A program made the translations under genes and the position numbers. Below are positions 1-64,000 of a stretch of DNA of 64,000 bases, piece after piece. The notes beneath the pieces are model-generated. The model was not told the DNA's origin. It saw nothing but the letters and a program-made list of their open reading frames with translations, and did not search any database. Where the stretch lies: contig NZ_QRGB01000001.1 in NCBI RefSeq assembly GCF_003449035.1, positions 434,001 to 498,000 of the forward strand. Direction: 5' to 3'. How positions within the stretch are numbered: position 1 is the stretch's first letter; the number at the start of each line of letters is the position of its first letter. This DNA comes from Pedobacter indicus. Its GTDB lineage: Bacteria > Bacteroidota > Bacteroidia > Sphingobacteriales > Sphingobacteriaceae.

Positions 1-268
1 TATTCGTACCAATTGTAACAGTCTGTGGCAAGAATCCAATATAAGAAAATTCAAGAGTAGTTGCGTCTGTTGGAATCTGCAACGTAAACGCGCCGTTGAC
101 GTCAGTTTGTGTACCGACAGTCGTTCCTGGGACAACAACAGAAACACCTGGAAGCGTCTCGCCATTGTCTGATGAAGTTACTCTACCCGTAATTGTTTTA
201 TTCTGTGCGAATGCCACTCCTACCAGCAAAGTACAAAGCATAAGAATGCTAAGTAATTTTTGTTTCAT
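1..268 (-). CDS. SusC/RagA-family TonB-dependent outer-membrane receptor, N-terminal part (runs off window)
   Basis: Only the first 89 codons are inside the window; the gene continues past base 1. The visible part has a signal peptide (cleavage expected after the AFA at about residue 21) followed by the start of a carboxypeptidase-like regulatory domain, with the typical PGVSVVVPGT and FSYIGF segments. This arrangement is diagnostic of SusC-type TonB-dependent transporters, which import oligosaccharides or peptides with a SusD lipoprotein. The first residues and the bases around the start codon are nearly identical to the two complete SusC genes at 3215-6358 and 10117-13425. The plug, the barrel and any SusD partner lie outside the window. 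Confidence 0.9.
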   Translation of the reverse strand, partial: MKQKLLSILMLCTLLVGVAFAQNKTITGRVTSSDNGETLPGVSVVVPGTTVGTQTDVNGAFTLQIPTDATTLEFSYIGFLPQTVTIGTN

Positions 269-674
269 GTGTTTAAAAAATTTAATTTGTTTTTAGAAAT
301 CGGGCTTCTTGAGAAGTAGAATGAGACCGCCCTATCTCATCCATTTAGAATGTAATTTTTTGACGTATAGCTTGATTATTTTCTTAGTGTAACTTGTTGT
401 TTATTAACGTATCATTTATAATTTATTAACCAAACATAAATGAAAGGATCAAAAAACAAAGAAAAGTAACAAGATTAATACTTAAATTTTATAATATTGT
501 CAATGTTCCTTAGCGCATTGAACGTTAAATTACAATATTTATATTTTATAAAATTAAGTTTAGCTACAACATACTGACCACTAACGTGTGAGAATGCTCC
601 AGATTGACAAATTACTAACTGCATTTTAGGGCGCCTTTTTTGACTAGCACTGATTATTAGGTGCTATTGGGATC
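269..674. other. Non-coding, AT-rich spacer between SusC loci
   Basis: This AT-rich stretch separates the terminator at 675-733 from the start of the SusC gene at 268. Apart from the promoter at 431-460 and the leader sequence shared with other SusC genes, no reading frame or RNA gene could be supported in it. Confidence 0.6.
431..460 (-). promoter_or_regulatory. Bacteroidota-type promoter for the partial SusC gene
   Basis: Read on the minus strand there is a TTTG at 460-457 and a TATGTTTG at 438-431, separated by 18 bases. This fits the Bacteroidota -33 TTTG / -7 TAnnTTTG pattern. It would give a leader of roughly 155-160 nt before the start codon at 268. A TAAGTTTG box stands at almost the same distance (6533-6526) from the next SusC gene, which supports the assignment. 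Confidence 0.5.
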
Positions 675-733
675 TTTTATAAAAACAGAGACGGCCTCGA
701 TATAATATCGAGGCCGTCTCTGTTTTTATAAAA
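675..733 (-). terminator. Long perfect palindromic terminator after the DUF1735 gene
   Basis: Two 29-base arms (675-703 and 705-733) are perfectly complementary with one base between them. The arms include A/T tracts at their outer ends, so the structure gives a GC-rich hairpin followed by a U-tract in either direction. It lies 17 bases beyond the stop codon of the DUF1735 gene and should end the SusC-SusD-DUF1735 transcript. Confidence 0.8.
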
Positions 734-750
734 TCACTTTAGAATTTATT

Positions 751-1614
751 CTAATGCTTCTTTACTAATTTTTGCACACCCCAATGTGCGCTTGGAGGCA
801 GATCGTAATCCAAATAAAGTGTTTCTGTTGCCTCGTCATAATAGTTTTTCGCCGGATCTAGAGTGCCTGCTGCAACTGAAGATTCACCAAGTCCGGAAAC
901 GGCCACACTAATAACTTGAGTAGGGTTCTCTGGATCTAAAGTAACCGTAGTCACGTTGCTGTAGATGCCAATAAAGGGAGCTGTAACAACAAGGGGAGTT
1001 ACAGTCGAGAAAGTTTGTTCATTTTCCCCAGACCCCGCGGATGACTGAAATGTATTCGTATAAGTACCGTCCAAAATTGATTTTGGCGAAACTGCGTATA
1101 AACCAGCCCCGAAATTACCACTGATTTCGCCGTGCGTTGCTGACTCAATTCTGATTGGCAAACCATAATCGGTACTTAAGTCAAATAAGCCCAGTTTAAT
1201 TTTAACTGGAATAGTAACTCTCTTTTCGCCCTGTTTGATAACAGCAGTGCCGCCATTTGCTATCTCTATCCATTCTGCAGGAATAACTTCGTATTCACTA
1301 TCATTGTCAGCGTTATAAGTTGAAGCGATTGAAGGATCAACCACAATCTTGACAGTTATATCATTTGGCGCGGTCTCTGCACCTGAGTAGCTAACCACTA
1401 AATCTAGTTCTACTTCCTCTTGTGGATCGAAGGCAAGTGTCCATCTGGGGTAAGTAGAACCGGTCTCAGGAGAAGTGACAGGAGCAATATTATACAACTC
1501 GATTACATTCGGAATATATCCGGGCGCTTCTGGTCCAACGATAGCGTCGTCTTTAAGACAAGACGAGAAACCGACTGTCAAAAGGAGCGCAATTACATAT
1601 ATAATTTTTTTCAT
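751..1614 (-). CDS. DUF1735 (BT_3987-like) domain lipoprotein, third gene of a SusCD unit
   Basis: A 287-residue predicted lipoprotein. The start at 1614 is chosen because it directly precedes a lipoprotein signal with Cys19 (GFSSCLKDD); the longer open frame reaches back into the SusD gene and has no signal. The body has the usual features of DUF1735 proteins: an N-terminal beta-rich part with a VDLDLVVSYSG-like strand and a conserved VIPAEW segment. Family members are often encoded with SusC/SusD pairs and are thought to sit on the cell surface and bind ligand. It is 16 bases downstream of the SusD gene and is the last gene before a strong terminator, so it is almost certainly cotranscribed with 3215-6358 and 1631-3202. 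Its ligand is unknown. Confidence 0.85.
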   Translation of the reverse strand: MKKIIYVIALLLTVGFSSCLKDDAIVGPEAPGYIPNVIELYNIAPVTSPETGSTYPRWTLAFDPQEEVELDLVVSYSGAETAPNDITVKIVVDPSIASTYNADNDSEYEVIPAEWIEIANGGTAVIKQGEKRVTIPVKIKLGLFDLSTDYGLPIRIESATHGEISGNFGAGLYAVSPKSILDGTYTNTFQSSAGSGENEQTFSTVTPLVVTAPFIGIYSNVTTVTLDPENPTQVISVAVSGLGESSVAAGTLDPAKNYYDEATETLYLDYDLPPSAHWGVQKLVKKH

Positions 1615-1630
1615 TTTCTTTTCTTTTTTA

Positions 1631-3202
1631 CTATTTAGCCCAAAAAATCTTATCCTTGTTTGGATCGACTGTAATAACATTACTGCTATTGTACTTAAAT
1701 TCAGATTCTGGATATAAAAGTCTGGTTGGAAGACGATCAGGAGTTGATGCTTGAGAAACCAAAGAAACCATGGAGTTCACCGCATTCCCCTGAGGATTTG
1801 CAACCGTTTTTGGATATCCTGTCCTTCTGTAATCATTCCACGCCTCGTGACCCATAATCATATTATAAGCAATGTACTTTTGCGTAATAATTGCTTCGAG
1901 CTTTTGCTCATTGGATCCAGAAAAGTTAACTAATGGATTATTACTGTTTGTTGTAAAATAAGCTTCCGCATCTCCAACATAATCCCTGCTTGAGGGAATA
2001 GATCCAGCAGCGTCTTTGTAAAGGTATGCGAAAGAAGCGATGATACCATTTTCAAAATCTTCTTTTGCATCGCCAGAAATAATTCCCTTGAGAACCGCTT
2101 CCGCTTTGTTTAAATAAACCTCAGCAGCTAACATCAATGGTTGTCCAGCATCGTATCCTTTAAAGATGCCCAGTTCACTATAACTTGTAGAACTTGTCCC
2201 TTTAAACCAAGAATTCGGATTTTCACCTCTTTTTGCATCGGATCCCTCATAACCGAGTTGGTTCGTAGGCGCTGACCCATTTGAGAATGCTTTATATACC
2301 GCAGTTCCACGTGCATTATCAGAAATCTTATCGCCACTATAGAATCCTAGTACGTAAGGAGTAGGAATAAATTGTCCTCCCCTAGTCTGTCTTGTACCAG
2401 CTGCATTATATGCCCAGTTATTCCACAACCTATTCTGTTTGTCATCGATTTTCGCATAACCCGGATTTACTATCGCGTCGTCTTCTAAGAAACCGATTGA
2501 TTCGTCGAAGGTCTTATTTGAAAAAGAGACCTTGTCTCCACCTCGTATAATTAGCTTCAATTTCAAAGATTGAGCAAATTGAGCCCAACTTAACATATCT
2601 CCACCAAACATGGGATCCTGAGCTTCACCCACTTGCAGAACAAGATCGTCATCAGCTTCTACAATGGTATTGAAAGCCTGGTCTACCAAATCAGTTATAT
2701 TCTTATAAATAGTAGGCGCATCATCATACCCAACAGCTAGTGCTTCATTTCCTTGAAAAGCTTCTGAATACGGAGCGTCGTTATAGGTATCTACCAATAA
2801 TTGAAAGTTATATGCTTTCATTATTTTTGCAATTGCATTGTAGTATGCATATTGCTCATTTCCTTCTTGCTCAGTATCCTTAAGAACGTATTCAAAGTCA
2901 TTAAGGATATCGTATGTGGTATTCCAAAGAACCTGAAAATCAGTAGTCGTATAATTATATGTTATAATGGAACCCCAACCGCTCACACCTCCACCATTTG
3001 CATAGTAGCCTACTGTTTGACCACCATATATATTGTAATTATACATCTGGTTAGCGGTGGCAGTGATCGCTTGCGGTAAAATCAGCTCTGGAGTCGCAGT
3101 GAGAGCATCATTGGGGTTTTCGTTGATGTCCAGAAACTTCTTACAAGAAGAACTGGCGACAACAACAAAACCTATCAATAATAAATTTAATATCTTTTTC
3201 AT
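1631..3202 (-). CDS. SusD/RagB-family nutrient-binding lipoprotein
   Basis: A 523-residue SusD-like protein, probably of the SusD-like_2 group. The start at 3202 gives MKKILN and a lipobox ending in Cys20 (VASSSCKKF); a TTG-type extension upstream adds only three residues. The family hallmark after the lipobox, LDINENPNDA, is present, as are the helical TPR-like segments (MLSWAQFAQSLKLKL) and the C-terminal MGHEAWNDYRRTGYP motif. SusD proteins form a lid on the matching SusC barrel at the outer membrane. The SusC partner is directly upstream (12-base gap). No hydrolase gene is nearby, so the substrate could be a peptide or a glycan. Confidence 0.93.
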   Translation of the reverse strand: MKKILNLLLIGFVVVASSSCKKFLDINENPNDALTATPELILPQAITATANQMYNYNIYGGQTVGYYANGGGVSGWGSIITYNYTTTDFQVLWNTTYDILNDFEYVLKDTEQEGNEQYAYYNAIAKIMKAYNFQLLVDTYNDAPYSEAFQGNEALAVGYDDAPTIYKNITDLVDQAFNTIVEADDDLVLQVGEAQDPMFGGDMLSWAQFAQSLKLKLIIRGGDKVSFSNKTFDESIGFLEDDAIVNPGYAKIDDKQNRLWNNWAYNAAGTRQTRGGQFIPTPYVLGFYSGDKISDNARGTAVYKAFSNGSAPTNQLGYEGSDAKRGENPNSWFKGTSSTSYSELGIFKGYDAGQPLMLAAEVYLNKAEAVLKGIISGDAKEDFENGIIASFAYLYKDAAGSIPSSRDYVGDAEAYFTTNSNNPLVNFSGSNEQKLEAIITQKYIAYNMIMGHEAWNDYRRTGYPKTVANPQGNAVNSMVSLVSQASTPDRLPTRLLYPESEFKYNSSNVITVDPNKDKIFWAK

Positions 3203-3214
3203 TTGTATCAACTT

Positions 3215-6200
3215 TTAAAAAGTAAGGGAAACTGTTAAACCAAAATACCTAGAGGGAGGGGTTTGACCTAAGTTGGCTAAACCAATTGCATTACCATTGT
3301 TTAACCCGTCCCCATCGCTATACTCTGGATCAGTGTAAATATTAGTTTTAGGTGTTAACATGAATAGATTTCGACCTTGCAAACTAATTCGCGCTCCCTC
3401 AATAAATTGACTACGTGCCAAAAATTCGGCAGGAAGATCATAACTCAGGGAAACCTCTCTTAACTTCCAAAATGCACCTGATATTACATAGTTTTCATCA
3501 ATACCAGTACGCGTACCAGCCATTGTCCAAAATCCTGGGCCACCATCTCTTACCGTAATATTGGTATTTGGCACGTAATCGCCAGACTCATCCATGTATG
3601 ATGAATTTGGTATCACGAAACGGTCACGGTCATAATAAGTTGTCGCAATAGACGATCCAGAGAAGTCGATAGTCGATCCTGCGAAGAAGTAATCATATCC
3701 ACCACGGTACTCAGCTAATGCGCTTAGATATAGATTTTTCCATGCAATTCCAAGATCAACGCCAAGAATATGCTTCGGAGCAGCGTTACCTAACACTGAA
3801 ATATTTTGAGTCTCAGTCGGATAACCAGAAGTTGGATCAACGATAATCCGACCTTGATCATCACGCTCATGAGTGGTACCCATAATTACGGGAAATGGTT
3901 GCCCTTTAACAGCATATGAACCTGCGCCCGATCCGTAAGCACCTAATTGCAATTGATCTGCATCGTCTGACACTTCCAACACTTTATTGTCGTAGTGGCT
4001 GTAGTTACCTCCAATACTCACTTCCCAATCTTGAGTGCGAACCGGTACTACACGCAAAGAGGTTTCAATCCCTTTACTGCTCGTTTTAGCTGCGTTTAAC
4101 AAATAAGTCGCGAAACCAGTCGTTGACGAAACACCGGTCTGAACAGTTTGATCGGTAGTTTGGTTATCAAAATAGGTGAATTTTGTCTGAATACGATTCG
4201 ACCAAAAGTTCGCATCAAAACCAAACTCATAGCCTCTAGTAATTTCGGGATTCAAATTGGCTGCCACCATGGTGTTATTGATTGTAAAACCACCAGTACC
4301 GCTATAAGGATAACCTGCACCCTGTCCAAAAGTAGGATCTAGTTTATAGGCCCCAAACTGACTACGGTTTCCCAGATTCACGTTACCCGTCTTTGAAACA
4401 CCTGCTCTCAGTTTAATGAAATCAATTGCTTCGATGTCTTGCAAACTTTCAATCGCGTCAGTTGCTACAAATGAAACGTCTGCAGCCGGATAGAAGAATG
4501 AGTTATTGTTCAACGGCAACGTCGAGATCCAATCATTTCTACCAGTAACGTGTAAAAATAAATAATCACGGTATCCGACATTTAAGTCTCCATACAACCC
4601 AACCTGTCTCGCTTTATAATTTGACTCTTCTGCAGTCGGAGGGGTAGTACTATTACCTAGATTAAATAATCCCGGAACGACAAGCCCCAATACTTCTGCA
4701 CTGGCACTTCTCGTTTGATCTTGTCGAATAGCTGCACCAACGGTCAGACGGAAAGTAAGATCTTCGACGTCTTTCTTAAAGCCGGCCATAAAGTCACTGT
4801 TAACGCGAGTAGTAGACATACTGGCCTCATAAGTCGAACCTGCTATATCCTGAACTTTGTATGTTGAAGCCTGCGCTTGGCTTTGAGTAAACGGAGAGTA
4901 TCTATAGATGTCCTGGAACTCTTTAGCTGTATAATTCCTCGAAGTTAATCCAATACGATATGTAAAATCCAACCAATCGAGTGGCGCGTACTTTAATTCA
5001 ACCCCTCCAATAACATATTCATTGCGAGCATCCCGACGATTATTATCAGCAGTGAAATACGGGTTATTGTAGTAAGCATTATAATATCCATCTGGGCTAG
5101 CGAACGGATCATTTCTCCAGTCTTTATAAGCTGTAACAGGTATATTGGCTGGCGTTTGCAATAACTGATCGTACAACGTTGCCGTCGAGGTTGTAACATC
5201 GTAGTTATTTTGCGTGTAACTAGAACTGATAGACGCAGTCAAATTCTTGGCCATCTCATAATTTCCATTAAAACGAACAGTTGCACGATTGAACAAATCA
5301 CCAGGGGTTGTCCCTTCAACATCAGCGTACTGAGCAGACAAGTACATCGTGCCCCGGTCTGAGCCAGTGGATACCGCTAAGTCCGTTTGATTAGTATAAC
5401 CATCTTGCCAGAAATCTTTTTTTCCGTTTGAGGCCGCATACGGTATACTTTGCAAAGTAGCATCAGGATCTGGTAAAATATAGCCTATTTCTCGCATTGA
5501 TCCGTCAAAACGGGGTCCGAATTGTTGATTCTCATAAGGCGTATAAATTTGAACATCGCGATCGGATCCTGCTCCGAAAGTTGTCTGAAGGTCTGGATAA
5601 AAAGCTACTTGCTCAAATGTACTTGTATTAGAAAGAGTTACCCGCGTCGTTCCTCTTTGCCCGCGTTTTGTCGTAATAATCAAAGCACCGTTAGAAGCCT
5701 CAGAACCATATAAAGCAGAGGCACCCGCCCCATTTAAAACGGTAATATTTGCAACATCTTCTGGATTCAAGTTACCTAAAACTTCATTAGGTACAACAAT
5801 ATTATCCAAAACGATTAATGCTTCGTTGTTTCCTGTTAACGAACGCATCCCACGTAAATTAACGCGATAATTCGGATTCACACCACCACTCGTAGCGTTG
5901 ATTCTCATACCGGCAACTTTACCGCTTAAACCACTTGCGATATTAACCGGGCGCGCTGTCACTAAATCATCAGCTTTGATATCAGTCGAAGCATAACCTT
6001 GTGCTTTTTTCTGAACTTCGATACCACCAGCACTTATCACAACTTCACTCAACGTACTTGCGCTAGTCTGCAGCACAACAGAAACATCAGTTCTATTGCC
6101 AACAACGACTGATTGAGTCTCAAAACCAATGTAACTAAATGTTAGAGACGCAGCATTAGAGGGCACCGATAAAGAGTACCTTCCATTGGGATCAGTTTGT

Positions 6201-6358
6201 GTCCCCTCATTGGTACCACTAACAACTACAGTTACCCCTGGCAAAGGCGAGCCGTCGTCACTTGCTGTGACTGTACCGGTAACAGTTTTGCTTTGTGCAA
6301 ACGCTGTACCCACCAGCATAACACTCAGCATGAAAAAAACTAGTAATTTTTGTTTCAT
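3215..6358 (-). CDS. SusC/RagA-family TonB-dependent outer-membrane transporter
   Basis: A full-length 1047-residue SusC-type receptor. It begins with a signal peptide (cleavage near AFA, residue 21), then a carboxypeptidase-like regulatory domain to about residue 110, then the TonB plug (roughly 115-232) with a SusC signature close to ALYGSEASNGALIITTKRG, then a large beta-barrel ending in a C-terminal Phe (LTVSLTF). The plug signature differs from the commoner GSRAANGV form (GSEASNGA here). It imports a substrate bound by the SusD lipoprotein encoded next, driven by TonB. It is the first gene of the SusC-SusD-DUF1735 operon. No ECF sigma or FecR-like anti-sigma gene is adjacent. Confidence 0.95.
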   Translation of the reverse strand: MKQKLLVFFMLSVMLVGTAFAQSKTVTGTVTASDDGSPLPGVTVVVSGTNEGTQTDPNGRYSLSVPSNAASLTFSYIGFETQSVVVGNRTDVSVVLQTSASTLSEVVISAGGIEVQKKAQGYASTDIKADDLVTARPVNIASGLSGKVAGMRINATSGGVNPNYRVNLRGMRSLTGNNEALIVLDNIVVPNEVLGNLNPEDVANITVLNGAGASALYGSEASNGALIITTKRGQRGTTRVTLSNTSTFEQVAFYPDLQTTFGAGSDRDVQIYTPYENQQFGPRFDGSMREIGYILPDPDATLQSIPYAASNGKKDFWQDGYTNQTDLAVSTGSDRGTMYLSAQYADVEGTTPGDLFNRATVRFNGNYEMAKNLTASISSSYTQNNYDVTTSTATLYDQLLQTPANIPVTAYKDWRNDPFASPDGYYNAYYNNPYFTADNNRRDARNEYVIGGVELKYAPLDWLDFTYRIGLTSRNYTAKEFQDIYRYSPFTQSQAQASTYKVQDIAGSTYEASMSTTRVNSDFMAGFKKDVEDLTFRLTVGAAIRQDQTRSASAEVLGLVVPGLFNLGNSTTPPTAEESNYKARQVGLYGDLNVGYRDYLFLHVTGRNDWISTLPLNNNSFFYPAADVSFVATDAIESLQDIEAIDFIKLRAGVSKTGNVNLGNRSQFGAYKLDPTFGQGAGYPYSGTGGFTINNTMVAANLNPEITRGYEFGFDANFWSNRIQTKFTYFDNQTTDQTVQTGVSSTTGFATYLLNAAKTSSKGIETSLRVVPVRTQDWEVSIGGNYSHYDNKVLEVSDDADQLQLGAYGSGAGSYAVKGQPFPVIMGTTHERDDQGRIIVDPTSGYPTETQNISVLGNAAPKHILGVDLGIAWKNLYLSALAEYRGGYDYFFAGSTIDFSGSSIATTYYDRDRFVIPNSSYMDESGDYVPNTNITVRDGGPGFWTMAGTRTGIDENYVISGAFWKLREVSLSYDLPAEFLARSQFIEGARISLQGRNLFMLTPKTNIYTDPEYSDGDGLNNGNAIGLANLGQTPPSRYFGLTVSLTF

Positions 6359-6364
6359 GTGTTT
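6342..6364 (-). repeat. Start-codon region shared by three SusC genes
   Basis: A 23-base stretch covering the start codon, six bases before it and the first five codons after it (plus a further two bases) is identical at 252-274, 6342-6364 and 13409-13431, each time at the start of a SusC gene. The similarity continues weakly upstream at the first two copies. It encodes the shared MKQKLL beginning and may also be a conserved translation-initiation context. Common ancestry alone could also explain it. Confidence 0.6.
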
Positions 6365-6752
6365 AAAATTAATTTGTTTTAGAAATTTTTAAATGGGAAA
6401 GTCGATATCGAACATATGGGATACCATAGTTCGATGAATCTTTTTACTTAATTTACAATTCGGATGTAACAATTTCGCTTATAAATTCCTTTCTGTTTTA
6501 TGTAATATTACTGTTAACTATAGATCAAACTTAAATGAATGTTTTAATAATGTTACTTATGTAACATAATTGTTACTATATTTTTAAGAAATCCTTAACA
6601 ATATGCGCTATACAAGCGTTAAAAATGATTTATTCGCAATACTACACACCATGCTTGCATTGTATTATGTAACATGCACTTTGGTATTTTTCGATGCATT
6701 TGAGAAATTCTCAATAGCGTGGAACGTTAGAGGCCGCAAGCATATAACAAAA
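6359..6752. other. Non-coding upstream region of the complete SusC operon
   Basis: AT-rich region between a terminator (6753-6785) and the SusC start at 6358. On the minus strand a TAAGTTTG box at 6533-6526 could be the -7 element, about 168 bases from the start codon, but no TTTG stands at the -33 position. An element around the same sequence (ctatagat followed by aacttaaatga on the plus strand) is also seen upstream of the third SusC gene near 13525-13548. No gene is supported here. Confidence 0.4.
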
Positions 6753-6785
6753 CAAAAAAAATCGCGTTGAATAATATCAACGCGA
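6753..6785 (-). terminator. Rho-independent terminator
   Basis: On the minus strand a 9-bp stem (arms 6785-6777 and 6770-6762, loop of six) is followed by eight T residues (6761-6754). This is a classical intrinsic terminator. It lies downstream of the lipoprotein gene 7021-8529 and of the decayed fragment 6826-7007 and would end transcription of either. Confidence 0.8.
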
Positions 6786-6825
6786 AACCCACTACTTAGT
6801 GATATAGAATAATTATTATATATCG

Positions 6826-7007
6826 ATAGCCTCAGCTAAAAATGTCCTAACGATTATCGTTTTTTACTAACCGTCTCCTCGGTTCCATAAATTTCAATCA
6901 TATCATTTAGTTGGAACTCCAAATAATAATATTTCTTTGCATACACCTCCAATATCTACTTCATCAACTAAGGTGCTATTAGATATAACGTCAAAAGACA
7001 AATCATC
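6826..7007 (-). pseudogene. Decayed 3' fragment related to the adjacent 502-residue lipoprotein gene
   Basis: Between the lipoprotein stop codon and the terminator, short reading pieces in different frames resemble the C-terminus of the lipoprotein. The final piece reads KTIIVRTFLAEAIDI and matches the intact KTTIVKTFLASRS; the DNA agrees at about 19 of 26 bases over the gctaa...tcgt stretch (6836 region versus 7034 region). An earlier piece starts LSFDVISNSTLVDE, similar to the internal QSFDVTFNPAVL of the intact protein. At least two frame changes are needed to join the pieces, one at an A-run near 6861-6866. No start codon or complete frame exists. It is best read as the tail of a second gene copy lost by deletion. 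Confidence 0.55.
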
Positions 7008-7020
7008 TTACATCTCGATA

Positions 7021-8529
7021 CTAGCTCCTACTAGCTAAGAAAGTCTTCACAATAGTCGTCTTCGATGCTCCATCATTGGGAACTACATCAAACGATACTC
7101 TAACTCCGACTTTTAGGTTCAACGGTGTAGGTCGAGGCACAAGACGGGAAATCTCAAAAGTATGCCCGGTGTATACAGTATTACCAGCTATATTTTCATA
7201 AATACCATATATACTCTGTAATCCGTAAATATTCGTAGGCAAATCCATTACGACCACCTCTTTCTTGATATTTGTAATCGAAGCAACAGATAATACTGCA
7301 GGATTAAATGTCACATCGAATGATTGCTCATTCACCGAGTAAATATCTTGTACAAGGTAATTTCGCCCATTCTCATCATCAACTAATGTTGAAGAGCTTT
7401 CTACATCCACCAGTGGTCGATTTGACAGAAAAAAAACACCTAAAGGATATTGATAATTTGGAAAAAAAGGTATTGTATTTTCAACCCCAAAGGCGCCCGG
7501 GATGGCGAAAATATTATCGTATAACTGTGACGTGGTCGTCGCATTACCAGAAAATGAAAGCTGCGAATTAATCTTTAATTTAACTTTTTGTTCTGAAGTA
7601 GAAGTATTAGATCCAAGAATACCACTTAGAAATCCTTTCACAACTCCGCCCACACCGTTCGAAAACGCATTAATGACAGCACCTTTAATAGCTTTGGGTA
7701 AAAAATTAAGAACATTGGTTGAATCCGATATTGCGCTAGCCCCAACTTTTATTCCCGCATCAACTATACTATTAGCAGCGTTCGCAAAAAAAGAAGGAGA
7801 GGTTGACATTCGCTCAACTGTTCCAGAAATGTCACCAGTCTCGGTCCCATTAATTACGATGTTCTGTATACTGTTTGGAATTATCTGCCATTCCAATCGT
7901 AAATCATTAAAAGGTGTACTGGCTAAGTTCGCATCATATGCTATTTCAAATTCCGCAGCATACCAGGACCCAGTGGACGAAACTTTATAAGGTTGTAACT
8001 GGCTTACGCTTGTTATATTATTTTCATTATTAATATCAACTAGATCGCCAGCCGCAAACGCGAGCAATGGAGAATTTCCCGCTGCGCTCCCTCGTAAATT
8101 CAAAAAATGAGCTATGTTACTGGACTGGTACTCACTATCGGCAGCGAAATAGAAGTATACTCTTAATAACCCATTATATCGATTATAGAGCATAAAATAC
8201 TGATTATTAAATTGTTGTGTTTCGCTAAAAGTATTGTACACCAGATCCCAACCGTCTTCAGACTTATAATCAAATATTATATCATCGTCCATTTTTGCAC
8301 CTGAAATCCCGCTTTGCCATGGCACGGGAATTAACGTATTGTCTGGGGTGGGCATGAAATCTATGTTTTCCCAATCTAAAGGCGGAATAGGATTCCCTAG
8401 CGTTTGAAATAAAAGCGCATTTGACTTCGCTTCAACATTATGTATGTCGTGTTCATCTATCTGTATTTTATTGCAACTTATAAACGAAGCAACAAGCCCA
8501 ATTAATAGTGTAAGTTGAATCTGTTTCAT
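7021..8529 (-). CDS. Uncharacterised lipoprotein with a glycine-rich hydrophobic central segment
   Basis: A 502-residue predicted lipoprotein (Cys19 in LVASFISCNK). No named domain was recognised. The N-terminal half contains an aromatic-rich stretch (DGWDLVYNTF, YFMLYNRYNGLLRVYFYF) that looks like a beta-sandwich. In the middle (about residues 245-320) comes a long segment rich in Ala, Gly and Val, including AIKGAVINAFSNGVGGVVKG, which could lie in or on a membrane. The C-terminal part is again beta-rich. It lies between two SusCD units but is separated from both by strong terminators, so it is probably transcribed alone. Similar proteins seem to occur in other Bacteroidota (from memory, not searched). 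A surface or membrane-inserting role is possible but unproven. A decayed relative follows at 6826-7007. Confidence 0.75.
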   Translation of the reverse strand: MKQIQLTLLIGLVASFISCNKIQIDEHDIHNVEAKSNALLFQTLGNPIPPLDWENIDFMPTPDNTLIPVPWQSGISGAKMDDDIIFDYKSEDGWDLVYNTFSETQQFNNQYFMLYNRYNGLLRVYFYFAADSEYQSSNIAHFLNLRGSAAGNSPLLAFAAGDLVDINNENNITSVSQLQPYKVSSTGSWYAAEFEIAYDANLASTPFNDLRLEWQIIPNSIQNIVINGTETGDISGTVERMSTSPSFFANAANSIVDAGIKVGASAISDSTNVLNFLPKAIKGAVINAFSNGVGGVVKGFLSGILGSNTSTSEQKVKLKINSQLSFSGNATTTSQLYDNIFAIPGAFGVENTIPFFPNYQYPLGVFFLSNRPLVDVESSSTLVDDENGRNYLVQDIYSVNEQSFDVTFNPAVLSVASITNIKKEVVVMDLPTNIYGLQSIYGIYENIAGNTVYTGHTFEISRLVPRPTPLNLKVGVRVSFDVVPNDGASKTTIVKTFLASRS

Positions 8530-8586
8530 AATTGATTTATTTTAGGTTTATAACTTAATAAAATGATAATTGGTAATAGTAAAGAA

Positions 8587-8632
8587 TGCAGGATGACTAC
8601 TCTTGGAAATTTCCAAGAGTAGTCATCCTGCA
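8587..8632 (-). terminator. 46-bp perfect palindrome after the second SusD gene
   Basis: Bases 8587-8609 and 8610-8632 are perfect reverse complements with no spacer, and pairing resumes for four more bases after one mismatch. As RNA it forms a long stem with a tight loop. It lies 33 bases downstream of the SusD stop codon (8666) and probably ends the 13425-8666 transcript. The following sequence on the minus strand is only moderately T-rich, so a role in RNA stabilisation is also possible. Confidence 0.7.
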
Positions 8633-8665
8633 CTCTTATATTCAAGAAATTAAAATCTATCGGGT

Positions 8666-10096
8666 CTAAAACTTATCCCAGAATACTTTTCCATCTGCTT
8701 CATCGCCGCCGTCTATCTTACCGGCAGCGGCCGACACATTCGCTTCATTTAACGTGTATTCACTAGTTAAGTAAGGTAACCTTGTTGGCATCGGACCATC
8801 GGCATTCTGAGCCGGAGATAAAGCAGGGTAGTCCAGTCTTCTCCATTCTACCCATGCATCATAACCGCGATTGTAAAGAGCAAGCCATTTCTGGTTACCG
8901 ATCCGCTCCTTGTAGTTAGCACTTGAAATGCTATAATTAACATCAGGACGTGCTAAATAAGCTGTGATGTCAGCACTTCCTACACCCCAATACTGCATGG
9001 ATGCTGTAATAGCTTCTTGATAAAGAGTGGTTGCATTTCCACCCCAGCCTCTTGCCGCCGCTTCGGCTTTAATGAAAAGAACTTCCGAATAATCGAGGAG
9101 CAAAGCTTCAAAGGTAGGATCTGTGATTTTATCACTTACATGAGAAAAATCATCAAATGGTGATGTAACACCAGGTGTTCCCCCAACATACTTACCATCA
9201 ATCTTATCTTTAAAGAAGAAGTCCATTCTAGGGTCTTCCAAGCTATTCATCCTATTGACAATCGTAGAGGCTATAACATAATCCTGTCTAGCTGTAAACG
9301 GTGGTACTAAGCTATTCGAAATCGGATTATTGTTCGGTGATGCTGCCTGATATGCAAAGGCTGCATTGTCAGCATTACTTGCAAACGCTTTATCCTGCGA
9401 TGAAGTAAATGCGGATTGTGCTGCCGCGGCATCAGCGTCGGCAATTGTGATTGCCATTTTAATTTTCAAACTATGTGCAAATTTCACCCAAGCATTTAAA
9501 TCATCCGCATAAATCAAATCCGATGAACCAAAACCTTCTGCAGATGGATCGATCGCAGCAATTGCTGCATCTAAACGGCTAAATAGATCTTGATAAATAG
9601 TTGCAGCGTCGTCGTATACTGGTCGCCCGAATTCATCCAAATTTAAAGCTTCACTATAGGGAACATCTCCCCACGTATTAACAATAACGGTCCATGCATA
9701 TACAGAAAGAATCTCTGTAAGAGCAACCTGATTCGCTTTAATAGCCGGATCTAAAAATTCATCTGCTTCAGCAACCTCCTTACTTGTTTTCAAATCCATT
9801 AAAGCTTCACGATAAAACTGATTCCAAAAATTCAAAGGAATATTTCGGGTTACAAAATCATACCGAGGCTCATCCTGATAGGTAGTTGCCGTCCACTGTT
9901 GCACCCAGAACCGAAATACGTTATTATTAACGTTCGGTGTGGTTATTATATCGGAAATTACCTTAGTCGAGTTAGCAAATAAAGACCCTGGGGTAACTTC
10001 CGACGGGTTCTTCTGGTCTATATTGTAGTCATCTAGACCCTTCACACATGATCCTAATAAGACCAATGGAAGTATATATAAAAATATCTTTTTCAT
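8666..10096 (-). CDS. SusD/RagB-family nutrient-binding lipoprotein
   Basis: A 476-residue SusD-like lipoprotein, SusD-like_2 type. It starts MKKIFLYILP and has a lipobox with Cys17 (VLLGSCVKG). The family pattern after the lipobox (DYNIDQKNPSEVTPGSLF) is clear, as are the central WVKFAHSLKIKMAI helix and the C-terminal YNRGYDAWVEWRRLDYP motif. It should pair with the SusC barrel encoded 20 bases upstream (10117-13425). It differs strongly from the SusD at 1631-3202, so the two loci probably take up different nutrients. A long palindromic terminator follows. The substrate cannot be inferred from the neighbours. Confidence 0.93.
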   Translation of the reverse strand: MKKIFLYILPLVLLGSCVKGLDDYNIDQKNPSEVTPGSLFANSTKVISDIITTPNVNNNVFRFWVQQWTATTYQDEPRYDFVTRNIPLNFWNQFYREALMDLKTSKEVAEADEFLDPAIKANQVALTEILSVYAWTVIVNTWGDVPYSEALNLDEFGRPVYDDAATIYQDLFSRLDAAIAAIDPSAEGFGSSDLIYADDLNAWVKFAHSLKIKMAITIADADAAAAQSAFTSSQDKAFASNADNAAFAYQAASPNNNPISNSLVPPFTARQDYVIASTIVNRMNSLEDPRMDFFFKDKIDGKYVGGTPGVTSPFDDFSHVSDKITDPTFEALLLDYSEVLFIKAEAAARGWGGNATTLYQEAITASMQYWGVGSADITAYLARPDVNYSISSANYKERIGNQKWLALYNRGYDAWVEWRRLDYPALSPAQNADGPMPTRLPYLTSEYTLNEANVSAAAGKIDGGDEADGKVFWDKF

Positions 10097-10116
10097 TTTA
10101 ATTATTTTTGAGGTAA

Positions 10117-13100
10117 TTAGAATTTGAAACGTAAGTTAAACCCTACGGACCTTACGGTTGGATAGGCACCACTTTGGTAACCTTGGAAATTACCAGAGCT
10201 TAAACCTGCTTCTGGGTCTGCGTAAGGCAAGTTCTTATGAATAATCCATAGGTTTCTTCCTACAAGAGACACATCAATACCTTTAATAGCACGTGTTCTC
10301 TCTAACCATTCCGAAGGCAACGAATAAGTGATAGCTGCTTCCCTTAACTTCACATAACTCGCATCAAATAACCCAACAGCAGTTGGATTATTTGCATAAC
10401 CGTAAGGTGTAACGTTAGAGTCGTAATTCTCAACACGGATATCATTTGGCGTTCCGTCTTCCTTAACCCCAGGAAGAATCACACCACCCCCCTGCGCTAT
10501 CGGCAATCTTGAAGGGTTTCCTAAATCATTCAACCCGGCCGTTTCAGGATAAAGACCAGTAGCCATTCCATAATATTGGTCTAGCGACCAAACATCGCCA
10601 CCTTGCTTAATATCAATCAAGAAATTAAGAGCAAAGTTTTTATAAGTAAAGGCATTTTGAATACCAGCACTCCAGTCAGGGTTAATATCACCCATCACTG
10701 TATTTGGCGCAGAACTGAGGTAATATCCATCTTCACCTACTACTTTCTGCTCTCCTTGGTAAACATAATCTACACCCCTAAAAGTTCCGAAAGGCTGACC
10801 AACTGTTGCATTGAGGGAAACTCCACCTTGGAAGGTTGCTAACTGAAGGTTGGTATTTTCCTCATACAATTCAACAACCTTATTTCGGTTTCTTGAAAAG
10901 TTTGCGTTGATAGTCCAAGAGAAATTATCGGTTTGAACTGGCACACCATAAGCAGCGATCTCAAAACCTTTATTTTCGATCGAACCAGCATTAACAAACT
11001 GAAACCCATAACCTGTAGCAGTAGAAACGCTAACAGCCATAATTTGGTCAAACGAAGTTGTATTATAATAACTCGCGTCAAAACCTAAACGAGAGTTAAA
11101 GAAGGCTAATTCGATACCGGCTTCAACACTACGCGTACGCTCTGGCAACAAATTGATATTTTGCTTAGATGCGTTTATCGAAGTTTGGTGAATCCCATTA
11201 AAAGGGAAGTTGATGATATACGTATCATATAAACTTAGCGGAGCGGCATCGGCACCCACTTGTGCATAATTCAACCTCAACTTACCATAGTTGAGGAACG
11301 ATTTGTCATCAATCAAGTTACTAAAGATAAAACCTCCTGCAACCGATGGGTACCAGTAGGTATTATTATTTTCCGGCAATGTCGATGATTGGTCACGGCG
11401 GATGGTCGCATCTAAGAAATAAGTATCCATAAAGCCGAAGTTTGCCGATGCAAAGATACCGTCAACACCTACTCTTTCATACTGTTCAACCGGCGCATCC
11501 ATCGGAGAGAAGGAGTTAGACAGCGAATACAGTCCAGGGAACGCTAAACCTCCAACTGTCTGAGCATCAATACCTGAAAGCGTCGACCGTCGGATATTAC
11601 CTCCCAATAAACCGCTGAACGAAATATCTTCGTTGATATCTTTGTTAAAGTTAACCAATAGATCATAATTGGTTTCGCTAAACGAACGATTGTAAAGTCT
11701 GTAGCCAGGAACGTCCGCACCCCCTTGCGCCCAACGCTCTTCCTGCTTTTCCGAAGAACCGTCATAGGTCACTCTACCAATAATGTTCATCCATTCTATC
11801 GGGGTCCACGATAACGCGAAATTTCCGAAATACCGATTCCGGGTATCATTTTGGTAATTTTCATATCTGGTAAAATATGGGTTGTTAGAATAGATCGGAT
11901 TAGTTGCATTGTGGTTAGACCAGTTCCAGGTTATATTTTGTTTGTTCCTGAAGTAAGCAGCCTCTTGCTCTTTCATATCAACATTGGTTTGCCACCATTG
12001 TCTGAATTGCTGGTTAACATTATTTCCTGCATATCCAGTACCGAATCTTCCCAGTCCGTCGATCTTGGAGAAGTTGGCGGTACCCGAAGCTTTCAAGTTC
12101 TCAGTGATGTCGTACGATCCCCCTAAATTGAAGATATTCTTGATAATCTTACTATTGGGAAGTACACCTGTCTCATCATTTCTTGTATACCCTGCTTTAA
12201 AGGTTGCATTGTCGCCACCACCATCCAGGCTAATACTTTGCGTAGAATTTACACCCGTTTTATAAAAAGTAGAAGGATCGTTCTGCGCAGCAACCCAAGG
12301 TGTTTTTTGTCCGTAGGTTGGTGAACTCGGGTCGAAAGCATCCCATTGATAAACCATCAAGTTAGGATTAAACGCTCCACCATAAGAAGCATCTTCTGTA
12401 AACGGAACAATAAGCGAATTCCCATTTTCGAAAGGTGTTTGTCTAAACCAGAAACTTCCGTCTTCCGAACCATAAGTCGGGAAATCAGTCGGATCCATGT
12501 CATTATCAGGATCACCATCCGAATTAGCAATTTCGGCTAGTCGTATATATTCGCTTTTTGAATACTCATTGATGTAACCGGCACCGTATTCTTTTTGATA
12601 CTCAGCAAAAGTTGTCTTATCGATATTGCCAAAAGTCACACCCGAATTAACCGTAATATTCATCGAGTTCTTCTTCCCTTTTTTGGTTGTTATCATGATA
12701 ACACCATTTGCGGCACGAGATCCATATAGAGCAGTTGCGGCAGCGCCTTTTAAAACCGTTAATGACTCGATGTCATCCGGGTTAATATCAGCCGCTGCAT
12801 TACCATAGTCATAACCACCACGACCAGTTGTCTGATTTACAGTATTCGTATTTGCGTTGCTGATAGGCGCACCGTCGACAACAAATAATGCCTGGTTGTT
12901 ACCAGTCATGGATTTAACACCACGCATAACAACGTTGGTTGATCCACCCATCGTACCAGATTGTTTAATATCCAAGCCGGCTACTTTACCAGAGAGGGCA
13001 TTTACAAAGTTGTTGTCACGGGTACGGGTTATCTCTTCTGCCTTAACTTCTTGAGCAGCGTACGGAAGCTCATTTCGTTGACGTTCAATACCCAATGCTG

Positions 13101-13425
13101 TAACAATTACTTCTCCAAGCTGAGTAGCGTCTGTTACGAGCGCCACATTAATGGTTGAACGGTCGCCAATCTCCAATGTTTGCTTGGTATAGCCTATAAA
13201 TGAAAATTCCAACGCCGTTGCGGACGCTGGAATATCCAAGCTATAAAAACCCTCGTTGTCTGTTGTAGTTCCAGTCGTTGTTCCCGACACCGCTACAGTT
13301 ACCCCAGGGATCCCGAGACCATCTTCTTGGGATGTCACCTTTCCACTTACTCTTCGATTTTGGGCATAAGCTGAACTAATGATCAGAAATCCCGCCATGA
13401 AGAAAATTAGTAATTTTTGTTTCAT
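10117..13425 (-). CDS. SusC/RagA-family TonB-dependent outer-membrane transporter
   Basis: A full-length 1102-residue SusC-type receptor. Order of parts: signal peptide (cleavage near AYA, residue 21), carboxypeptidase-like regulatory domain with PGVTVAVSGTTTGTTTD, plug with the canonical ALYGSRAANGVIMITTKKG signature, and a long beta-barrel ending in Phe (FNLRFKF). It is first in a two-gene operon with the SusD gene at 8666. The first residues are shared with the other two SusC proteins of the window, but the rest diverges clearly. The upstream region (13426-13646) has no sigma or anti-sigma gene, so expression control is not visible apart from a possible conserved element near 13525-13548. 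Confidence 0.95.
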   Translation of the reverse strand: MKQKLLIFFMAGFLIISSAYAQNRRVSGKVTSQEDGLGIPGVTVAVSGTTTGTTTDNEGFYSLDIPASATALEFSFIGYTKQTLEIGDRSTINVALVTDATQLGEVIVTALGIERQRNELPYAAQEVKAEEITRTRDNNFVNALSGKVAGLDIKQSGTMGGSTNVVMRGVKSMTGNNQALFVVDGAPISNANTNTVNQTTGRGGYDYGNAAADINPDDIESLTVLKGAAATALYGSRAANGVIMITTKKGKKNSMNITVNSGVTFGNIDKTTFAEYQKEYGAGYINEYSKSEYIRLAEIANSDGDPDNDMDPTDFPTYGSEDGSFWFRQTPFENGNSLIVPFTEDASYGGAFNPNLMVYQWDAFDPSSPTYGQKTPWVAAQNDPSTFYKTGVNSTQSISLDGGGDNATFKAGYTRNDETGVLPNSKIIKNIFNLGGSYDITENLKASGTANFSKIDGLGRFGTGYAGNNVNQQFRQWWQTNVDMKEQEAAYFRNKQNITWNWSNHNATNPIYSNNPYFTRYENYQNDTRNRYFGNFALSWTPIEWMNIIGRVTYDGSSEKQEERWAQGGADVPGYRLYNRSFSETNYDLLVNFNKDINEDISFSGLLGGNIRRSTLSGIDAQTVGGLAFPGLYSLSNSFSPMDAPVEQYERVGVDGIFASANFGFMDTYFLDATIRRDQSSTLPENNNTYWYPSVAGGFIFSNLIDDKSFLNYGKLRLNYAQVGADAAPLSLYDTYIINFPFNGIHQTSINASKQNINLLPERTRSVEAGIELAFFNSRLGFDASYYNTTSFDQIMAVSVSTATGYGFQFVNAGSIENKGFEIAAYGVPVQTDNFSWTINANFSRNRNKVVELYEENTNLQLATFQGGVSLNATVGQPFGTFRGVDYVYQGEQKVVGEDGYYLSSAPNTVMGDINPDWSAGIQNAFTYKNFALNFLIDIKQGGDVWSLDQYYGMATGLYPETAGLNDLGNPSRLPIAQGGGVILPGVKEDGTPNDIRVENYDSNVTPYGYANNPTAVGLFDASYVKLREAAITYSLPSEWLERTRAIKGIDVSLVGRNLWIIHKNLPYADPEAGLSSGNFQGYQSGAYPTVRSVGFNLRFKF

Positions 13426-13647
13426 GTGTTTGTGATTTGTTTATAACTTAATTATCCACGAATAGATAAACTCCCCTAAACATCATTTCGTCTCAAATAT
13501 TATGTAACTTAATTATTACAATAAACTATAGATTATTAACTTAAATGATTTCTTATGACGAGTTTTAATTACCTAATAGACAAACTTACAAGAAACGATT
13601 TACAATTCCATGACTTTTTATGAAAATGTTAATGAAATGTTAAAACA

Positions 13648-13677
13648 AAAAGCCCCGTGAGTTTTCACGAGGCTTTT
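13648..13677 (-). terminator. Rho-independent terminator of the PepSY-like gene
   Basis: A 13-bp stem (13648-13660 with 13665-13677, one mismatch, four-base loop) is followed on the minus strand by ttttgtttt. It lies 40 bases beyond the stop codon of the gene at 13718-14191. Confidence 0.85.
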
Positions 13678-13717
13678 GAAATAATTGTTGATTCTTAATC
13701 GTTAGAATAAGACTCTG

Positions 13718-14191
13718 TTACATTCCCGGAGTTGGTGTTGTAGGTGCTGGTTCCGAAGGAGTTGGCTCGGATGGAGTCGGCTCGCTCGGTGCAGGCTCAG
13801 TCGGCTCTGTTGGAACCGTCGGAGTTGGTTCTGCCGGCTCCATCGGTTCAGCTGGAGCTTCAGTTCCTACCGGAAGCTCAACCACTTCACCTGCCTCGTT
13901 CAAGTTCACCACCTTTGTTTCCTGATCCTTTTGTAACGAAATTTCGTAGAAAGGAACACCATCTGCTGGTGCTACAGCAAAAGCTTCTTTTACTGACCAC
14001 TCTGCATATTCTTCACCTGCTAAAGCTGTCTTCACAGCATCTGGAAGATCTTCTGGATTAACTGGTGTTTTATCTTGAACTCCCATTACTACTTCGCTAG
14101 CAGCTGGAAAATTTGTCGTCTCTGCGTTTACATTTGTCGCTGTAAATCCTGCGAAAGCCAATACTGCGGCTGATAACATTAACTTTTTCAT
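13718..14191 (-). CDS. Secreted PepSY-like protein with a Pro/Glu/Thr-rich C-terminal tail
   Basis: A 157-residue exported protein. A signal peptide (to about residue 23, TNVNAE) is followed by a short domain of about 70 residues resembling the small PepSY-like / BLIP-like repeats of Bacteroidota periplasmic proteins: LPDAVKTALAGEEYAEWSV, then YEISLQKDQETKVVNLNEAGE. Residues after about 105 form a low-complexity tail of PAEP, PTEP and PSEPTPSEP repeats and are probably unfolded. The function is unknown; PepSY-like units are often inhibitors or stability factors. It is a single gene with its own terminator. The family call rests on pattern recognition only. Confidence 0.75.
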   Translation of the reverse strand: MKKLMLSAAVLAFAGFTATNVNAETTNFPAASEVVMGVQDKTPVNPEDLPDAVKTALAGEEYAEWSVKEAFAVAPADGVPFYEISLQKDQETKVVNLNEAGEVVELPVGTEAPAEPMEPAEPTPTVPTEPTEPAPSEPTPSEPTPSEPAPTTPTPGM

Positions 14192-14223
14192 CTTACTATA
14201 ATTTTAAATAGTTTTAAATTCTG

Positions 14224-14672
14224 TTAACTATGTATTTGCCTAGGGTATTGAAAACGCTGTGCCAAAAACGAAAAAGCTGATTCTGGTCTTTTAAAAGGCA
14301 TTTCGGGATTAGGCGGAAATTTCATTTGTGTAATGAATTCCCCAAAATGAGGTAAACACCTCAAATAAATATCGTTGAAAACTTGGTTCTCTCCATAATG
14401 GATTCCAACGGGACTCCTTCCGCATTTCATCCGCATTTTCCCTCGAAAAATCCGAAGTCAGTCCGATAGTATTTCATCTTTCTTTCTCCATCGAGTAAAA
14501 CAAAAGTTAAAGATGGGCTTGACGAGATTTCAATCGTTAATTTCTCAATGACTGCTTTTACATGTTCCCATGGTGGCCGGTCGGTGCCTTCGGTGTGGAC
14601 ATACTCGTAGGGCCATTCCAGTATGTCCACACCGAAGGCATACGAAGGTCTCTGAAAGAGTACCTTGGACAT
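14224..14672 (-). pseudogene. Frameshifted gene of unknown function (11-base insertion between short direct repeats)
   Basis: Two short frames (14672-14427 and 14436-14224) join into one 145-residue protein if 11 bases are removed. A 9-base direct repeat, tccgcattt, occurs at 14419-14427 and 14430-14438; loss of one copy plus the two-base spacer restores FFEGKCG followed by RSPVGIHYGE in the same frame. The start at 14672 (MSKVLFQRPSY) is the only good ATG. The rebuilt protein has no recognised domain; it is rich in aromatic residues (ILEWPYEYVHTEG, MKYYRTDFGFF). The upstream frame extension runs into a terminator hairpin and is unlikely to be coding. The gene also carries a 21-bp inverted repeat. 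A sequencing error is possible but the repeat makes replication slippage the simplest cause. Confidence 0.65.
14585..14640. repeat. 21-bp perfect inverted repeat inside the frameshifted gene
   Basis: Arms 14585-14605 and 14620-14640 are perfect reverse complements around a 14-base centre. It lies within the reading frame rather than at a gene end, and encodes FGVDILEWPYEYVHTEG in the rebuilt protein. No T-tract follows, so it is not an ordinary terminator. Confidence 0.7.
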
Positions 14673-14712
14673 CGTAACTGATTGGAACAGAATAAAGATA
14701 AATAAATGGCAC

Positions 14713-14745
14713 AAAAAAAAGAGGTTATTTCGCAACAACCTCTTC
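14713..14745 (-). terminator. Intrinsic terminator without an obvious upstream gene
   Basis: On the minus strand an 8-bp stem (14745-14738 with 14727-14720, ten-base loop) is followed by a run of T (14720-14713). No minus-strand gene lies upstream, because 14971 onwards is coded on the plus strand. It stands about 40 bases before the start of the frameshifted gene, so it is either a leader attenuator or a leftover from a lost gene. Confidence 0.6.
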
Positions 14746-14958
14746 TCAGATACTAAAACAAACTATACTTAAATAAAGATTTTTCAGTGAATCTTTTAAA
14801 CACGATTACATACTAGTAGATAAACTCCATGCCATAAAATGAAAGATCGCTAACACTATTGAAATTGACCAAGTTAGACAAAAAGGGTACGGACATCAGA
14901 AAATAGAGTGTAGAGAAAATTCCACACTTTGCCCCTTTAATCCACAATCTCAATTGAG

Positions 14959-14966
14959 TATCTTTG
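14959..14966 (+). promoter_or_regulatory. -7 promoter box TATCTTTG
   Basis: An exact TATCTTTG, matching the Bacteroidota -7 consensus TAnnTTTG, ends four bases before the ATG at 14971. The transcript would have a very short or no leader. A TTTG at 14928-14931 is too far away (27 bases) to be an ideal -33 box. Confidence 0.45.
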
Positions 14967-14970
14967 TAAA

Positions 14971-15324
14971 ATGGATTTAGCAACGGTAAATAAAAAATGG
15001 ACCGAGCTTCAAATGAAAATCGTTGAAGACTTCGACGTTGATACACCCGATATACAAAGTTTTCTATTTCTGATAGGAATACAGGAGTTGGGGCAAGGAC
15101 CAAAAAAATTCAGCAAAAGGCAGAAAGAAGAGCTGATGCATATCGCAAATTGTAGATTATTCAGCTCAATGGGCTTTTATGAGCTGATTGGGACAGACCA
15201 AGACGGATGGCCACACTGGAAACTGGTTAAGCCAATACCAAATTATACGATCTTAGAACAGGAAATGGTCATGAAATCGCTAATCGTGAACTATTTTGAA
15301 GAGGAAATGAACCAAAACACTTAA
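14971..15324 (+). CDS. Conserved hypothetical protein, 117 residues
   Basis: A 117-residue soluble protein without signal peptide or recognised domain. The sequence is mostly helical in character and contains EDFDVDTPDIQSFLFLIGIQ, a motif of the type LMHIANCRLFS and a DGWPHWKLV segment. The start follows a TATCTTTG promoter box. The peptidyl-prolyl isomerase gene starts nine bases downstream, so the four genes from here to 16824 or 17277 probably form one transcript. Such small genes before PPIase and exonuclease genes look like core Bacteroidota genes, but no function is known to me. Confidence 0.75.
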   Translation: MDLATVNKKWTELQMKIVEDFDVDTPDIQSFLFLIGIQELGQGPKKFSKRQKEELMHIANCRLFSSMGFYELIGTDQDGWPHWKLVKPIPNYTILEQEMVMKSLIVNYFEEEMNQNT

Positions 15325-15333
15325 TCAGAAAGA

Positions 15334-16056
15334 ATGTTAAAGAAATTATTTGCACTTTTTATTTTATCTACGCTGACGGTATCCGCATCGGCTCAAATAT
15401 TTGGCTGGGGGAAGAAAGATAGACATACCTATGTCGAAATCAGAACAGATTATGGTGTCTGCGTGGTGAAACTTTATAATGAAACGCCTCTGCATCGTGA
15501 TAATTTCACCAAACTGGTGAAGGATGGCACATACGACGGCCTTCTCTTTCATCGGGTCATTGAGCAGTTTATGATCCAAGGGGGCGACCCGGAGTCAAAG
15601 AATGCCGCAAAAGGGGTGCAACTCGGCAATGGGGATCTGGGATATAAGGTTGAAGCGGAGTTCCGCGATAGCCTCTTTCATAAAAAAGGTGCTCTGGCCG
15701 CAGCCCGCGATGATAATCCGGAAAAAGCATCAAGCGCCTCGCAGTTTTATCTCGTGCAAGGGAAGGTCTTTACAGATGAAGAACTGGATCGCCTGGAAGA
15801 ACTTCGCCTGAAAGGGAGAAAGATTCCAGAATATCAGCGCGAGGTGTATAAAACAATTGGAGGGGTGCCGCATCTGGATCAGAACTACACGGTTTTCGGC
15901 GAGGTGGTGAAGGGCATTGATATAATTGATATAATTTCAGGAGTGGCGACGGATGAATTTGACCGCCCGGTAGTGGATCAAAAAATGCAAATGAGGGTAT
16001 TGAGACGTGGTGAAGCGAGACGCTTGGAAAAACAGCTGGAGGAGGGGGATTCATAA
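15334..16056 (+). CDS. Cyclophilin-type peptidyl-prolyl cis-trans isomerase, exported
   Basis: A 240-residue cyclophilin. A signal peptide (cleavage after SASA, about residue 20) sends it to the periplasm. The cyclophilin core is visible: VEIRTDYGVCVVKLYNETP, LLFHRVIEQFMIQGGDPES with the catalytic Arg in FHRV, then FYLVQGKVFT and a late TVFGEVVKGIDIID. A charged loop of about 25 residues (DEELDRLEELRLKGRKIPEY) interrupts the domain after the QFYLVQGK strand; this insertion is common in Bacteroidota homologues. It catalyses proline isomerisation in exported proteins. The stop codon is immediately followed by the exonuclease III start, indicating translational coupling. Confidence 0.93.
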   Translation: MLKKLFALFILSTLTVSASAQIFGWGKKDRHTYVEIRTDYGVCVVKLYNETPLHRDNFTKLVKDGTYDGLLFHRVIEQFMIQGGDPESKNAAKGVQLGNGDLGYKVEAEFRDSLFHKKGALAAARDDNPEKASSASQFYLVQGKVFTDEELDRLEELRLKGRKIPEYQREVYKTIGGVPHLDQNYTVFGEVVKGIDIIDIISGVATDEFDRPVVDQKMQMRVLRRGEARRLEKQLEEGDS

Positions 16057-16824
16057 ATGAAGATTGTTACGTATAATGTGAATGGTATACGGGCGGCATT
16101 GCGCAAAGACTGGCTGGGCTGGCTTAAAGAAACGGATGCGGATGTAATTTGCCTACAAGAGATTAAGGCTTCTCCTGATCAGCTGGTCGATCTGCTCTTG
16201 ATTGAACAGCTGGGCTATGAACACTACTGGTACCCTGCGGAGAAGAAGGGTTATAGTGGGACGGCTATCTTGACGAAGAAAACCCCGAATCATGTGGAAT
16301 ATGGTTGCGGTGAGGAATGCTACGATAAGGAAGGGCGGATTATCCGTGCGGACTTTGATGGCTTTTCGGTGATAAGTACTTATTTCCCATCAGGGTCAAG
16401 CGGAGATATCCGTCAGGAATTCAAATACCGTTTTCTGGATGATTTTCAGCTGTACAGCAATAAGTTGTTAACTGAACTACCCAACCTGATTATTTCAGGT
16501 GATTATAATATCTGTCACCGCCCCATCGACATCCACAACCCAAAATCAAATGCTAAGTCATCAGGTTTTTTACCGGAAGAACGGGAATGGATGGAGGGTT
16601 TTATTAACTCAGGATATATTGATTCATTCAGGCATCTGAACCCTGAACCGCATAACTACACTTGGTGGAGTTACCGTGCAAACGCAAGGGCGAAGAACCT
16701 GGGATGGCGGATTGACTATAATATGGTTAGCAAACCGCTGGAAGATAAAATCAAAAGTTCGACCATTTTAAACGATGCGATGCATTCGGATCATTGCCCG
16801 GTGTTGCTTGATATTAATCTATAA
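16057..16824 (+). CDS. xth: Exodeoxyribonuclease III
   Basis: A 255-residue exonuclease III / AP endonuclease. Metal and catalytic motifs of the EEP fold are all present: YNVNGIRAA near the start, ICLQEIKAS with the metal-binding Glu, the SGDYNICHRPIDIHNP block with Asp and Asn, GWRIDYNMVS, and the terminal SDHCPV with the catalytic Asp-His. It removes 3' blocks and nicks DNA at abasic sites in base-excision repair. It is coupled to the preceding isomerase gene with no spacer; there is no obvious functional link between them. Confidence 0.95.
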   Translation: MKIVTYNVNGIRAALRKDWLGWLKETDADVICLQEIKASPDQLVDLLLIEQLGYEHYWYPAEKKGYSGTAILTKKTPNHVEYGCGEECYDKEGRIIRADFDGFSVISTYFPSGSSGDIRQEFKYRFLDDFQLYSNKLLTELPNLIISGDYNICHRPIDIHNPKSNAKSSGFLPEEREWMEGFINSGYIDSFRHLNPEPHNYTWWSYRANARAKNLGWRIDYNMVSKPLEDKIKSSTILNDAMHSDHCPVLLDINL

Positions 16825-16829
16825 TAAAC

Positions 16830-17066
16830 ATGCCTACGGTTCTATTGAAAGACGGTTACCGTTTCTTTTTTTACAGTAATGACCATCACCCAATACATAT
16901 CCATGTAGAGAAGGAAAACAAAGTCGCGAAATTTAACTTAGAGCCTATAGAGCTAATTCGTTCAAGTCGCTTTAATTCGAAAGAATTAAAGGAAATGCGT
17001 AAATTAGTAGAAGATAATATTGAACTGTTTAAAACTAAATGGAATGAGTACTTTAACCATATCTAA
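16830..17066 (+). CDS. DUF4160 domain protein (possible toxin-antitoxin member)
   Basis: A 78-residue protein covering the entire DUF4160 domain: a VLLKDGYRFFFYSNDHHPIHIHVEKE beginning with the typical histidine cluster, then SRFNSKELKEMRKLVEDN and a C-terminal helix. DUF4160 genes are usually paired with DUF2442 genes, as here, and the pair is regarded by some as a toxin-antitoxin-like module; this is not experimentally settled to my knowledge. The next gene overlaps it by 23 bases, so both are translated together. It follows exonuclease III by five bases. Confidence 0.85.
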   Translation: MPTVLLKDGYRFFFYSNDHHPIHIHVEKENKVAKFNLEPIELIRSSRFNSKELKEMRKLVEDNIELFKTKWNEYFNHI

Positions 17067-17277
17067 ATCTCGCAAAGCAATTGACTTATCTTTTACGGAG
17101 GATAAGATGATTTTCCTTTTGGAGGATGGACGAGAATTATCCATTCCTCTTGAGTGGTTTCCTAAACTTCGAAGTGCTACGATAAAACAACTTAAACAAT
17201 GGCGGTTTATAGGAGACGGCGAAGGGATACATTGGTCGGAGATTGACGAAGATGTATCGATCGAAAACCTCTTATAG
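17044..17277 (+). CDS. DUF2442 domain protein (partner of the DUF4160 gene)
   Basis: A 77-residue DUF2442 protein. The start at 17044 (MSTLTISKSRK) is preferred over an in-frame codon at 17020 because it removes residues that do not fit the family. Diagnostic segments are FLLEDGRELSIPLEWFPKL and the IHWSEIDEDVSIENLL end. Family members have a small DNA- or partner-binding-like fold and sit next to DUF4160, which they may neutralise or bind. The overlap with the upstream gene suggests fixed stoichiometry. A strongly acidic C-terminus fits an antitoxin role, but that is inference. Confidence 0.85.
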   Translation: MSTLTISKSRKAIDLSFTEDKMIFLLEDGRELSIPLEWFPKLRSATIKQLKQWRFIGDGEGIHWSEIDEDVSIENLL

Positions 17278-17313
17278 TAAAATAATTGTGGATACAGCTC
17301 CTAATAATACGAA

Positions 17314-17700
17314 TCAGTTCATTCGGAATGGTGCAACGAGGCTGAAACGGGGGATGTGGACTTCGAAGATAAACCCATCAATTTCCCGCATCATCTGGTA
17401 AGTTCCTTCCATATAACCCATCTCACTCTGAAGGTTACAGCCCGAAACGTAGTCATGCTGTTCGCCCGGTGCGATAATAGGTTGCAAACCAACCACTCCC
17501 TCTCCTTCCACTTCTCGCTTTGCACCAGCGGAGTCAAAGATAAACCAATGTCTGCGTAATAACTGCACACTATGTTCACCCAGGTTCTCGATTGTAACAT
17601 GGTAGGCAAACATATAATGGTCGTTCTGAGGATTGGAATACTCCGACTGATATACCGTTTCTACAGAAACCTTAACATTCTCTGTAATTTGAGTGGCCAT
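17314..17700 (-). CDS. apaG: ApaG domain protein
   Basis: A 128-residue ApaG protein. The beta-sandwich pattern is complete: VSVETVYQSEYSNP, MFAYHVTIENLGEHSVQLLRRHW, the Gly-rich EGEGVVGLQPIIAPGE and the end MEGTYQMM and FEVHIPRFSL. ApaG was first linked to cobalt and magnesium resistance and to Ap4A metabolism, but its molecular role is unclear; the fold is like fibronectin type III. The gene is 20 bases downstream of dusB on the same strand, so it is likely the second gene of a two-gene operon. Confidence 0.92.
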   Translation of the reverse strand: MATQITENVKVSVETVYQSEYSNPQNDHYMFAYHVTIENLGEHSVQLLRRHWFIFDSAGAKREVEGEGVVGLQPIIAPGEQHDYVSGCNLQSEMGYMEGTYQMMREIDGFIFEVHIPRFSLVAPFRMN

Positions 17701-17720
17701 TCATTGCTTTTTTTCCCAAG

Positions 17721-18719
17721 TTAATAAATGACTTCCAAATTCGCAAAATTCGACTCGATCTCGTCTAAAACTTCCTCTATATCAGCTACGTTATCAAGCT
17801 TTACAAGCTTCATCCTGTATTCCTTGAAGTGAGGTATGCCCTTGAAATAATTCGCATAATGTCTGCGCATCTCGAAAATACCGGTTTTAGGCCCTTTCCA
17901 TTCGATGGATTTCTGAAGGTGGATGCGACAGGTTTCGACGCGCTCGGTAATGGTTGGCCCTTCAAGGCGTTCGCCAGTCTCAAAGAAGTGTTTAATCTCA
18001 CGGAATATCCACGGATAGCCGATAGAAGCACGGCCAATCATAATTCCGTCGACTTCATATTCCATTCGCCAGGCTGCAGCCTTTTCGATGCTATCGACAT
18101 CACCATTACCAAAAATTGGGATTTCAATACGCGGGTTGCGCTTTATATCGCGGATCATCGTCCAGTCAGCCTGCCCTTTATACATTTGTGAACGGGTACG
18201 GCCGTGGATACTCAAAGCCTGGATACCTACGTCTTGCAATCGCTCGGCTACTTCATAGACGTTTTTCGTGTTATCGTCCCAGCCTAAACGTGTCTTTACG
18301 GTAACGGGCAGATGGGTCGATTCAACCACGGCCTTGGTCATCGCGGTCATTTTATCGACGTCCTGAAGCAAACTGGCGCCGGCACCGCGACAGGCAACAT
18401 TCTTTACCGGGCAACCGTAGTTAATATCAATCAGATCAGGACCGGCCAGGGTAGCGATCTCCGTTGCTTCGCGCATGGTGTCAATGTCACTTCCGAAGAT
18501 CTGAATGCCTATTGGCCGCTCATACTCAAAGATATCCAATTTCTGCTTACTCTTCGCGGCATCACGAATTAAGCCTTCGGAAGATATAAATTCGGTATAC
18601 ATCATGTCCACCCCGTTCTGCTTGCAAACAAAACGAAAAGGCGGATCGCTGACATCTTCCATCGGTGCTAAAAGCAACGGAAATTCTCCTAAATCTATAT
18701 TTCCAATCTTAACAGACAT
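17721..18719 (-). CDS. dusB: tRNA-dihydrouridine synthase
   Basis: A 332-residue Dus enzyme. FMN TIM-barrel motifs are in order: LLAPMEDVSDPPFRF, the DINYGCPVKNVACRGAGASLL block with the catalytic cysteine, SIHGRTRSQMYKGQADW, PIFGNGDV, and DGIMIGRASIGYPWIF. It reduces uridines in the tRNA D-loop. Length and motifs fit DusB, the ancestral bacterial type. Its promoter may lie inside the divergent CPBP gene, where a minus-strand TAAATTTG occurs at 18771-18764. apaG follows. Confidence 0.93.
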   Translation of the reverse strand: MSVKIGNIDLGEFPLLLAPMEDVSDPPFRFVCKQNGVDMMYTEFISSEGLIRDAAKSKQKLDIFEYERPIGIQIFGSDIDTMREATEIATLAGPDLIDINYGCPVKNVACRGAGASLLQDVDKMTAMTKAVVESTHLPVTVKTRLGWDDNTKNVYEVAERLQDVGIQALSIHGRTRSQMYKGQADWTMIRDIKRNPRIEIPIFGNGDVDSIEKAAAWRMEYEVDGIMIGRASIGYPWIFREIKHFFETGERLEGPTITERVETCRIHLQKSIEWKGPKTGIFEMRRHYANYFKGIPHFKEYRMKLVKLDNVADIEEVLDEIESNFANLEVIY

Positions 18720-18757
18720 TCCCTATCTTAAACCAATTTTTAATTAATTCCGGATTA

Positions 18758-19729
18758 ATGGCGCAAATTTACGAAAACCAAAGGGCTTTTCATTACAAAT
18801 ATCCTGAAAATCACCCGATAGTATCGCTGATCTACCTCCTGCTCTTTGTTATTGTGGGGGCTTTTGTGTTCTCCTTGCTGGGAATGGGGATCGGTTTTGC
18901 GATGCATGGAATGGATATTATGAGAGATCTTCCGGAAATTATGAGCGGGAGCTCTCAGGAAGGCGTCTTATTTTTGAAGATCTTTCAGATGGTTTCCAGC
19001 ATTGGTGTTTTTGTTGTGCCCAGTCTGTTGTTGCGCGGTTTTGAACGGAGACGGTCTTTTTATTATGACTTTTCAGGGCCGAAGGTTCGGAATTTAATCT
19101 GGCTGACAATCGGAATTATGCTTGCAGCGGGACCGGTTATCGAGGTTTCAGGGTACCTGAACCAACAAATGAAATTACCTGAGAGCCTGGCTAATATGGA
19201 AGCTTGGATGGAGGCGAAGGAGCTGGAAATGAAAACAATTACCGAGAAAATGCTTGTCGGCACCAGCTTTTCAGATCTGCTATTGAACCTGCTTGTCGTT
19301 GCGGTGGTTCCCGCTATTGGGGAGGAGCTTTTATTTAGAGGATCTTTGCAGCCAATACTAACGCGTTGGTTCAAAAATTATCATGTAGCGATATGGGTAA
19401 CAGCGATTATATTCAGCGCGATTCATGTGCAGTTCTATGGCTTTATACCGCGACTATTGATGGGAGCCGCCTTCGGTTATTTATTTTATTGGTCGAAAAG
19501 CATCTGGTTGCCTATCTTAGCACACTTTTTAAATAATGGGACGGCCGTTGTGCTTTATTTTATCGGGCAAAAGCAGGGGAAGTCATTCGATGAGATCAGT
19601 GAACCGGATATGTCGTACTGGCCGGTTTCGATCATCGCTGCAGGGGTTTTGATTTACTTATTTATTTTATTTAAGAAGATGTCGAAGGCTGAAAAAGTAA
19701 CTCATGAATCTATGGCTCAGCAGCGGTAA
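18758..19729 (+). CDS. CPBP-family intramembrane metalloprotease
   Basis: A 323-residue multi-pass membrane protein with about eight hydrophobic segments. The CPBP (Rce1-like, abortive infection/CAAX) motifs are present in order: motif 1 EELLFRGSLQP with the EExxxR pattern, motif 2 FSAIHVQFYGFIPRLLMG, and motif 3 LPILAHFLNNGT. Such proteases cut within the membrane; bacterial substrates are rarely known. It is divergent from dusB, with 38 bases between the starts, and leads a plus-strand cluster with a DUF2007 gene and cdsA. Confidence 0.92.
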   Translation: MAQIYENQRAFHYKYPENHPIVSLIYLLLFVIVGAFVFSLLGMGIGFAMHGMDIMRDLPEIMSGSSQEGVLFLKIFQMVSSIGVFVVPSLLLRGFERRRSFYYDFSGPKVRNLIWLTIGIMLAAGPVIEVSGYLNQQMKLPESLANMEAWMEAKELEMKTITEKMLVGTSFSDLLLNLLVVAVVPAIGEELLFRGSLQPILTRWFKNYHVAIWVTAIIFSAIHVQFYGFIPRLLMGAAFGYLFYWSKSIWLPILAHFLNNGTAVVLYFIGQKQGKSFDEISEPDMSYWPVSIIAAGVLIYLFILFKKMSKAEKVTHESMAQQR

Positions 19730-19787
19730 ACTTAATATAGGTGTGAGCATATCAAAAAGTAATTCTTTAATCGAATAGAATACGAAT

Positions 19788-20000
19788 ATGGAAAAAGACT
19801 GGAAAAAGGTGTATACGGGTTCGAATTTTTACAAAATCGAACTGATCAGACAAGTATTGGAAGACCGTGATATTCATGCTGTCGTACTCAATAAGCAGGA
19901 TTCTTCTTATAAATTTGGCCAGATTGAACTGTACGTTCACGAAAGCAACGTAGAGGGCGCAAAGGAGATTATTGAAGAAATGTCGGAAATTGAAGATTGA
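19788..20000 (+). CDS. DUF2007-family small protein
   Basis: A 70-residue protein with the whole DUF2007 pattern: WKKVYTGSNFYKIELIRQVLEDRDIHAVVLNKQDSSY in outline, then GQIELYVHESNVEGAKEIIEE. It resembles the ferredoxin-like (ACT/PII-like) fold often labelled putative signal-transducing protein. It is acidic and cytosolic. It lies five bases before cdsA and in Bacteroidota is often found beside it, so the two are probably cotranscribed. The role is unknown. Confidence 0.88.
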   Translation: MEKDWKKVYTGSNFYKIELIRQVLEDRDIHAVVLNKQDSSYKFGQIELYVHESNVEGAKEIIEEMSEIED

Positions 20001-20005
20001 TCTAC

Positions 20006-20812
20006 ATGAAAACCAGAGCGATTACCGGGGTTGTATTTGTTATTGTATTGGTGGCTTCGCTCCTGCTGGGGCCTTGGATGTTTTCGATCTTTTTTGCACT
20101 GATCGCGCTCTTCAGTCTGAATGAATTTTATGGTATCATTAATGACAATTCTGAGAATGTAAGCGTTAACCGGGTCGTGGGACTGCTTCTGGGCGCAGCA
20201 CTGTTTGGCGGGCTGGTTTTGTATCAAATGACCGTCACTAGCATTTCCGCTCTTCTGTTTTCTATTCCCTTTATGACCTTGGTCTTCTGGACTGAGCTCT
20301 TTCGTAAGACGGGGAATCCTTTTGGGAACATCGCCTTCAGCTTTCTGGGCATTATCTACGCGGTAGTTCCTTTTGCCTTCTTTTACCTACTCGGATTTAT
20401 TGACGGATCCTATAACTATCAATATCCGTTGGGGTTTTTGATTATGCTGTGGGCAAGTGATACGGGTGCCTACCTGGCTGGTCGGACTTTCGGCAAGACG
20501 AAATTGTTTGAGAGGCATTCGCCAAAAAAGACTTGGGAGGGAAGTATTGGCGGCTTAGTGATCAGCTTATTAGCCGCATTTATCCTTTCACGCTATTTCG
20601 TGGGCTTGGAAACCTGGCAATGGATGGTGGTCTCGGCGATTATTGTGGTCTTTGGCACCTACGGCGATTTGACGGAATCGATGCTGAAACGCAGTTATAA
20701 TATTAAGGACTCAGGGAATATCTTACCCGGGCATGGTGGTTTTCTGGATCGTTTTGATGGTTTGCTGCTATCAGCGCCACTGGTGTATTTGTTTTTGGTA
20801 TGGGTGGGGTGA
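20006..20812 (+). CDS. cdsA: Phosphatidate cytidylyltransferase
   Basis: A 268-residue multi-pass membrane enzyme that makes CDP-diacylglycerol from phosphatidic acid and CTP, the branch point of phospholipid synthesis. The start is the ATG at 20006; a TTG at 19997 in the same frame would overlap the previous gene. The CDP-alcohol signature is complete near the C-terminus: SYNIKDSGNILPGHGGFLDR followed by FDG. SPKKTWEGSIGG is also typical. It is the third gene of the plus-strand cluster starting at 18758. Confidence 0.95.
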   Translation: MKTRAITGVVFVIVLVASLLLGPWMFSIFFALIALFSLNEFYGIINDNSENVSVNRVVGLLLGAALFGGLVLYQMTVTSISALLFSIPFMTLVFWTELFRKTGNPFGNIAFSFLGIIYAVVPFAFFYLLGFIDGSYNYQYPLGFLIMLWASDTGAYLAGRTFGKTKLFERHSPKKTWEGSIGGLVISLLAAFILSRYFVGLETWQWMVVSAIIVVFGTYGDLTESMLKRSYNIKDSGNILPGHGGFLDRFDGLLLSAPLVYLFLVWVG

Positions 20813-20839
20813 GCGGCGAGAATGCGTCCGATTAGCTCG

Positions 20840-21055
20840 CTAAAACGTCAATAGATAATTCGTGCTTCGTCCGCCCGCAGAATCTTTCTCCAGGATCCCT
20901 TTACTAACTAAGTCTTGTATGTCTCTTGTTGCGGTATCTTGGGAGCATTTCATTAAATTTGCCCATTTAGATTTCACTAAGTTTTGGAAAAACCTTTTCG
21001 TCATCCCAAGTAAAGTCTGTCCAGTTCCGTCTTTGGTGTATATGCATATTTCCAA
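20840..21055 (-). pseudogene. C-terminal fragment of a Fic-family protein
   Basis: A 71-codon frame whose last 45 or so residues match the C-terminal winged-helix part of Bacteroidota Fic (AMPylase) proteins: SKWANLMKCSQDTATRDIQD followed by LVSKGILEKDSAGGRSTNYLL. The catalytic Fic domain (HxFx(D/E)GNGRxxR) is not present anywhere upstream; the next gene begins within 40 bases. It therefore looks like the remnant of a deleted fic gene. A small independent DNA-binding protein cannot be excluded since the frame is open and starts with ATG. Confidence 0.65.
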
Positions 21056-21080
21056 TGCTTTATAGAGTGACTATATAGCT

Positions 21081-21105
21081 AATCTCCGCATATTATGCGG
21101 AGATT
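21081..21105 (+). terminator. Palindromic hairpin at a gene end
   Basis: Twelve-base arms (21081-21092 and 21094-21105) flank a single base; atttcttttttc follows on the plus strand, so it can act as a terminator for plus-strand transcripts. It contains the stop codon of the minus-strand gene 21093-21776. Confidence 0.45.
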
Positions 21106-21776
21106 ATTTCTTTTTTCAAGTTTTTCTTCGGTCGCTTTTTCAGCACAGAGGCGTCGGTAAAGTAACGATATTCTTTGTCCCGGAAAAAAGGCATTTTGTC
21201 GCCCAGACCATGACGACTGGTTTGGTAAACAGCTTTGAAGAGAGGTTTATTGCGAGGGCTGAAACGGATAACGGAGTCTTCCCGAAAGGCCATCCCATCG
21301 TCACGGTTAAAAGCCAGATGCTGAACGCCCTCTGGATTATCGGCCGCCTCAAGCACATAGGCGACTACATTAGACGGCCCGGAGACGCGTTTCCCATCGC
21401 TTTCACGTTTAACGGATCGGATCAAGAGGCCGCCATAAGCTTCATGTTCGGCGGAGCCGTAAGTCAGGTCGAGACCCCGGCGGGTATGGGTATATTTTTC
21501 GACCCCGATAAAACGGTGAAAATACCAAGATCCGGTTACTGACATTTTGGGAATGACACGTTTGGGATATTGAAAGGCATGGGAATAAGGATCGGGGTGA
21601 ATCTGTTTTTGATAGAAATAAAATTCCAGTTCGAGTATTTCAAAGCTTTCTTCTCCGGCAATAAGCTGATAATCCAGCAAAATAAGCTTTGCAGCTTCTA
21701 AAAAGCCGGTTTCAACCTCCGCTGTACTTCTCGATAATGTAGCAATATCCGACAGGGTTTTGTGTAGTAGATCCAT
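21093..21776 (-). CDS. Possible alkylpurine (3-methyladenine) DNA glycosylase-like protein
   Basis: A 227-residue cytosolic protein. The C-terminal two thirds suggest the Aag/MPG fold: HRFIGVEKYTHTRRGLDLTYG, an EAYGGLLIRSVKR strand followed by SGPSNVVAYVLEA, matching in style the LLRAxEP...GPxKLxxAL part of methylpurine glycosylases, and a late SRHGLGDKMPFFRDKEYRYF. The canonical N-terminal catalytic Glu segment of Aag (ETEAY) is not clearly seen. It may be a divergent member or an unrelated family. It is divergent from the DUF2461 gene. Its stop codon lies in a palindrome. Confidence in the gene is high, in the function low. Confidence 0.6.
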   Translation of the reverse strand: MDLLHKTLSDIATLSRSTAEVETGFLEAAKLILLDYQLIAGEESFEILELEFYFYQKQIHPDPYSHAFQYPKRVIPKMSVTGSWYFHRFIGVEKYTHTRRGLDLTYGSAEHEAYGGLLIRSVKRESDGKRVSGPSNVVAYVLEAADNPEGVQHLAFNRDDGMAFREDSVIRFSPRNKPLFKAVYQTSRHGLGDKMPFFRDKEYRYFTDASVLKKRPKKNLKKEIISA

Positions 21777-21834
21777 TTATATTAAATTTACGAAAAAAGA
21801 GAGCCGACCGCAAATTATCGTTATTTTGACCTAT

Positions 21835-22509
21835 ATGAAAGTACCTCCAAGTACCTTTACGTTTCTAAAAGACCTCGCTAAAAACAACAACCGGGAATGG
21901 TTTAACAAACATAAGGAAAGCCGCTATGAGCCTGAACGTGCCTTGTTCATTGATTTTTCCGAGAGCATTCGTGATGGTTTAGCTGACATGGATAGTCGCA
22001 TTCCCCGTGATTTACCTGCTTCTAAATTCGTTTACAGAATCTATCGGGACATCCGGTTCAGTAAGGATAAATCTCCTTACAAAGGTTATTTTTCAGCAGC
22101 TTACTCTTCGGAAGGGCGGGTGACTGATATTCCGGGTTATTATCTCCATATCCAACCGGGAAGCAGTTTTATGACATCAGGTTTATGGCATCCTAAGAAG
22201 GACAAATTAGCAGCTGTGCGACAGGAGATTGATTATAGTAGTGAGCGATTTCGTTCGATTGTAGAGAATACAGATTTCAAGAAATATTTAACGTTGGATC
22301 AAGAAGATAAACTAAAACGCGCTCCTGCGGGCTATGCGATCGATGATCCGAATATTGAGTACTTGCGACTGAAAAGCTTTACCGCTACAGCAGCTTTCTC
22401 TGACGAAGAACTAACACGAGTAGATGCGGATAAATTGGTGTTGGAAAGATGTCGACTAATGCAGCCATTTTTACATTTTCTGCACGAAGCGTTGGAGGAA
22501 GTGGAGTAA
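21835..22509 (+). CDS. DUF2461 (TIGR02453) family protein
   Basis: A 224-residue DUF2461 protein. The start at 21835 is chosen because the family begins with a segment like STFTFLKDLAKNNNREWF; the open frame extends upstream but into the divergent gene. Other family blocks present are ASKFVYRIYRDIRFSKDKSP, YKGYFSA, GYYLHIQPGSSFMTSGLW and a C-terminal FSDEEL. The molecular role is unknown; members are widespread in Bacteroidota and actinobacteria. It is a single gene. Confidence 0.9.
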   Translation: MKVPPSTFTFLKDLAKNNNREWFNKHKESRYEPERALFIDFSESIRDGLADMDSRIPRDLPASKFVYRIYRDIRFSKDKSPYKGYFSAAYSSEGRVTDIPGYYLHIQPGSSFMTSGLWHPKKDKLAAVRQEIDYSSERFRSIVENTDFKKYLTLDQEDKLKRAPAGYAIDDPNIEYLRLKSFTATAAFSDEELTRVDADKLVLERCRLMQPFLHFLHEALEEVE

Positions 22510-22569
22510 ACTGTTTACAAGAAATCTCACTAAGATAGTAATGTGTAGATTAAAAAGTTGACAGGAAAA

Positions 22570-22779
22570 CTACTTCCGCAAAGGCTTTAGTAAATACTCC
22601 AAACCATTTAGTTTTATTTCATACATGGTAGCTATGAGTCCACCAAGTTTTCCGGCAGGAAAGCCTTTCTCATGATACCAAACCAAATAATGCTCTGGGA
22701 GATCACATATCAGGCGATCTTTGTATTTGCCGTAAGGCATACGGGTTTGGACAAGAGCTATTAAAAGTTCTGAATTCAT
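22570..22779 (-). CDS. DUF3820 family protein
   Basis: A 69-residue protein matching DUF3820: RMPYGKYKDRLICDLPEHYL followed by VWYHEKGFPAGKLGGLIATM. The family is related to the QSregVF regulator-like proteins and resembles a domain in some nucleases; function is not established. Its start overlaps the end of mfd by four bases (ATGA), so it is translated from the mfd transcript. The association with mfd may indicate a DNA-repair link, which is inference. Confidence 0.88.
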   Translation of the reverse strand: MNSELLIALVQTRMPYGKYKDRLICDLPEHYLVWYHEKGFPAGKLGGLIATMYEIKLNGLEYLLKPLRK

Positions 22780-25700
22780 GCGCCGGCGAGCTCTTTTAAA
22801 ATGTCGATCGCCTGCCTGATATCATAAATACGGTCAAAACCGATGCGCAGGGTTCCTTTGACTTCTTTTAAATTGCAGATCGATGGATTGCGTTGTACAA
22901 AGTCGAGTACCAATCCGAACTGGTCACTTTCGAAATAAGGTGATTGCTTGTCACTGACGAAGTACCCTCTTAAAACATCCTTCTTGTATGATACTTTCTC
23001 AAAACCGATCTTCTTGCCGTACCATTGTAGCCTAAGGGTATTGAAAAGCTCGTTGACCTCAATGGGTAGGGGACCAAAGCGGTCTATCAGTTCTTTCTTA
23101 AACGACTGCAACTGCTGTTCGTTCTCTAAAGTGGAAAGCTGTGAGTAGAGGTTGTAACGCTCGGTAATGTTAGTGACATAATCACTCGGGATATGCACTT
23201 CCAGATCGGTATCTACTTGTGTGAAAGAAACAAATTCACGTGGCTTCTCATCGGTAAACAATCCGCTGAATTCTTCATCCTTTAACTCTTGGATTGCTTC
23301 ATCGAGTATCTTATGATACATCTCGAAGCCGATCTCAGCTATAAATCCGCTCTGCTCTGCACCAAGTAGGTTGCCGCTCCCCCGGATATCGAGGTCACGC
23401 ATGGCGACATTGAACCCGCTGCCCAAATCAGAGAATTCCTCAATGGCACTCAACCGTTTACGCGCTTCGCTGGTTAGTGTGGATAATGGTGGGCTCAACA
23501 AATAACAGAAGGCTTTTTTATTGGAGCGACCAACGCGACCACGCATCTGGTGCAGATCGCTTAAGCCAAACATGTGAGCGTGATTGATTATTATCGTATT
23601 GGCATTGGAGATATCCAGTCCGGCTTCGATAATGGTGGTAGCTACCAGGACATCGTAGTCGTGGTTAATGAATTTCAACATAACGTCTTCGAGCTGATCA
23701 CCCTCTAGCTGTCCGTGAGCGATGCCGACACGAGCATGAGGAACCAACTTTTTGATCATGGCACCGAGTTGCTCCAGATCATTGACCCGATTGTGAATAA
23801 AGAATACCTGTCCGCCCCGATCAATTTCATAAGCCACTGCTTCTTTAATCAACGTTTCGTTGAAAACATGCAGTTCAGTTTGTACAGGGATCCGGTTGGG
23901 TGGTGGTGTGCTGATGATGCTCAGATCACGCGCACCCATCAAGGAGAAATGTAAGGTTCGGGGAATCGGGGTTGCTGTCAGGGTCAGCGTGTCGACATTT
24001 GCCCGTAACTGTTTTAACTTTTCCTTCACCGACACGCCAAATTTCTGCTCTTCATCAATAATCAGCAAGCCCAAATCTTTGAACTTTACATCTTTGCTGA
24101 CCAGACGATGGGTGCCGATGATGATATCGATTTTACCTTCCTTGAGTTTGGCCAGGGTTTCTTTGATCTGCTTAGAGGTTTTAAAACGGTTGATATAGTC
24201 GATGGTTACGGGAAACCCTTTCAGTCGCTCAGTAAATGTACGATGATGCTGCGAGGCGAGAATGGTGGTCGGCACCAAAATGGCCACCTGCTTACTGTCA
24301 GCGACAGCTTTAAAGGCAGCGCGAACCGCAATTTCGGTTTTACCGAAGCCGACATCACCGCATACCAGACGATCCATGGGGTGTGGTGACTCCATGTCTT
24401 TTTTGACATCAAGGGTTGCTTTTTCCTGATCAGGTGTATCTTCATAGATAAAAGACGCTTCGAGCTCGGTTTGCAGGTAGGTATCTGGAGAAAAGGAATT
24501 ACCGGTTTCAGCTTTCCGCTTGGCGTAGAGCTTGATCAGGTCGCGGGCAATGTCCTTAACTTTTTTTTTGGTTGTCCGTTTAAGCTTCTCCCAAGTGTCG
24601 GTACCCAACTTGTTCATTTTGGGAACGGTGCCCTCCTTACCGGAATACTTGGAAATGCGGTTTAGGGAGTTGATGTTGACGTAGAGCAGGTCATTGTCGG
24701 CGTAGACTAAACGGATCATTTCCTGCACTTTGCCATTCACTTCGATCTTTTCCAAACCGGCATATTTTCCCACTCCATGATCGATGTGGGTGATAAAGTC
24801 ACCCGCTTTCAGATCACGAAGATCCTTTAGTGTAATGGCTTGGGATCGGGAATAGCCTTTATTGAGTTTGTATTTATAATAACGATCAAAAATCTGATGA
24901 TCGGTATAGGCCATGATCTTCAGCGTTTCGTCGGAGAATCCTTGACGTAGTGCCAAATGGATAGGTGTGAAGGAAACTGACGAATCGATATCCTCGATAA
25001 TAGTCAATAAGCGCTCGATCTGCTTCCCTGAATCACTGAATATGTAGGTTTCAAATTTAGCTTTTTCTCCCTCTTTCAGGTGATGAATTAACAAATTGAA
25101 ATCTTTATTGAAAGAGGGTTGTGGCCGCTGATCAAAATCGACCTGCGCATCGGCACGATAAAAAAATTGTTTGCCAAACTCGACAATCGGGAACTCTTGT
25201 ACTTGATCAGCGAGGATAGCATCGGTGGTAAAGTTGTATTTTGGGTCAATCCACTCGGGATTATGTTCTTTCTCTTCTGCGGATAAGGCTTGCCATAGTG
25301 CCACTGCTTTTTTATAACCTGCCTTGAGGATGTCTAAGGTAAATTGGACGTCTTTGAACCAAATAACCGAATCTTCGTCAATGTACTCCAACAAGGAAAT
25401 ATTGCTTTCGGTCAGAAATTTAGCTTGTACATTGGGCAATATCGTTACATGATTGATCTTACTGACCGAAAGTTGGCTTTCGATATCGAAGGTTCTTATG
25501 CTTTCAATGGTGTCTCCAAAAAACTCAATCCGATAGGGATGATCATTCGAAAAAGAAAAGATGTCGACGATTCCACCACGAATGGCAAACTGACCGGGTT
25601 CGTATACAAAATCTACCCGCTCAAAATCATACTCAATAAGAAACTCATTAATAAAATCGATGTTCAGCTGGGTATCTTGCCTGATCTCCAAGGTGTTTTT

Positions 25701-26117
25701 ATCCAGATCACGCCGGTTGATTACCTTTTCTGCGAGTGCTTCTGGATAGGTGACAACAAGTTTCGGGCTGTCGCTCTTCTGATTCAGTGCATTAAGAGTT
25801 TCTGCTCTTTGCAAAACCTGGGCACTATCCAGCTGAGTAAAATCATAGGATTTGCGATAGGATGAGGGGAAAAAGAGCGTGGCCCGGTCTAGGATATTTT
25901 CGAGGTCACTAAGAAAAAAAGAGGCTTCTTCGTGATCGGGGAGAATAAAAATAAAAGGTCTTTCTTGTAATTGATAGGCACTAATAGCCACCATGGCATC
26001 AGCAGACCCGATTAGCCCTTTAAGGGCAATCTTTGGCTTGCTTGCCTGTAAAGCATTTACCAACTCTCCAACCTTGGCGCTGCTTTTAAACTGATCTAAT
26101 ATAGTAGAGATATTCAC
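22776..26117 (-). CDS. mfd: Transcription-repair coupling factor
   Basis: A 1113-residue Mfd, the translocase that removes stalled RNA polymerase and recruits UvrA. Parts in order: UvrB-like N-terminal region, RNA-polymerase interaction domain beginning near GDFITHIDHGVGKYAGLEKI, RecG-like helicase with Walker A GDVGFGKTE, IIDEEQKFGV, TATPIPRTLHF and QMRGRVGRS, and the C-terminal TRCF domain. The GTG at 26117 is preferred over the TTG at 26129, because the TTG lies inside a -7 promoter box (TATCTTTG on the minus strand, 26134-26127). The DUF3820 gene overlaps its end. Confidence 0.96.
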   Translation of the reverse strand: MNISTILDQFKSSAKVGELVNALQASKPKIALKGLIGSADAMVAISAYQLQERPFIFILPDHEEASFFLSDLENILDRATLFFPSSYRKSYDFTQLDSAQVLQRAETLNALNQKSDSPKLVVTYPEALAEKVINRRDLDKNTLEIRQDTQLNIDFINEFLIEYDFERVDFVYEPGQFAIRGGIVDIFSFSNDHPYRIEFFGDTIESIRTFDIESQLSVSKINHVTILPNVQAKFLTESNISLLEYIDEDSVIWFKDVQFTLDILKAGYKKAVALWQALSAEEKEHNPEWIDPKYNFTTDAILADQVQEFPIVEFGKQFFYRADAQVDFDQRPQPSFNKDFNLLIHHLKEGEKAKFETYIFSDSGKQIERLLTIIEDIDSSVSFTPIHLALRQGFSDETLKIMAYTDHQIFDRYYKYKLNKGYSRSQAITLKDLRDLKAGDFITHIDHGVGKYAGLEKIEVNGKVQEMIRLVYADNDLLYVNINSLNRISKYSGKEGTVPKMNKLGTDTWEKLKRTTKKKVKDIARDLIKLYAKRKAETGNSFSPDTYLQTELEASFIYEDTPDQEKATLDVKKDMESPHPMDRLVCGDVGFGKTEIAVRAAFKAVADSKQVAILVPTTILASQHHRTFTERLKGFPVTIDYINRFKTSKQIKETLAKLKEGKIDIIIGTHRLVSKDVKFKDLGLLIIDEEQKFGVSVKEKLKQLRANVDTLTLTATPIPRTLHFSLMGARDLSIISTPPPNRIPVQTELHVFNETLIKEAVAYEIDRGGQVFFIHNRVNDLEQLGAMIKKLVPHARVGIAHGQLEGDQLEDVMLKFINHDYDVLVATTIIEAGLDISNANTIIINHAHMFGLSDLHQMRGRVGRSNKKAFCYLLSPPLSTLTSEARKRLSAIEEFSDLGSGFNVAMRDLDIRGSGNLLGAEQSGFIAEIGFEMYHKILDEAIQELKDEEFSGLFTDEKPREFVSFTQVDTDLEVHIPSDYVTNITERYNLYSQLSTLENEQQLQSFKKELIDRFGPLPIEVNELFNTLRLQWYGKKIGFEKVSYKKDVLRGYFVSDKQSPYFESDQFGLVLDFVQRNPSICNLKEVKGTLRIGFDRIYDIRQAIDILKELAGA

Positions 26118-26126
26118 GTAACGGCG

Positions 26127-26134
26127 CAAAGATA
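26127..26134 (-). promoter_or_regulatory. -7 promoter box of mfd
   Basis: TATCTTTG on the minus strand, an exact TAnnTTTG match, ends nine bases before the GTG at 26117 and overlaps the alternative TTG start. It supports the shorter protein. No clear -33 TTTG is present. Confidence 0.5.
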
Positions 26135-26177
26135 GTTATCTTCAGAATATATCATTGTATATGATGGCAAGTTTATC

Positions 26178-26185
26178 TAAGTTTG
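26178..26185 (+). promoter_or_regulatory. -7 promoter box of glnS
   Basis: TAAGTTTG matches the -7 consensus and lies 17 bases before the ATG at 26203. It sits inside the upstream extension of the reading frame and thereby argues against the earlier ATGs at 26155-26166. Confidence 0.4.
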
Positions 26186-26202
26186 TATACTATTTGCACG
26201 TT

Positions 26203-27858
26203 ATGAATGAAGAGAAATCACTCAATTTTATTGAGGAAATAATAGAAGCGGACTTGAAGAGCGATAAACACGGTGGACGTGTGTTAACTCGTTTTCCACC
26301 AGAGCCTAACGGCTATCTCCATATTGGGCATGCCAAGTCGATTTGCTTGAATTTTAGTTTGGCAGATAAATACAATGGTAAAACGAATCTACGCTTTGAC
26401 GATACAAACCCATTGGCAGAGGATGTAGAGTACGTGGATAGCATCAAGTATGATATTAAATGGCTCGGGTTCGAATGGGACAAGGAGCTTTATACATCTG
26501 ATTATTTTGGCAAGCTTTATGACTTTGCCGTTGTATTGGTTAACAAAGGACTGGCTTATGTAGACGAAAGTAGTCCTGAGGAAATAGCAAAAGCAAAGGG
26601 GACTCCAACTGAACCGGGTGTTCCGACACCGGCCAGGAGCAGAAGCGTAGAAGAAAACCTGCGGATATTCGAGGAAATGCGTGCAGGGAAGTATCAGGAC
26701 GGCGAATGGGTTCTTCGTGCAAAAATCGATCTGGCGAGCCCGAATATGCATATGCGAGATCCTCTACTTTATCGGATTAAACATGCACATCATCACCGTA
26801 CTGGCAATGAATGGTGCATTTACCCAATGTACGATTTTGCCCATGGTCAAAGTGATTCTATCGAAGAGATTACTCATTCTATTTGCACATTGGAATTTGT
26901 TCCGCACCGACCGCTGTATGACTGGCTAATTGAGAATATCGGCATCTATGAGTCGAAACAATATGAATTTGCTCGTCTGAACATGACGTACACGGTCATG
27001 AGCAAGCGTAGATTGTTACAACTGGTGAACGATAAGCTTGTAGATGGCTGGGATGATCCGCGAATGCCAACCATAAGTGGCTTAAGACGACGAGGCTATA
27101 CACCAGCCAGTATCCGTGATTTCTGCGAGCGTATCGGTGTTGCAAAAAGGGAGAATAAGATTGATTTCAGCTTGTTGGAATTCTGCGTGCGTGAAGATTT
27201 GAACAAAACAGCATGGCGCAGAATGGCGGTGCTGGACCCGATAAAGTTAATTATTACCAACTACCCGGAAGGGAAGGAAGAGATACTGATTGGTGAGAAC
27301 AATCCCGAAGTGGAAGGTGGCGAAGGGCAACGTGAAATACCGTTTAGTAGAGAGCTATGGATTGAACGTGAAGACTTTATGGAGAATGCTCCGCGAAAGT
27401 TTTTCCGTTTGGGGCCAGGTAAACAGGTTCGTCTAAAACATGCCTATATTGTTCAATGTGATGACTTTAAGAAGGACGAACAAGGTAATATTACAGAAAT
27501 TTACTGTAGCTATATCCCTGAATCTAAGAGTGGGGAAGATACGAGTGGGTTGAAGGTGAAGGGTACCATCCACTGGGTGAGTGTACCACACGCCAAAGAA
27601 GCAGAGGTTCGGTTGTATGATCGGCTTTTTCAAGTGGAAGACCCTGCTGCAGAAGTTGATTTTAAGTCGACTATAAATCCGGACAGTTTAAAGATTATCA
27701 ATGCTTATATTGAGCCCGACCTACTGAATGCTGAAGCTGGTAAAGGCTATCAGTTTATCCGGAAAGGGTACTTTACATTGGACAAACTCAGCACTGCGGA
27801 CAAATTGGTTTTTAACCGTACGGTGGGACTACGAGACAATTGGGCGAAAAAAAACTAG
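26203..27858 (+). CDS. glnS: Glutaminyl-tRNA synthetase
   Basis: A 551-residue class I synthetase that charges tRNA-Gln directly. Starting at 26203 gives the standard N-terminus ([14 protein letters not shown]). The nucleotide-binding HIGH motif is at residues 40-43 ([12 protein letters not shown]), and the KMSKS equivalent is VMSKR at 265-269, the variant normal for GlnRS. The discriminating block [22 protein letters not shown] and the anticodon-binding beta-barrels at the C-terminus are present. Length agrees with proteobacterial-type GlnRS. It is divergent from mfd and ends six bases from the convergent amidase gene, without a visible terminator. Confidence 0.96.
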
Positions 27859-27864
27859 CCGAAA

Positions 27865-28743
27865 TTAGTTTTGCTGTAAATAAATACTGTAAAGAACACG
27901 CCGATCAAAAGGTGTTAATTCTGGACTAATATCAGACTGGATATAATGCCTTTTGAAGGCTACGATTGCTGCGTTAATATTGCGGGTATCATAACCGATG
28001 ATCTGCAGCGCCATAAAGGGATTAAAATCAGCAGGTGGATTAGGCAACGGATTCTCATACCATAATCCAAAACCATGATCGGCCAAAGTCTTCCAAGGAA
28101 AATGAACACTCGGATCCTGTTTTCTTGTGGGAGCTATATCGGAATGACCGATAAAATTTTCTTTGGGAATCCGATAGTTTGTTTTTAATGTATCTAATAA
28201 ACGGAGAAGGCTGTTAATCTGCACATTGGTAAATGGTTCTCTACCGTTGTTATCTAATTCGATACCGATAGATTGTGAGTTCATGTCAGTCACCTTACCC
28301 CATCTGGATGCACCAGCGTGCCAGGCTCTTAAATAATCGTTGAGCATTTGGACGGTACGGCCATCGCGACCGATTACATAATGTGCGCTCACCTGCGCGT
28401 GCTCCAACGTAAAGGTACGTACCGTCTGCTCCAAACTTTCCTGAGCTGTATGATGGATAATAACGTAGCTTGGGCGACGCATATCGAAATTAACAGTTCC
28501 TACCCAGTCTAGATCACTACGCTTGCCTTCTGCATCCGCAACAAATACTTCTGGTGATGGCGAGGTTGCCGGAGGAGGCAGCTGTGGTGGAGGCAGGGGT
28601 TTCTTAATGGTCTCCGCAGCCTCTTCTACATGTTGGGTGTGAACTTTATTGGTTTCAGCATATCGATTCTTCTTTGCAGCACAAGAACTAACCAACAATA
28701 ATAAAATATATCCAAAAATTAATAGATTCGCGCTCTTCTTCAT
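27865..28743 (-). CDS. N-acetylmuramoyl-L-alanine amidase, AmpD-like lipoprotein
   Basis: A 292-residue lipoprotein (Cys21 in LLVSSCAAKK) with a Pro-rich linker and an Amidase_2 domain. Zinc-site and catalytic patterns are visible: YVIIHHTAQ, AHYVIGRDGRTVQML, RAWHAGASRW, SIGIELDNNG and FIGHSDIAPTRKQDPS. It cuts the bond between MurNAc and the stem peptide in peptidoglycan fragments, at the outer or inner membrane. A C-terminal putative peptidoglycan-interaction helix region follows. It begins a group of envelope genes on the minus strand, but spacers of about 100 bases suggest separate transcription from 28841-29839. Confidence 0.92.
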   Translation of the reverse strand: MKKSANLLIFGYILLLLVSSCAAKKNRYAETNKVHTQHVEEAAETIKKPLPPPQLPPPATSPSPEVFVADAEGKRSDLDWVGTVNFDMRRPSYVIIHHTAQESLEQTVRTFTLEHAQVSAHYVIGRDGRTVQMLNDYLRAWHAGASRWGKVTDMNSQSIGIELDNNGREPFTNVQINSLLRLLDTLKTNYRIPKENFIGHSDIAPTRKQDPSVHFPWKTLADHGFGLWYENPLPNPPADFNPFMALQIIGYDTRNINAAIVAFKRHYIQSDISPELTPFDRRVLYSIYLQQN

Positions 28744-28840
28744 ATCGTCTCAATTTTCATATCACTTAACCTCTTAGACTTCTTTTCTTGACCCATGTTT
28801 AACTCTACCTGACAGTGTGCCTACGTATTCCGCGAGAACA

Positions 28841-29839
28841 TCATCGCGGGAACTTATAGGTAATGCCGACGGAGAGGGACTGACTTCTTTGTAATGCGTC
28901 TTCGCCTTCTTCCACTAAGTTTTTATCATACCAAAGGATCGTACTAAAAGCAACATTGATAACCCGACTCACCCGAGCGGTAAGTGTAGCATCTAAACGG
29001 TGGCTAGCATCGGACCATTCATTATAATTCGCAAAATACGCATAGCGACTGGTGATATTGAAGTTTTTTCCCAGATCTCGGTTCAGATTGGCAACCAACT
29101 GAAATGCCAGTTCATTCCTAAAGTTTTTACCGGTGTCAACACCAAAACTCTCTCTATCATCATATACCAAACGATCATCTAGAATGAAGGTCTGACGAGC
29201 AGTACCTGTACCGAAACGTACGGAAAAGGTTTTGTCTGGAGCGAACTCAATACCGATGGATTCGGTCAAATAGCCCGGCGCCATAAAATTTGATATAAGA
29301 TCACCTATCGTATCCAGACCTGTTTCTGGGTCTTTACCATATTTATAACCTTTCATAAATTGGGTTTCCCAGGCGAGAGATGCAAAGAATGACCAAGACT
29401 TCGACATCTTTACCGAGAATTTATTGTCCCAAAAGATACGGTCGTTACTTTTTTTCGCTAATTGATCTTTGTTTTTGATCGTCCCATAACGAAGAACCAA
29501 CTGGGTGGTGAAATTTTTATTGTCTTTATTGTACTCCGACTTATGATCAAAATTGGCACCCAATGCCAGTGAGTTTACACCCCCACCATTCCAGTTATCA
29601 CTGAAAGACGCCTGGTTGGCGCTCAACCCGATGGTCGTCCAGTTTCGCCAATAATTAATCTTGAGATCTAGCGTGCTTTGTGGGATTTCAACTTTTTCAA
29701 TGATCAGGTCTGGAGTTTTAACAGGTAAACTTTCAGTTTCCGGAACCTGACGAAGTCGATCCAAATCAGGCTCTTGTGCGAAAACAATGCCTTGACAAAA
29801 AAATAGGGCAATAATTGAAAGAGTAAAAATGTGCTTCAT
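28841..29839 (-). CDS. DUF3078 family exported protein (probable outer-membrane protein)
   Basis: A 332-residue protein with a signal peptide (cleavage near VFA-Q, residue 21). DUF3078 features are present: LKINYWRNWTTIGLSANQAS, FSDNWNGGGVNSLALG, alternating strands such as FRNELAFQLVANLNRDL, and a final SLSVGITYKFPR typical of a barrel end. It is specific to Bacteroidota and likely an outer-membrane beta-barrel; function is unknown. A minus-strand TATTTTTG at 29851-29844 just before the start is a possible -7 box. The promoter separates it from the CarboxypepD_reg gene upstream. Confidence 0.85.
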   Translation of the reverse strand: MKHIFTLSIIALFFCQGIVFAQEPDLDRLRQVPETESLPVKTPDLIIEKVEIPQSTLDLKINYWRNWTTIGLSANQASFSDNWNGGGVNSLALGANFDHKSEYNKDNKNFTTQLVLRYGTIKNKDQLAKKSNDRIFWDNKFSVKMSKSWSFFASLAWETQFMKGYKYGKDPETGLDTIGDLISNFMAPGYLTESIGIEFAPDKTFSVRFGTGTARQTFILDDRLVYDDRESFGVDTGKNFRNELAFQLVANLNRDLGKNFNITSRYAYFANYNEWSDASHRLDATLTARVSRVINVAFSTILWYDKNLVEEGEDALQRSQSLSVGITYKFPR

Positions 29840-29877
29840 ATAGCAAAAATAAGCAAAGGGTTTGTATTATCTATGTG

Positions 29878-30669
29878 TTATTTAGGTGTTCGTAATTCGT
29901 CAAGCTCTTGCACCGGAACTTCCTCTAGCGGAGGCAAGCGCCGCGCATGTGGATTCTTACGATATTGTTGAAAGTTTCTGCGGATAAATACGGCTAACTC
30001 ATAGTCGTTACTTTCCAAAATAAAATAATAAGACGGTCGGTATTGCTCCATAAAATCTCTCAATGCATCGCCTTCCAGACCTGTATTAGTGTGTACAAGA
30101 TCCGCGGTATAGCGATAATCAATAATATCATTTTGATAGTCACGCTCGATGATCTGTTGCAAATACCGTGCATTTTTACCTTCACGACTCAAAATTGAAT
30201 AAAGTGCATCAATGCTAAGGCCGGCTCCGGAGTGCCCTGTCGACAACAAAGAGCCGGGGTCTCCACGACGATAAGCAACATTATAGTCCTCCTTCTTCTG
30301 CGCAAGTATTTCTTCTGGGGATTTCCGCGCCACTACGCTAACTTCCCTTAACATAATGGACGATCTTCTGAGGTAAAGAACAAGGATATTCTCTTCCTGA
30401 ACCCGCAGGGTGTCCGGGAAATAACCTTCGGTAGCGGCAATCAGTACGTCGCCAGCGCTAGCTTGCAGCTTGAATTCACCTTTTAGATTATTGAAAACAC
30501 CCTGATCATTATTTGTATTGTAGACATAGACTTTAGCGACGCGTTGTTTTGTGTCCTGATCATAAATAATTCCACTGATTTCCTGCTGGGCAAGAACAAG
30601 CCCAGAACACAACAATAAAAAAACGATGGAAATTAGATGCTTCAACAGAGTAAAACTAAGAAGTTTCAT
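29878..30669 (-). CDS. Carboxypeptidase-like regulatory domain protein, exported
   Basis: A 263-residue exported protein. The start at 30669 (MKLLSFTLLKHL) leads directly into a signal peptide ending at SGLVLAQ. A CarboxypepD_reg-like (DUF4480-like) domain follows: QEISGIIYDQDTKQRVAKVYV, then VFNNLKGEFKLQASAGD and an IMLREVSVVA end. The remainder is helical, ending with a Pro-rich HARRLPPLEEVPVQEL. Such proteins resemble the N-terminal extension of TonB-dependent receptors without barrel. It lies between the LysM glucosaminidases and DUF3078; a shared role in envelope upkeep is an inference. Confidence 0.8.
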   Translation of the reverse strand: MKLLSFTLLKHLISIVFLLLCSGLVLAQQEISGIIYDQDTKQRVAKVYVYNTNNDQGVFNNLKGEFKLQASAGDVLIAATEGYFPDTLRVQEENILVLYLRRSSIMLREVSVVARKSPEEILAQKKEDYNVAYRRGDPGSLLSTGHSGAGLSIDALYSILSREGKNARYLQQIIERDYQNDIIDYRYTADLVHTNTGLEGDALRDFMEQYRPSYYFILESNDYELAVFIRRNFQQYRKNPHARRLPPLEEVPVQELDELRTPK

Positions 30670-30709
30670 GAATTGGAGAAACTTTTTTACAGTTTTTAAC
30701 AATTAAAAG

Positions 30710-31570
30710 CTATTTAGAAACCAATAATAGCTGTCCTGGACTAAGTGAATCGCCGTTGAGATTGTTTAGGGTTTTGATATCCTCTACCGAGATGGAATAG
30801 GTTCGGGAGAGCGCCATCAAGGTGTCTCCGGAGCGAACCTCGTGAATAGACATGGCAACAGGCGGCTTTGCCATTTCCTTTTTCTCTTCTTCGGGAATTT
30901 CCTTAACCACCTCTGCCAAGACAACTTCTTCGCGGTGTAATTTTTCAGTCGGCGTTTCAGAGCGATCGTATTGCTGTAGATCGTAGCGTTCTATCAGATT
31001 GATGAGTAACTCAGCATAACGGGGGTTGGTTGCATAGCCGGCTTTCTTTAGGCCTCGAGCCCAGCCTTTGTAGTCGTCACGATCCAGCTCAAACAAAGCG
31101 GCGTAACGCTTGCGTAGTAAAAATTCTGAATGATCCCTGAACGACTCCTCAGCTGTGCGGTAAACGCGAAAGCGGTCATCTGGGCGGTCATCAGATTTCA
31201 AGACGGTCTTCCCCTGCCAGGAGGAAGTGCTTTTTATTCCGAAATGGTTATTGGCATTACGAGCTAAACTGGAGTTACCGTTTCCGGATTCAAGGAGCGC
31301 CTGTGCGAGCTTGATACTGGCTGGAATACCGTACTGGTTCATTTCCTGAATAGCGATATTCTTATAGCGGGCGATATAGGCTTCAGCAGTGCTGCTGCGA
31401 GGCAGCGAAACTTCATCAGAAGGCAAGACTGGCGACGGTGATGAAGACGAAGCGACAGTGGACGATGAAGGGCCGTTCCCCCAGTTTGGATCCTGAAGAA
31501 CAATGTCTTTTTTAGACAGACAAGACGTCAGACAAAATAATAAAACAACCAGTACCGAATATTTCCCCAT
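30710..31570 (-). CDS. Glucosaminidase-domain lipoprotein with C-terminal LysM
   Basis: A 286-residue lipoprotein (Cys17 in LTSCLSKK). A serine-rich linker precedes a Glucosaminidase (FlgJ/LytG-like) domain from about residue 65: ASIKLAQALLESGNGNSSLA with the catalytic Glu, NHFGIKSTSSWQG, FRDHSEFLLRKRYAALFELD, and GYATNPRYAELLINLIERY. A single LysM module (VRSGDTLMALSRTYSISVED) ends the protein and binds peptidoglycan. It hydrolyses the glycan backbone. The next gene upstream encodes a paralogue of the same design; the nine-base gap indicates one operon. Confidence 0.93.
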   Translation of the reverse strand: MGKYSVLVVLLFCLTSCLSKKDIVLQDPNWGNGPSSSTVASSSSPSPVLPSDEVSLPRSSTAEAYIARYKNIAIQEMNQYGIPASIKLAQALLESGNGNSSLARNANNHFGIKSTSSWQGKTVLKSDDRPDDRFRVYRTAEESFRDHSEFLLRKRYAALFELDRDDYKGWARGLKKAGYATNPRYAELLINLIERYDLQQYDRSETPTEKLHREEVVLAEVVKEIPEEEKKEMAKPPVAMSIHEVRSGDTLMALSRTYSISVEDIKTLNNLNGDSLSPGQLLLVSK

Positions 31571-31579
31571 ATGTTTTCT

Positions 31580-32260
31580 CTATAGCATAAGCTCTTGTCC
31601 AACTTGCAAGTTGGAAGAAGTTAGTCCATTTTTATTTTTGATTTCATCAACTGTGACACGGTAACGTTTGGCAATTCCGGAAAGAGTGTCCCCCTTTCTG
31701 ACCTTGTAATTATCGCCTGAATCTGACTGTGCGGTTTGCACGTTTGGCTTATTGGTATACTCATCGAGTTCATACAACTCATATTTATTGATAATGGCAA
31801 TAACCTGCGAAGGCCATGTCCGGCTCATTGCGTAGCCGCCACGAGCAATACCATACACCCAATCCTTATAGTTGCCCGGACCGTAGCGGTCGATTAGCTT
31901 GTTGTATTGTTTTCTTCTTTCAATAAGTCTTACAAAGTCACGGTACGAGTCGCTTACAGAGTCGTAGCCTTTATAGGCAGAGCGGATCTCTGTGCTGCTG
32001 TTCTCTCCTTTAATCCCAAAATGATTGTTTAAATAGCGTGCGATTTTACTATTACCGCCTGCGCTTTCATGGTAAGCGATTCCTAAGATAATGCTAGCAG
32101 GAACGCCATACTCCTTCATATACCTGATAGCGGCATCTTTATGTTTTTCAATGTAGTCTTCCGCTGTTATGCGCTTCTGACCGTACGAAAGGCTGGGCAG
32201 GAAAATCGCCATGGCGATGACAAAGGCGATGACTGTTCGTAAATTTTTCTCAACGTTCAT
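31580..32260 (-). CDS. Glucosaminidase with C-terminal LysM, exported
   Basis: A 226-residue paralogue of the following gene, but with a cleavable signal peptide (to about residue 27, SYG-Q) instead of a lipobox. The glucosaminidase domain shows ASIILGIAYHESAGGNSKIA with the catalytic Glu, NHFGIKGENSS, and GGYAMSRTWPSQVIAIINKY. A LysM module (VRKGDTLSGIAKRYRVTVDE) closes the protein. It should act in the periplasm on peptidoglycan glycan strands. It is upstream of 30710-31570 in the same operon and 16 bases downstream of the methyltransferase. Confidence 0.93.
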   Translation of the reverse strand: MNVEKNLRTVIAFVIAMAIFLPSLSYGQKRITAEDYIEKHKDAAIRYMKEYGVPASIILGIAYHESAGGNSKIARYLNNHFGIKGENSSTEIRSAYKGYDSVSDSYRDFVRLIERRKQYNKLIDRYGPGNYKDWVYGIARGGYAMSRTWPSQVIAIINKYELYELDEYTNKPNVQTAQSDSGDNYKVRKGDTLSGIAKRYRVTVDEIKNKNGLTSSNLQVGQELML

Positions 32261-32276
32261 TTTTCGTTCGTTTTAT

Positions 32277-32912
32277 CTATAGCTTCCGTATGAGAAAAAG
32301 CCCATCCCGAAGGGGCAGGATAACTTTTTCCACACGCGGATCGGCCGCTATTTGTTTATTAAGTTCTAAAATGAGTTCAGTTTGTTTGTCGTAATCTTCT
32401 TGGAGCACTTTCCCTTTCCACAAAACATTGTCAATCAGTATTAGTCCTCCAGCAGGAACTTTATCAATAACGAGGTTATAATAGTTTATATTATTTTTTT
32501 TGTCTGCATCAATAAATACCAGATCGAAAGACTGCTTGAGTGTGGGTATAATATCCATCGCATTCCCCAGATGATATTCAATCTGCTCAGCATAAGGTGA
32601 TTCCTGGAAATAAGCGCGTACGCGATCTTCCAACTCTTCGTTAATATCAATTGTATGAAGAGTACCCCCTGCTTTTAACCCTTCAGCAAGACACAAGGTA
32701 GCATAACCGGTAAAAGTACCGATTTCGAGAATGGTATTTGGCGAAATAAGCTTACTCAACAGGCTCAGTACCCGACCTTGTAAATGGCCGGACAGCATAT
32801 GCGCCCTGGTCTCTTTTAGATAGGTTTCCCGGCTTATGCGCCTTAAGAGATCATTTTCAGGGTCTGTGTGGTTCTCTATATAGCTCGTTAGACTATCAGT
32901 AAACAACTCCAT
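32277..32912 (-). CDS. Class I SAM-dependent O-methyltransferase (Methyltransf_3 type)
   Basis: A 211-residue methyltransferase of the caffeoyl-CoA/catechol O-methyltransferase family. SAM motif I is LEIGTFTGYATL; further hallmarks are LHTIDINEELEDR, SFDLVFIDADKKN with the metal-ligand Asp pair, and GGLILIDNVLWKGKVL. The start at 32912 (MELFTDSL) is supported by a minus-strand TATTTTTG box at 32926-32919, which overlaps the only earlier in-frame start. The small-molecule or RNA substrate is unknown. It leads the two glucosaminidase genes. Confidence 0.92.
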   Translation of the reverse strand: MELFTDSLTSYIENHTDPENDLLRRISRETYLKETRAHMLSGHLQGRVLSLLSKLISPNTILEIGTFTGYATLCLAEGLKAGGTLHTIDINEELEDRVRAYFQESPYAEQIEYHLGNAMDIIPTLKQSFDLVFIDADKKNNINYYNLVIDKVPAGGLILIDNVLWKGKVLQEDYDKQTELILELNKQIAADPRVEKVILPLRDGLFLIRKL

Positions 32913-32937
32913 AGGGGGCAAAAATAATAATTAAAAC

Positions 32938-33354
32938 CTAATGAAGATAAGAACTTTCCATATAGCTTTGCAAGATAATTACCGCGGAAACTTTGTCAAC
33001 AAGTGATTTTTCTTGTCTTTTGCCCTTCCCCATCCCGCTTTGGGCAATTACTGAAGATGCCATCTTTGATGTAAAACGTTCGTCAATTGTAACAACGGGT
33101 ATCTCTGGAAAATTCTTTTTGAGACTTCGAATGAAACCTTTTACGTGTGGCGCTGATTGTGAGTCGCTTCCATCCATTCGCAACGGTTTACCGACAATAA
33201 ATTTTTCTACAGATTCGCTTGTCAGATATTGTTTAAGAAAGGATATGATCTCATTCGGATGAATGGTTGTCAGCGCTGTGGCAATAATTTGCAGGGGGTC
33301 GGTAACGGCAATGCCAATCCGTTTTGTCCCGTAATCAAAAGCCATTATCCTCAT
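32938..33354 (-). CDS. ruvX: Putative Holliday junction resolvase YqgF/RuvX
   Basis: A 138-residue YqgF. The start at 33354 gives MRIMAFDYGTKRIGIAVTD, the standard N-terminus with the first catalytic Asp; the longer frame would include the promoter. The other motifs, VGKPLRMDGSDSQ, TIDERFTSK and DKVSAVIILQSY, follow the RNase H-like pattern. It acts in 16S rRNA 5'-end maturation and was predicted to resolve Holliday junctions. It is divergent from holB, with a compact double promoter between. Confidence 0.92.
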   Translation of the reverse strand: MRIMAFDYGTKRIGIAVTDPLQIIATALTTIHPNEIISFLKQYLTSESVEKFIVGKPLRMDGSDSQSAPHVKGFIRSLKKNFPEIPVVTIDERFTSKMASSVIAQSGMGKGKRQEKSLVDKVSAVIILQSYMESSYLH

Positions 33355-33360
33355 TTTTAT

Positions 33361-33405
33361 TATCTTTGTTTGGATGCAAATATACAGCTTACTTATTAAA
33401 CCAAA
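33361..33405. promoter_or_regulatory. Overlapping divergent promoters of ruvX and holB
   Basis: On the minus strand TTTG (33405-33402), 17 bases and TATATTTG (33384-33377) form a well-matched promoter for ruvX. On the plus strand TATCTTTG (33361-33368) fits a -7 box for holB, 49 bases before its ATG. The -7 box for ruvX lies 22 bases before its ATG. Both regions share the same 45 bases, so RNA polymerase binding at one side may affect the other. Confidence 0.55.
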
Positions 33406-33417
33406 CTTCGGTAGCCA

Positions 33418-34560
33418 ATGCAATTCAGCGAGATAAGCGGCCAAGAGGCTTTAAAGAAACGATTGATACAGACTGTTAAGGAGAACCGTGTGAGTCATGC
33501 TCAGTTGTTTCTGGGGTCTACGGGCTATGGCAGTTTGGCTTTGGCACATGCTTATGCACAGTATGTAAGTTGTGAAAACAAAATGGACGATGATAGCTGC
33601 GGAGAATGTGGGACATGCAGGAAGTACAGTAAGCTGATCCATCCAGATCTGGATTTATCCTACCCGTTTTTTGCAAAAAAAGCAGATGAGACGGCTATTA
33701 ATTACATCGAACAGTGGCGGTCTGCCTATTTGAAGAACCCCTACCTGAATCTTGATAATTGGCGCCATGCGGTCGGAGAAGAAAAGAAACAGGCCAATAT
33801 TAATATTGCGGAGTGTCACCGTATTATTAAGAAATTAAGTCTAAAGAGCTTTGAAGGAGGATATAAAGTGCTCATCATGTGGCTCCCTGAATATTTGGAC
33901 AAGCAGGGAAATGCACTGCTTAAGCTGATTGAGGAGCCTCCTGAGAAAACTCTTTTCTTATTAGTAAGCGAAAATCAGGACCAAATACTGACAACTATCT
34001 TATCGAGAACGCAACTCGTGAAGGTGAACAAACTGACGGAAGCGGATGTTGCACAATATCTAATTACGAAAAAAGGGCTTGATGAAGAACGCGCGGAGCA
34101 AATTGCCTACCTTAGTGAAGGTAATATCCAACGAACGCAAGGGCTGATAGGAGAGGAAAAGAGCAACCACTTCGAACTGTTGAGAAGCTGGATGAATGTG
34201 TGTGCACGTGAAAAAGGTTTGGAAATAATATCCTTTGTTGATGGAACTTTGTCTAAATTAGGTCGTGAGAATCAAAAAAGCTTTTTACTTTATGCGATAA
34301 ACATGATGCGAGAATCGCTTCTGCTTAAAGAAGGTTTAACAGAATTGGTCAATCTTCCTGAACTGGAAAACGCCTTTGCAGAAAAGTTTAGCAGCATGTA
34401 TAATCATCAGCAGATTGAAGCAGTTATCGCTGAGTTTGAAAAGGCTAGCTATCATATTGAACGGAATGCAAATCCGAAAATCTTATTTTTAGATGTATCT
34501 TTGCAATTAGTTTTATTTTTAGAATATCAAACGTTCCCGAAAGGGACTCTATATATATAA
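33418..34560 (+). CDS. holB: DNA polymerase III delta-prime subunit
   Basis: A 380-residue clamp-loader subunit. It begins MQFSEISGQEALKKRL and HAQLFLGSTGYGSLALAHAY, where the P-loop lysine is replaced by Ser, as expected for a subunit that need not hydrolyse ATP. A zinc module CGECGTCRKY and GNALLKLIEEPPEKTLFLLV with the SRTQ sensor (ILSRTQLVKV) follow. It loads the sliding clamp in replication. It is followed within four bases by ricT and then gldH, an arrangement seen in other Bacteroidota. Confidence 0.93.
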   Translation: MQFSEISGQEALKKRLIQTVKENRVSHAQLFLGSTGYGSLALAHAYAQYVSCENKMDDDSCGECGTCRKYSKLIHPDLDLSYPFFAKKADETAINYIEQWRSAYLKNPYLNLDNWRHAVGEEKKQANINIAECHRIIKKLSLKSFEGGYKVLIMWLPEYLDKQGNALLKLIEEPPEKTLFLLVSENQDQILTTILSRTQLVKVNKLTEADVAQYLITKKGLDEERAEQIAYLSEGNIQRTQGLIGEEKSNHFELLRSWMNVCAREKGLEIISFVDGTLSKLGRENQKSFLLYAINMMRESLLLKEGLTELVNLPELENAFAEKFSSMYNHQQIEAVIAEFEKASYHIERNANPKILFLDVSLQLVLFLEYQTFPKGTLYI

Positions 34561-34564
34561 AAAC

Positions 34565-35872
34565 ATGGGATGTAGTAGTTGTTCATCCGGAGGAGGTTGT
34601 ACTCCGAAGGGCTGCCAAGGGAATGGTAGCTGCCCGACGAATGGGTGTAATAAATTAGATGTTTACGATTGGCTGGCCGATATGGACCTGCCTTCTAACT
34701 ATAAACCCTTCAACATTGTTGAGGTTCGATTTAAAGGCTCTAGAAAAGAATTCTTCATTAACAAGGACAATTTGTACCTTGAAATGGGTGAGATTGTAGT
34801 TGTAGAGTCATCTACAGGCGGGTATGATGTAGGTCATATCTCGCTGATGGGTGAATTGGTAAGACTTCAATTAAAAAAGAATAAAGTACAGGAAGAGTCT
34901 GTGACAAAGGTAATCTACCGGAAACCTTCGCAAGCTGATATAGACAAATACCTAGCTGCAAAAGATCTGGAATGGGAAACTATGCACAGGGCGCGCACGC
35001 TGGCCTTAGAACTGGGTCTTTCAATGAAGATCAGTGATGTGGACTACCAGGGGGATAAAACAAAAGCAACCTTTTATTATACTGCCGACGGCAGAGTGGA
35101 TTTTCGTGAACTGATAAAGAGAATGGCTGAAGCTTTTCATATCCGAATTGAAATGCGGCAAATTGGAATGCGACAAGAAGCCAGTCGCTTAGGAGGCATT
35201 GGATCATGTGGACGCGAGTTATGCTGCTCTACATGGCTCACGGATTTTAAAACGGTATCAACGTCCGCAGCACGTTATCAGAATCTTTCATTGAATACAT
35301 TGAAACTAGCCGGGCAGTGTGGAAAATTAAAATGCTGCCTGAATTATGAACTTGATACCTATATGGATGCCCTAAAAGACATTCCAACGGATATTAATAA
35401 ATTGGAGACACAACGAGGGTTTGCTTTTCTTCAAAAAACGGATATCTTCAAAAAACTCATGTGGTTCAGCTATCAGGGTGACGATAGTTGGATTCCACTG
35501 CCGATTGACCGGGTTAAAGAGATTCAGCAAGAGAACCTGCTTGGAAACAAGCCGGAGGATATAAAGGATATGACGCCGGAGGTTGAAGTAAAGCAGAAGG
35601 AGCGTACCTACGACTATGAAAATGTTGTCGGCCAAGATAGCCTAACTCGGCTGGATGATCAAAAACCAAAAAGAAAAGGGAACCGGAATAAGAATCGAAA
35701 CCGTAAACGCGGGGACAAACCAAAGAACGGCGAACAGCAAAAGAATGTGAAAAGTTCAACCATGCAGAGTTCGGCAAATACAACTGAGGGAAAGCCTGAG
35801 CGAAGAAAGAAACGTTATTCTAAGCCTAAGCGCAAAGGCAATGGCAAATCAGATAAATCGAATGAGGGCTAA
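34565..35872 (+). CDS. RicT/PSP1-family protein with cysteine-rich N-terminus and basic tail
   Basis: A 435-residue PSP1 C-terminal-domain protein. Residues 1-30 are extremely Cys-rich (CSSCSSGGGCTPKGC, then CPTNGCNK). The PSP1 domain has VVVESSTGGYDVGHI, and the family signature GGIGSCGRELCCSTWLTDF with QCGKLKCCLNYELD. After about residue 345 a Lys/Arg-rich, low-complexity tail follows (PKRKGNRNKNRNRKRG). In Bacillus, RicT (YaaT) helps RNase Y and sporulation phosphorelay through an Fe-S complex; here the cysteines may bind Fe-S too (inference). gldH overlaps its end. Confidence 0.9.
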   Translation: MGCSSCSSGGGCTPKGCQGNGSCPTNGCNKLDVYDWLADMDLPSNYKPFNIVEVRFKGSRKEFFINKDNLYLEMGEIVVVESSTGGYDVGHISLMGELVRLQLKKNKVQEESVTKVIYRKPSQADIDKYLAAKDLEWETMHRARTLALELGLSMKISDVDYQGDKTKATFYYTADGRVDFRELIKRMAEAFHIRIEMRQIGMRQEASRLGGIGSCGRELCCSTWLTDFKTVSTSAARYQNLSLNTLKLAGQCGKLKCCLNYELDTYMDALKDIPTDINKLETQRGFAFLQKTDIFKKLMWFSYQGDDSWIPLPIDRVKEIQQENLLGNKPEDIKDMTPEVEVKQKERTYDYENVVGQDSLTRLDDQKPKRKGNRNKNRNRKRGDKPKNGEQQKNVKSSTMQSSANTTEGKPERRKKRYSKPKRKGNGKSDKSNEG

Positions 35873-36332
35873 GACGATATGGCTGTATACTTTAGTCTTT
35901 TGTGGCTTAATTGCCTGTAAGGATCAACCTTTGATCGATCAGAATAAAAACATCACTGAGCGCCGTTGGTTTCGTGAACAAGAACAGTATTTTACTGTTA
36001 AAGTAGACCAGCCTGCAACAAGCTATGATCTTTTTCTGAATCTTCGAAACTCGATTGATTTTCAGTTTTCAGATTTATATTTACAAATCCAACAAAAAAA
36101 CCCTGATAGTAGCAGATTCAATTATAGTGTTAAGATAAAAATGACTAACGGCGAAGGTTTATGGAGGGGCAATGGGTCAGGAACTATTTACTCCCAGCAA
36201 GTTCGATTTCTGAGCGATTATCAGTTCCCTGATTCAGGTACTTATATTTTTTCAATTAAACAAAATATGAGGGCGAACCCGGTGGAAGGTATTCATGATG
36301 TCGGATTCCGAATCGCTGAAACCAGGCAATAG
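35862..36332 (+). CDS. gldH: Gliding-motility lipoprotein GldH
   Basis: A 156-residue lipoprotein. The start at 35862 overlaps ricT by 11 bases and places the lipobox Cys at residue 19 (CGLIACKD). The GldH pattern is WFREQEQYFTVKVDQPATSY, LFLNLRNSIDFQFSDLYL and FSIKQNMRANPVEGIHDVGF. GldH is needed for gliding and type IX secretion in flavobacteria; non-gliding relatives also keep it. The ricT-gldH neighbourhood is typical for the phylum. The other gld genes are not in this window. Confidence 0.9.
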   Translation: MRAKTIWLYTLVFCGLIACKDQPLIDQNKNITERRWFREQEQYFTVKVDQPATSYDLFLNLRNSIDFQFSDLYLQIQQKNPDSSRFNYSVKIKMTNGEGLWRGNGSGTIYSQQVRFLSDYQFPDSGTYIFSIKQNMRANPVEGIHDVGFRIAETRQ

Positions 36333-36385
36333 AAAATGGCAATGTTATTGCATATATGCTTACATACTAAAGACAATAACAAAAG

Positions 36386-37867
36386 ATGATGCTATTTAAA
36401 AATACCAAAACTATTCTCGTTGGAATTTTAGTCCTCGCAATTTTGATCACTTCATGTAATCGGGAAGCAACAGTAGACCGTGTTCTTTTTAAAGAAACAA
36501 AAAACAAGGTCTACAAAGATATCGATGAAACGAAGCTCAGCGCGTCGATAAAAAGCATCATCGAATCAGGGAACCTGAAGAATAAAAACTTTTTAACCAA
36601 TTATTATAGAAACAATGGCTATCAAGCTACACTTCTTAAAAAATTTCTACCGGAAGATAATCTGAATATTTTGGCTGAGCATCTTTCAGCAGCTCCAGAG
36701 CATGGTTTGGAAGCCAACTATTTTAACGGGAACGAGTATCGTGCATTGTACGATTTGGTCCACTCTAAAGATGGAATACAATCGACCGATGAAGCTTATC
36801 AACAAGTAGCGCTGCTTGAGCTCACTACAGCAGATGCCCTGATTAGTTATAGCTCTGCTCTCCAATTTGGAACACTAAACCCTAATAAATTGATGTCTCG
36901 ATATTACATGGAGACGAAACAAGCTGATTCGGGCTTCATAAACGACGTCTTGAGCAGCAATAATTTGAAAACGCTATTGGACAGTGTCCAACCAAAATCT
37001 TCTATTTACTCGTTACTGCAACAGGCTCTTCAATCAGAAAACGGGGATGGGGACCGGATTAAAACGATCAAAGTAAATATGGAGCGAATTAGATGGCAAC
37101 ATGATATCGATAGCAACGAGTTAATTTATGTAAATATCCCCGCGTACCGCTTAGATATCTATAAAAATGGGGACCTAGTGGAAAGTATGAAAACAGTTGT
37201 GGGAACGGGAAGAAACAATAACAACAAAGCTGGCTTTTCTGAAAGTGAGCGAATTAAAGATAAGCCCCATTCGCACGAGACGCCGATATTAAGCAGTATG
37301 ATACATAGTGTACAGGTTAATCCGGTTTGGAATATTCCAGAAAGCATCGCCGGGAAGGAAATTTTAAAACATGTGCAAGCAGACCGTTTTTATTTGTCCA
37401 ATGCCGGTATCGATGTTCTACAGAATGGTAAAGTGATTGAGAATCCAGAAAATATCGACTGGTCGTCATATTCGCCGGATAATCTACCATTTCGCTTTAG
37501 ACAGAGACCTGGAGACGAAAATGCACTTGGAAAAATTAAATTTCTGTTCAAAAATAATAGCAGCGTTTATTTGCATGATACGCCTGCTCAGGCTGCGTTC
37601 GACAGAGACATCCGGGCTTCCAGCCATGGTTGTGTCCGCGTAGCAGAGCCCCTTGTATTGGCTAAGGCTCTGTTTGGTACAGGCAACAAATTCGAAACCA
37701 TTAAGGGCGATATGGAATCTGACGAACAAGAGAACGCAAAAGATATTGAACTCAGTCCGCAAGTTCAGGTCGTACTCGATTATGCGACAGTCGAACGTAA
37801 AGACAACGCGCTTATATTTTACCCAGATGTATATGGTTTGGATCGGGTGATTTATTCATATATGTAA
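36386..37867 (+). CDS. L,D-transpeptidase of the YcbB/LdtD type, lipoprotein
   Basis: A 493-residue lipoprotein (Cys24 in LITSCNRE; Met2 is an equally good start). An N-terminal scaffold (about 40-240), without the peptidoglycan-binding domain of E. coli YcbB being obvious, precedes the YkuD catalytic domain: LIYVNIPAYRLDIYKNGDLV, TPILSSMIHSVQVNPVWNIP, and the active-site block SSVYLHDTP...ASSHGCVRVAEP with the catalytic Cys. It makes 3-3 cross-links between stem peptides, and so can bypass penicillin-binding proteins. It lies downstream of gldH with a spacer of 53 bases, so it may have its own promoter. Confidence 0.92.
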   Translation: MMLFKNTKTILVGILVLAILITSCNREATVDRVLFKETKNKVYKDIDETKLSASIKSIIESGNLKNKNFLTNYYRNNGYQATLLKKFLPEDNLNILAEHLSAAPEHGLEANYFNGNEYRALYDLVHSKDGIQSTDEAYQQVALLELTTADALISYSSALQFGTLNPNKLMSRYYMETKQADSGFINDVLSSNNLKTLLDSVQPKSSIYSLLQQALQSENGDGDRIKTIKVNMERIRWQHDIDSNELIYVNIPAYRLDIYKNGDLVESMKTVVGTGRNNNNKAGFSESERIKDKPHSHETPILSSMIHSVQVNPVWNIPESIAGKEILKHVQADRFYLSNAGIDVLQNGKVIENPENIDWSSYSPDNLPFRFRQRPGDENALGKIKFLFKNNSSVYLHDTPAQAAFDRDIRASSHGCVRVAEPLVLAKALFGTGNKFETIKGDMESDEQENAKDIELSPQVQVVLDYATVERKDNALIFYPDVYGLDRVIYSYM

Positions 37868-37936
37868 GGGATTAAGCCTCCATATTCCGGTACTTTTCAG
37901 ACACTTTTCAGATATCCAGCTTTTCCATTATATCTA

Positions 37937-38740
37937 TTATATTCCGCTATAGATATCTTCATCGGGATTGGAGGAAGCAATCAGTGTACGACCGGCCTTC
38001 TCTGTGTTCAAATAGACTGACCGATAAGATGGATAATCTGCATGAATGTAAAATACTGTTTTGTTCTTGATGACATCGATTATCTCATCTGTTAACTCTA
38101 ACGGAACAGCGGGGCACCCATGACTCAACCCTAATCGGTTTAAGCTGTTGATTGCCGATTGACTAACATACGATGCACCGTGAAGGACGATTGCACGTTG
38201 ACGGGCATTGTCGTTGAATCCTGAATCCATACCATCTAGACGAAGGGAGCGACCATGTTTTCCGTAATATACCTCTCCTGTTAAATAAAAGCCTAAACTG
38301 CTCTGATGAGAATTGTTGGTATTCGAGAATTTGGTTGCCATCTCTCCGCCACTACCACGGCCATGGGAGACCCAGGTATTAAGAATCAGGCGCGAGTTAT
38401 TTAAATCAACAATCCACAAACGCTTCTTCTTACTGGATTGGCTAAAATCAGCAATAGATAAAACATGCGACTGTAAACTTGTGTGTTTACTCCCCTGTAG
38501 ATTTAAATATCCAATATAAGCTTTTTCGAACACCTCGAATTTAAGGCCTTTTTCGTGTAGTTCCGCCTCTCTATAAATCGTAGAAGCGTGCTGCTCAAGC
38601 AGCATTTCTGACGACAAGGTGAGTTTTTCTTCCCTTTTTATTTCAACATTCTCAGGGTTTACGGGAACCCAACTGAGGGTTAGGATAGCAATAACTACCA
38701 ATATCATCCCTGGAACTGTAACCAATTTTAATCTCTTCAT
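37937..38740 (-). CDS. YkuD_2-type murein L,D-transpeptidase catalytic domain protein
   Basis: A 267-residue exported or membrane-anchored protein. The ATG at 38740 is preferred to the GTG at 38764, because the GTG abuts a -7 box. A hydrophobic N-terminal segment (VTVPGMILVVIAILTL) anchors it. The catalytic domain of the YkuD_2 (PF13645) type has SKKKRLWIVDLNNSRLILNT, WVSHGRGSGG, LDGMDSGFNDNARQRAIVLHG, and LGLSHGCPAVPLEL with the catalytic His-Cys. It is the second L,D-transpeptidase in the window, unrelated in architecture to its convergent neighbour. Its substrate is presumed peptidoglycan. Confidence 0.9.
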   Translation of the reverse strand: MKRLKLVTVPGMILVVIAILTLSWVPVNPENVEIKREEKLTLSSEMLLEQHASTIYREAELHEKGLKFEVFEKAYIGYLNLQGSKHTSLQSHVLSIADFSQSSKKKRLWIVDLNNSRLILNTWVSHGRGSGGEMATKFSNTNNSHQSSLGFYLTGEVYYGKHGRSLRLDGMDSGFNDNARQRAIVLHGASYVSQSAINSLNRLGLSHGCPAVPLELTDEIIDVIKNKTVFYIHADYPSYRSVYLNTEKAGRTLIASSNPDEDIYSGI

Positions 38741-38763
38741 AACCGTTTTCTTTTGGTCGGACA

Positions 38764-38796
38764 CAAAGATAAAGAAAATAAAACGAGTTGAACAAA
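38764..38796 (-). promoter_or_regulatory. Promoter of the YkuD_2 gene
   Basis: On the minus strand TTTG (38796-38793), 21 bases and TATCTTTG (38771-38764) match the Bacteroidota consensus. The -7 box ends 23 bases before the ATG at 38740 and overlaps the upstream GTG, so the ATG is the more likely start. Confidence 0.5.
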
Positions 38797-38921
38797 CATT
38801 TTTCTAACTATTAAGTAATTTGCTATATAAATAAGAAATAAAATCACTTTGCAATGACATAAGGATCATTTTTCAGTCAACGAATTTTCATATAAAATCT
38901 TTAACTTTAGACAAAAAACCT

Positions 38922-39341
38922 ATGTCAACAGAATTAAATAGACCCATACGCGTATTAGTGGCTAAAGTAGGCTTGGATGGCCATGATAGGGGGGCAAAAG
39001 TTATCGCTACAACGTTGCGGGATGCGGGGATGGAGGTAATATATACGGGGTTACGCCAGACTGCTGAGATGGTTGTAAACGCCGCCCTGCAAGAAGATGT
39101 AGATGCTATAGGAATATCTATTCTATCAGGAGCTCACATGACTGTTTTTCCAAAGATCATCGAATTAATGCAAGAAAAAGGGCTCGATAATGTGCTATTG
39201 ACAGGTGGTGGGATCATTCCAGAAGATGACATGCAGGTGTTACAGAAATTAGGAGTTGGCAAACTATTTGCCCCTGGTTCAACAATGGCTGATATTGTGG
39301 ATTATGTGAGAGTCTGGGTGGCAGAAAATAGAAATTATTAA
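38922..39341 (+). CDS. Stand-alone cobalamin-binding subunit of a CoA mutase (methylmalonyl-CoA mutase type)
   Basis: A 139-residue B12-binding domain, the C-terminal domain of methylmalonyl-CoA mutase made as a separate protein. The cobalamin motif [11 protein letters not shown] contains the lower-axial His (DxHxxG); [13 protein letters not shown] and [12 protein letters not shown] complete it. It must pair with a catalytic subunit encoded elsewhere; possible partners include methylmalonyl-, isobutyryl- or 2-hydroxyisobutyryl-CoA mutase. The gene is 33 bases upstream of an enoyl-CoA hydratase, consistent with branched-chain or propionate metabolism. Confidence 0.9.
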
Positions 39342-39374
39342 GAATTCAGCTCACACTTAAAGGGAAAAACTATT

Positions 39375-40160
39375 ATGATTCAAACTGAATACAAGAATTT
39401 GATGATTGCAATTGAAGGATCAACATGCTTTATAACCATTAACCGCGCGGATAAATTAAACGCTCTGAACAAATCGACTCTCAATGAGCTCCACCATGCA
39501 ATTACCATGGCGTTGCGAGAGGAAAGTATTTTCGCAATTGTACTTACAGGTTCAGGGACAAAATCATTTGTTGCCGGGGCAGACATTTCCGAGTTTTCGA
39601 ATTATGATGCTGAAGAAGGGAAAGCACTCGCTTCAGAAGGCCAATCTAAAGTATTCGACGTTATACACAATGCACACAAGCCGATTATCGCGGCTGTCAA
39701 CGGATATGCACTTGGAGGAGGACTGGAACTTGCATTAGCCTGCCATATTCGCGTCGCTAGCAAAACAGCTAAGCTTGGTCTGCCTGAGGTATCTTTAGGG
39801 CTGATTCCTGGATACGGCGGCACGCAAAGATTGACTCAGCTTATTGGCAGAGGTCTAGCTATGGAGTTTATTTTAACGGGCGAGATGATTTCTGCAGATC
39901 GTGCATATGAGCTCGGCTTGGTAAACCATGTGGTCGCTCCAGAGGAGTTAATGAAAAAGACCAACGAACTGTTAGACACAATTAAGAGCAAATCACCCAA
40001 AGCGGTTGCAGGGGCCATAAAAGCGATCAATGCATCGCAAAGCAACTCAGGGTATGAAACAGAGATTGAAGAGTTTTCAAAACGTTTCGGTACAGACGAG
40101 TTCAAGGAAGGTGTAGGTGCTTTCCTTGAGAAAAGAAAGCCTGACTTCAATAAAAAATAA
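39375..40160 (+). CDS. Enoyl-CoA hydratase/isomerase family protein
   Basis: A 261-residue crotonase-fold enzyme. The oxyanion hole pieces are FVAGADISEFS and GYALGGGLELALACHIRVAS; both catalytic Glu positions appear conserved (ELAL and GLPEVSLGLIPGYGGTQRL). It likely hydrates short-chain enoyl-CoA (for example crotonyl-CoA), in fatty-acid or butyrate metabolism. It follows the B12-binding subunit gene; the pair may serve one pathway. Confidence 0.93.
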   Translation: MIQTEYKNLMIAIEGSTCFITINRADKLNALNKSTLNELHHAITMALREESIFAIVLTGSGTKSFVAGADISEFSNYDAEEGKALASEGQSKVFDVIHNAHKPIIAAVNGYALGGGLELALACHIRVASKTAKLGLPEVSLGLIPGYGGTQRLTQLIGRGLAMEFILTGEMISADRAYELGLVNHVVAPEELMKKTNELLDTIKSKSPKAVAGAIKAINASQSNSGYETEIEEFSKRFGTDEFKEGVGAFLEKRKPDFNKK

Positions 40161-40176
40161 TTAATAACAATCGAGG

Positions 40177-41247
40177 ATGCCGATACCATTATATAACTCT
40201 AAAGAACGAAATTTACTGACCTTAGGCATTCTGATCGTCCTAGGGGCTTTTATTGTTTATTCTATACGAGGGATCTTTGGTGCTTTACTAGGCACGATGG
40301 TAATGTACACTATTTTCCGTCCGATTCTACTGCATTTAGTATTAAAATGGAAATGGAAACGAAGTGTAGCTGCAATTTTTATTATACTATTTTCTTTTTT
40401 GGTAATAGTACTTCCAATTCTCGGGGTAAGTTCTATGGTTATCACCAAAGTTGGAAAACTTCAGGAAAACACACAGTGGATACAGGAGACGATCAATAAA
40501 ATCAATGAATTTGCTGGAGATAAACTGGGACAACCGGACCTCATGGCTGATGGACTGCGTAATATTGTCAACTCGGCAGGAAGCATATTTACTTCGTTAT
40601 TAAGCGGTGCCGCGGATCTTGTATTGAGTCTTTCCGTTATGTACTTCTTACTTTATTTTGTTCTCGTTGAATACAAACAGTTCGAAGCTGGTTTACTCCG
40701 TTATTCGCCATTTAGACAGGAAAATGCACTTCGCTTTGGGCGTGAACTCAGAAATATAACGTATTCCAATGTCCTAGGGCAGGGGTTTATAGCTATGCTT
40801 CAAGGCGCGTTGGTAACACTTGGTTATGTTATATTTAACTTTGACGATCCGGTCTTTTGGGGAATAATCTGTGCTATTCTTTCTTTTATTCCAGTGCTAG
40901 GGGCGCCTCTCGTATTCGTCCCCGCTAGTCTCTTGGCAATCGCTCAGGGAAACAGCTTCGACGGCATCGGGATGTTGTTGTTTGGGTTCATTATCATCAC
41001 AAATATTGATAATGTGCTGCGCTTGGTCATCGCTAAAAGAGTTGGAAATATTCATCCGATCATCACGATTATCGGGGTAATAATTGGCATCCCATTATTT
41101 GGTTTGATGGGTTTGGTGTATGGTCCTCTACTACTTTCTTATTTTCTCATCACTGTCAAAATTTACGAAACCAATAAAATTGCTGAAAAAAGATTGGAGC
41201 GATTACAAAAGGAAGGGGCATTTCACAAAAACAATCCACTAGAGTAG
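40177..41247 (+). CDS. AI-2E family permease
   Basis: A 356-residue membrane protein of the PF01594 family (AI-2 exporter/TqsA-like). Hydrophobic segments occupy residues 15-35, 50-85 and the C-terminal half; LGQGFIAMLQGALVTLGYVI and PVLGAPLVFVPASLLAI fit the family. Substrates vary (AI-2 export, Na+/H+ exchange); the name does not settle it. The last codons (NNPLE and stop) form one arm of a perfect palindrome, so translation termination and transcription termination are closely linked. It is separated from the hydratase by 16 bases and could be cotranscribed. Confidence 0.88.
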   Translation: MPIPLYNSKERNLLTLGILIVLGAFIVYSIRGIFGALLGTMVMYTIFRPILLHLVLKWKWKRSVAAIFIILFSFLVIVLPILGVSSMVITKVGKLQENTQWIQETINKINEFAGDKLGQPDLMADGLRNIVNSAGSIFTSLLSGAADLVLSLSVMYFLLYFVLVEYKQFEAGLLRYSPFRQENALRFGRELRNITYSNVLGQGFIAMLQGALVTLGYVIFNFDDPVFWGIICAILSFIPVLGAPLVFVPASLLAIAQGNSFDGIGMLLFGFIIITNIDNVLRLVIAKRVGNIHPIITIIGVIIGIPLFGLMGLVYGPLLLSYFLITVKIYETNKIAEKRLERLQKEGAFHKNNPLE

Positions 41248-41295
41248 GGAAGCCGATGAGGTTGTTTCATCGGCTTCCCTACTCTAGTGGATTGT
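41231..41295 (+). terminator. 29-bp perfect palindrome across the permease stop codon
   Basis: Arms 41231-41259 and 41267-41295 are perfectly complementary with the loop ggttgtt. The stop codon at 41245-41247 lies in the left arm. It separates the plus-strand permease gene from the minus-strand outer-membrane gene ending at 41309 and could serve both, although no long T-tract follows on either side. Confidence 0.65.
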
Positions 41296-41308
41296 CAATT
41301 CTCTACGA

Positions 41309-41887
41309 CTAGAACAGCCTATACCCGATGCTCAATGTCCAAAGCTTAAGCTTCCCGTTATCATTATCTTCATTATCGTATACATCGCTCAAACCGTGCT
41401 CATAACGTAAATCTGCCCTGAATTTCATAATATCAACACCTACACCACCAGTTAATGCAAAAGTTTGATTCTTGTATTCATCGAATTTAGTGACTTGTCC
41501 TAGATTTTCACCGAAAGAGTTTTCTTCATCTAAAACGAATGAAACCACCGGCCCAACTTGAACGCGACCGGCTATTGGCCCCAAACCTATCCGCGTACCT
41601 AATAGAAGTGGCAGGTCGAGTGTACTGAATTTAGACGTTCCCTCATCACCTTCAGACCCTTTGCTTGTGAAATATAATTCCGGCTGAAAATGCAGCCCTG
41701 CCCCACCAACACGAGCCCAAACACCGCCTAAAAGTCCGGTCCGGGTTTTCGTATCCAGTGAAATGTCATTTAAATTCGAAAAGTTAGCTCCCGCTTTTAA
41801 TCCAAATTGAATTGAAGGCAAAAGCTGTGCGGAAGCAATCATCGTTGTTCCAACTAATAAAATAAGGCTAAGAAAAATTTTTTTCAT
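41309..41887 (-). CDS. Outer-membrane beta-barrel (PorT-like) protein
   Basis: A 192-residue barrel-type protein of the outer_membrane_beta-barrel (PF13568) group. The signal peptide ends at MIASA-Q. The body begins with SIQFGLKAGANFSNL and alternates strands such as GLHFQPELYFTSKG and LDLPLLLGTRIGLG, ending with LWTLSIGYRLF, where the terminal Phe fits Bam recognition. The function is unknown. It is monocistronic. Confidence 0.88.
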   Translation of the reverse strand: MKKIFLSLILLVGTTMIASAQLLPSIQFGLKAGANFSNLNDISLDTKTRTGLLGGVWARVGGAGLHFQPELYFTSKGSEGDEGTSKFSTLDLPLLLGTRIGLGPIAGRVQVGPVVSFVLDEENSFGENLGQVTKFDEYKNQTFALTGGVGVDIMKFRADLRYEHGLSDVYDNEDNDNGKLKLWTLSIGYRLF

Positions 41888-42040
41888 GATTGAAGATTTT
41901 TGTTTTTAATCTCAAATAGAAGCAAAATTCGCGCCTAAAACTTGACTGTAAATCTTTTTGATTAGCGTGTGATGAGAACAAGCCGCGTCTATTGACTTCC
42001 ATTTGCTTTTTACCTACTTTTGCTTAAATATCTGTATAAC

Positions 42041-42256
42041 ATGAAAGATCTAAATATCACAGCCGAACAGTGGGATAAGTTAAAACTAAAACTCTTGCGT
42101 AAATACAACCATTTAAGTGCGGCAGATCTTGCATTTCAGCCAGGAGACGAAGCAGAACTGGTTCAACGTCTTGCTGAACGCCTTCGCCGGAACCAGGAAT
42201 ACGTGGTTTTTACCCTCAAGAAAGGCTTGTTTGATTTGGATAGCAATCGCCTTTAA
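42041..42256 (+). CDS. Small CsbD-like protein
   Basis: A 71-residue protein. The start at 42041 (MKDLNITAEQWDKLKLKLLR) follows a TACTTTTG box (42015-42022). The pattern W-x-x-LK-x-KL-x-x-K, then LSAADLAFQPGDEAELVQRLAERL resembles CsbD-like stress proteins, which often have WxxLKGxxKxKWGKLTDxD. The C-terminus continues into VVFTLKKGLFD. CsbD is a general stress protein without known activity. The 3' end overlaps that of the convergent kinase gene by 41 bases. Confidence 0.65.
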   Translation: MKDLNITAEQWDKLKLKLLRKYNHLSAADLAFQPGDEAELVQRLAERLRRNQEYVVFTLKKGLFDLDSNRL

Positions 42257-42788
42257 CCTTCAGCAAGAACTCATCAACAATTTGTTTTGCATTTTTAAAT
42301 CGTTGCTCTCCCAAACCTGATACCACGCGGTAATTAGCCGAAATTGATTTTAATTCTTTATGCCAGACTTCCATAAAATATTCCCGAAGGTTTGGGAAAT
42401 CACGTAATTCATCATCTTCCCACGGCAAGTCAATATCCATCAGTAAATAAAGGTCATAATGCTGTTCAGCAAGAGCCGCCAATACATTGGAAGGTGTTCC
42501 GGCGAATAAATAATCACTCCAGATTTTTACTGTAAGCACCATGGTATCACAAAATACGATTCCATTTCGAGCTTGCTGAATCATTTCATCCTCCAACGCG
42601 AGCTGCCCCCAAAAGATATTAACTTCATCTTCTAAAGTATAGTTGCGATTAAGGCCTTTGCAATATTCACGAGAAAATTCAGGAATGTAGATCGTATCAA
42701 AAGCTTCCGCAAGCTGAACCGCCATAGCAGATTTACCCGTTGACTCAGGTCCGACAATAGCTATTTTGATGGTTTTATCCGCTGACAT
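42216..42788 (-). CDS. NadR-like ATPase / ribosylnicotinamide kinase-like protein
   Basis: A 190-residue P-loop protein. The start at 42788 (MSADKTIKIAIVGPEST) is selected because the P-loop GPESTGKSAM comes soon after, as in the NadR kinase domain; the extended frame has no support. IYIPEFSREY, then VFCDTMVLTVKIWSDYLF and LYLLMDIDLPWEDDELR are typical of NadR-type ribosylnicotinamide kinases. It probably phosphorylates nicotinamide riboside for NAD synthesis. The adenylyltransferase and repressor domains of E. coli NadR are absent. The 3' end overlaps the CsbD-like gene. Confidence 0.87.
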   Translation of the reverse strand: MSADKTIKIAIVGPESTGKSAMAVQLAEAFDTIYIPEFSREYCKGLNRNYTLEDEVNIFWGQLALEDEMIQQARNGIVFCDTMVLTVKIWSDYLFAGTPSNVLAALAEQHYDLYLLMDIDLPWEDDELRDFPNLREYFMEVWHKELKSISANYRVVSGLGEQRFKNAKQIVDEFLLKVKGDCYPNQTSLS

Positions 42789-42887
42789 ATGAACTGCAAG
42801 GTACGATTTGGTATAGAATAAACGAAAGAGGGCAAAAGAGTTTCTGGATTTATTCCTTTTTTTTATCGGAATCAGAATAGAATCTAT

Positions 42888-42916
42888 TATCTTTGCACTC
42901 CGACACAGCTGTCGGA
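42888..42916 (+). promoter_or_regulatory. carB: carB promoter box and leader hairpin
   Basis: TATCTTTG at 42888-42895 is an exact -7 box. Four bases later a 7-bp stem-loop (42899-42905 with 42910-42916, loop cagc) begins, which would sit at the very 5' end of the carB mRNA and could stabilise it or regulate it. The ATG is at 42984. Confidence 0.4.
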
Positions 42917-42983
42917 ATTTCCTTTCAGAAATAAAGAACAAATCCGACGCTTATCTAAGAGATTTGTACTTTTAATATTTAAA

Positions 42984-45800
42984 ATGCCAAAAAACACTTC
43001 TATCCGCTCCATCTTAATTATTGGTTCTGGACCAATAATCATCGGTCAAGCTTGTGAGTTCGACTATGCGGGATCTCAGGCTGCGCTTTCTCTAAAGGAA
43101 GAAGGCATTGAGGTTTCCATCATTAATTCCAATCCGGCAACGATCATGACCGACAAGGTTATTGCCGACCATGTCTACCTTCTTCCTCTCACCTGCGAGA
43201 GCATTGAGCAAATTTTATCAGAACGACAGATTGACGCCGTTTTGCCTACTATGGGCGGACAAACGGCATTGAATCTTTGTATTGAGGCTGACGAACGAGG
43301 TATCTGGTCTAAATATAACGTTGATATTATTGGGGTCGACGTCGCAGCGATTGAAAAGACCGAAAACCGCGAAGAGTTCAGACAATTGATGGTGGATATC
43401 GGTGTTGGTGTAGCCACTTCGAAAATAGCTAACTCTTTTCTAGAAGGGAAGGAAGCTGCACAAGAAATTGGATTTCCATTAGTAATACGCCCATCTTATA
43501 CGTTAGGCGGTACCGGTGGTGGATTTGTACATAAAAAGGAAGACTTCGAAGGTGCGCTTAGCCGGGGGCTTCAAGCCTCTCCAACGCACGAAGTGCTTGT
43601 AGAACAAGCAGTATTGGGCTGGAAAGAGTTCGAACTTGAACTTCTGAGAGATAATAATGATAACGTTATTATTATCTGTACCATTGAGAACTTCGACCCA
43701 ATGGGTATACATACAGGTGACTCAATTACCGTAGCACCGGCCATGACGTTAAGCGACCGTTGCTATCAAGAAATGCGCGACCAGGCAATCCGAATGATGA
43801 GAGCCATAGGAAACTTTGCAGGCGGTTGTAATGTACAATTTTCTGTAAATCCAGCGACTGAAGAGATCATTGCAATCGAAATTAACCCACGGGTATCGCG
43901 CTCATCTGCGCTGGCATCAAAAGCGACGGGCTACCCTATTGCTAAGATTGCCTCTAAGTTAGCTATCGGTTACAATTTAGATGAAATTGAGAATCAAATC
44001 ACCAAAACAACTTCTGCCTATTTCGAACCGAGTCTTGATTATGTAATCGTTAAGGTGCCCCGCTGGAATTTTGACAAATTTAAGGGAGCAAACAAGGAGT
44101 TAGGTTTGCAGATGAAATCAGTAGGTGAGGTTATGGCAATCGGCCGCACTTTTATCGAGGCGCTTCAGAAAGCTTGCCAGAGTCTTGAAACCAACCGGTT
44201 GGGCTTAGGAGCCGATGGTAAGCAAAGTAGAAACTTAGAGGAGATTATGCATAGCCTGGAACATCCGAGCTCTGATCGGCTTTTCCACATCAAGGACGCT
44301 TTTGAAATGGGCGTACCACTTGAATCTATTCGTAAGGCAACGCTTATTGATAAATGGTTTCTTCAGCAAATACAGGAACTTGTTCACCTTGAAACAGAGT
44401 TAAAACGTTATCAGTTAAATAATATTCCTAAAGAGTTCTTTCTTACTCTGAAGCAAAAAGGATACTCAGATGGACAGCTAGCCTGGCTCCTCGGAAATGT
44501 AACAGAAGAGGATGTTTATCAACGAAGAAAAGTACTCAATATCACTCGTGTCTACAAAATGGTCGACACCTGTGCGGCGGAGTTTCCGGCGCTGACTCCA
44601 TATTTCTACTCAACATTCGAGGATGAAAATGAGTCGATTGTGAGTGATCGAAAAAAAGTAATTGTTCTAGGTTCCGGCCCAAATAGAATCGGCCAGGGGA
44701 TCGAATTCGACTACTCATGTGTCCATGGGCTGATTGCTGCGAAAGAAGCAGGTTATGAAGCGATTATGATCAATTGTAATCCGGAAACTGTTTCGACAGA
44801 TTTCAATATGGCCGATAAGCTATATTTCGAACCTGTTTTCTGGGAACATGTTCGAGAAATTATTGAACTTGAAAAGCCAGAAGGGGTAATTGTTCAATTA
44901 GGTGGACAGACAGCCTTAAAAATGGCTGAAAAGCTACACGAACATGGAATAAAAATCATCGGAACATCCTTTGCCGATATGGATTTGGCAGAGGATCGAG
45001 GAAGTTTTTCTGATTTATTAAAAGAGCTGGATATTCCATATCCTAAATATGGAGTAGCTGAGAGTGCCGAAGAGGCGCTAAAAGTCGCCAATGAAGTAGG
45101 CTACCCTGTTCTCGTAAGACCTAGTTACGTATTGGGAGGCCAAGGCATGAGCATCGTAATCAATGATGAAGACTTAGAAAAGGCTGTTGTGAAGCTTTTA
45201 AGGAGTCTCCCAGGAAACCGTGTCCTGATCGACCATTTCTTAGATCGTGCGGAAGAAGCAGAATCAGATTCAATTTCTGATGGTGAGGACGTCCATATCA
45301 TCGGTCTGATGGAACATATTGAACCGGCTGGTATTCACTCAGGCGACTCAAATGCTGTATTACCACCATATAGTCTTTCGGATTCAGTAATGAAACAAAT
45401 GGAAGAATACTCGATTAAGCTTGCAAAGGCCTTAAATGTTAGAGGTCTATTAAATATTCAATTTGCAATCAAAGATGAAAAAGTCTATGTAATTGAAGCG
45501 AATCCAAGGGCATCGAGAACGGTTCCATTTATAGCGAAAGCTTATGATGTGCCATACATCAACATTGCGACAAAGGTAATGCTAGGAGCCAATAAGTTGA
45601 AAGATTTTAAAATAGAGAGGAAACTTAAAGGGTTTGCTATTAAAGAACCTGTATTTTCATTCAATAAATTCCCTGATGTTGACAAGCAATTGGGACCAGA
45701 AATGAAATCAACAGGTGAATCAATACTTTTCATCAAAGATTTGAACGACGAAAGGTTCCGAGAGCTAAATGCAAAGAAATCAATGTATTTAAGTAAATAG
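42984..45800 (+). CDS. carB: Carbamoyl-phosphate synthase large subunit lacking the MGS allosteric domain
   Basis: A 938-residue CarB; most bacterial CarB proteins are about 1070. Both synthetase halves are present: the first ATP-grasp region with SYTLGGTGGGFVHKKEDFEG and EINPRVSRSSALASKATGYP, an oligomerisation region with MVDTCAAEF, and the second half with GSGPNRIGQGIEFDYSCV, SYVLGGQGMSIV and EANPRASRTVPFIAKAYDV. The protein stops soon after KSTGESILFIKDL, just where the MGS-like domain (UMP inhibition, ornithine activation in E. coli) would begin. Shortened CarB is, to my knowledge, usual in this group. carA is not adjacent. It makes carbamoyl phosphate for arginine and pyrimidines. Confidence 0.95.
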   Translation: MPKNTSIRSILIIGSGPIIIGQACEFDYAGSQAALSLKEEGIEVSIINSNPATIMTDKVIADHVYLLPLTCESIEQILSERQIDAVLPTMGGQTALNLCIEADERGIWSKYNVDIIGVDVAAIEKTENREEFRQLMVDIGVGVATSKIANSFLEGKEAAQEIGFPLVIRPSYTLGGTGGGFVHKKEDFEGALSRGLQASPTHEVLVEQAVLGWKEFELELLRDNNDNVIIICTIENFDPMGIHTGDSITVAPAMTLSDRCYQEMRDQAIRMMRAIGNFAGGCNVQFSVNPATEEIIAIEINPRVSRSSALASKATGYPIAKIASKLAIGYNLDEIENQITKTTSAYFEPSLDYVIVKVPRWNFDKFKGANKELGLQMKSVGEVMAIGRTFIEALQKACQSLETNRLGLGADGKQSRNLEEIMHSLEHPSSDRLFHIKDAFEMGVPLESIRKATLIDKWFLQQIQELVHLETELKRYQLNNIPKEFFLTLKQKGYSDGQLAWLLGNVTEEDVYQRRKVLNITRVYKMVDTCAAEFPALTPYFYSTFEDENESIVSDRKKVIVLGSGPNRIGQGIEFDYSCVHGLIAAKEAGYEAIMINCNPETVSTDFNMADKLYFEPVFWEHVREIIELEKPEGVIVQLGGQTALKMAEKLHEHGIKIIGTSFADMDLAEDRGSFSDLLKELDIPYPKYGVAESAEEALKVANEVGYPVLVRPSYVLGGQGMSIVINDEDLEKAVVKLLRSLPGNRVLIDHFLDRAEEAESDSISDGEDVHIIGLMEHIEPAGIHSGDSNAVLPPYSLSDSVMKQMEEYSIKLAKALNVRGLLNIQFAIKDEKVYVIEANPRASRTVPFIAKAYDVPYINIATKVMLGANKLKDFKIERKLKGFAIKEPVFSFNKFPDVDKQLGPEMKSTGESILFIKDLNDERFRELNAKKSMYLSK

Positions 45801-45820
45801 ATTATTTACTGATAAGAATA

Positions 45821-45868
45821 AAAGGAGCGGCTCATGTTATCAAAAATGAGTCGCTCCTTTTTTTTATC
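45821..45868. terminator. Bidirectional terminator between carB and radA
   Basis: A 15-bp stem with one G/A mismatch (arms 45822-45836 and 45847-45861), ten-base loop, is followed on the plus strand by an 8-T run; on the minus strand it is followed by ttttattctt. It ends both convergent transcripts. Confidence 0.85.
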
Positions 45869-47243
45869 CAAAAAGTTGCTGAAATAATTCTTCGACTTTT
45901 GAAAGTGCCACGATTCTTATTTGATAGCGGCTCGTATCAAGACCTTTCAAATTGTACTTTGATAAGTAGATTGTCTCAAAACCGAGCTTAGCAGCTTCGG
46001 TTATTCTTTGTTCGATTCTGTTTACCGCCCGGATTTCCCCAGACAAACCCACTTCTCCCGCAAAAACTACGGTTGACGGTAGTGGTATATCTTGCTGCGA
46101 AGAAATAATGGCCATTAGCACAGCTAAATCAATCGCAGGATCTTCTACCCTTAAACCACCCGCAATATTAAGAAAGACATCCTGAATAGAAAGGCGGAAA
46201 CCAAAACGTTTCTCAAGCACGGCGAGCAACATGTTCATTCGCTTGGCTTCAAATCCGGTTGTCGATCGCTGTGGAGTTCCGTAAGCAGAAGTACTCACCA
46301 AAGCTTGCACTTCAATTAACATTGGTCGCACCCCTTCCAGCATAGCTGCAATCGCAATGCCTGACAAAGACGACTCACGTTGTGACAGTAAGATTTCTGA
46401 CGGATTGGATACCTGTCGTAATCCTGCGCCTTGCATTTCATAAATCCCTAGTTCAGATGATGAACCAAATCGATTCTTTACGGCCCGTAAGATACGGTAA
46501 ACATGATGCCGATCACCCTCAAATTGAAGCACAGTATCAACCATGTGTTCAAGCACTTTGGGACCAGCTATCGAACCTTCTTTGGTAATATGTCCGATTA
46601 AAAAGACAGGGATCCCTGTCTCCTTTGCGAACCGAAGCAACTCAGCAGTGCATTCCCGAACTTGTGAAACACTGCCTGGCGACGAATCAATATGTGCAGA
46701 ATGCAATGTCTGGATCGAATCTACAATTACAAGTTCCGGCTCAACCTTTTCTATCTGTTTAAAAATATTTTTAGTAGATGTCTCAGTGAGGATATAGCAT
46801 GAAGCCTTTGACGACTGGAGGATACGTTCAGCACGCATTTTTATTTGCTGATCACTTTCCTCGCCAGAAATATAAAGCACTTTCAACCTCGGCAGTGTTA
46901 ATGCTAATTGAAGCATTAAGGTCGACTTACCAATTCCAGGCTCACCACCTATCAAAACCAACGAACCTGGAACAATTCCACCTCCTAGCACCCTGTTAAG
47001 CTCTTCGTCTGGCGTTTCTATCCTTTCCTCTTCTTTATAAATAATAGAGTGAATAGCTGCTGCTTTAGAAGTACGTGTATTACTGGATTTCTCGGTTCGC
47101 CAATCTGGAATTTTCGTACCGACTTTTTCGACGACCTCGTCAACGAACGTATTCCATTGGCTACACGACGGACACTTCCCTAGCCATTTCGCACTTTCGA
47201 AACCACAATTCTGACAGAAATAAGTTGTCCGCGCCTTTGCCAT
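45864..47243 (-). CDS. radA: DNA repair protein RadA
   Basis: A 459-residue RadA, a RecA-like ATPase that promotes branch migration in recombination repair. In order: N-terminal zinc finger CQNCGFESAKWLGKCPSC, Walker A GGEPGIGKSTL, Walker B region ELVIVDSIQTL, the RadA signature KNRFGSSSELGIYEM, and a Lon-protease-like C-terminal domain (TGFEAKRMNMLLAVLEKRFG, GEVGLSGEIRAVNRIEQRI). Length and motifs are standard. It is five bases downstream of rng and shares its transcript. Confidence 0.96.
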   Translation of the reverse strand: MAKARTTYFCQNCGFESAKWLGKCPSCSQWNTFVDEVVEKVGTKIPDWRTEKSSNTRTSKAAAIHSIIYKEEERIETPDEELNRVLGGGIVPGSLVLIGGEPGIGKSTLMLQLALTLPRLKVLYISGEESDQQIKMRAERILQSSKASCYILTETSTKNIFKQIEKVEPELVIVDSIQTLHSAHIDSSPGSVSQVRECTAELLRFAKETGIPVFLIGHITKEGSIAGPKVLEHMVDTVLQFEGDRHHVYRILRAVKNRFGSSSELGIYEMQGAGLRQVSNPSEILLSQRESSLSGIAIAAMLEGVRPMLIEVQALVSTSAYGTPQRSTTGFEAKRMNMLLAVLEKRFGFRLSIQDVFLNIAGGLRVEDPAIDLAVLMAIISSQQDIPLPSTVVFAGEVGLSGEIRAVNRIEQRITEAAKLGFETIYLSKYNLKGLDTSRYQIRIVALSKVEELFQQLFG

Positions 47244-47248
47244 GATTT

Positions 47249-48802
47249 TTAGAGTTTTATCTCTTCATCTTTATTATTTAAGAAGTGAAACTCCGTTAAG
47301 TAATAAGAACCAATACTCTTTACCTTAATCCATTTATTGTACTTAAAGAACCACTGCACTCGCTTTGATAGAATTCCTTTTTTTATGTAGGCTTCAATGT
47401 AGGGGTGAACGCAAAGCGTTATTCCTTGTTCGTTCTGCTCATTTAAAATATAATTGAGATTATTCTCAATATCATCCATTAATACAATACTGGCTCGAAT
47501 CTCGCCTGTGCCATCACAAGCCGGGCATTTTTCGTTGGTCACAATATTCATCTCTGGGCGCACGCGCTGGCGAGTAATCTGCACAAGGCCAAACTTGCTG
47601 GGTGGCAATATTGTATGTTTAGCCCGGTCGTCCTTCATACACTGTTTTAAGTATTCAAACAGTTCTTTTCGGTTAGGAGCCTTGTGCATATCAATAAAAT
47701 CAATCACAACGATCCCACCCATATCTCTCAGGCGCAGTTGTCGTGCAATTTCTTTTGCGGCCTCCTTATTGACCATCAGTGCATTTTCTTCCTGATTCTC
47801 TTTGTTTGCCGTGCGGTTACCACTATTGACATCGATCACGTGTAATGCTTCGGTGTGTTCAATAACTAAGTAAGCCCCGCCATGCAGGTTCACCGTTTTT
47901 CCAAAAGCAGATTTAATCTGCTTCTCTACACCAAAATGCTCGAAAATCGGTTCTTTATGTTTATAGTATTTAACGATGCGTTCAAGATCAGGAGAAATAT
48001 CATGAATATAGGCACGTGTTTCTTCAAAAATTAATGAATCATTCACGTGAATATGTGTGAACTCATCGGTCAACAAATCTCTGAGAATCGTCGACGTCCG
48101 ATCCATTTCGCCAAGAACCTTGTTATTAGGCTCAGCTAATTGCAGGCGTTTAACAAATTTCTCCCACTTTGAAACTAGATCTACAATATCCCTTTCGATT
48201 TCCGATACACCTTTCCCTTCAGAAACCGTACGTATAATAATGCCGAAATTCTTGGGTTTAATTCCTTCAACAATCTTCTTTAGGCGATTACGTTCTCCAC
48301 TTGATTTTATTTTCTTCGATATCGATACAACATCTGAAAAAGGGACTAATACAACAAAGCGCCCGGCAATAGATAAGTCGGAACTCAAGCGTGGACCTTT
48401 CGTTGAAATAGGTTCCTTAGCAATTTGCACTGGCAATAACATATTTCTGCTTAATATTTCAGAAATTTTGCCAGATTTATTTATATCCTTTTCAAGATTT
48501 ATAGATGTAAGGAGCTTTTCTTTTGCTCCTCCATTTCTCACAATTTTTGTTAGCTTGATGAGTGTCTGAACCTGTGGACCGAGATCTAAATAGTGTAAAA
48601 AAGCATCCTTAGAATAGCCAACATCCACAAACGCAGCGTTTAACCCCGGCATGATCTTTTTAATCCTACCTAGATAAATATCGCCGACAGCATAATTATT
48701 ATTTACTTGTTCGGTATTAAGCTCAACAAGCTGCTTATCCTGAAGTAAGGCGATCGTCACACCTGAGTCGGGTGTCGAATCAATGATTAATTCCTTTACC
48801 AA
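47249..48802 (-). CDS. rng: Ribonuclease E/G family protein
   Basis: A 517-residue RNase G-type endoribonuclease. The S1 domain near the start contains DIYLGRIKKIMPGLNAAFVD and the catalytic core has GAYLVIEHTEALHVIDVNSG and GGIVVIDFIDM, with the metal-binding Asp residues; the zinc-link Cys pair is in CPACDGTG. It matures 16S rRNA and degrades mRNA. The start at 48802 is a TTG followed by VKELIIDS, the usual N-terminus of this family; no in-frame ATG is near. No long disordered RNase E-like tail is present. It is cotranscribed with radA. Confidence 0.94.
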   Translation of the reverse strand: MVKELIIDSTPDSGVTIALLQDKQLVELNTEQVNNNYAVGDIYLGRIKKIMPGLNAAFVDVGYSKDAFLHYLDLGPQVQTLIKLTKIVRNGGAKEKLLTSINLEKDINKSGKISEILSRNMLLPVQIAKEPISTKGPRLSSDLSIAGRFVVLVPFSDVVSISKKIKSSGERNRLKKIVEGIKPKNFGIIIRTVSEGKGVSEIERDIVDLVSKWEKFVKRLQLAEPNNKVLGEMDRTSTILRDLLTDEFTHIHVNDSLIFEETRAYIHDISPDLERIVKYYKHKEPIFEHFGVEKQIKSAFGKTVNLHGGAYLVIEHTEALHVIDVNSGNRTANKENQEENALMVNKEAAKEIARQLRLRDMGGIVVIDFIDMHKAPNRKELFEYLKQCMKDDRAKHTILPPSKFGLVQITRQRVRPEMNIVTNEKCPACDGTGEIRASIVLMDDIENNLNYILNEQNEQGITLCVHPYIEAYIKKGILSKRVQWFFKYNKWIKVKSIGSYYLTEFHFLNNKDEEIKL

Positions 48803-48867
48803 CAGCTTTTGAATTTGAAAGTTGCATTACATCATCTAACTTTCAGAAAACGGTTTAAATAACAGTG

Positions 48868-49053
48868 ACCGTACTCCCAATGACGGTACGGTTTCTAAAA
48901 TACGATTAGAAATCTGAGTTTAGCCCACGGACTATGATGGCAACTTTCGATGAAACCATAAGACTTATATATACAAACACAGTCGGAAGCGCATACGCTC
49001 CCGACGTATAGTTTAGAAATGTAACAGCCTGTAAACAAATTTTGGTTACAGGC
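48868..49053 (-). other. Non-coding stretch with several hairpins between rng and the small ribosomal gene
   Basis: The 274-base spacer (48803-49076) holds three inverted repeats: 49027-49053 (8-bp arms), 48982-49005 (10-bp arms, one mismatch, loop cata, then tgtgtttgta on the minus strand) and 48868-48892 (7-bp arms). The first two stand behind the small gene 49077-49166 and likely end its transcript; the third lies in the possible rng leader, where RNase E/G genes in other bacteria are known to be autoregulated. That last point is inference. Confidence 0.45.
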
Positions 49054-49076
49054 GATTAACATATCAATAAATTGAC

Positions 49077-49166
49077 CTATTTTTTCTTGTGTCTGTTCTT
49101 TCTAAGACGTTTCTTACGTTTGTGAGTTGACATTTTATGTCTTTTTCTTTTTTTTCCGCTTGGCAT
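49077..49166 (-). CDS. AURKAIP1/COX24-domain small basic ribosomal protein
   Basis: A complete 29-codon gene, MPSGKKRKRHKM followed by STHKRKKRLRKNRHKKK and a TAG stop. Twenty of the residues are Lys, Arg or His. The pattern matches the AURKAIP1/COX24 (DUF1713) family, known in mitochondria as small-subunit ribosomal protein mS38; the bacterial counterpart is a tiny 30S protein (bS22 type in mycobacteria, from memory). It therefore probably binds 16S rRNA at the subunit surface. It is too short for usual gene finders. It lies between the TPR gene (31 bases upstream) and rng, and is followed by hairpins. Confidence 0.85.
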   Translation of the reverse strand: MPSGKKRKRHKMSTHKRKKRLRKNRHKKK

Positions 49167-49197
49167 AATAATTTTCTTTAATGTTCTTTAAATGTTA

Positions 49198-50037
49198 TTA
49201 ATTACTCAATTCTGTGATTTTCCGATCAATGAATTGAGATAAGCTTGGATCAGCAGCTAAAGTCTTACTCTTTTCGTAAGCTTGGATAGCATCTTGATTC
49301 AAGCCAATATTTTCATAGCTCGTCGCCAAATAGAACCATACCTCAGCATCATTAGGTGTTTGCTTAAGGACTGTATTAAAACGATCAACAGCTTTATCGA
49401 ACTGTCTGGATTTCATGGAAAATAAACCCAAATTATAATTTGCTTTTAAATGCTCCGGCTCTTGTTCTACTACTTCTAATAACATGGTAATACCCGCCAT
49501 CGGTGTAGCACCATTTACTAACGCCGTGGCTAAGCCGGCTTTCGCATTTAAATTCTGTTCATCTAATTCAAGGGCCTTTTCGTAGGCATTTTTGGCATGC
49601 TCCATTAAAACCGGCGCCATCACTGTATCACTCAAATGTTGATACGAATCCGTAAATAAATCACCTGTTTTCAACCAGTTTTCCAAAGAAGACTCTTTTT
49701 CAGATACTTCTTCGTAAACATAAGCTGCCGGCATAGGCTTATTTACATCTAGCCAAACCGTAGCAAGTTTTTTATACACAGTCAACTTTTCATCCTCCGA
49801 CGCAGTCGCCAGTTCATCTTCTACGTCTTCTATAGTCCGTGTTAGATCAGCACTTAGACCTTGTTTAGCTATTTCAGAAACAGACTCTAGAGAGAACATA
49901 TCAGCATTAGAGACAGAAGCAGACTCAACATTAGTCGCTTCGTCTTCCTTAATCAGACTCTTCACAGGTTGAAGAAACAACACGACCATAAGAACGGCTA
50001 CCCCCACAATTGCGATAATCTGTTTAGCGTTTAACAT
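49198..50037 (-). CDS. Membrane-anchored TPR protein
   Basis: A 279-residue protein with one N-terminal membrane anchor (AKQIIAIVGVAVLMVVLFLQ) and at least four tetratricopeptide repeats from about residue 120: ENWLKTGDLFTDSYQ, AKNAYEKALELDEQNLNAKA, ANYNLGLFSMKSRQFDKAVD and VWFYLATSYENIGLNQDAIQ. TPRs bind partner proteins; the periplasmic or cytosolic side cannot be told with certainty, but an N-in anchor puts it in the periplasm. It follows the HU gene by 21 bases and is probably in one operon with it. Confidence 0.85.
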   Translation of the reverse strand: MLNAKQIIAIVGVAVLMVVLFLQPVKSLIKEDEATNVESASVSNADMFSLESVSEIAKQGLSADLTRTIEDVEDELATASEDEKLTVYKKLATVWLDVNKPMPAAYVYEEVSEKESSLENWLKTGDLFTDSYQHLSDTVMAPVLMEHAKNAYEKALELDEQNLNAKAGLATALVNGATPMAGITMLLEVVEQEPEHLKANYNLGLFSMKSRQFDKAVDRFNTVLKQTPNDAEVWFYLATSYENIGLNQDAIQAYEKSKTLAADPSLSQFIDRKITELSN

Positions 50038-50058
50038 TCTCTCTAAGATTTATATGGT

Positions 50059-50349
50059 TTATTTAACTTTATTTCCAGATTTCACTTTCTCTACAAAAAC
50101 TTTAGCAGGTTTAAAGCTGGGCACATAGTGCTCAGGAATTATAATTGCCGTATTTTTTGAAATATTACGGGCAGTTTTTTGAGCACGTTTCTTAACAACG
50201 AAACTTCCAAAGCCTCTTACATAAACATTCTCTCCCTCGATCATTGAATTTTTCACTACTTTGAAAAACGCTTCTACAGTTGCTTGCACATCTTGTTTCT
50301 CTAATCCAGTCTTATTGGATATTTCCGTGATAATATCTGCTTTAGTCAT
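50059..50349 (-). CDS. HU/IHF-family DNA-binding protein
   Basis: A 96-residue HU-type protein with the full fold: MTKADIITEISNKTGLEKQD, a helix with VEAFFKVVKNSMIEGENVYV, RGFGSFVVKKRAQKTARN (the DNA-binding arm start) and the VPSFKPAKVFVEKVK end. The arm lacks the usual RNPxT sequence and reads ARNISKNTAIIIPEHY, which is common in Bacteroidota HU paralogues. It bends and compacts DNA. The HU-TPR-rng side and the divergent mutY-ssb side resemble a neighbourhood conserved in this phylum. Confidence 0.93.
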   Translation of the reverse strand: MTKADIITEISNKTGLEKQDVQATVEAFFKVVKNSMIEGENVYVRGFGSFVVKKRAQKTARNISKNTAIIIPEHYVPSFKPAKVFVEKVKSGNKVK

Positions 50350-50589
50350 GTTTTTAATTAAATTTTTATTTTTAAGCTTTTCTTATTTTCTATTAACAGA
50401 ATCGGGATGCAAAAGTATTGCTTTTTAATGATTAAACAAAATCATAATAAACAATTATTTCCCGAAACTTCCTATTACCCAACAACTAAGCAAGTGCATT
50501 TGAAATATTACAAAGAAAATACCACTCAGGCAAACGTCGACACAAAAGAAAATTAAATAAAAGGTCAAATTTATTTGCAATTTTTGCAC

Positions 50590-51639
50590 ATGGATTTCTC
50601 GCGGATTATCATTGAATGGTATGAACAAAATAAACGTGACTTGCCTTGGCGTGAAACAAAAGACCCCTATATTATCTGGTTGTCTGAAATTATTCTGCAG
50701 CAAACACGTGTAAATCAAGGTTTATCATATTTTTGTACTTTTCAGAAGGACTACCCCAATATTTTCGAGTTTGCTAATGCGAAAGAAGATGAGATATTAC
50801 GGCGATGGCAGGGACTAGGGTATTACTCGCGCGCAAGGAATATGATCAAAGCCGCGGAAAAAGTCATTACAGACCATAACGGCGTTTTCCCGACGAGCTA
50901 TGACGCACTCATTAAGCTTCCTGGGATTGGCGAGTACACTGCCGCCGCTGTGTCTTCTTTTTCTAATAATGAACCTAGAGCCGTTGTAGATGGCAATGTT
51001 AGTCGCGTACTTGCACGTTACTTTGGCATAAGTGAAGCTATTAACTCAACAACAGGCAAAAAAAAGTTCCAAAACTTAGCTCAAGAAGTACTTACAAAAC
51101 AAGATCCCGGCCTCCACAATCAGGCTATCATGGAGTTTGGTGCACTCCAATGCAAACCTCAGAACCCTGACTGCAGTATCTGTCCGCTAAAAAATAGCTG
51201 TTATGCGTTCCTCAATAACTCGGTCCGAGAACTCCCTCATAAGTTAAAACCAGCAAAAAGTAAAAATCGATACTTCCACTACTTCGTTATACGTAAGAAT
51301 GGCGCAATTCTCGTCCAGAAACGCACGCAGAATGATATCTGGAAAAACATGTATGAGCTGCCGTTAATTGAAACCGCTAATGCGTTGGACAATACGCAGA
51401 TCCAGTTATCAGCACCATATATAGAAGCTTTCGGAACGGAGACGACAATTATTCATAAAAGTCGAACAATCAAGCATATCCTGAGTCATCAAAATATATA
51501 CGCATGTTTCTACGAGATAAAAAATGTCGATGAACAACTTATGAAAAATAAATTGTGGAATTATGTTTTGATAAAAGATTTAGATAAATTAGCTAAACCA
51601 AAGCTTATATACACTTTTATTGAATCATTCTTTACTTAA
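50590..51639 (+). CDS. mutY: A/G-specific adenine glycosylase
   Basis: A 349-residue MutY. The ATG at 50590 (MDFSRIIIEWYEQ) is used; a TTG at 50575 is less likely. Markers: LPWRETKDPYIIWLSEIILQ with the catalytic Glu, helix-hairpin-helix KLPGIGEYTAAAV, VVDGNVSRVLAR with the catalytic Asp region, a 4Fe-4S cluster (CKPQNPDCSICPLKNSC) and a C-terminal NUDIX-like domain (ILVQKRTQNDIWKNMYELP) that recognises 8-oxoguanine. It removes adenine opposite 8-oxoG. ssb begins 11 bases later. Confidence 0.95.
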   Translation: MDFSRIIIEWYEQNKRDLPWRETKDPYIIWLSEIILQQTRVNQGLSYFCTFQKDYPNIFEFANAKEDEILRRWQGLGYYSRARNMIKAAEKVITDHNGVFPTSYDALIKLPGIGEYTAAAVSSFSNNEPRAVVDGNVSRVLARYFGISEAINSTTGKKKFQNLAQEVLTKQDPGLHNQAIMEFGALQCKPQNPDCSICPLKNSCYAFLNNSVRELPHKLKPAKSKNRYFHYFVIRKNGAILVQKRTQNDIWKNMYELPLIETANALDNTQIQLSAPYIEAFGTETTIIHKSRTIKHILSHQNIYACFYEIKNVDEQLMKNKLWNYVLIKDLDKLAKPKLIYTFIESFFT

Positions 51640-51650
51640 CCAATTAAATT

Positions 51651-52076
51651 ATGTCAGGCATTAACAAAGTTATTCTAGTAGGGCATTTAGGAAAGGACCC
51701 CGATATACGTCACTTGGACAATAACGTAACTGTAGCAAGTTTTCCTTTGGCCACATCCGAGACTTATAATAAAGACGGGAAGCGAATGGAACAAACCGAA
51801 TGGCATAATATAGTCATGTGGCGAGGGCTAGCCGAAATTGCGGAGAAATTTCTTCATAAAGGAAAGTTAGTCTATATCGAAGGAAAAATTCGAAGCAGAT
51901 CTTATGAAGATAAGGAAAACATAAAGCGCTATACGACCGAGATTGTAGCGGATAGCTTCACTATGCTTGGAAGAAAAAGCGATTTTGAGGCACCGACTGA
52001 CAATAGAAACAACGAAAATGAAACCTCGGTTGACTTCAAAGAAAATCAAAATGAGGATGATGATCTACCTTTTTAA
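51651..52076 (+). CDS. ssb: Single-stranded DNA-binding protein
   Basis: A 141-residue SSB. The OB-fold (about 1-110) shows SGINKVILVGHLGKDPDIRH, TEWHNIVMWRGLAEIAEKFL and YTTEIVADSFTMLG. The tail is short and acidic and ends DDDLPF, the partner-binding tip. It protects single strands in replication and repair. It forms an operon with mutY; in many Bacteroidota gldD follows ssb, but here aspS follows on the other strand. Confidence 0.95.
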   Translation: MSGINKVILVGHLGKDPDIRHLDNNVTVASFPLATSETYNKDGKRMEQTEWHNIVMWRGLAEIAEKFLHKGKLVYIEGKIRSRSYEDKENIKRYTTEIVADSFTMLGRKSDFEAPTDNRNNENETSVDFKENQNEDDDLPF

Positions 52077-52090
52077 GGAGATCTCCTTCG

Positions 52091-52124
52091 CGTATTATGC
52101 ATAAATACGATTATGCATAATACG
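52091..52124. terminator. Hairpin between ssb and aspS
   Basis: A perfect 14-bp stem (52091-52104 with 52111-52124, loop atacga) lies between the convergent ends of ssb (52076) and aspS (52136). It is AT-rich, and the plus-strand tail gtcttttcgcttt has T-runs, so it likely terminates ssb and perhaps aspS. Confidence 0.65.
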
Positions 52125-52135
52125 GTCTTTTCGCT

Positions 52136-53878
52136 TTACTTCAAATTTATTTGAAGTTCATTTAGCTGTTGTTGGGTGATGGGCGACGGAGAGTCAATCA
52201 TAACATCTCTTCCTGCATTATTCTTTGGAAAAGCAAGAACATCCCGAATCGAATCCAAACCTGCAAAAATCGAAACCAGTCGATCGAACCCAAGTGCTAT
52301 TCCTCCGTGAGGCGGCGCGCCATACGTAAAAGCATCCATCAAGAAACCGAATTGCGCTTTAGCCTCATCAGCAGAGAACCCTAGCAACTCGAACATCTTC
52401 GACTGGCTCTTCTGATCGTGTATACGAATCGATCCACCGCCGACTTCGATTCCATTGATTACAATATCATATGCATTAGCGCGAACACTTAATGGATCGC
52501 TGTCCAACTTGCTCAAGTCTTCAGGTTTCGGAGCCGTAAAAGGGTGATGCATCGCGTGATGCCTGTTAGTTTCTTCATCCCACTCTAGCAGAGGGAAATT
52601 AACAACCCAAAGTGGCGAATACGTTCCTTTATTTCTCAACCCCAGAAGCCTTGCCATTTCCAACCGTAACTCAGACAATTGTTTCCGCGTTTTATCAGCC
52701 GGTCCTGCCATCAAAAGCATGAGGTCGCCCGGCTTTGCAGCCATTTTTTCTGCAATGGCTCGTAATTGCTCTACGGTATAAAATTTATCAACGGATGATT
52801 TTAAAGTACCATCAACATTATAGCGTATATAAACTAAGCCACTTGCTCCAATTTGAGGTTTTCTGACAAAATCAATCAATGCATCTACTTGCTTTCTGGT
52901 ATACGAAACACAGTCTTCCGCATTAATACCCACAACCAACTCTGCTGAGTTAAAAACCTGAAAATCTGATACCTTCGCTACATCATTTAGTTCAACAAAC
53001 TTCATATCAAAGCGAATATCCGGCTTATCAGAACCATACAACCGCATCGCATCGGCATATTCCATTCGTGGAAAATCTCCTAATACAACACCTTTAACGG
53101 TTTTGAATAAATGCTTAATCAACCCCTCAAAAATATTTAAGATATCTTCTTGCTCAACAAAGGTTAGTTCACAATCGATCTGAGTAAACTCCGGCTGACG
53201 ATCAGCTCTCAAGTCCTCATCTCTAAAACACTTAACAATTTGGAAGTAACGATCAAAACCCGAAACCATCAGTAACTGTTTAAATGTTTGTGGAGATTGG
53301 GGGAGTGCATAAAACTCACCCGGATTCATCCGACTCGGCACTACAAAGTCTCGTGCCCCTTCGGGCGTCGATTTAATCAGTACAGGAGTTTCAATTTCAA
53401 GAAACTGCTCTGCATCCAGGTATTTTCTTATTTCTTGTGCTATTTGATGTCGGAGAATAATATTCTCACGTATTGGATTTCTACGGAGATCCAAATAGCG
53501 ATACTTCATTCGCAACTCCTCTCCTCCGTCAGTTTCATCCTCTATGAGAAATGGAGGAAGTTTGGCTTCATTCAATATTTCAAGCTGCGAGACTTTTATT
53601 TCTATTTCCCCCGTGGGGATCTTCAAGTTTTTACTTGCTCTCTCGATAACCATTCCCGTTACACGAATTACAAACTCCCTTCCCAATTCCCTAGCTTTCG
53701 CGCGCAGTTCAGGGTCATCTTCTGAATTGAACGTCAATTGTGTGATCCCAAAACGATCACGCATATCTACAAAAGTCATCCCTCCCAAATCGCGTGACTT
53801 TTGTACCCATCCACAAAGTTTTACTTCTTGTCCTAAATCTGCGGTGGTTAGCTCGCCACAAGTATGAGTTCTCAGCAT
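52136..53878 (-). CDS. aspS: Aspartyl-tRNA synthetase
   Basis: A 580-residue class II synthetase of the bacterial type. The anticodon-binding OB domain starts with [20 protein letters not shown]; catalytic motif 2 is [20 protein letters not shown], a GAD insertion domain lies in between, and motif 3 is [15 protein letters not shown]. It charges tRNA-Asp. Whether it discriminates against tRNA-Asn cannot be told from this. It is downstream of dxs by 31 bases on the same strand. Confidence 0.96.
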
Positions 53879-53909
53879 ATGTTGTATTCTATCTTAATTC
53901 GTTTGATTT

Positions 53910-55838
53910 TTAGCCTGCCAGCGTATCTGTTATTCTACTAATAGCCAGACTTTTGGTTTCTTTCACAATCGATTTTGCATCATATCCACACTCACTCCAA
54001 AGCTCTTCTTGTTCCCCATGCTCGACAACCCTATCAGGAATCCCCAAACGGACTACCTGCGCAAAATAGCTTTTGTCCGCCATATATTCTAGCACCGCAC
54101 TTCCCATCCCGCCTTCGATAACGCCGTCCTCAATCGTAATGACCTTTTTATACTTTTTAAATACTTCGTCCAACAACTCATGATCAAGCGGTTTAACAAA
54201 ACGCATATCATAATGAGCGGGATAAATGCCTTCCTCATTTAATAATAAGCGTGCTTTGCTTGCTTCATTGCCAATATGTCCAATAGAAAGAATTGCTACA
54301 TCTTCTCCATCACATATCTTTCTACCTTTTCCGACCGCAATGGCTTGCATGGGCTGTTGCCAATCCGTCATCACTCCCTGTCCACGTGGATATCGTATTA
54401 CAAATGGCCCCATATCCTCCAACTGAGCAGTATACATCAAGTTTCTTAACTCCTCTTCGTTCATTGGTGCCGATACGATCATATTTGGAACACAGCGCAT
54501 ATAAGCGAGATCATAAGCCCCATGATGAGTAGCTCCATCTGCACCTGCAATTCCAGCTCTGTCGAGACAGAAAACGACGTTCAGTTTTTGAAGCGCTACG
54601 TCATGAATCACTTGATCATAAGCACGTTGCATGAAACTCGAATAGATATTACAAAAAGGTACCATTCCTTGAGTTGCTAAACCGGCCGAGAAAGTTACAG
54701 CGTGCTGCTCCGCAATCCCAACATCAAAGGCACGATCCGGCATGGCCTTCATCATAATATTCATCGAAGATCCAGATGGCATAGCTGGTGTAATGCCCAT
54801 GATCTTGTCATTTTTTTCCGCCAACTCAACAATCGTGTGTCCGAAAACATCTTGATATTTTGGAGGAACAGGTTTAGCGTTTACCGATTTCTTAATTTCC
54901 CCTGTAATCTTATCGAATAAGCCGGGTGCATGCCACTTGGTCTGATCCTTCTCTGCCATCGCAAAACCTTTACCTTTAACAGTAATACAATGCAGAAGCT
55001 TAGGCCCCGGAATATCTTTTAGATCTTCCAACGTTTTGACTAAACGCTTAACATCGTGCCCATCGACCGGGCCAAAATATCTAAATTTGAGAGCCTCAAA
55101 AAGATTGCTATTCTTTAGCAATGTTCCTTTTATACTCTTTTCAATTTTTTTAACAATCCCTAATGCATCTGGACCTAACTCAGAAATCTTGCCGAGCACA
55201 AAACCTATATCATCACGGAAACGATTATATGACTTCGAAGTTGAAATGCTAGTCAGATACTCTTTTAAGGCACCCACGTTCGGGTCTATAGACATGCAGT
55301 TGTCATTTAATATAACCAACAGATTTGTATTGGCGATACCGGCATGATTCAAGGCCTCGAAAGCCAAACCAGCCGTCATCGCACCGTCACCGATTACGGC
55401 CACATGTTGGCGATCCGTTTCACCCTTATAAGCTGACGCAACAGCCATTCCCAATGCCGCAGAAATAGAAGTTGAAGAATGTCCGACCCCAAAAGTGTCA
55501 TACTCACTCTCACTACGTTTAGGAAACCCACTCAATCCGTTGTGTCGCCTATTCGTATGAAAAAGCTCACGTCGGCCGGTGAGGATCTTGTGACCATATG
55601 CTTGATGTCCGACATCCCAGACCAATTGGTCATAGGGCGTATTTAAAACATAATGTAAGGCTACTGTTAACTCAACCACACCCAAACTCGCACCAAAATG
55701 CCCTCCATATACCGAAACAACATCGATAATATACTGGCGCAACTCCTTACTAAGCTGTTCCAGATCAGACTCTTTTAGCTTTTTCAGGTCGGCGGGTGTC
55801 GTTATGTTCTTGAGTAACTCTCCCGGTTCAAAATCCAT
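53910..55838 (-). CDS. dxs: 1-deoxy-D-xylulose-5-phosphate synthase
   Basis: A 642-residue DXS, the first enzyme of the MEP isoprenoid pathway (pyruvate plus glyceraldehyde-3-phosphate). The ATG at 55838 (MDFEPGELLKNI) is preferred over a TTG two codons upstream. Thiamine-diphosphate motif: GDGAMTAGLAFEALNHAG...NDN. Other family parts are HQAYGHKILTGR, DVGIAEQHAVTFSAGLA and FCLDRAGIAGADGATHHGAY. It may share a transcript with aspS. Its start is divergent from scpA. Confidence 0.96.
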   Translation of the reverse strand: MDFEPGELLKNITTPADLKKLKESDLEQLSKELRQYIIDVVSVYGGHFGASLGVVELTVALHYVLNTPYDQLVWDVGHQAYGHKILTGRRELFHTNRRHNGLSGFPKRSESEYDTFGVGHSSTSISAALGMAVASAYKGETDRQHVAVIGDGAMTAGLAFEALNHAGIANTNLLVILNDNCMSIDPNVGALKEYLTSISTSKSYNRFRDDIGFVLGKISELGPDALGIVKKIEKSIKGTLLKNSNLFEALKFRYFGPVDGHDVKRLVKTLEDLKDIPGPKLLHCITVKGKGFAMAEKDQTKWHAPGLFDKITGEIKKSVNAKPVPPKYQDVFGHTIVELAEKNDKIMGITPAMPSGSSMNIMMKAMPDRAFDVGIAEQHAVTFSAGLATQGMVPFCNIYSSFMQRAYDQVIHDVALQKLNVVFCLDRAGIAGADGATHHGAYDLAYMRCVPNMIVSAPMNEEELRNLMYTAQLEDMGPFVIRYPRGQGVMTDWQQPMQAIAVGKGRKICDGEDVAILSIGHIGNEASKARLLLNEEGIYPAHYDMRFVKPLDHELLDEVFKKYKKVITIEDGVIEGGMGSAVLEYMADKSYFAQVVRLGIPDRVVEHGEQEELWSECGYDAKSIVKETKSLAISRITDTLAG

Positions 55839-55970
55839 ATTCAAAACTTCTTACAAAACTTTTACAAATTAAGTCATAATATTTATAACATCCTAAGCCA
55901 AGACATTCCAGAAAAAAACCTATTGGCTTACTGAGTAGTTGGACCTGGTTCAAGACTAATATAAGTTTTT

Positions 55971-55978
55971 TACATTTG
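55971..55978 (+). promoter_or_regulatory. -7 promoter box of scpA
   Basis: TACATTTG matches TAnnTTTG and lies 28 bases before the scpA start codon at 56007. No obvious TTTG stands at -33. Confidence 0.4.
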
Positions 55979-56006
55979 TACTTGAAACGACAGACAAAGA
56001 CGCCAA

Positions 56007-56744
56007 ATGGATCAACCACACTTCGAAATAAACCTCCCACAGTTTGAAGGCCCATTTGATTTACTTTTATTCTTTATAGAACGCGATGAGCTGAATATAC
56101 ACGACGTGCCTATCGCAAAGATAACACAAGATTTTCTGAATTACATTCAACAGATGACGGCTTTAAATGTCGAAATAGCAAGCGAGTTTATCCTCGTCGC
56201 CGCTACATTAATGCGCATCAAAGCACGGACATTACTACCAAGCACTCAAGATTCAGAAGGAGAGGAGGTAGACCCAAAGGAAGACCTTATACAAAAACTG
56301 ATCATATACAAGCAATTCAAAAATATTTGTGAAGAACTACGTGTTTTAGAGGAAAAGCGTAGCCATCGGGAAAAGCGCAAATACATATACCAGGATCTCG
56401 ACCGTGCAGCTGAAAGCAACGACTACCAGGAAGAGCTCCAGTCGTTTGATCTATACAAATTAATGCGCGTATACGATCGGCTGCTAAAAAACCACGCTAG
56501 CCGCACACAAGAAGTAAAACATCAAGTCGTCCAATACCCCTATACGATCGAAGCTCAAAAAAAAGCAATAACAGACCTTCTCTCGATCAATGAAAAGCTC
56601 GACTTTCAGTCCTTATTAAAAAATTCAGACAATAAGGTTCATTTTGTATATAACTTCCTGGCGATCTTAGAAATGCTCCAACAGCAACTTATCGATATAC
56701 AAGTTAAAAGTGGTTATAACAATTTTCAGGTAAGCGCGAGGTAA
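56007..56744 (+). CDS. scpA: Segregation and condensation protein A
   Basis: A 245-residue ScpA (kleisin) that joins Smc and ScpB in chromosome condensation. The family opening FEGPFDLLLFFIERDELNIH followed by DVPIAKITQDFLNYI is intact, as are EIASEFILVAATLMRIKART and the C-terminal winged-helix segment with LLKNSDNKVHFVYNFLAILE. It is a single plus-strand gene; scpB is not next to it. Its 3' end is only six bases from the convergent aldolase gene. Confidence 0.95.
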   Translation: MDQPHFEINLPQFEGPFDLLLFFIERDELNIHDVPIAKITQDFLNYIQQMTALNVEIASEFILVAATLMRIKARTLLPSTQDSEGEEVDPKEDLIQKLIIYKQFKNICEELRVLEEKRSHREKRKYIYQDLDRAAESNDYQEELQSFDLYKLMRVYDRLLKNHASRTQEVKHQVVQYPYTIEAQKKAITDLLSINEKLDFQSLLKNSDNKVHFVYNFLAILEMLQQQLIDIQVKSGYNNFQVSAR

Positions 56745-56750
56745 GCTACG

Positions 56751-57821
56751 TTAAAATGATTCTCTGTCATTTTCCAAGAAAGCTTTCACGAAATCATCAT
56801 CATTCAAATGTGGATAATCTTTATAAACGCGATCAATCTCTTCCATCTGACCTGGGGATAACTCCTCATTCGGATTAAGGCACCACCTACCTTCTAACAA
56901 ACCTTGTCTTCTTAAAACTTCGTGGATACCAGGTATACATCCATGGAAATGATTTGCCGGATCAAACAAGGCTGCATTCGTGTCGGTAATTTCAATTCCC
57001 CGTTTCTGCAATTCTTCGTATTGATCAACTGTCTTATTAACCTTAAAAGCTTTAATCTCTGCTAGAAGATCCACTGCTTTTTTAGTCCAAACCGCCCAAT
57101 GACCCAACATTCCACCAACAAAACTCTTTTCATAAGGCTTCCCTTCAACGGTGAACCGGTAAGTCGCCAAAAGGTCAGAAACTATATTATCGTCGTTGCC
57201 GGTATACATCGCTATTTCATCTCTCCTGGAACTATTACTAACAGCACGCATGACATCAAAAGTTTGATATCTATTGAATGGCGCAGCCTTAATAGCCTTT
57301 ACATTCTCAATTTCAGCAAATTTGGACCAGAAATCATAGCTGAATATCCGTCCGCCTACCGATGGTTGAAGGTAAAAGCCAAATAAAGGTATAACTTTCG
57401 CAACTTCGCGGGTTCTCTCCAGAATTTCCTCTTCTGACCAACCCTGCAATCCACCCATGCTGAGCAAACCCATATCATACCCATACTTTAGAGCTAATTC
57501 AGCTTCCTGAACAGCTTGCGGAATTGGGCCACATATTCCGGCTACTTTTAGAAAGGGTCGCTCAATAGTTGCTTTATCGATCTCATCAGCCACTACACGA
57601 ATGACAGTCTCGAATAAATTAACCTCCGGATCCCTTATTTCAAACTGCGTCGAATGTACAGCCACGGCCATACCGCCTATTCCAGTAGATACGTAATAAC
57701 GAGCTAAACGTCTCTGACGCTTTTCATCGAATTGACGCTCCTCAGTGAGAGCCAAAGGAATTGCTGGTATAACTGTACCTTCCTTTAAAAGTGTTTCTTG
57801 TTCTTTACTTAATGTTTTCAT
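56751..57821 (-). CDS. DapA/NanA-family (dihydrodipicolinate synthase family) aldolase
   Basis: A 356-residue class I aldolase-fold protein, longer than true DapA (about 295). The Schiff-base Lys is K178 in VKAIKAAPFNRYQ, and the Tyr of the proton relay is Y150 in FGFYLQPSVGGR. The GTTGE loop of DapA is replaced by VHSTQFE, so it is not a lysine-pathway DapA. Probable substrates are 2-keto acids or sugar acids. A C-terminal extension of about 60 residues with CIPGIHEVLRRQGL is typical of a Bacteroidota subgroup. It is the third gene of an operon with the SDR-family and Nramp-fold genes (one-base overlap with the former). Confidence 0.85.
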   Translation of the reverse strand: MKTLSKEQETLLKEGTVIPAIPLALTEERQFDEKRQRRLARYYVSTGIGGMAVAVHSTQFEIRDPEVNLFETVIRVVADEIDKATIERPFLKVAGICGPIPQAVQEAELALKYGYDMGLLSMGGLQGWSEEEILERTREVAKVIPLFGFYLQPSVGGRIFSYDFWSKFAEIENVKAIKAAPFNRYQTFDVMRAVSNSSRRDEIAMYTGNDDNIVSDLLATYRFTVEGKPYEKSFVGGMLGHWAVWTKKAVDLLAEIKAFKVNKTVDQYEELQKRGIEITDTNAALFDPANHFHGCIPGIHEVLRRQGLLEGRWCLNPNEELSPGQMEEIDRVYKDYPHLNDDDFVKAFLENDRESF

Positions 57822-58834
57822 TAGAATTTACCCTCCCTTTCTTGAAAATGAGTCGCTTTATTAAAAAGATCCCCTCCTTCTTTTAGCCAAGTAGCTGTAA
57901 TGTCGATTATTTCCCTGATAGAGACTTTAGGATAACCAAATAGCCGATGACACTCTGATGCATTACTGAGCAGCGCAGTCTCCTGCACCTCGTTGACAAA
58001 TTTAGGTTCTTTATCAAACGCAACACCGAACTGTTCTGCAAGCCATTTAACGGATAGGGTCTCCGGCCCTGTAACATTCAGTACCTTCGCTGGCGATTCA
58101 CAATGAAGTAACGCACGAATAGCTATTTCATTTGCATCTCCCTGCCAAATTACATTTACGTTACCCGTGCTTAAATCAATTGCTTTTCCTTCTAGTACGG
58201 CCTTTGCAACTTCCATGACCACACCGTAACGAAGATCAACGGCATAATTTAAACGGTATATTAATATTGGCGTATTATTCTTTTTTGAGAAATGCTGAAA
58301 AATACGCTCTCTACCCAAACATGATTGCCCATACTCACCAACAGGCGACGGAGCGACCTCTTCAGACAAGCCACCGCTATTTGCCGGCGAAAACGGATAG
58401 ACATTTCCACTCGAAAATGCGACGATTTTCGAGTCTTTGAAATGTTCAGCAACACGGCCAGGCAAATATGCATTCATTGCCCAGGTAAATGGTTCATTCC
58501 CGTGAGAGCCAAACTTATGTCCCGCTAAATAAATGATATTTTCCACTTTAGGCAAAGCTGCTAGATCATCCTCATTTAACAAATCGGCAGCAATAGTCTC
58601 CACACCGTCACGTTCAAGGCTTTCTCGGAGCTCCGGATCAGAAAAACGTGATACCCCAATCACTCTTTTTGAGATTCCCGTATCCGCCAACGCTCTTTTT
58701 ATCAATCTTGCCATACTTGGCCCCATCTTCCCGCCAATACCCAACAGCATAATATCACCATCTACCTTGGCAAGATCATCCAGCAACTCCGGAGAAGGTT
58801 TTAATAGCTCATACTCTAGTGCATCTAAATTCAT
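57821..58834 (-). CDS. NAD-dependent epimerase/dehydratase (SDR) family protein with Cys in place of the catalytic Lys
   Basis: A 337-residue extended-SDR protein. The dinucleotide loop reads LLGIGGKMGPSMARL (GxGGxxG), followed by AGHKFGSHGN, VAFSSGNVYPFSP and EYGQSCLGRERIF. The active-site YxxxK is Y168 and C172, so the catalytic lysine is missing. It may still bind NAD(P) but use other chemistry or act as a non-enzymatic sensor. It lies between the Nramp-fold transporter and the aldolase, overlapping the latter by one base, so all three are cotranscribed. The substrate is unknown. Confidence 0.85.
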   Translation of the reverse strand: MNLDALEYELLKPSPELLDDLAKVDGDIMLLGIGGKMGPSMARLIKRALADTGISKRVIGVSRFSDPELRESLERDGVETIAADLLNEDDLAALPKVENIIYLAGHKFGSHGNEPFTWAMNAYLPGRVAEHFKDSKIVAFSSGNVYPFSPANSGGLSEEVAPSPVGEYGQSCLGRERIFQHFSKKNNTPILIYRLNYAVDLRYGVVMEVAKAVLEGKAIDLSTGNVNVIWQGDANEIAIRALLHCESPAKVLNVTGPETLSVKWLAEQFGVAFDKEPKFVNEVQETALLSNASECHRLFGYPKVSIREIIDITATWLKEGGDLFNKATHFQEREGKF

Positions 58835-58871
58835 ATCGTAACATTTATATTTTAAAAAATCATACCCGTTT

Positions 58872-60113
58872 TTACTTTAAAAACATATCGTATACATTGT
58901 AAATTGCCAAGGCTAGTAAAACAACCAATCCTAGACCACCTATAATCTTAGAAAAACCCTTGTTGACATAGATTCCCATAATATCCTTTCGGTTTGCAAT
59001 CGAAAACATAGCCACTCCGATAAAAGGCACCAAAAAGATAGTAATGCTTTGCGCGAAAACAATCAATTCCAGCGGGAGTTTCCCAAACAAAATAGCGATA
59101 AGAGACCCACAAACCATGACCAATCCAATCAATACTCGCGTGATCGGGGAATCTAGTTTACTCCCATAACCCAATGCATCGCTCAACAGTGTGCCTCCAA
59201 GTGTGGCATTACCGACGAGAGATGAAAATGAAGCACCGAACAGTCCCACTAAAAACATATCAGAAGCGTAAACTCCAAAAAGTGGTTCTAGAGCCTTAGC
59301 CATATCGGAAGCACTGGTCACCGAGATCCCTTGTGGATTTAGAACAGCTGCTGCACAAATCAACACGACGGCACTCATAATACCTAGAATAATAATACCG
59401 GTTAGACTACCGCTGCCCCCCTTTTTATGTTGACCGTCTTCACCAACATCAATAATCCCTTTCCGCTTTCTTTCCTGAACCAGATAAGCTTGATAAAACG
59501 CACCCGTTATAGAAAAACACGAGGCAATAAATGCGATGACCAGACCTTCTGACCCCAACGGTATGGAAGGGGCAAAACCTTGAACAATGCCTGCAATATC
59601 AGGTTTAGCGAAAAACAACGTTGTAACAAAGGAAAACAACATAATACTCACCAGAAGAATCATCAGCTTTTCAAGAATTCCATAAAATTTCCGGAAGAAC
59701 AGAAGAAATATACCGATCAAATTAAAAACGACAATCCAAGTAACTGTTGATGTGGCACTGGCTTCCGCTACTGCAATCCCAACGCCGACAGAGTTACCCG
59801 CCTGAAATGAGGTAGCAACGAGGAATATACCTATACCGATAATAACAGCGGCAGCTTTGCTCCATTTCTCACGTATGATTGTTAAAAGGGAGCGGCTATC
59901 GGCTAAACCGATCCTTTCTCCGATATTAGTAAATACCGCCATAAAGAGAATAGCAACCGCGACTATCCATAGTAAAGAATAACCATACACTGCTCCTAGC
60001 TTCGTTGTTATTGTTATTTTACTAGGTCCGAATACCAACGCCGCAGTAATAATACCTGGCCCTAATGACAGCAGCCATTTGATAAGTGGGTTTTTTGTTT
60101 TTGGTTTATTCAT
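58872..60113 (-). CDS. Nramp-fold transporter lacking canonical metal-binding motifs
   Basis: A 413-residue, about 11-segment membrane protein. The overall pattern follows Nramp (SLGPGIITAALVFGPSKITI in TM1, then GYSLLWIVAVAILF and IGERIG). In true Nramps, TM1 has DPGN and TM6 MPH, which bind Mn/Fe. Here the TM1 positions read GPSK (residues 29-32) and TM6 reads SITGAFYQAYL (201-211), so both sites are changed. It is likely to carry another substrate: Mg2+ as in Nramp-related Mg transporters, or an organic acid. The operon context with an aldolase and an SDR-family gene favours an organic substrate, but this is inference. It is the first gene of the operon. Confidence 0.85.
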   Translation of the reverse strand: MNKPKTKNPLIKWLLSLGPGIITAALVFGPSKITITTKLGAVYGYSLLWIVAVAILFMAVFTNIGERIGLADSRSLLTIIREKWSKAAAVIIGIGIFLVATSFQAGNSVGVGIAVAEASATSTVTWIVVFNLIGIFLLFFRKFYGILEKLMILLVSIMLFSFVTTLFFAKPDIAGIVQGFAPSIPLGSEGLVIAFIASCFSITGAFYQAYLVQERKRKGIIDVGEDGQHKKGGSGSLTGIIILGIMSAVVLICAAAVLNPQGISVTSASDMAKALEPLFGVYASDMFLVGLFGASFSSLVGNATLGGTLLSDALGYGSKLDSPITRVLIGLVMVCGSLIAILFGKLPLELIVFAQSITIFLVPFIGVAMFSIANRKDIMGIYVNKGFSKIIGGLGLVVLLALAIYNVYDMFLK

Positions 60114-60310
60114 AATCTATGTTTATTCACACATTTGCAGCCCCCAGTGAGCTTCATATCGTGTACGCACACGTAAAATCAGCAAAAAAAATACTAAACG
60201 CTGGTTTAGCATACTAAGTAACACTAAAATCCGCCGAATTGCAAATTATTTTACAATTTAACCGGTCTATGAAATTCGAAATATTTCCGACATTAAAACA
60301 TTCATTTTTA

Positions 60311-60318
60311 TATCTTTG
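60311..60318 (+). promoter_or_regulatory. -7 promoter box of glyA
   Basis: An exact TATCTTTG lies 27 bases before the ATG at 60346. No TTTG at -33. The same octamer occurs upstream of carB, holB and other genes of the window. Confidence 0.45.
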
Positions 60319-60345
60319 GCTTTTATCTGATTTTATTTAGAACAC

Positions 60346-61617
60346 ATGGAAAGAGATAATCTAATATTTGACCTGATCAATGAAGAATTGGAGAGGCAAG
60401 AAGAAGGTTTGGAATTAATCGCCTCAGAAAATTTTGTAAGCAAACAGGTTATGGAAGCTGCCGGGTCTGTATTGACCAATAAATATGCAGAAGGGCTTCC
60501 CGGAAAACGTTATTATGGAGGCTGCGAGGTAGTTGACGAGATTGAAACCATCGCCATCGACCGCGCCAAGCAACTATTTAACGCCGAGTGGGCCAACGTG
60601 CAACCTCACTCCGGAGCACAGGCAAATGCAGCCGTTTTTTTAGCAGTACTGAAACCGGGCGACAAAATATTAGGTTTTGACCTTTCTCATGGTGGACATT
60701 TAACTCACGGCTCGCCGGTAAACTCCTCTGGCAAACTTTACGAACCTCATTTCTATGGTGTCGAAAAAGAGACAGGAAGAATAGATTATAAAGCGTTGGA
60801 AGAAACCGCTCTTCGCGAAAAACCAAAATTGATTATTTGTGGTGCTTCTGCATACTCACGCGATTGGGATTACAAATTTATCCGCGAAGTAGCCGACAAG
60901 ATCGGAGCATTGGTATTAGCTGACATTTCCCACCCTGCCGGACTGATTGCCCGCGGACTTTTAAACGATCCTCTTCCTCATTGCCATATCGTAACAACAA
61001 CAACACATAAAACGCTTCGTGGACCGCGTGGAGGATTAATCTTATTGGGTAAAGATTTTGAAAATCCATTTGGTTTGAAAACACCTAAAGGAGAGATTCG
61101 GATGATGTCGTCCTTGCTAGATCTGGCTGTTTTCCCAGGTACACAAGGAGGCCCACTTGAACATACCATCGCTGCGAAAGCAATTGCTTTCGGCGAAGCT
61201 TTGAGTGACGAATACATGGATTATATCGTTCAGGTAAAGAAAAATGCAGAAGCAATGGCTCATGCCTTCATTGAGAAAGACTATCAAGTTATATCGGGTG
61301 GAACAGACAACCACTTGATGCTTATCGACCTGCGCAATAAGGATATAACAGGAAAAGTAGCCGAACGTGTTTTAGGTGAAGCAGGTATTACCATTAATAA
61401 AAACATGATCCCTTTTGATGACAAATCGGCCTTCATAACTTCTGGAATTCGTGTAGGAACAGCCGCAATTACTACCCGTGGACTTAAGGAAGCGGATATG
61501 AAAACAGTCGTGGACTTTATTGACGAAGCATTGGTGAGCCACGAAGACGAAGAAAAATTAGCCGACATCCATAATCAAGTCAATGAAATGATGGCACGTT
61601 TTCCTCTCTATAAATAA
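60346..61617 (+). CDS. glyA: Serine hydroxymethyltransferase
   Basis: A 423-residue PLP enzyme that interconverts serine and glycine and charges tetrahydrofolate with C1 units. The N-terminus ([20 protein letters not shown]) and [18 protein letters not shown] are standard; the PLP lysine is K222 in [29 protein letters not shown] holds the cofactor-binding Asp-His. The sequence is full length. It has its own promoter and an intrinsic terminator at 61684-61720. Confidence 0.97.
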
Positions 61618-61683
61618 GATTCGACCTTAAAATTAAAACGAGTAACATAACGAGCAAGGGAAACCGAGACGCAATTACTTTAG

Positions 61684-61720
61684 AAGCCAGTATCTCCATG
61701 CTGGCTTTTTTTCTTTTTGA
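61684..61720 (+). terminator. Rho-independent terminator of glyA
   Basis: A 7-bp stem (aagccag at 61684-61690 with ctggctt at 61701-61707) is followed by ttttttctttttg. It is 67 bases beyond the glyA stop codon. Confidence 0.8.
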
Positions 61721-61816
61721 CAACCTTACCCCTTCATTAAGATCGTAAAATCCAGAATCGGATTTATTATGAGTATCTTGTTCACATACAAAAAGAAAAT
61801 AAAAACAAAAAATGAC

Positions 61817-62638
61817 ATGAAGTCAAAGATTGTCCGTTCTGTGTTAACCGTTAAGAGAAAAGAACACCTAGCACCTCATTATATTCGCGTCACCTTAACT
61901 GGCGAAGACGTTAAATTATTCGAGAATATTACGGTTGGTAAAAACAATAAGATCTTTCTTCCGCCTGCCGGCTCAGATAAGGTCTATTTCCCTATTCTAG
62001 ATCAAACAACCGGTAAAATGGAAGATGCCCCCGATGAACTAAAGCCGATCCGGCGCACCTATACCCATCGTGGTATCGATCTAAAAGAAAACGAAATGTA
62101 TATCGACTTTGTGGCTCACGGCGATAATGGCCCTGCATCTGCTTGGGCTATTCAAGCAAAGCCCGGAGATCAGCTGGGCGTCGCCATGAAAGACCACCCC
62201 GCACCTCTCCACCCACAGGCACATTGGTACCTTTTGGCTTGTGACGCTACCGGCATACCGGTAATAGCGAGCATCTTGGAAGCTTTACCCGCAACAGCCC
62301 AAGGCGAAGCTTATATTGAAGTTCTGGGTAAAGAAGAAGAAATACCTCTGAGTACCAAAGCGGATATACAGATCCACTGGATTCATAATCCACATCCGGG
62401 ACAAGAACCTGTACTCGCCAAGACAGTTCGACAGGCGCAGCTACCAGATCACACTAAAACATCCGTCTTCGGCTACATAGCTGCTGAATTCTCCAGTGTT
62501 AAAGACTTACGCATTTTTCTCCGCAAGGAAGTTGGCTGGCCGCAAGAATCACTTTACGCCTATTCGTACTGGAAATATGGAAAAAGTGAAGATGGCTCTG
62601 TCGCCGAACGTCAGGAAGAAAAGAAATCTCTGTCATAG
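61817..62638 (+). CDS. Siderophore-interacting (SIP/ViuB-like) FAD-binding protein
   Basis: A 273-residue flavoreductase of the siderophore-interacting family. The start at 61817 (MKSKIVRSVLTVKRKEHLAP) is chosen by family fit; an ATG at 61769 adds a lysine-rich leader. FAD-binding pattern: IRRTYTHRGID, then IDFVAHGDNGPASAWAIQAK and PGDQLGVAM; the C-terminal NAD-binding part has WYLLACDATGIPVIASILEA and the aromatic end SLYAYSYWKYGKSEDG. Such enzymes release iron from ferric siderophores by reduction. No siderophore synthesis or receptor gene is nearby, so it may use xenosiderophores or another substrate. Confidence 0.9.
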   Translation: MKSKIVRSVLTVKRKEHLAPHYIRVTLTGEDVKLFENITVGKNNKIFLPPAGSDKVYFPILDQTTGKMEDAPDELKPIRRTYTHRGIDLKENEMYIDFVAHGDNGPASAWAIQAKPGDQLGVAMKDHPAPLHPQAHWYLLACDATGIPVIASILEALPATAQGEAYIEVLGKEEEIPLSTKADIQIHWIHNPHPGQEPVLAKTVRQAQLPDHTKTSVFGYIAAEFSSVKDLRIFLRKEVGWPQESLYAYSYWKYGKSEDGSVAERQEEKKSLS

Positions 62639-62718
62639 ACTTTATAGAATATCGAAGAAACCTGAGGAAAAATCAAAGGAACTTGAATAAAACTTGGTTA
62701 GTATAATTAACGATTAAT

Positions 62719-62740
62719 TCCCTATTGACTCCCTATTGAC
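62719..62740. repeat. Tandem 11-bp repeat in an intergenic region
   Basis: Two perfect copies of tccctattgac (62719-62729 and 62730-62740) lie between the SIP gene and comF. Part of it (ttccctatt) is complemented by aatagggatt at 62759-62768, so a hairpin could form. The function is unknown; the spacer 62639-62827 has no reading frame of note. Confidence 0.6.
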
Positions 62741-62827
62741 CTCCTAATTTTTATCGAAAATAGGGATTCAGTAGGGGAAAAATCGGCAAACTATCCCCCG
62801 TCATTCCGAACAAGTCTGTTCCAATAG

Positions 62828-63526
62828 TTACTTAGTAAAAGCAAGGGTCGCAATGCTCAGTTTGACATTGGGCACCTTTAGTAGAGCGACTCCACAAGCT
62901 TCAAGCGTCGCACCAGTTGTCAGAACATCGTCAACTAACAAGACATGTTTGTTTTCAAACTCGGCAGGGTTACGAACAGAAAACATACCTTCCATGTTTT
63001 CAAAACGTTCATAGCGCCCTTTTGTCTTGGTTTGGCTCTTTTGGTGAACCAACCGTACTAAATTATTAATAATAACCTCAGCGCCCAACTCATCCGCCAT
63101 CCCTCGTGCGATATACTCACTCTGGTTATAACCGCGTTCGCGCAGCCTTTTCCTGTGCAGTGGAACAGGAACAATAAAGTCGAGATGCTGGAAATAGGGA
63201 GAGTTTTTCAGAATACCTCCATACTGTCGTCCGAGAAATTGAGCCAGAGCATAACCATTTTGGTATTTAATGCGGTGGATTATCCTCTGCACACGCGACC
63301 CACCTGTAAAATAAAGGTAAGAGCTCACCTTGTTGACTGGCATTCTGGCTTTTAGTCTTTTGTCAACAAGGCTATCCGCATCGAGATAATCGTTGGTAAT
63401 CGGCAAATCGTAGCTGCAGTTTAAACATAGGTATTTCTCCTGGTTGACTAAACTCGTATTACAGCCAACGCACAAATCAGGAAAAAGAAGCGCGAGCGAA
63501 TCTTTAACAAGATTGTAAAGGAGCAT
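62828..63526 (-). CDS. ComF family protein (phosphoribosyltransferase fold)
   Basis: A 232-residue ComF-like protein. An N-terminal zinc-binding part has CVGCNTSL...CLNCSYDLP; the phosphoribosyltransferase signature is HVLLVDDVLTTGATLEACG, preceded by VPVPLHRKRLRERGYNQSEY. In naturally competent bacteria ComF is needed for DNA uptake; in others the role is unclear. It lies two bases downstream of rlmN, so they are cotranscribed. Confidence 0.93.
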   Translation of the reverse strand: MLLYNLVKDSLALLFPDLCVGCNTSLVNQEKYLCLNCSYDLPITNDYLDADSLVDKRLKARMPVNKVSSYLYFTGGSRVQRIIHRIKYQNGYALAQFLGRQYGGILKNSPYFQHLDFIVPVPLHRKRLRERGYNQSEYIARGMADELGAEVIINNLVRLVHQKSQTKTKGRYERFENMEGMFSVRNPAEFENKHVLLVDDVLTTGATLEACGVALLKVPNVKLSIATLAFTK

Positions 63527-63528
63527 GA

Positions 63529-64000
63529 TTATTTTTCTTTAACTGCCAACTGTCCGCATGCAGCGTCAATATCCTTACCACGGCTCCGCCGTATTCGTGT
63601 ATTAATACCTTTCTTTCGAAGAAATTCTGCAAAAAGTTCGATTTTATCGGCTTCCGCGTTTTCATAGTCTGCAAAAACAATGGGGTTATACTCAATAATA
63701 TTAACCTTGCACGGAACGTGCTTACAGAATTGAGCCAGTTCCGCGGCATCCGTCAACTCATCATTAAAATCATTAAAGACAATATATTCGTAGGTGACTG
63801 GATTTTTCGTCTTCGCATAGTAGTATTTCAATGCATCAGCCAGTGCTTCCAGCGAGTTTTGCTCATTGATAGGCATAATTTCGTTCCGCTTCTTGTCGTT
63901 CGCCGCATGAAGAGAAAGTGCTAAGTTAAACCGAACCTCGTCATCTCCAAGCTTTTTGATCATCTTGGCGATACCCGCTGTAGAGACAGTAATACGCTTT
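63529..64000 (-). CDS. rlmN: 23S rRNA (adenine-2503-C2)-methyltransferase, C-terminal part (runs off window)
   Basis: The 3' end of a radical-SAM methyltransferase. About 157 codons are visible, continuing off the right edge. Segments typical for RlmN: RITVSTAGIAKMIKKLGDD, FNLALSLHAANDKKRNEIMP, NPVTYEYIVFNDFND, CKVNIIEYNP and the RIRRSRGKDIDAACGQLA end with the second catalytic Cys. It methylates A2503 in 23S rRNA and A37 in tRNA. The CxxxCxxC cluster is outside the window. comF follows at once. Confidence 0.95.
   Translation of the reverse strand, partial: KRITVSTAGIAKMIKKLGDDEVRFNLALSLHAANDKKRNEIMPINEQNSLEALADALKYYYAKTKNPVTYEYIVFNDFNDELTDAAELAQFCKHVPCKVNIIEYNPIVFADYENAEADKIELFAEFLRKKGINTRIRRSRGKDIDAACGQLAVKEK

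Follow-up and report, generated by a model that had tools for sequence, protein, structure and literature searches.

The closest described precedent for a carrier of the Nramp family encoded together with enzymes that use an organic acid is PxpT of Corynebacterium glutamicum, which was assigned to PF01566 by its homology to YcsG and is needed for growth on 5-oxoproline; its deletion abolishes growth, and transport of 5-oxoproline was inferred from this phenotype (PMC13274462). YcsG, on the other hand, has been reported as a Mn importer that raises cellular Mn (PMC10448178). Nramp-related proteins devoid of the metal motif form a known outgroup of the family (PMC12873925, PMC9606685, PMC4072509). 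The NRMTs (e.g. EleNRMT, 7QIA) are likewise non-canonical PF01566 proteins without DPGN or MPH, and EleNRMT is cited in PMC12873925 as a carrier of Mg. A different set of systems, the sugar-acid operons xynABC, yjh and yag (PMC12445098), combines a transporter with a DapA-family aldolase; their transporter is of the MFS type, a dehydratase is included and the aldolases are ordinary DapA-like (DHDPS-type) enzymes. PMC12445098 was also considered as a link between Nramp proteins and sugar acids and was discarded as such, its mentions of Nramp being mouse genotypes.

The locus described here shares with PxpT/YcsG the association of an Nramp-family carrier with enzymes, but differs from it in the clade of the carrier, which is only 28-29% identical to the pxpA-linked members found here, in the enzymes and presumably in the substrate. 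It resembles the sugar-acid operons in joining a transporter to a DapA-family aldolase, but its Nramp-related carrier and its short-chain dehydrogenase/reductase (SDR)-like protein lacking the catalytic Lys have no counterpart in them. In the literature searched, the gene trio has not been described. An earlier note, made from the DNA sequence alone, regarded the trio as a new use of the Nramp fold; that novelty has to be given up, PF01566 proteins of the PxpT/YcsG type having already been tied to 5-oxoproline uptake.

A conserved three-gene cassette between scpA and glyA

The window, a stretch of 64,000 nucleotides from the Pedobacter indicus contig NZ_QRGB01000001.1, carries three minus-strand open reading frames [Table 1] that are as tightly spaced as originally noted, the carrier and SDR genes being separated by a 37-base gap and the SDR and aldolase genes sharing a one-base overlap (TAATG).

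Table 1. Genes of the trio and of its flanks, in window coordinates.
Feature	Position	Strand	Basis
Nramp-related (PF01566) membrane carrier, 413 aa	58872..60113	-	Pfam, PDB profile matches, tree
Extended-SDR-like (NAD-dependent epimerase/dehydratase-like) protein, 337 aa	57821..58834	-	Profile matches, site tallies
DapA/NanA-superfamily class I aldolase-like protein, 356 aa	56751..57821	-	Profile matches, conserved Lys178
scpA, left flank of trio	56007..56744	+	Synteny comparison
glyA, right flank of trio	60346..61617	+	Synteny comparison

The three-gene order was sought across Bacteroidota. The aldolase gave seven matches in 60 related genomes, and a PF01566 search found a carrier of the trio type in the same seven; the carrier, used as query against 395 genomes of the class, yielded four further loci, and a search of the phylum with the aldolase added one more trio (G674), an SDR-aldolase pair without the carrier (G556) and a distant aldolase (G435), all of these genome sets being samples rather than censuses. 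Carrier, SDR and aldolase genes are adjacent in all 12 trio loci (that of the window and 11 others), which account for every carrier of this type found in Bacteroidota, and the trio is a genuine, conserved cassette. A contig scan for the carrier only, relying on unspecific peptides, returned nothing beyond one distant match, and viral contigs held no relatives of the aldolase or the SDR. Pairwise distances of the three proteins were concordant over the 12 loci (Mantel r of 0.91, 0.84 and 0.86), and their fit to the distances of the host marker ScpA was poor (0.42, 0.18 and 0.13), a weak comparison that covers six hosts only.

The genes dxs, scpA and glyA usually lie side by side in relatives. 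Fewer than 300 bases separate glyA from scpA in 14 of the relatives' 23 scpA loci (the loci are short, and absence from the others says little), one of the 14 being that of a congener (G001) that has no trio. In the Pedobacter indicus genome, the trio separates scpA from glyA. Because of this position, and of the patchy presence of the trio, its gain by horizontal transfer is what the comparison points to, and the cassette probably moves horizontally between bacteria.

The carrier falls in a clade of Nramp-related proteins devoid of the metal-site residues

The carrier is a member of the Pfam Nramp family (4.7e-64) whose best match among PDB profiles is EleNRMT (5.9e-42), DraNramp being matched as well. 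Alignment with DraNramp sets G29-P30-S31-K32 at the DPGN site of TM1 and S201-I202-T203 at the MPH site of TM6, where FSIT faces VMPH; both departures from the canonical motifs, already read off the translated sequence, are thus seen against a reference structure. They extend to the whole clade: GPSK or GPG[S,T,N] stands in the place of the DPGN of canonical Nramp/MntH (Slc11) proteins in all 15 members, as does S-[ILV]-[VATN] in that of MPH, and none of them has the metal-site Asp of TM1 or the metal-site Met and His of TM6. In DraNramp numbering, clade members have Gly at D56 with Lys, Ser, Thr or Asn at N59, and Ser at M230 with Val, Ala, Thr or Asn at H232. The proton-pathway residues of TM3 are missing too, Gln (Ser once) being found at Asp131 and Asn at Glu134. 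With metal-site and proton-pathway residues both absent, the carrier is unlikely to handle Mn or Fe, which favours the initial proposal that it works on something else.

A tree built from 43 PF01566 proteins (midpoint-rooted, with weak deep forks) unites the trio carriers, a Neorhizobium carrier and two haloarchaeal carriers in one clade with a support of 100/99; canonical Nramps (including DraNramp and MntH), NRMT and the pxpA- or oxoprolinase-linked carriers lie elsewhere. Pfam score, tree position and want of DPGN and MPH all fit membership of the Nramp-related outgroup. Since the proteins of this outgroup are known not to have these residues, the carrier's line probably never possessed them, and the statement that the transporter 'has lost DPGN' is not supported. 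The sister carriers have other company: that of Neorhizobium adjoins a different DapA-family aldolase, with NCBIfam dapA and nanA matches under the cut-off, and heparinase, sulfatase and Gfo/Idh genes occur in the neighbourhood of the haloarchaeal ones.

The SDR-like protein and the aldolase have family-wide changes at their active sites

The SDR-like protein had no Pfam match above the cut-off; profiles built from its relatives matched the TerB oxidoreductase (4e-10) and the archaeal UDP-glucose 4-epimerase 3ehe (2e-8). It has in common with extended SDRs of the GalE/TerB type a Rossmann half with the GxGGKxG nucleotide motif, in which GGKxG is invariant, as well as Ser141 and Tyr168, the latter two retained in 21 of 21 aligned relatives. 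The N-terminal half showed the alpha/beta order of a Rossmann half in an AlphaFold model, although the models, computed without an alignment, were of low confidence (mean pLDDT of 43.1 for the SDR and 44.5 for the carrier). Where 3ehe and TerB have the Lys of YxxxK, the protein has Cys172, in agreement with the residue assignment made at the outset; no relative has this Lys (0/21), YxxSC being found in 19 and Val at the site in the remaining two. Lys107, Arg175, Glu176 and Arg194 are invariant in the 21 sequences.

The aldolase matches Pfam DHDPS weakly (0.001, under the curated cut-off), but profiles from its relatives matched N-acetylneuraminate lyase (7e-10) and DapA structures. In the alignment to N-acetylneuraminate lyase, Lys178, noted at the outset as the Schiff-base Lys, and Tyr150 fall on the Lys and Tyr of that enzyme; Lys178 is kept in 21 of 21 relatives and Tyr150 in 19, being missing in two. 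The carboxylate loop had been described as VHSTQFE instead of GTTGE. This description stands for its second half, H-[ST]-T-Q-F having Gln-Phe where the G-[ST]-T-G-E of DapA has Gly-Glu, but not for the Ser/Thr-Thr part, which aligns and is kept, Thr58 included. A longer C-terminal part further distinguishes the 356-residue protein from N-acetylneuraminate lyase and DapA. Class I aldolases of the DapA/NanA type need no metal.

As almost every relative examined shares the SDR and aldolase features, they reflect neither chance nor decay, and the missing YxxxK Lys is, from these alignments, a trait of the SDR family. Canonical DPGN or MPH motifs, whose predominance among homologues the earlier note would have held against its proposal, as it would that of YxxxK, were absent from all 12 trios, and YxxxK was absent from all 21 SDRs. 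In two actinobacterial pairs (L017 and L018), Val replaces the SDR Lys while the aldolase Tyr is replaced by Ser or Ala; these are possibly a subgroup with a different reaction.

The SDR-aldolase pair is found with other transporters in other phyla

The Lys-less SDR family extends over five phyla, the SDR-aldolase pair being also present in Bacillota, Actinomycetota, Planctomycetota and Alphaproteobacteria. Plasmids carry it in Paenibacillus, Mesobacillus, Aquisphaera, Nitratireductor, Streptomyces, Tistrella, Sulfitobacter, Prescottella, Glaciihabitans and Rhodococcus. Importers lie near the pair in eight of the ten loci read: carbohydrate ABC importers in Paenibacillus, Streptomyces and Glaciihabitans, ABC permease and ATPase genes with a binding protein in Tistrella and Sulfitobacter, MFS carriers in Prescottella and Rhodococcus, and a tripartite tricarboxylate transporter in Nitratireductor. 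No transporter adjoins the pair in the Mesobacillus and Aquisphaera loci. That solute importers take its place elsewhere is the strongest argument that the Nramp-related protein carries an organic solute. A gene for a GNAT-type acetyltransferase was also seen near the pair in several phyla (L014, L015, L011 and L091).

Neighbour genes suggest a sugar acid as substrate

Fusions of a PQQ-type sugar dehydrogenase (GSDH) to cytochrome c, which we take to be periplasmic, adjoin the trio in four loci (L024, L026, L027 and L092), and a PQQ dehydrogenase gene lies near the carrier-less pair of G556. The Pedobacter indicus genome encodes a full-length GSDH-cytochrome c homologue away from the trio, 47% identical to the protein of L024. 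One locus (L029) has a galactonate-dehydratase match above the curated cut-off, two others (L025 and L033) have enolase-superfamily proteins near the trio, and Gfo/Idh oxidoreductases are found near it in five (L026, L028, L029, L030 and L033). Going by these neighbours, the simplest story would be one of periplasmic aldose oxidation, sugar-acid import and cleavage. Periplasmic quinoprotein dehydrogenases would convert an aldose to a sugar acid (an aldonate or keto-aldonate); the Nramp-related carrier would import a small organic carboxylate, most likely that sugar acid; the SDR-like protein, with a bound nicotinamide cofactor, would act either on the acid so taken up or on a derivative of it; and the aldolase, an enzyme of class I, would form a Schiff base through Lys178 and cleave a 2-keto acid to give pyruvate plus an aldehyde. 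The direction of transport, the class of substrate, the order of the enzyme steps and the chemistry of the SDR are those that we infer.

Linkage and neighbour genes thus favour the uptake-and-cleavage unit for an organic acid first suggested for this locus, and we give a probability of roughly 0.6 to the trio being a horizontally moving module of this kind whose substrate is most likely a sugar acid. Several observations count against it. The neighbours vary by locus, and no one sugar acid suits all; in the Pedobacter indicus genome the trio has neither a dehydratase nor a dehydrogenase gene next to it; some loci hold a second transporter (SSF or MFS), so that the importer may be a protein other than the Nramp-related one; and Tyr150 is missing from two of the 21 aldolases.

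Alternative readings of the trio

Instead of a sugar acid, the substrate might be some other organic acid, for example an amino or lactam acid resembling 5-oxoproline, or an N-acylated amino-sugar acid. PxpT/YcsG and the oxoprolinase-linked members are PF01566 carriers (PMC13274462), genes for M20 peptidases/deacylases, GNAT proteins, aminotransferases and a serine ammonia-lyase lie near some copies, and N-acetylneuraminate lyase is the enzyme to which the aldolase comes closest. Yet the oxoprolinase-linked carriers make up a separate group with 27-29% identity, and the genes more often met as neighbours are those for quinoprotein sugar dehydrogenases, the galactonate-type dehydratase and sugar transporters, so that we hold a non-sugar substrate to be unlikely. 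The Pedobacter indicus genome has no match to LamB_YcsF (PxpA), and its carrier is without pxpABC linkage.

A second alternative, that the carrier moves a divalent metal (e.g. Mg or Mn) through an altered site, supplying the linked enzymes or replacing MntH, is kept alive by the Mn import claimed for YcsG, which also counts against an organic acid as substrate. The trio carrier is the sole PF01566 protein of the Pedobacter indicus genome, which encodes no canonical MntH, a canonical MntH-type protein of 620-640 residues being present in the congener and in most relatives; this, too, speaks for a metal carrier and against an organic-acid carrier. Mg transport by EleNRMT, which lacks the canonical motif, likewise favours the metal reading. 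EleNRMT, however, occupies a different position in the tree and retains the acidic TM1 Asp and TM3 Glu, the clade having Gly, Gln and Asn at D56, D131 and E134. Six other trio genomes of the same family encode a canonical MntH-type protein besides the trio carrier, FeoB is present in the Pedobacter indicus genome, the linked aldolase is of a metal-independent class, and the carrier's place is taken by solute importers in other phyla. Metal transport is on balance improbable.

Although related strains can retain gene order without a common function, adjacency by chance or hitch-hiking, with the carrier in an unrelated role, is scarcely credible and was rejected on the linkage counts, the 12 out of 12 loci spanning several families, carrier identities down to 35%, differing flanks and a patchy distribution.

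Extending the sugar-acid reading beyond the trio is more tentative: the whole Nramp-related clade of Bacteroidota, Rhizobiales and haloarchaea might consist of sugar-acid carriers, and the SDR might be a redox enzyme or epimerase with a substitute residue, perhaps Lys107 or Arg175. If so, the Nramp fold would serve organic acids beyond the 5-oxoproline branch. There are many Nramp-related proteins that lack the metal site; most are uncharacterised, and annotation routinely makes them divalent metal transporters. A clade whose genes accompany those for an aldolase and an SDR offers a testable class of organic substrates and would correct many annotations. It also bears on the question of whether metal-carrying Nramps arose from carriers of organic solutes.

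Other non-canonical PF01566 proteins came to light alongside the trio. Bacteroidota also have pxpA-linked Nramp-related carriers like PxpT (L115:5305-6531 and L117:5286-6500), and a haloarchaeal Nramp-related carrier lies in an apparent operon with hydantoinase/oxoprolinase genes (L043:7019-11847). More Bacteroidota groups without DPGN or MPH occupy distinct deep branches (L103, L108, L104, L105, L106, L107, L095 and L096).
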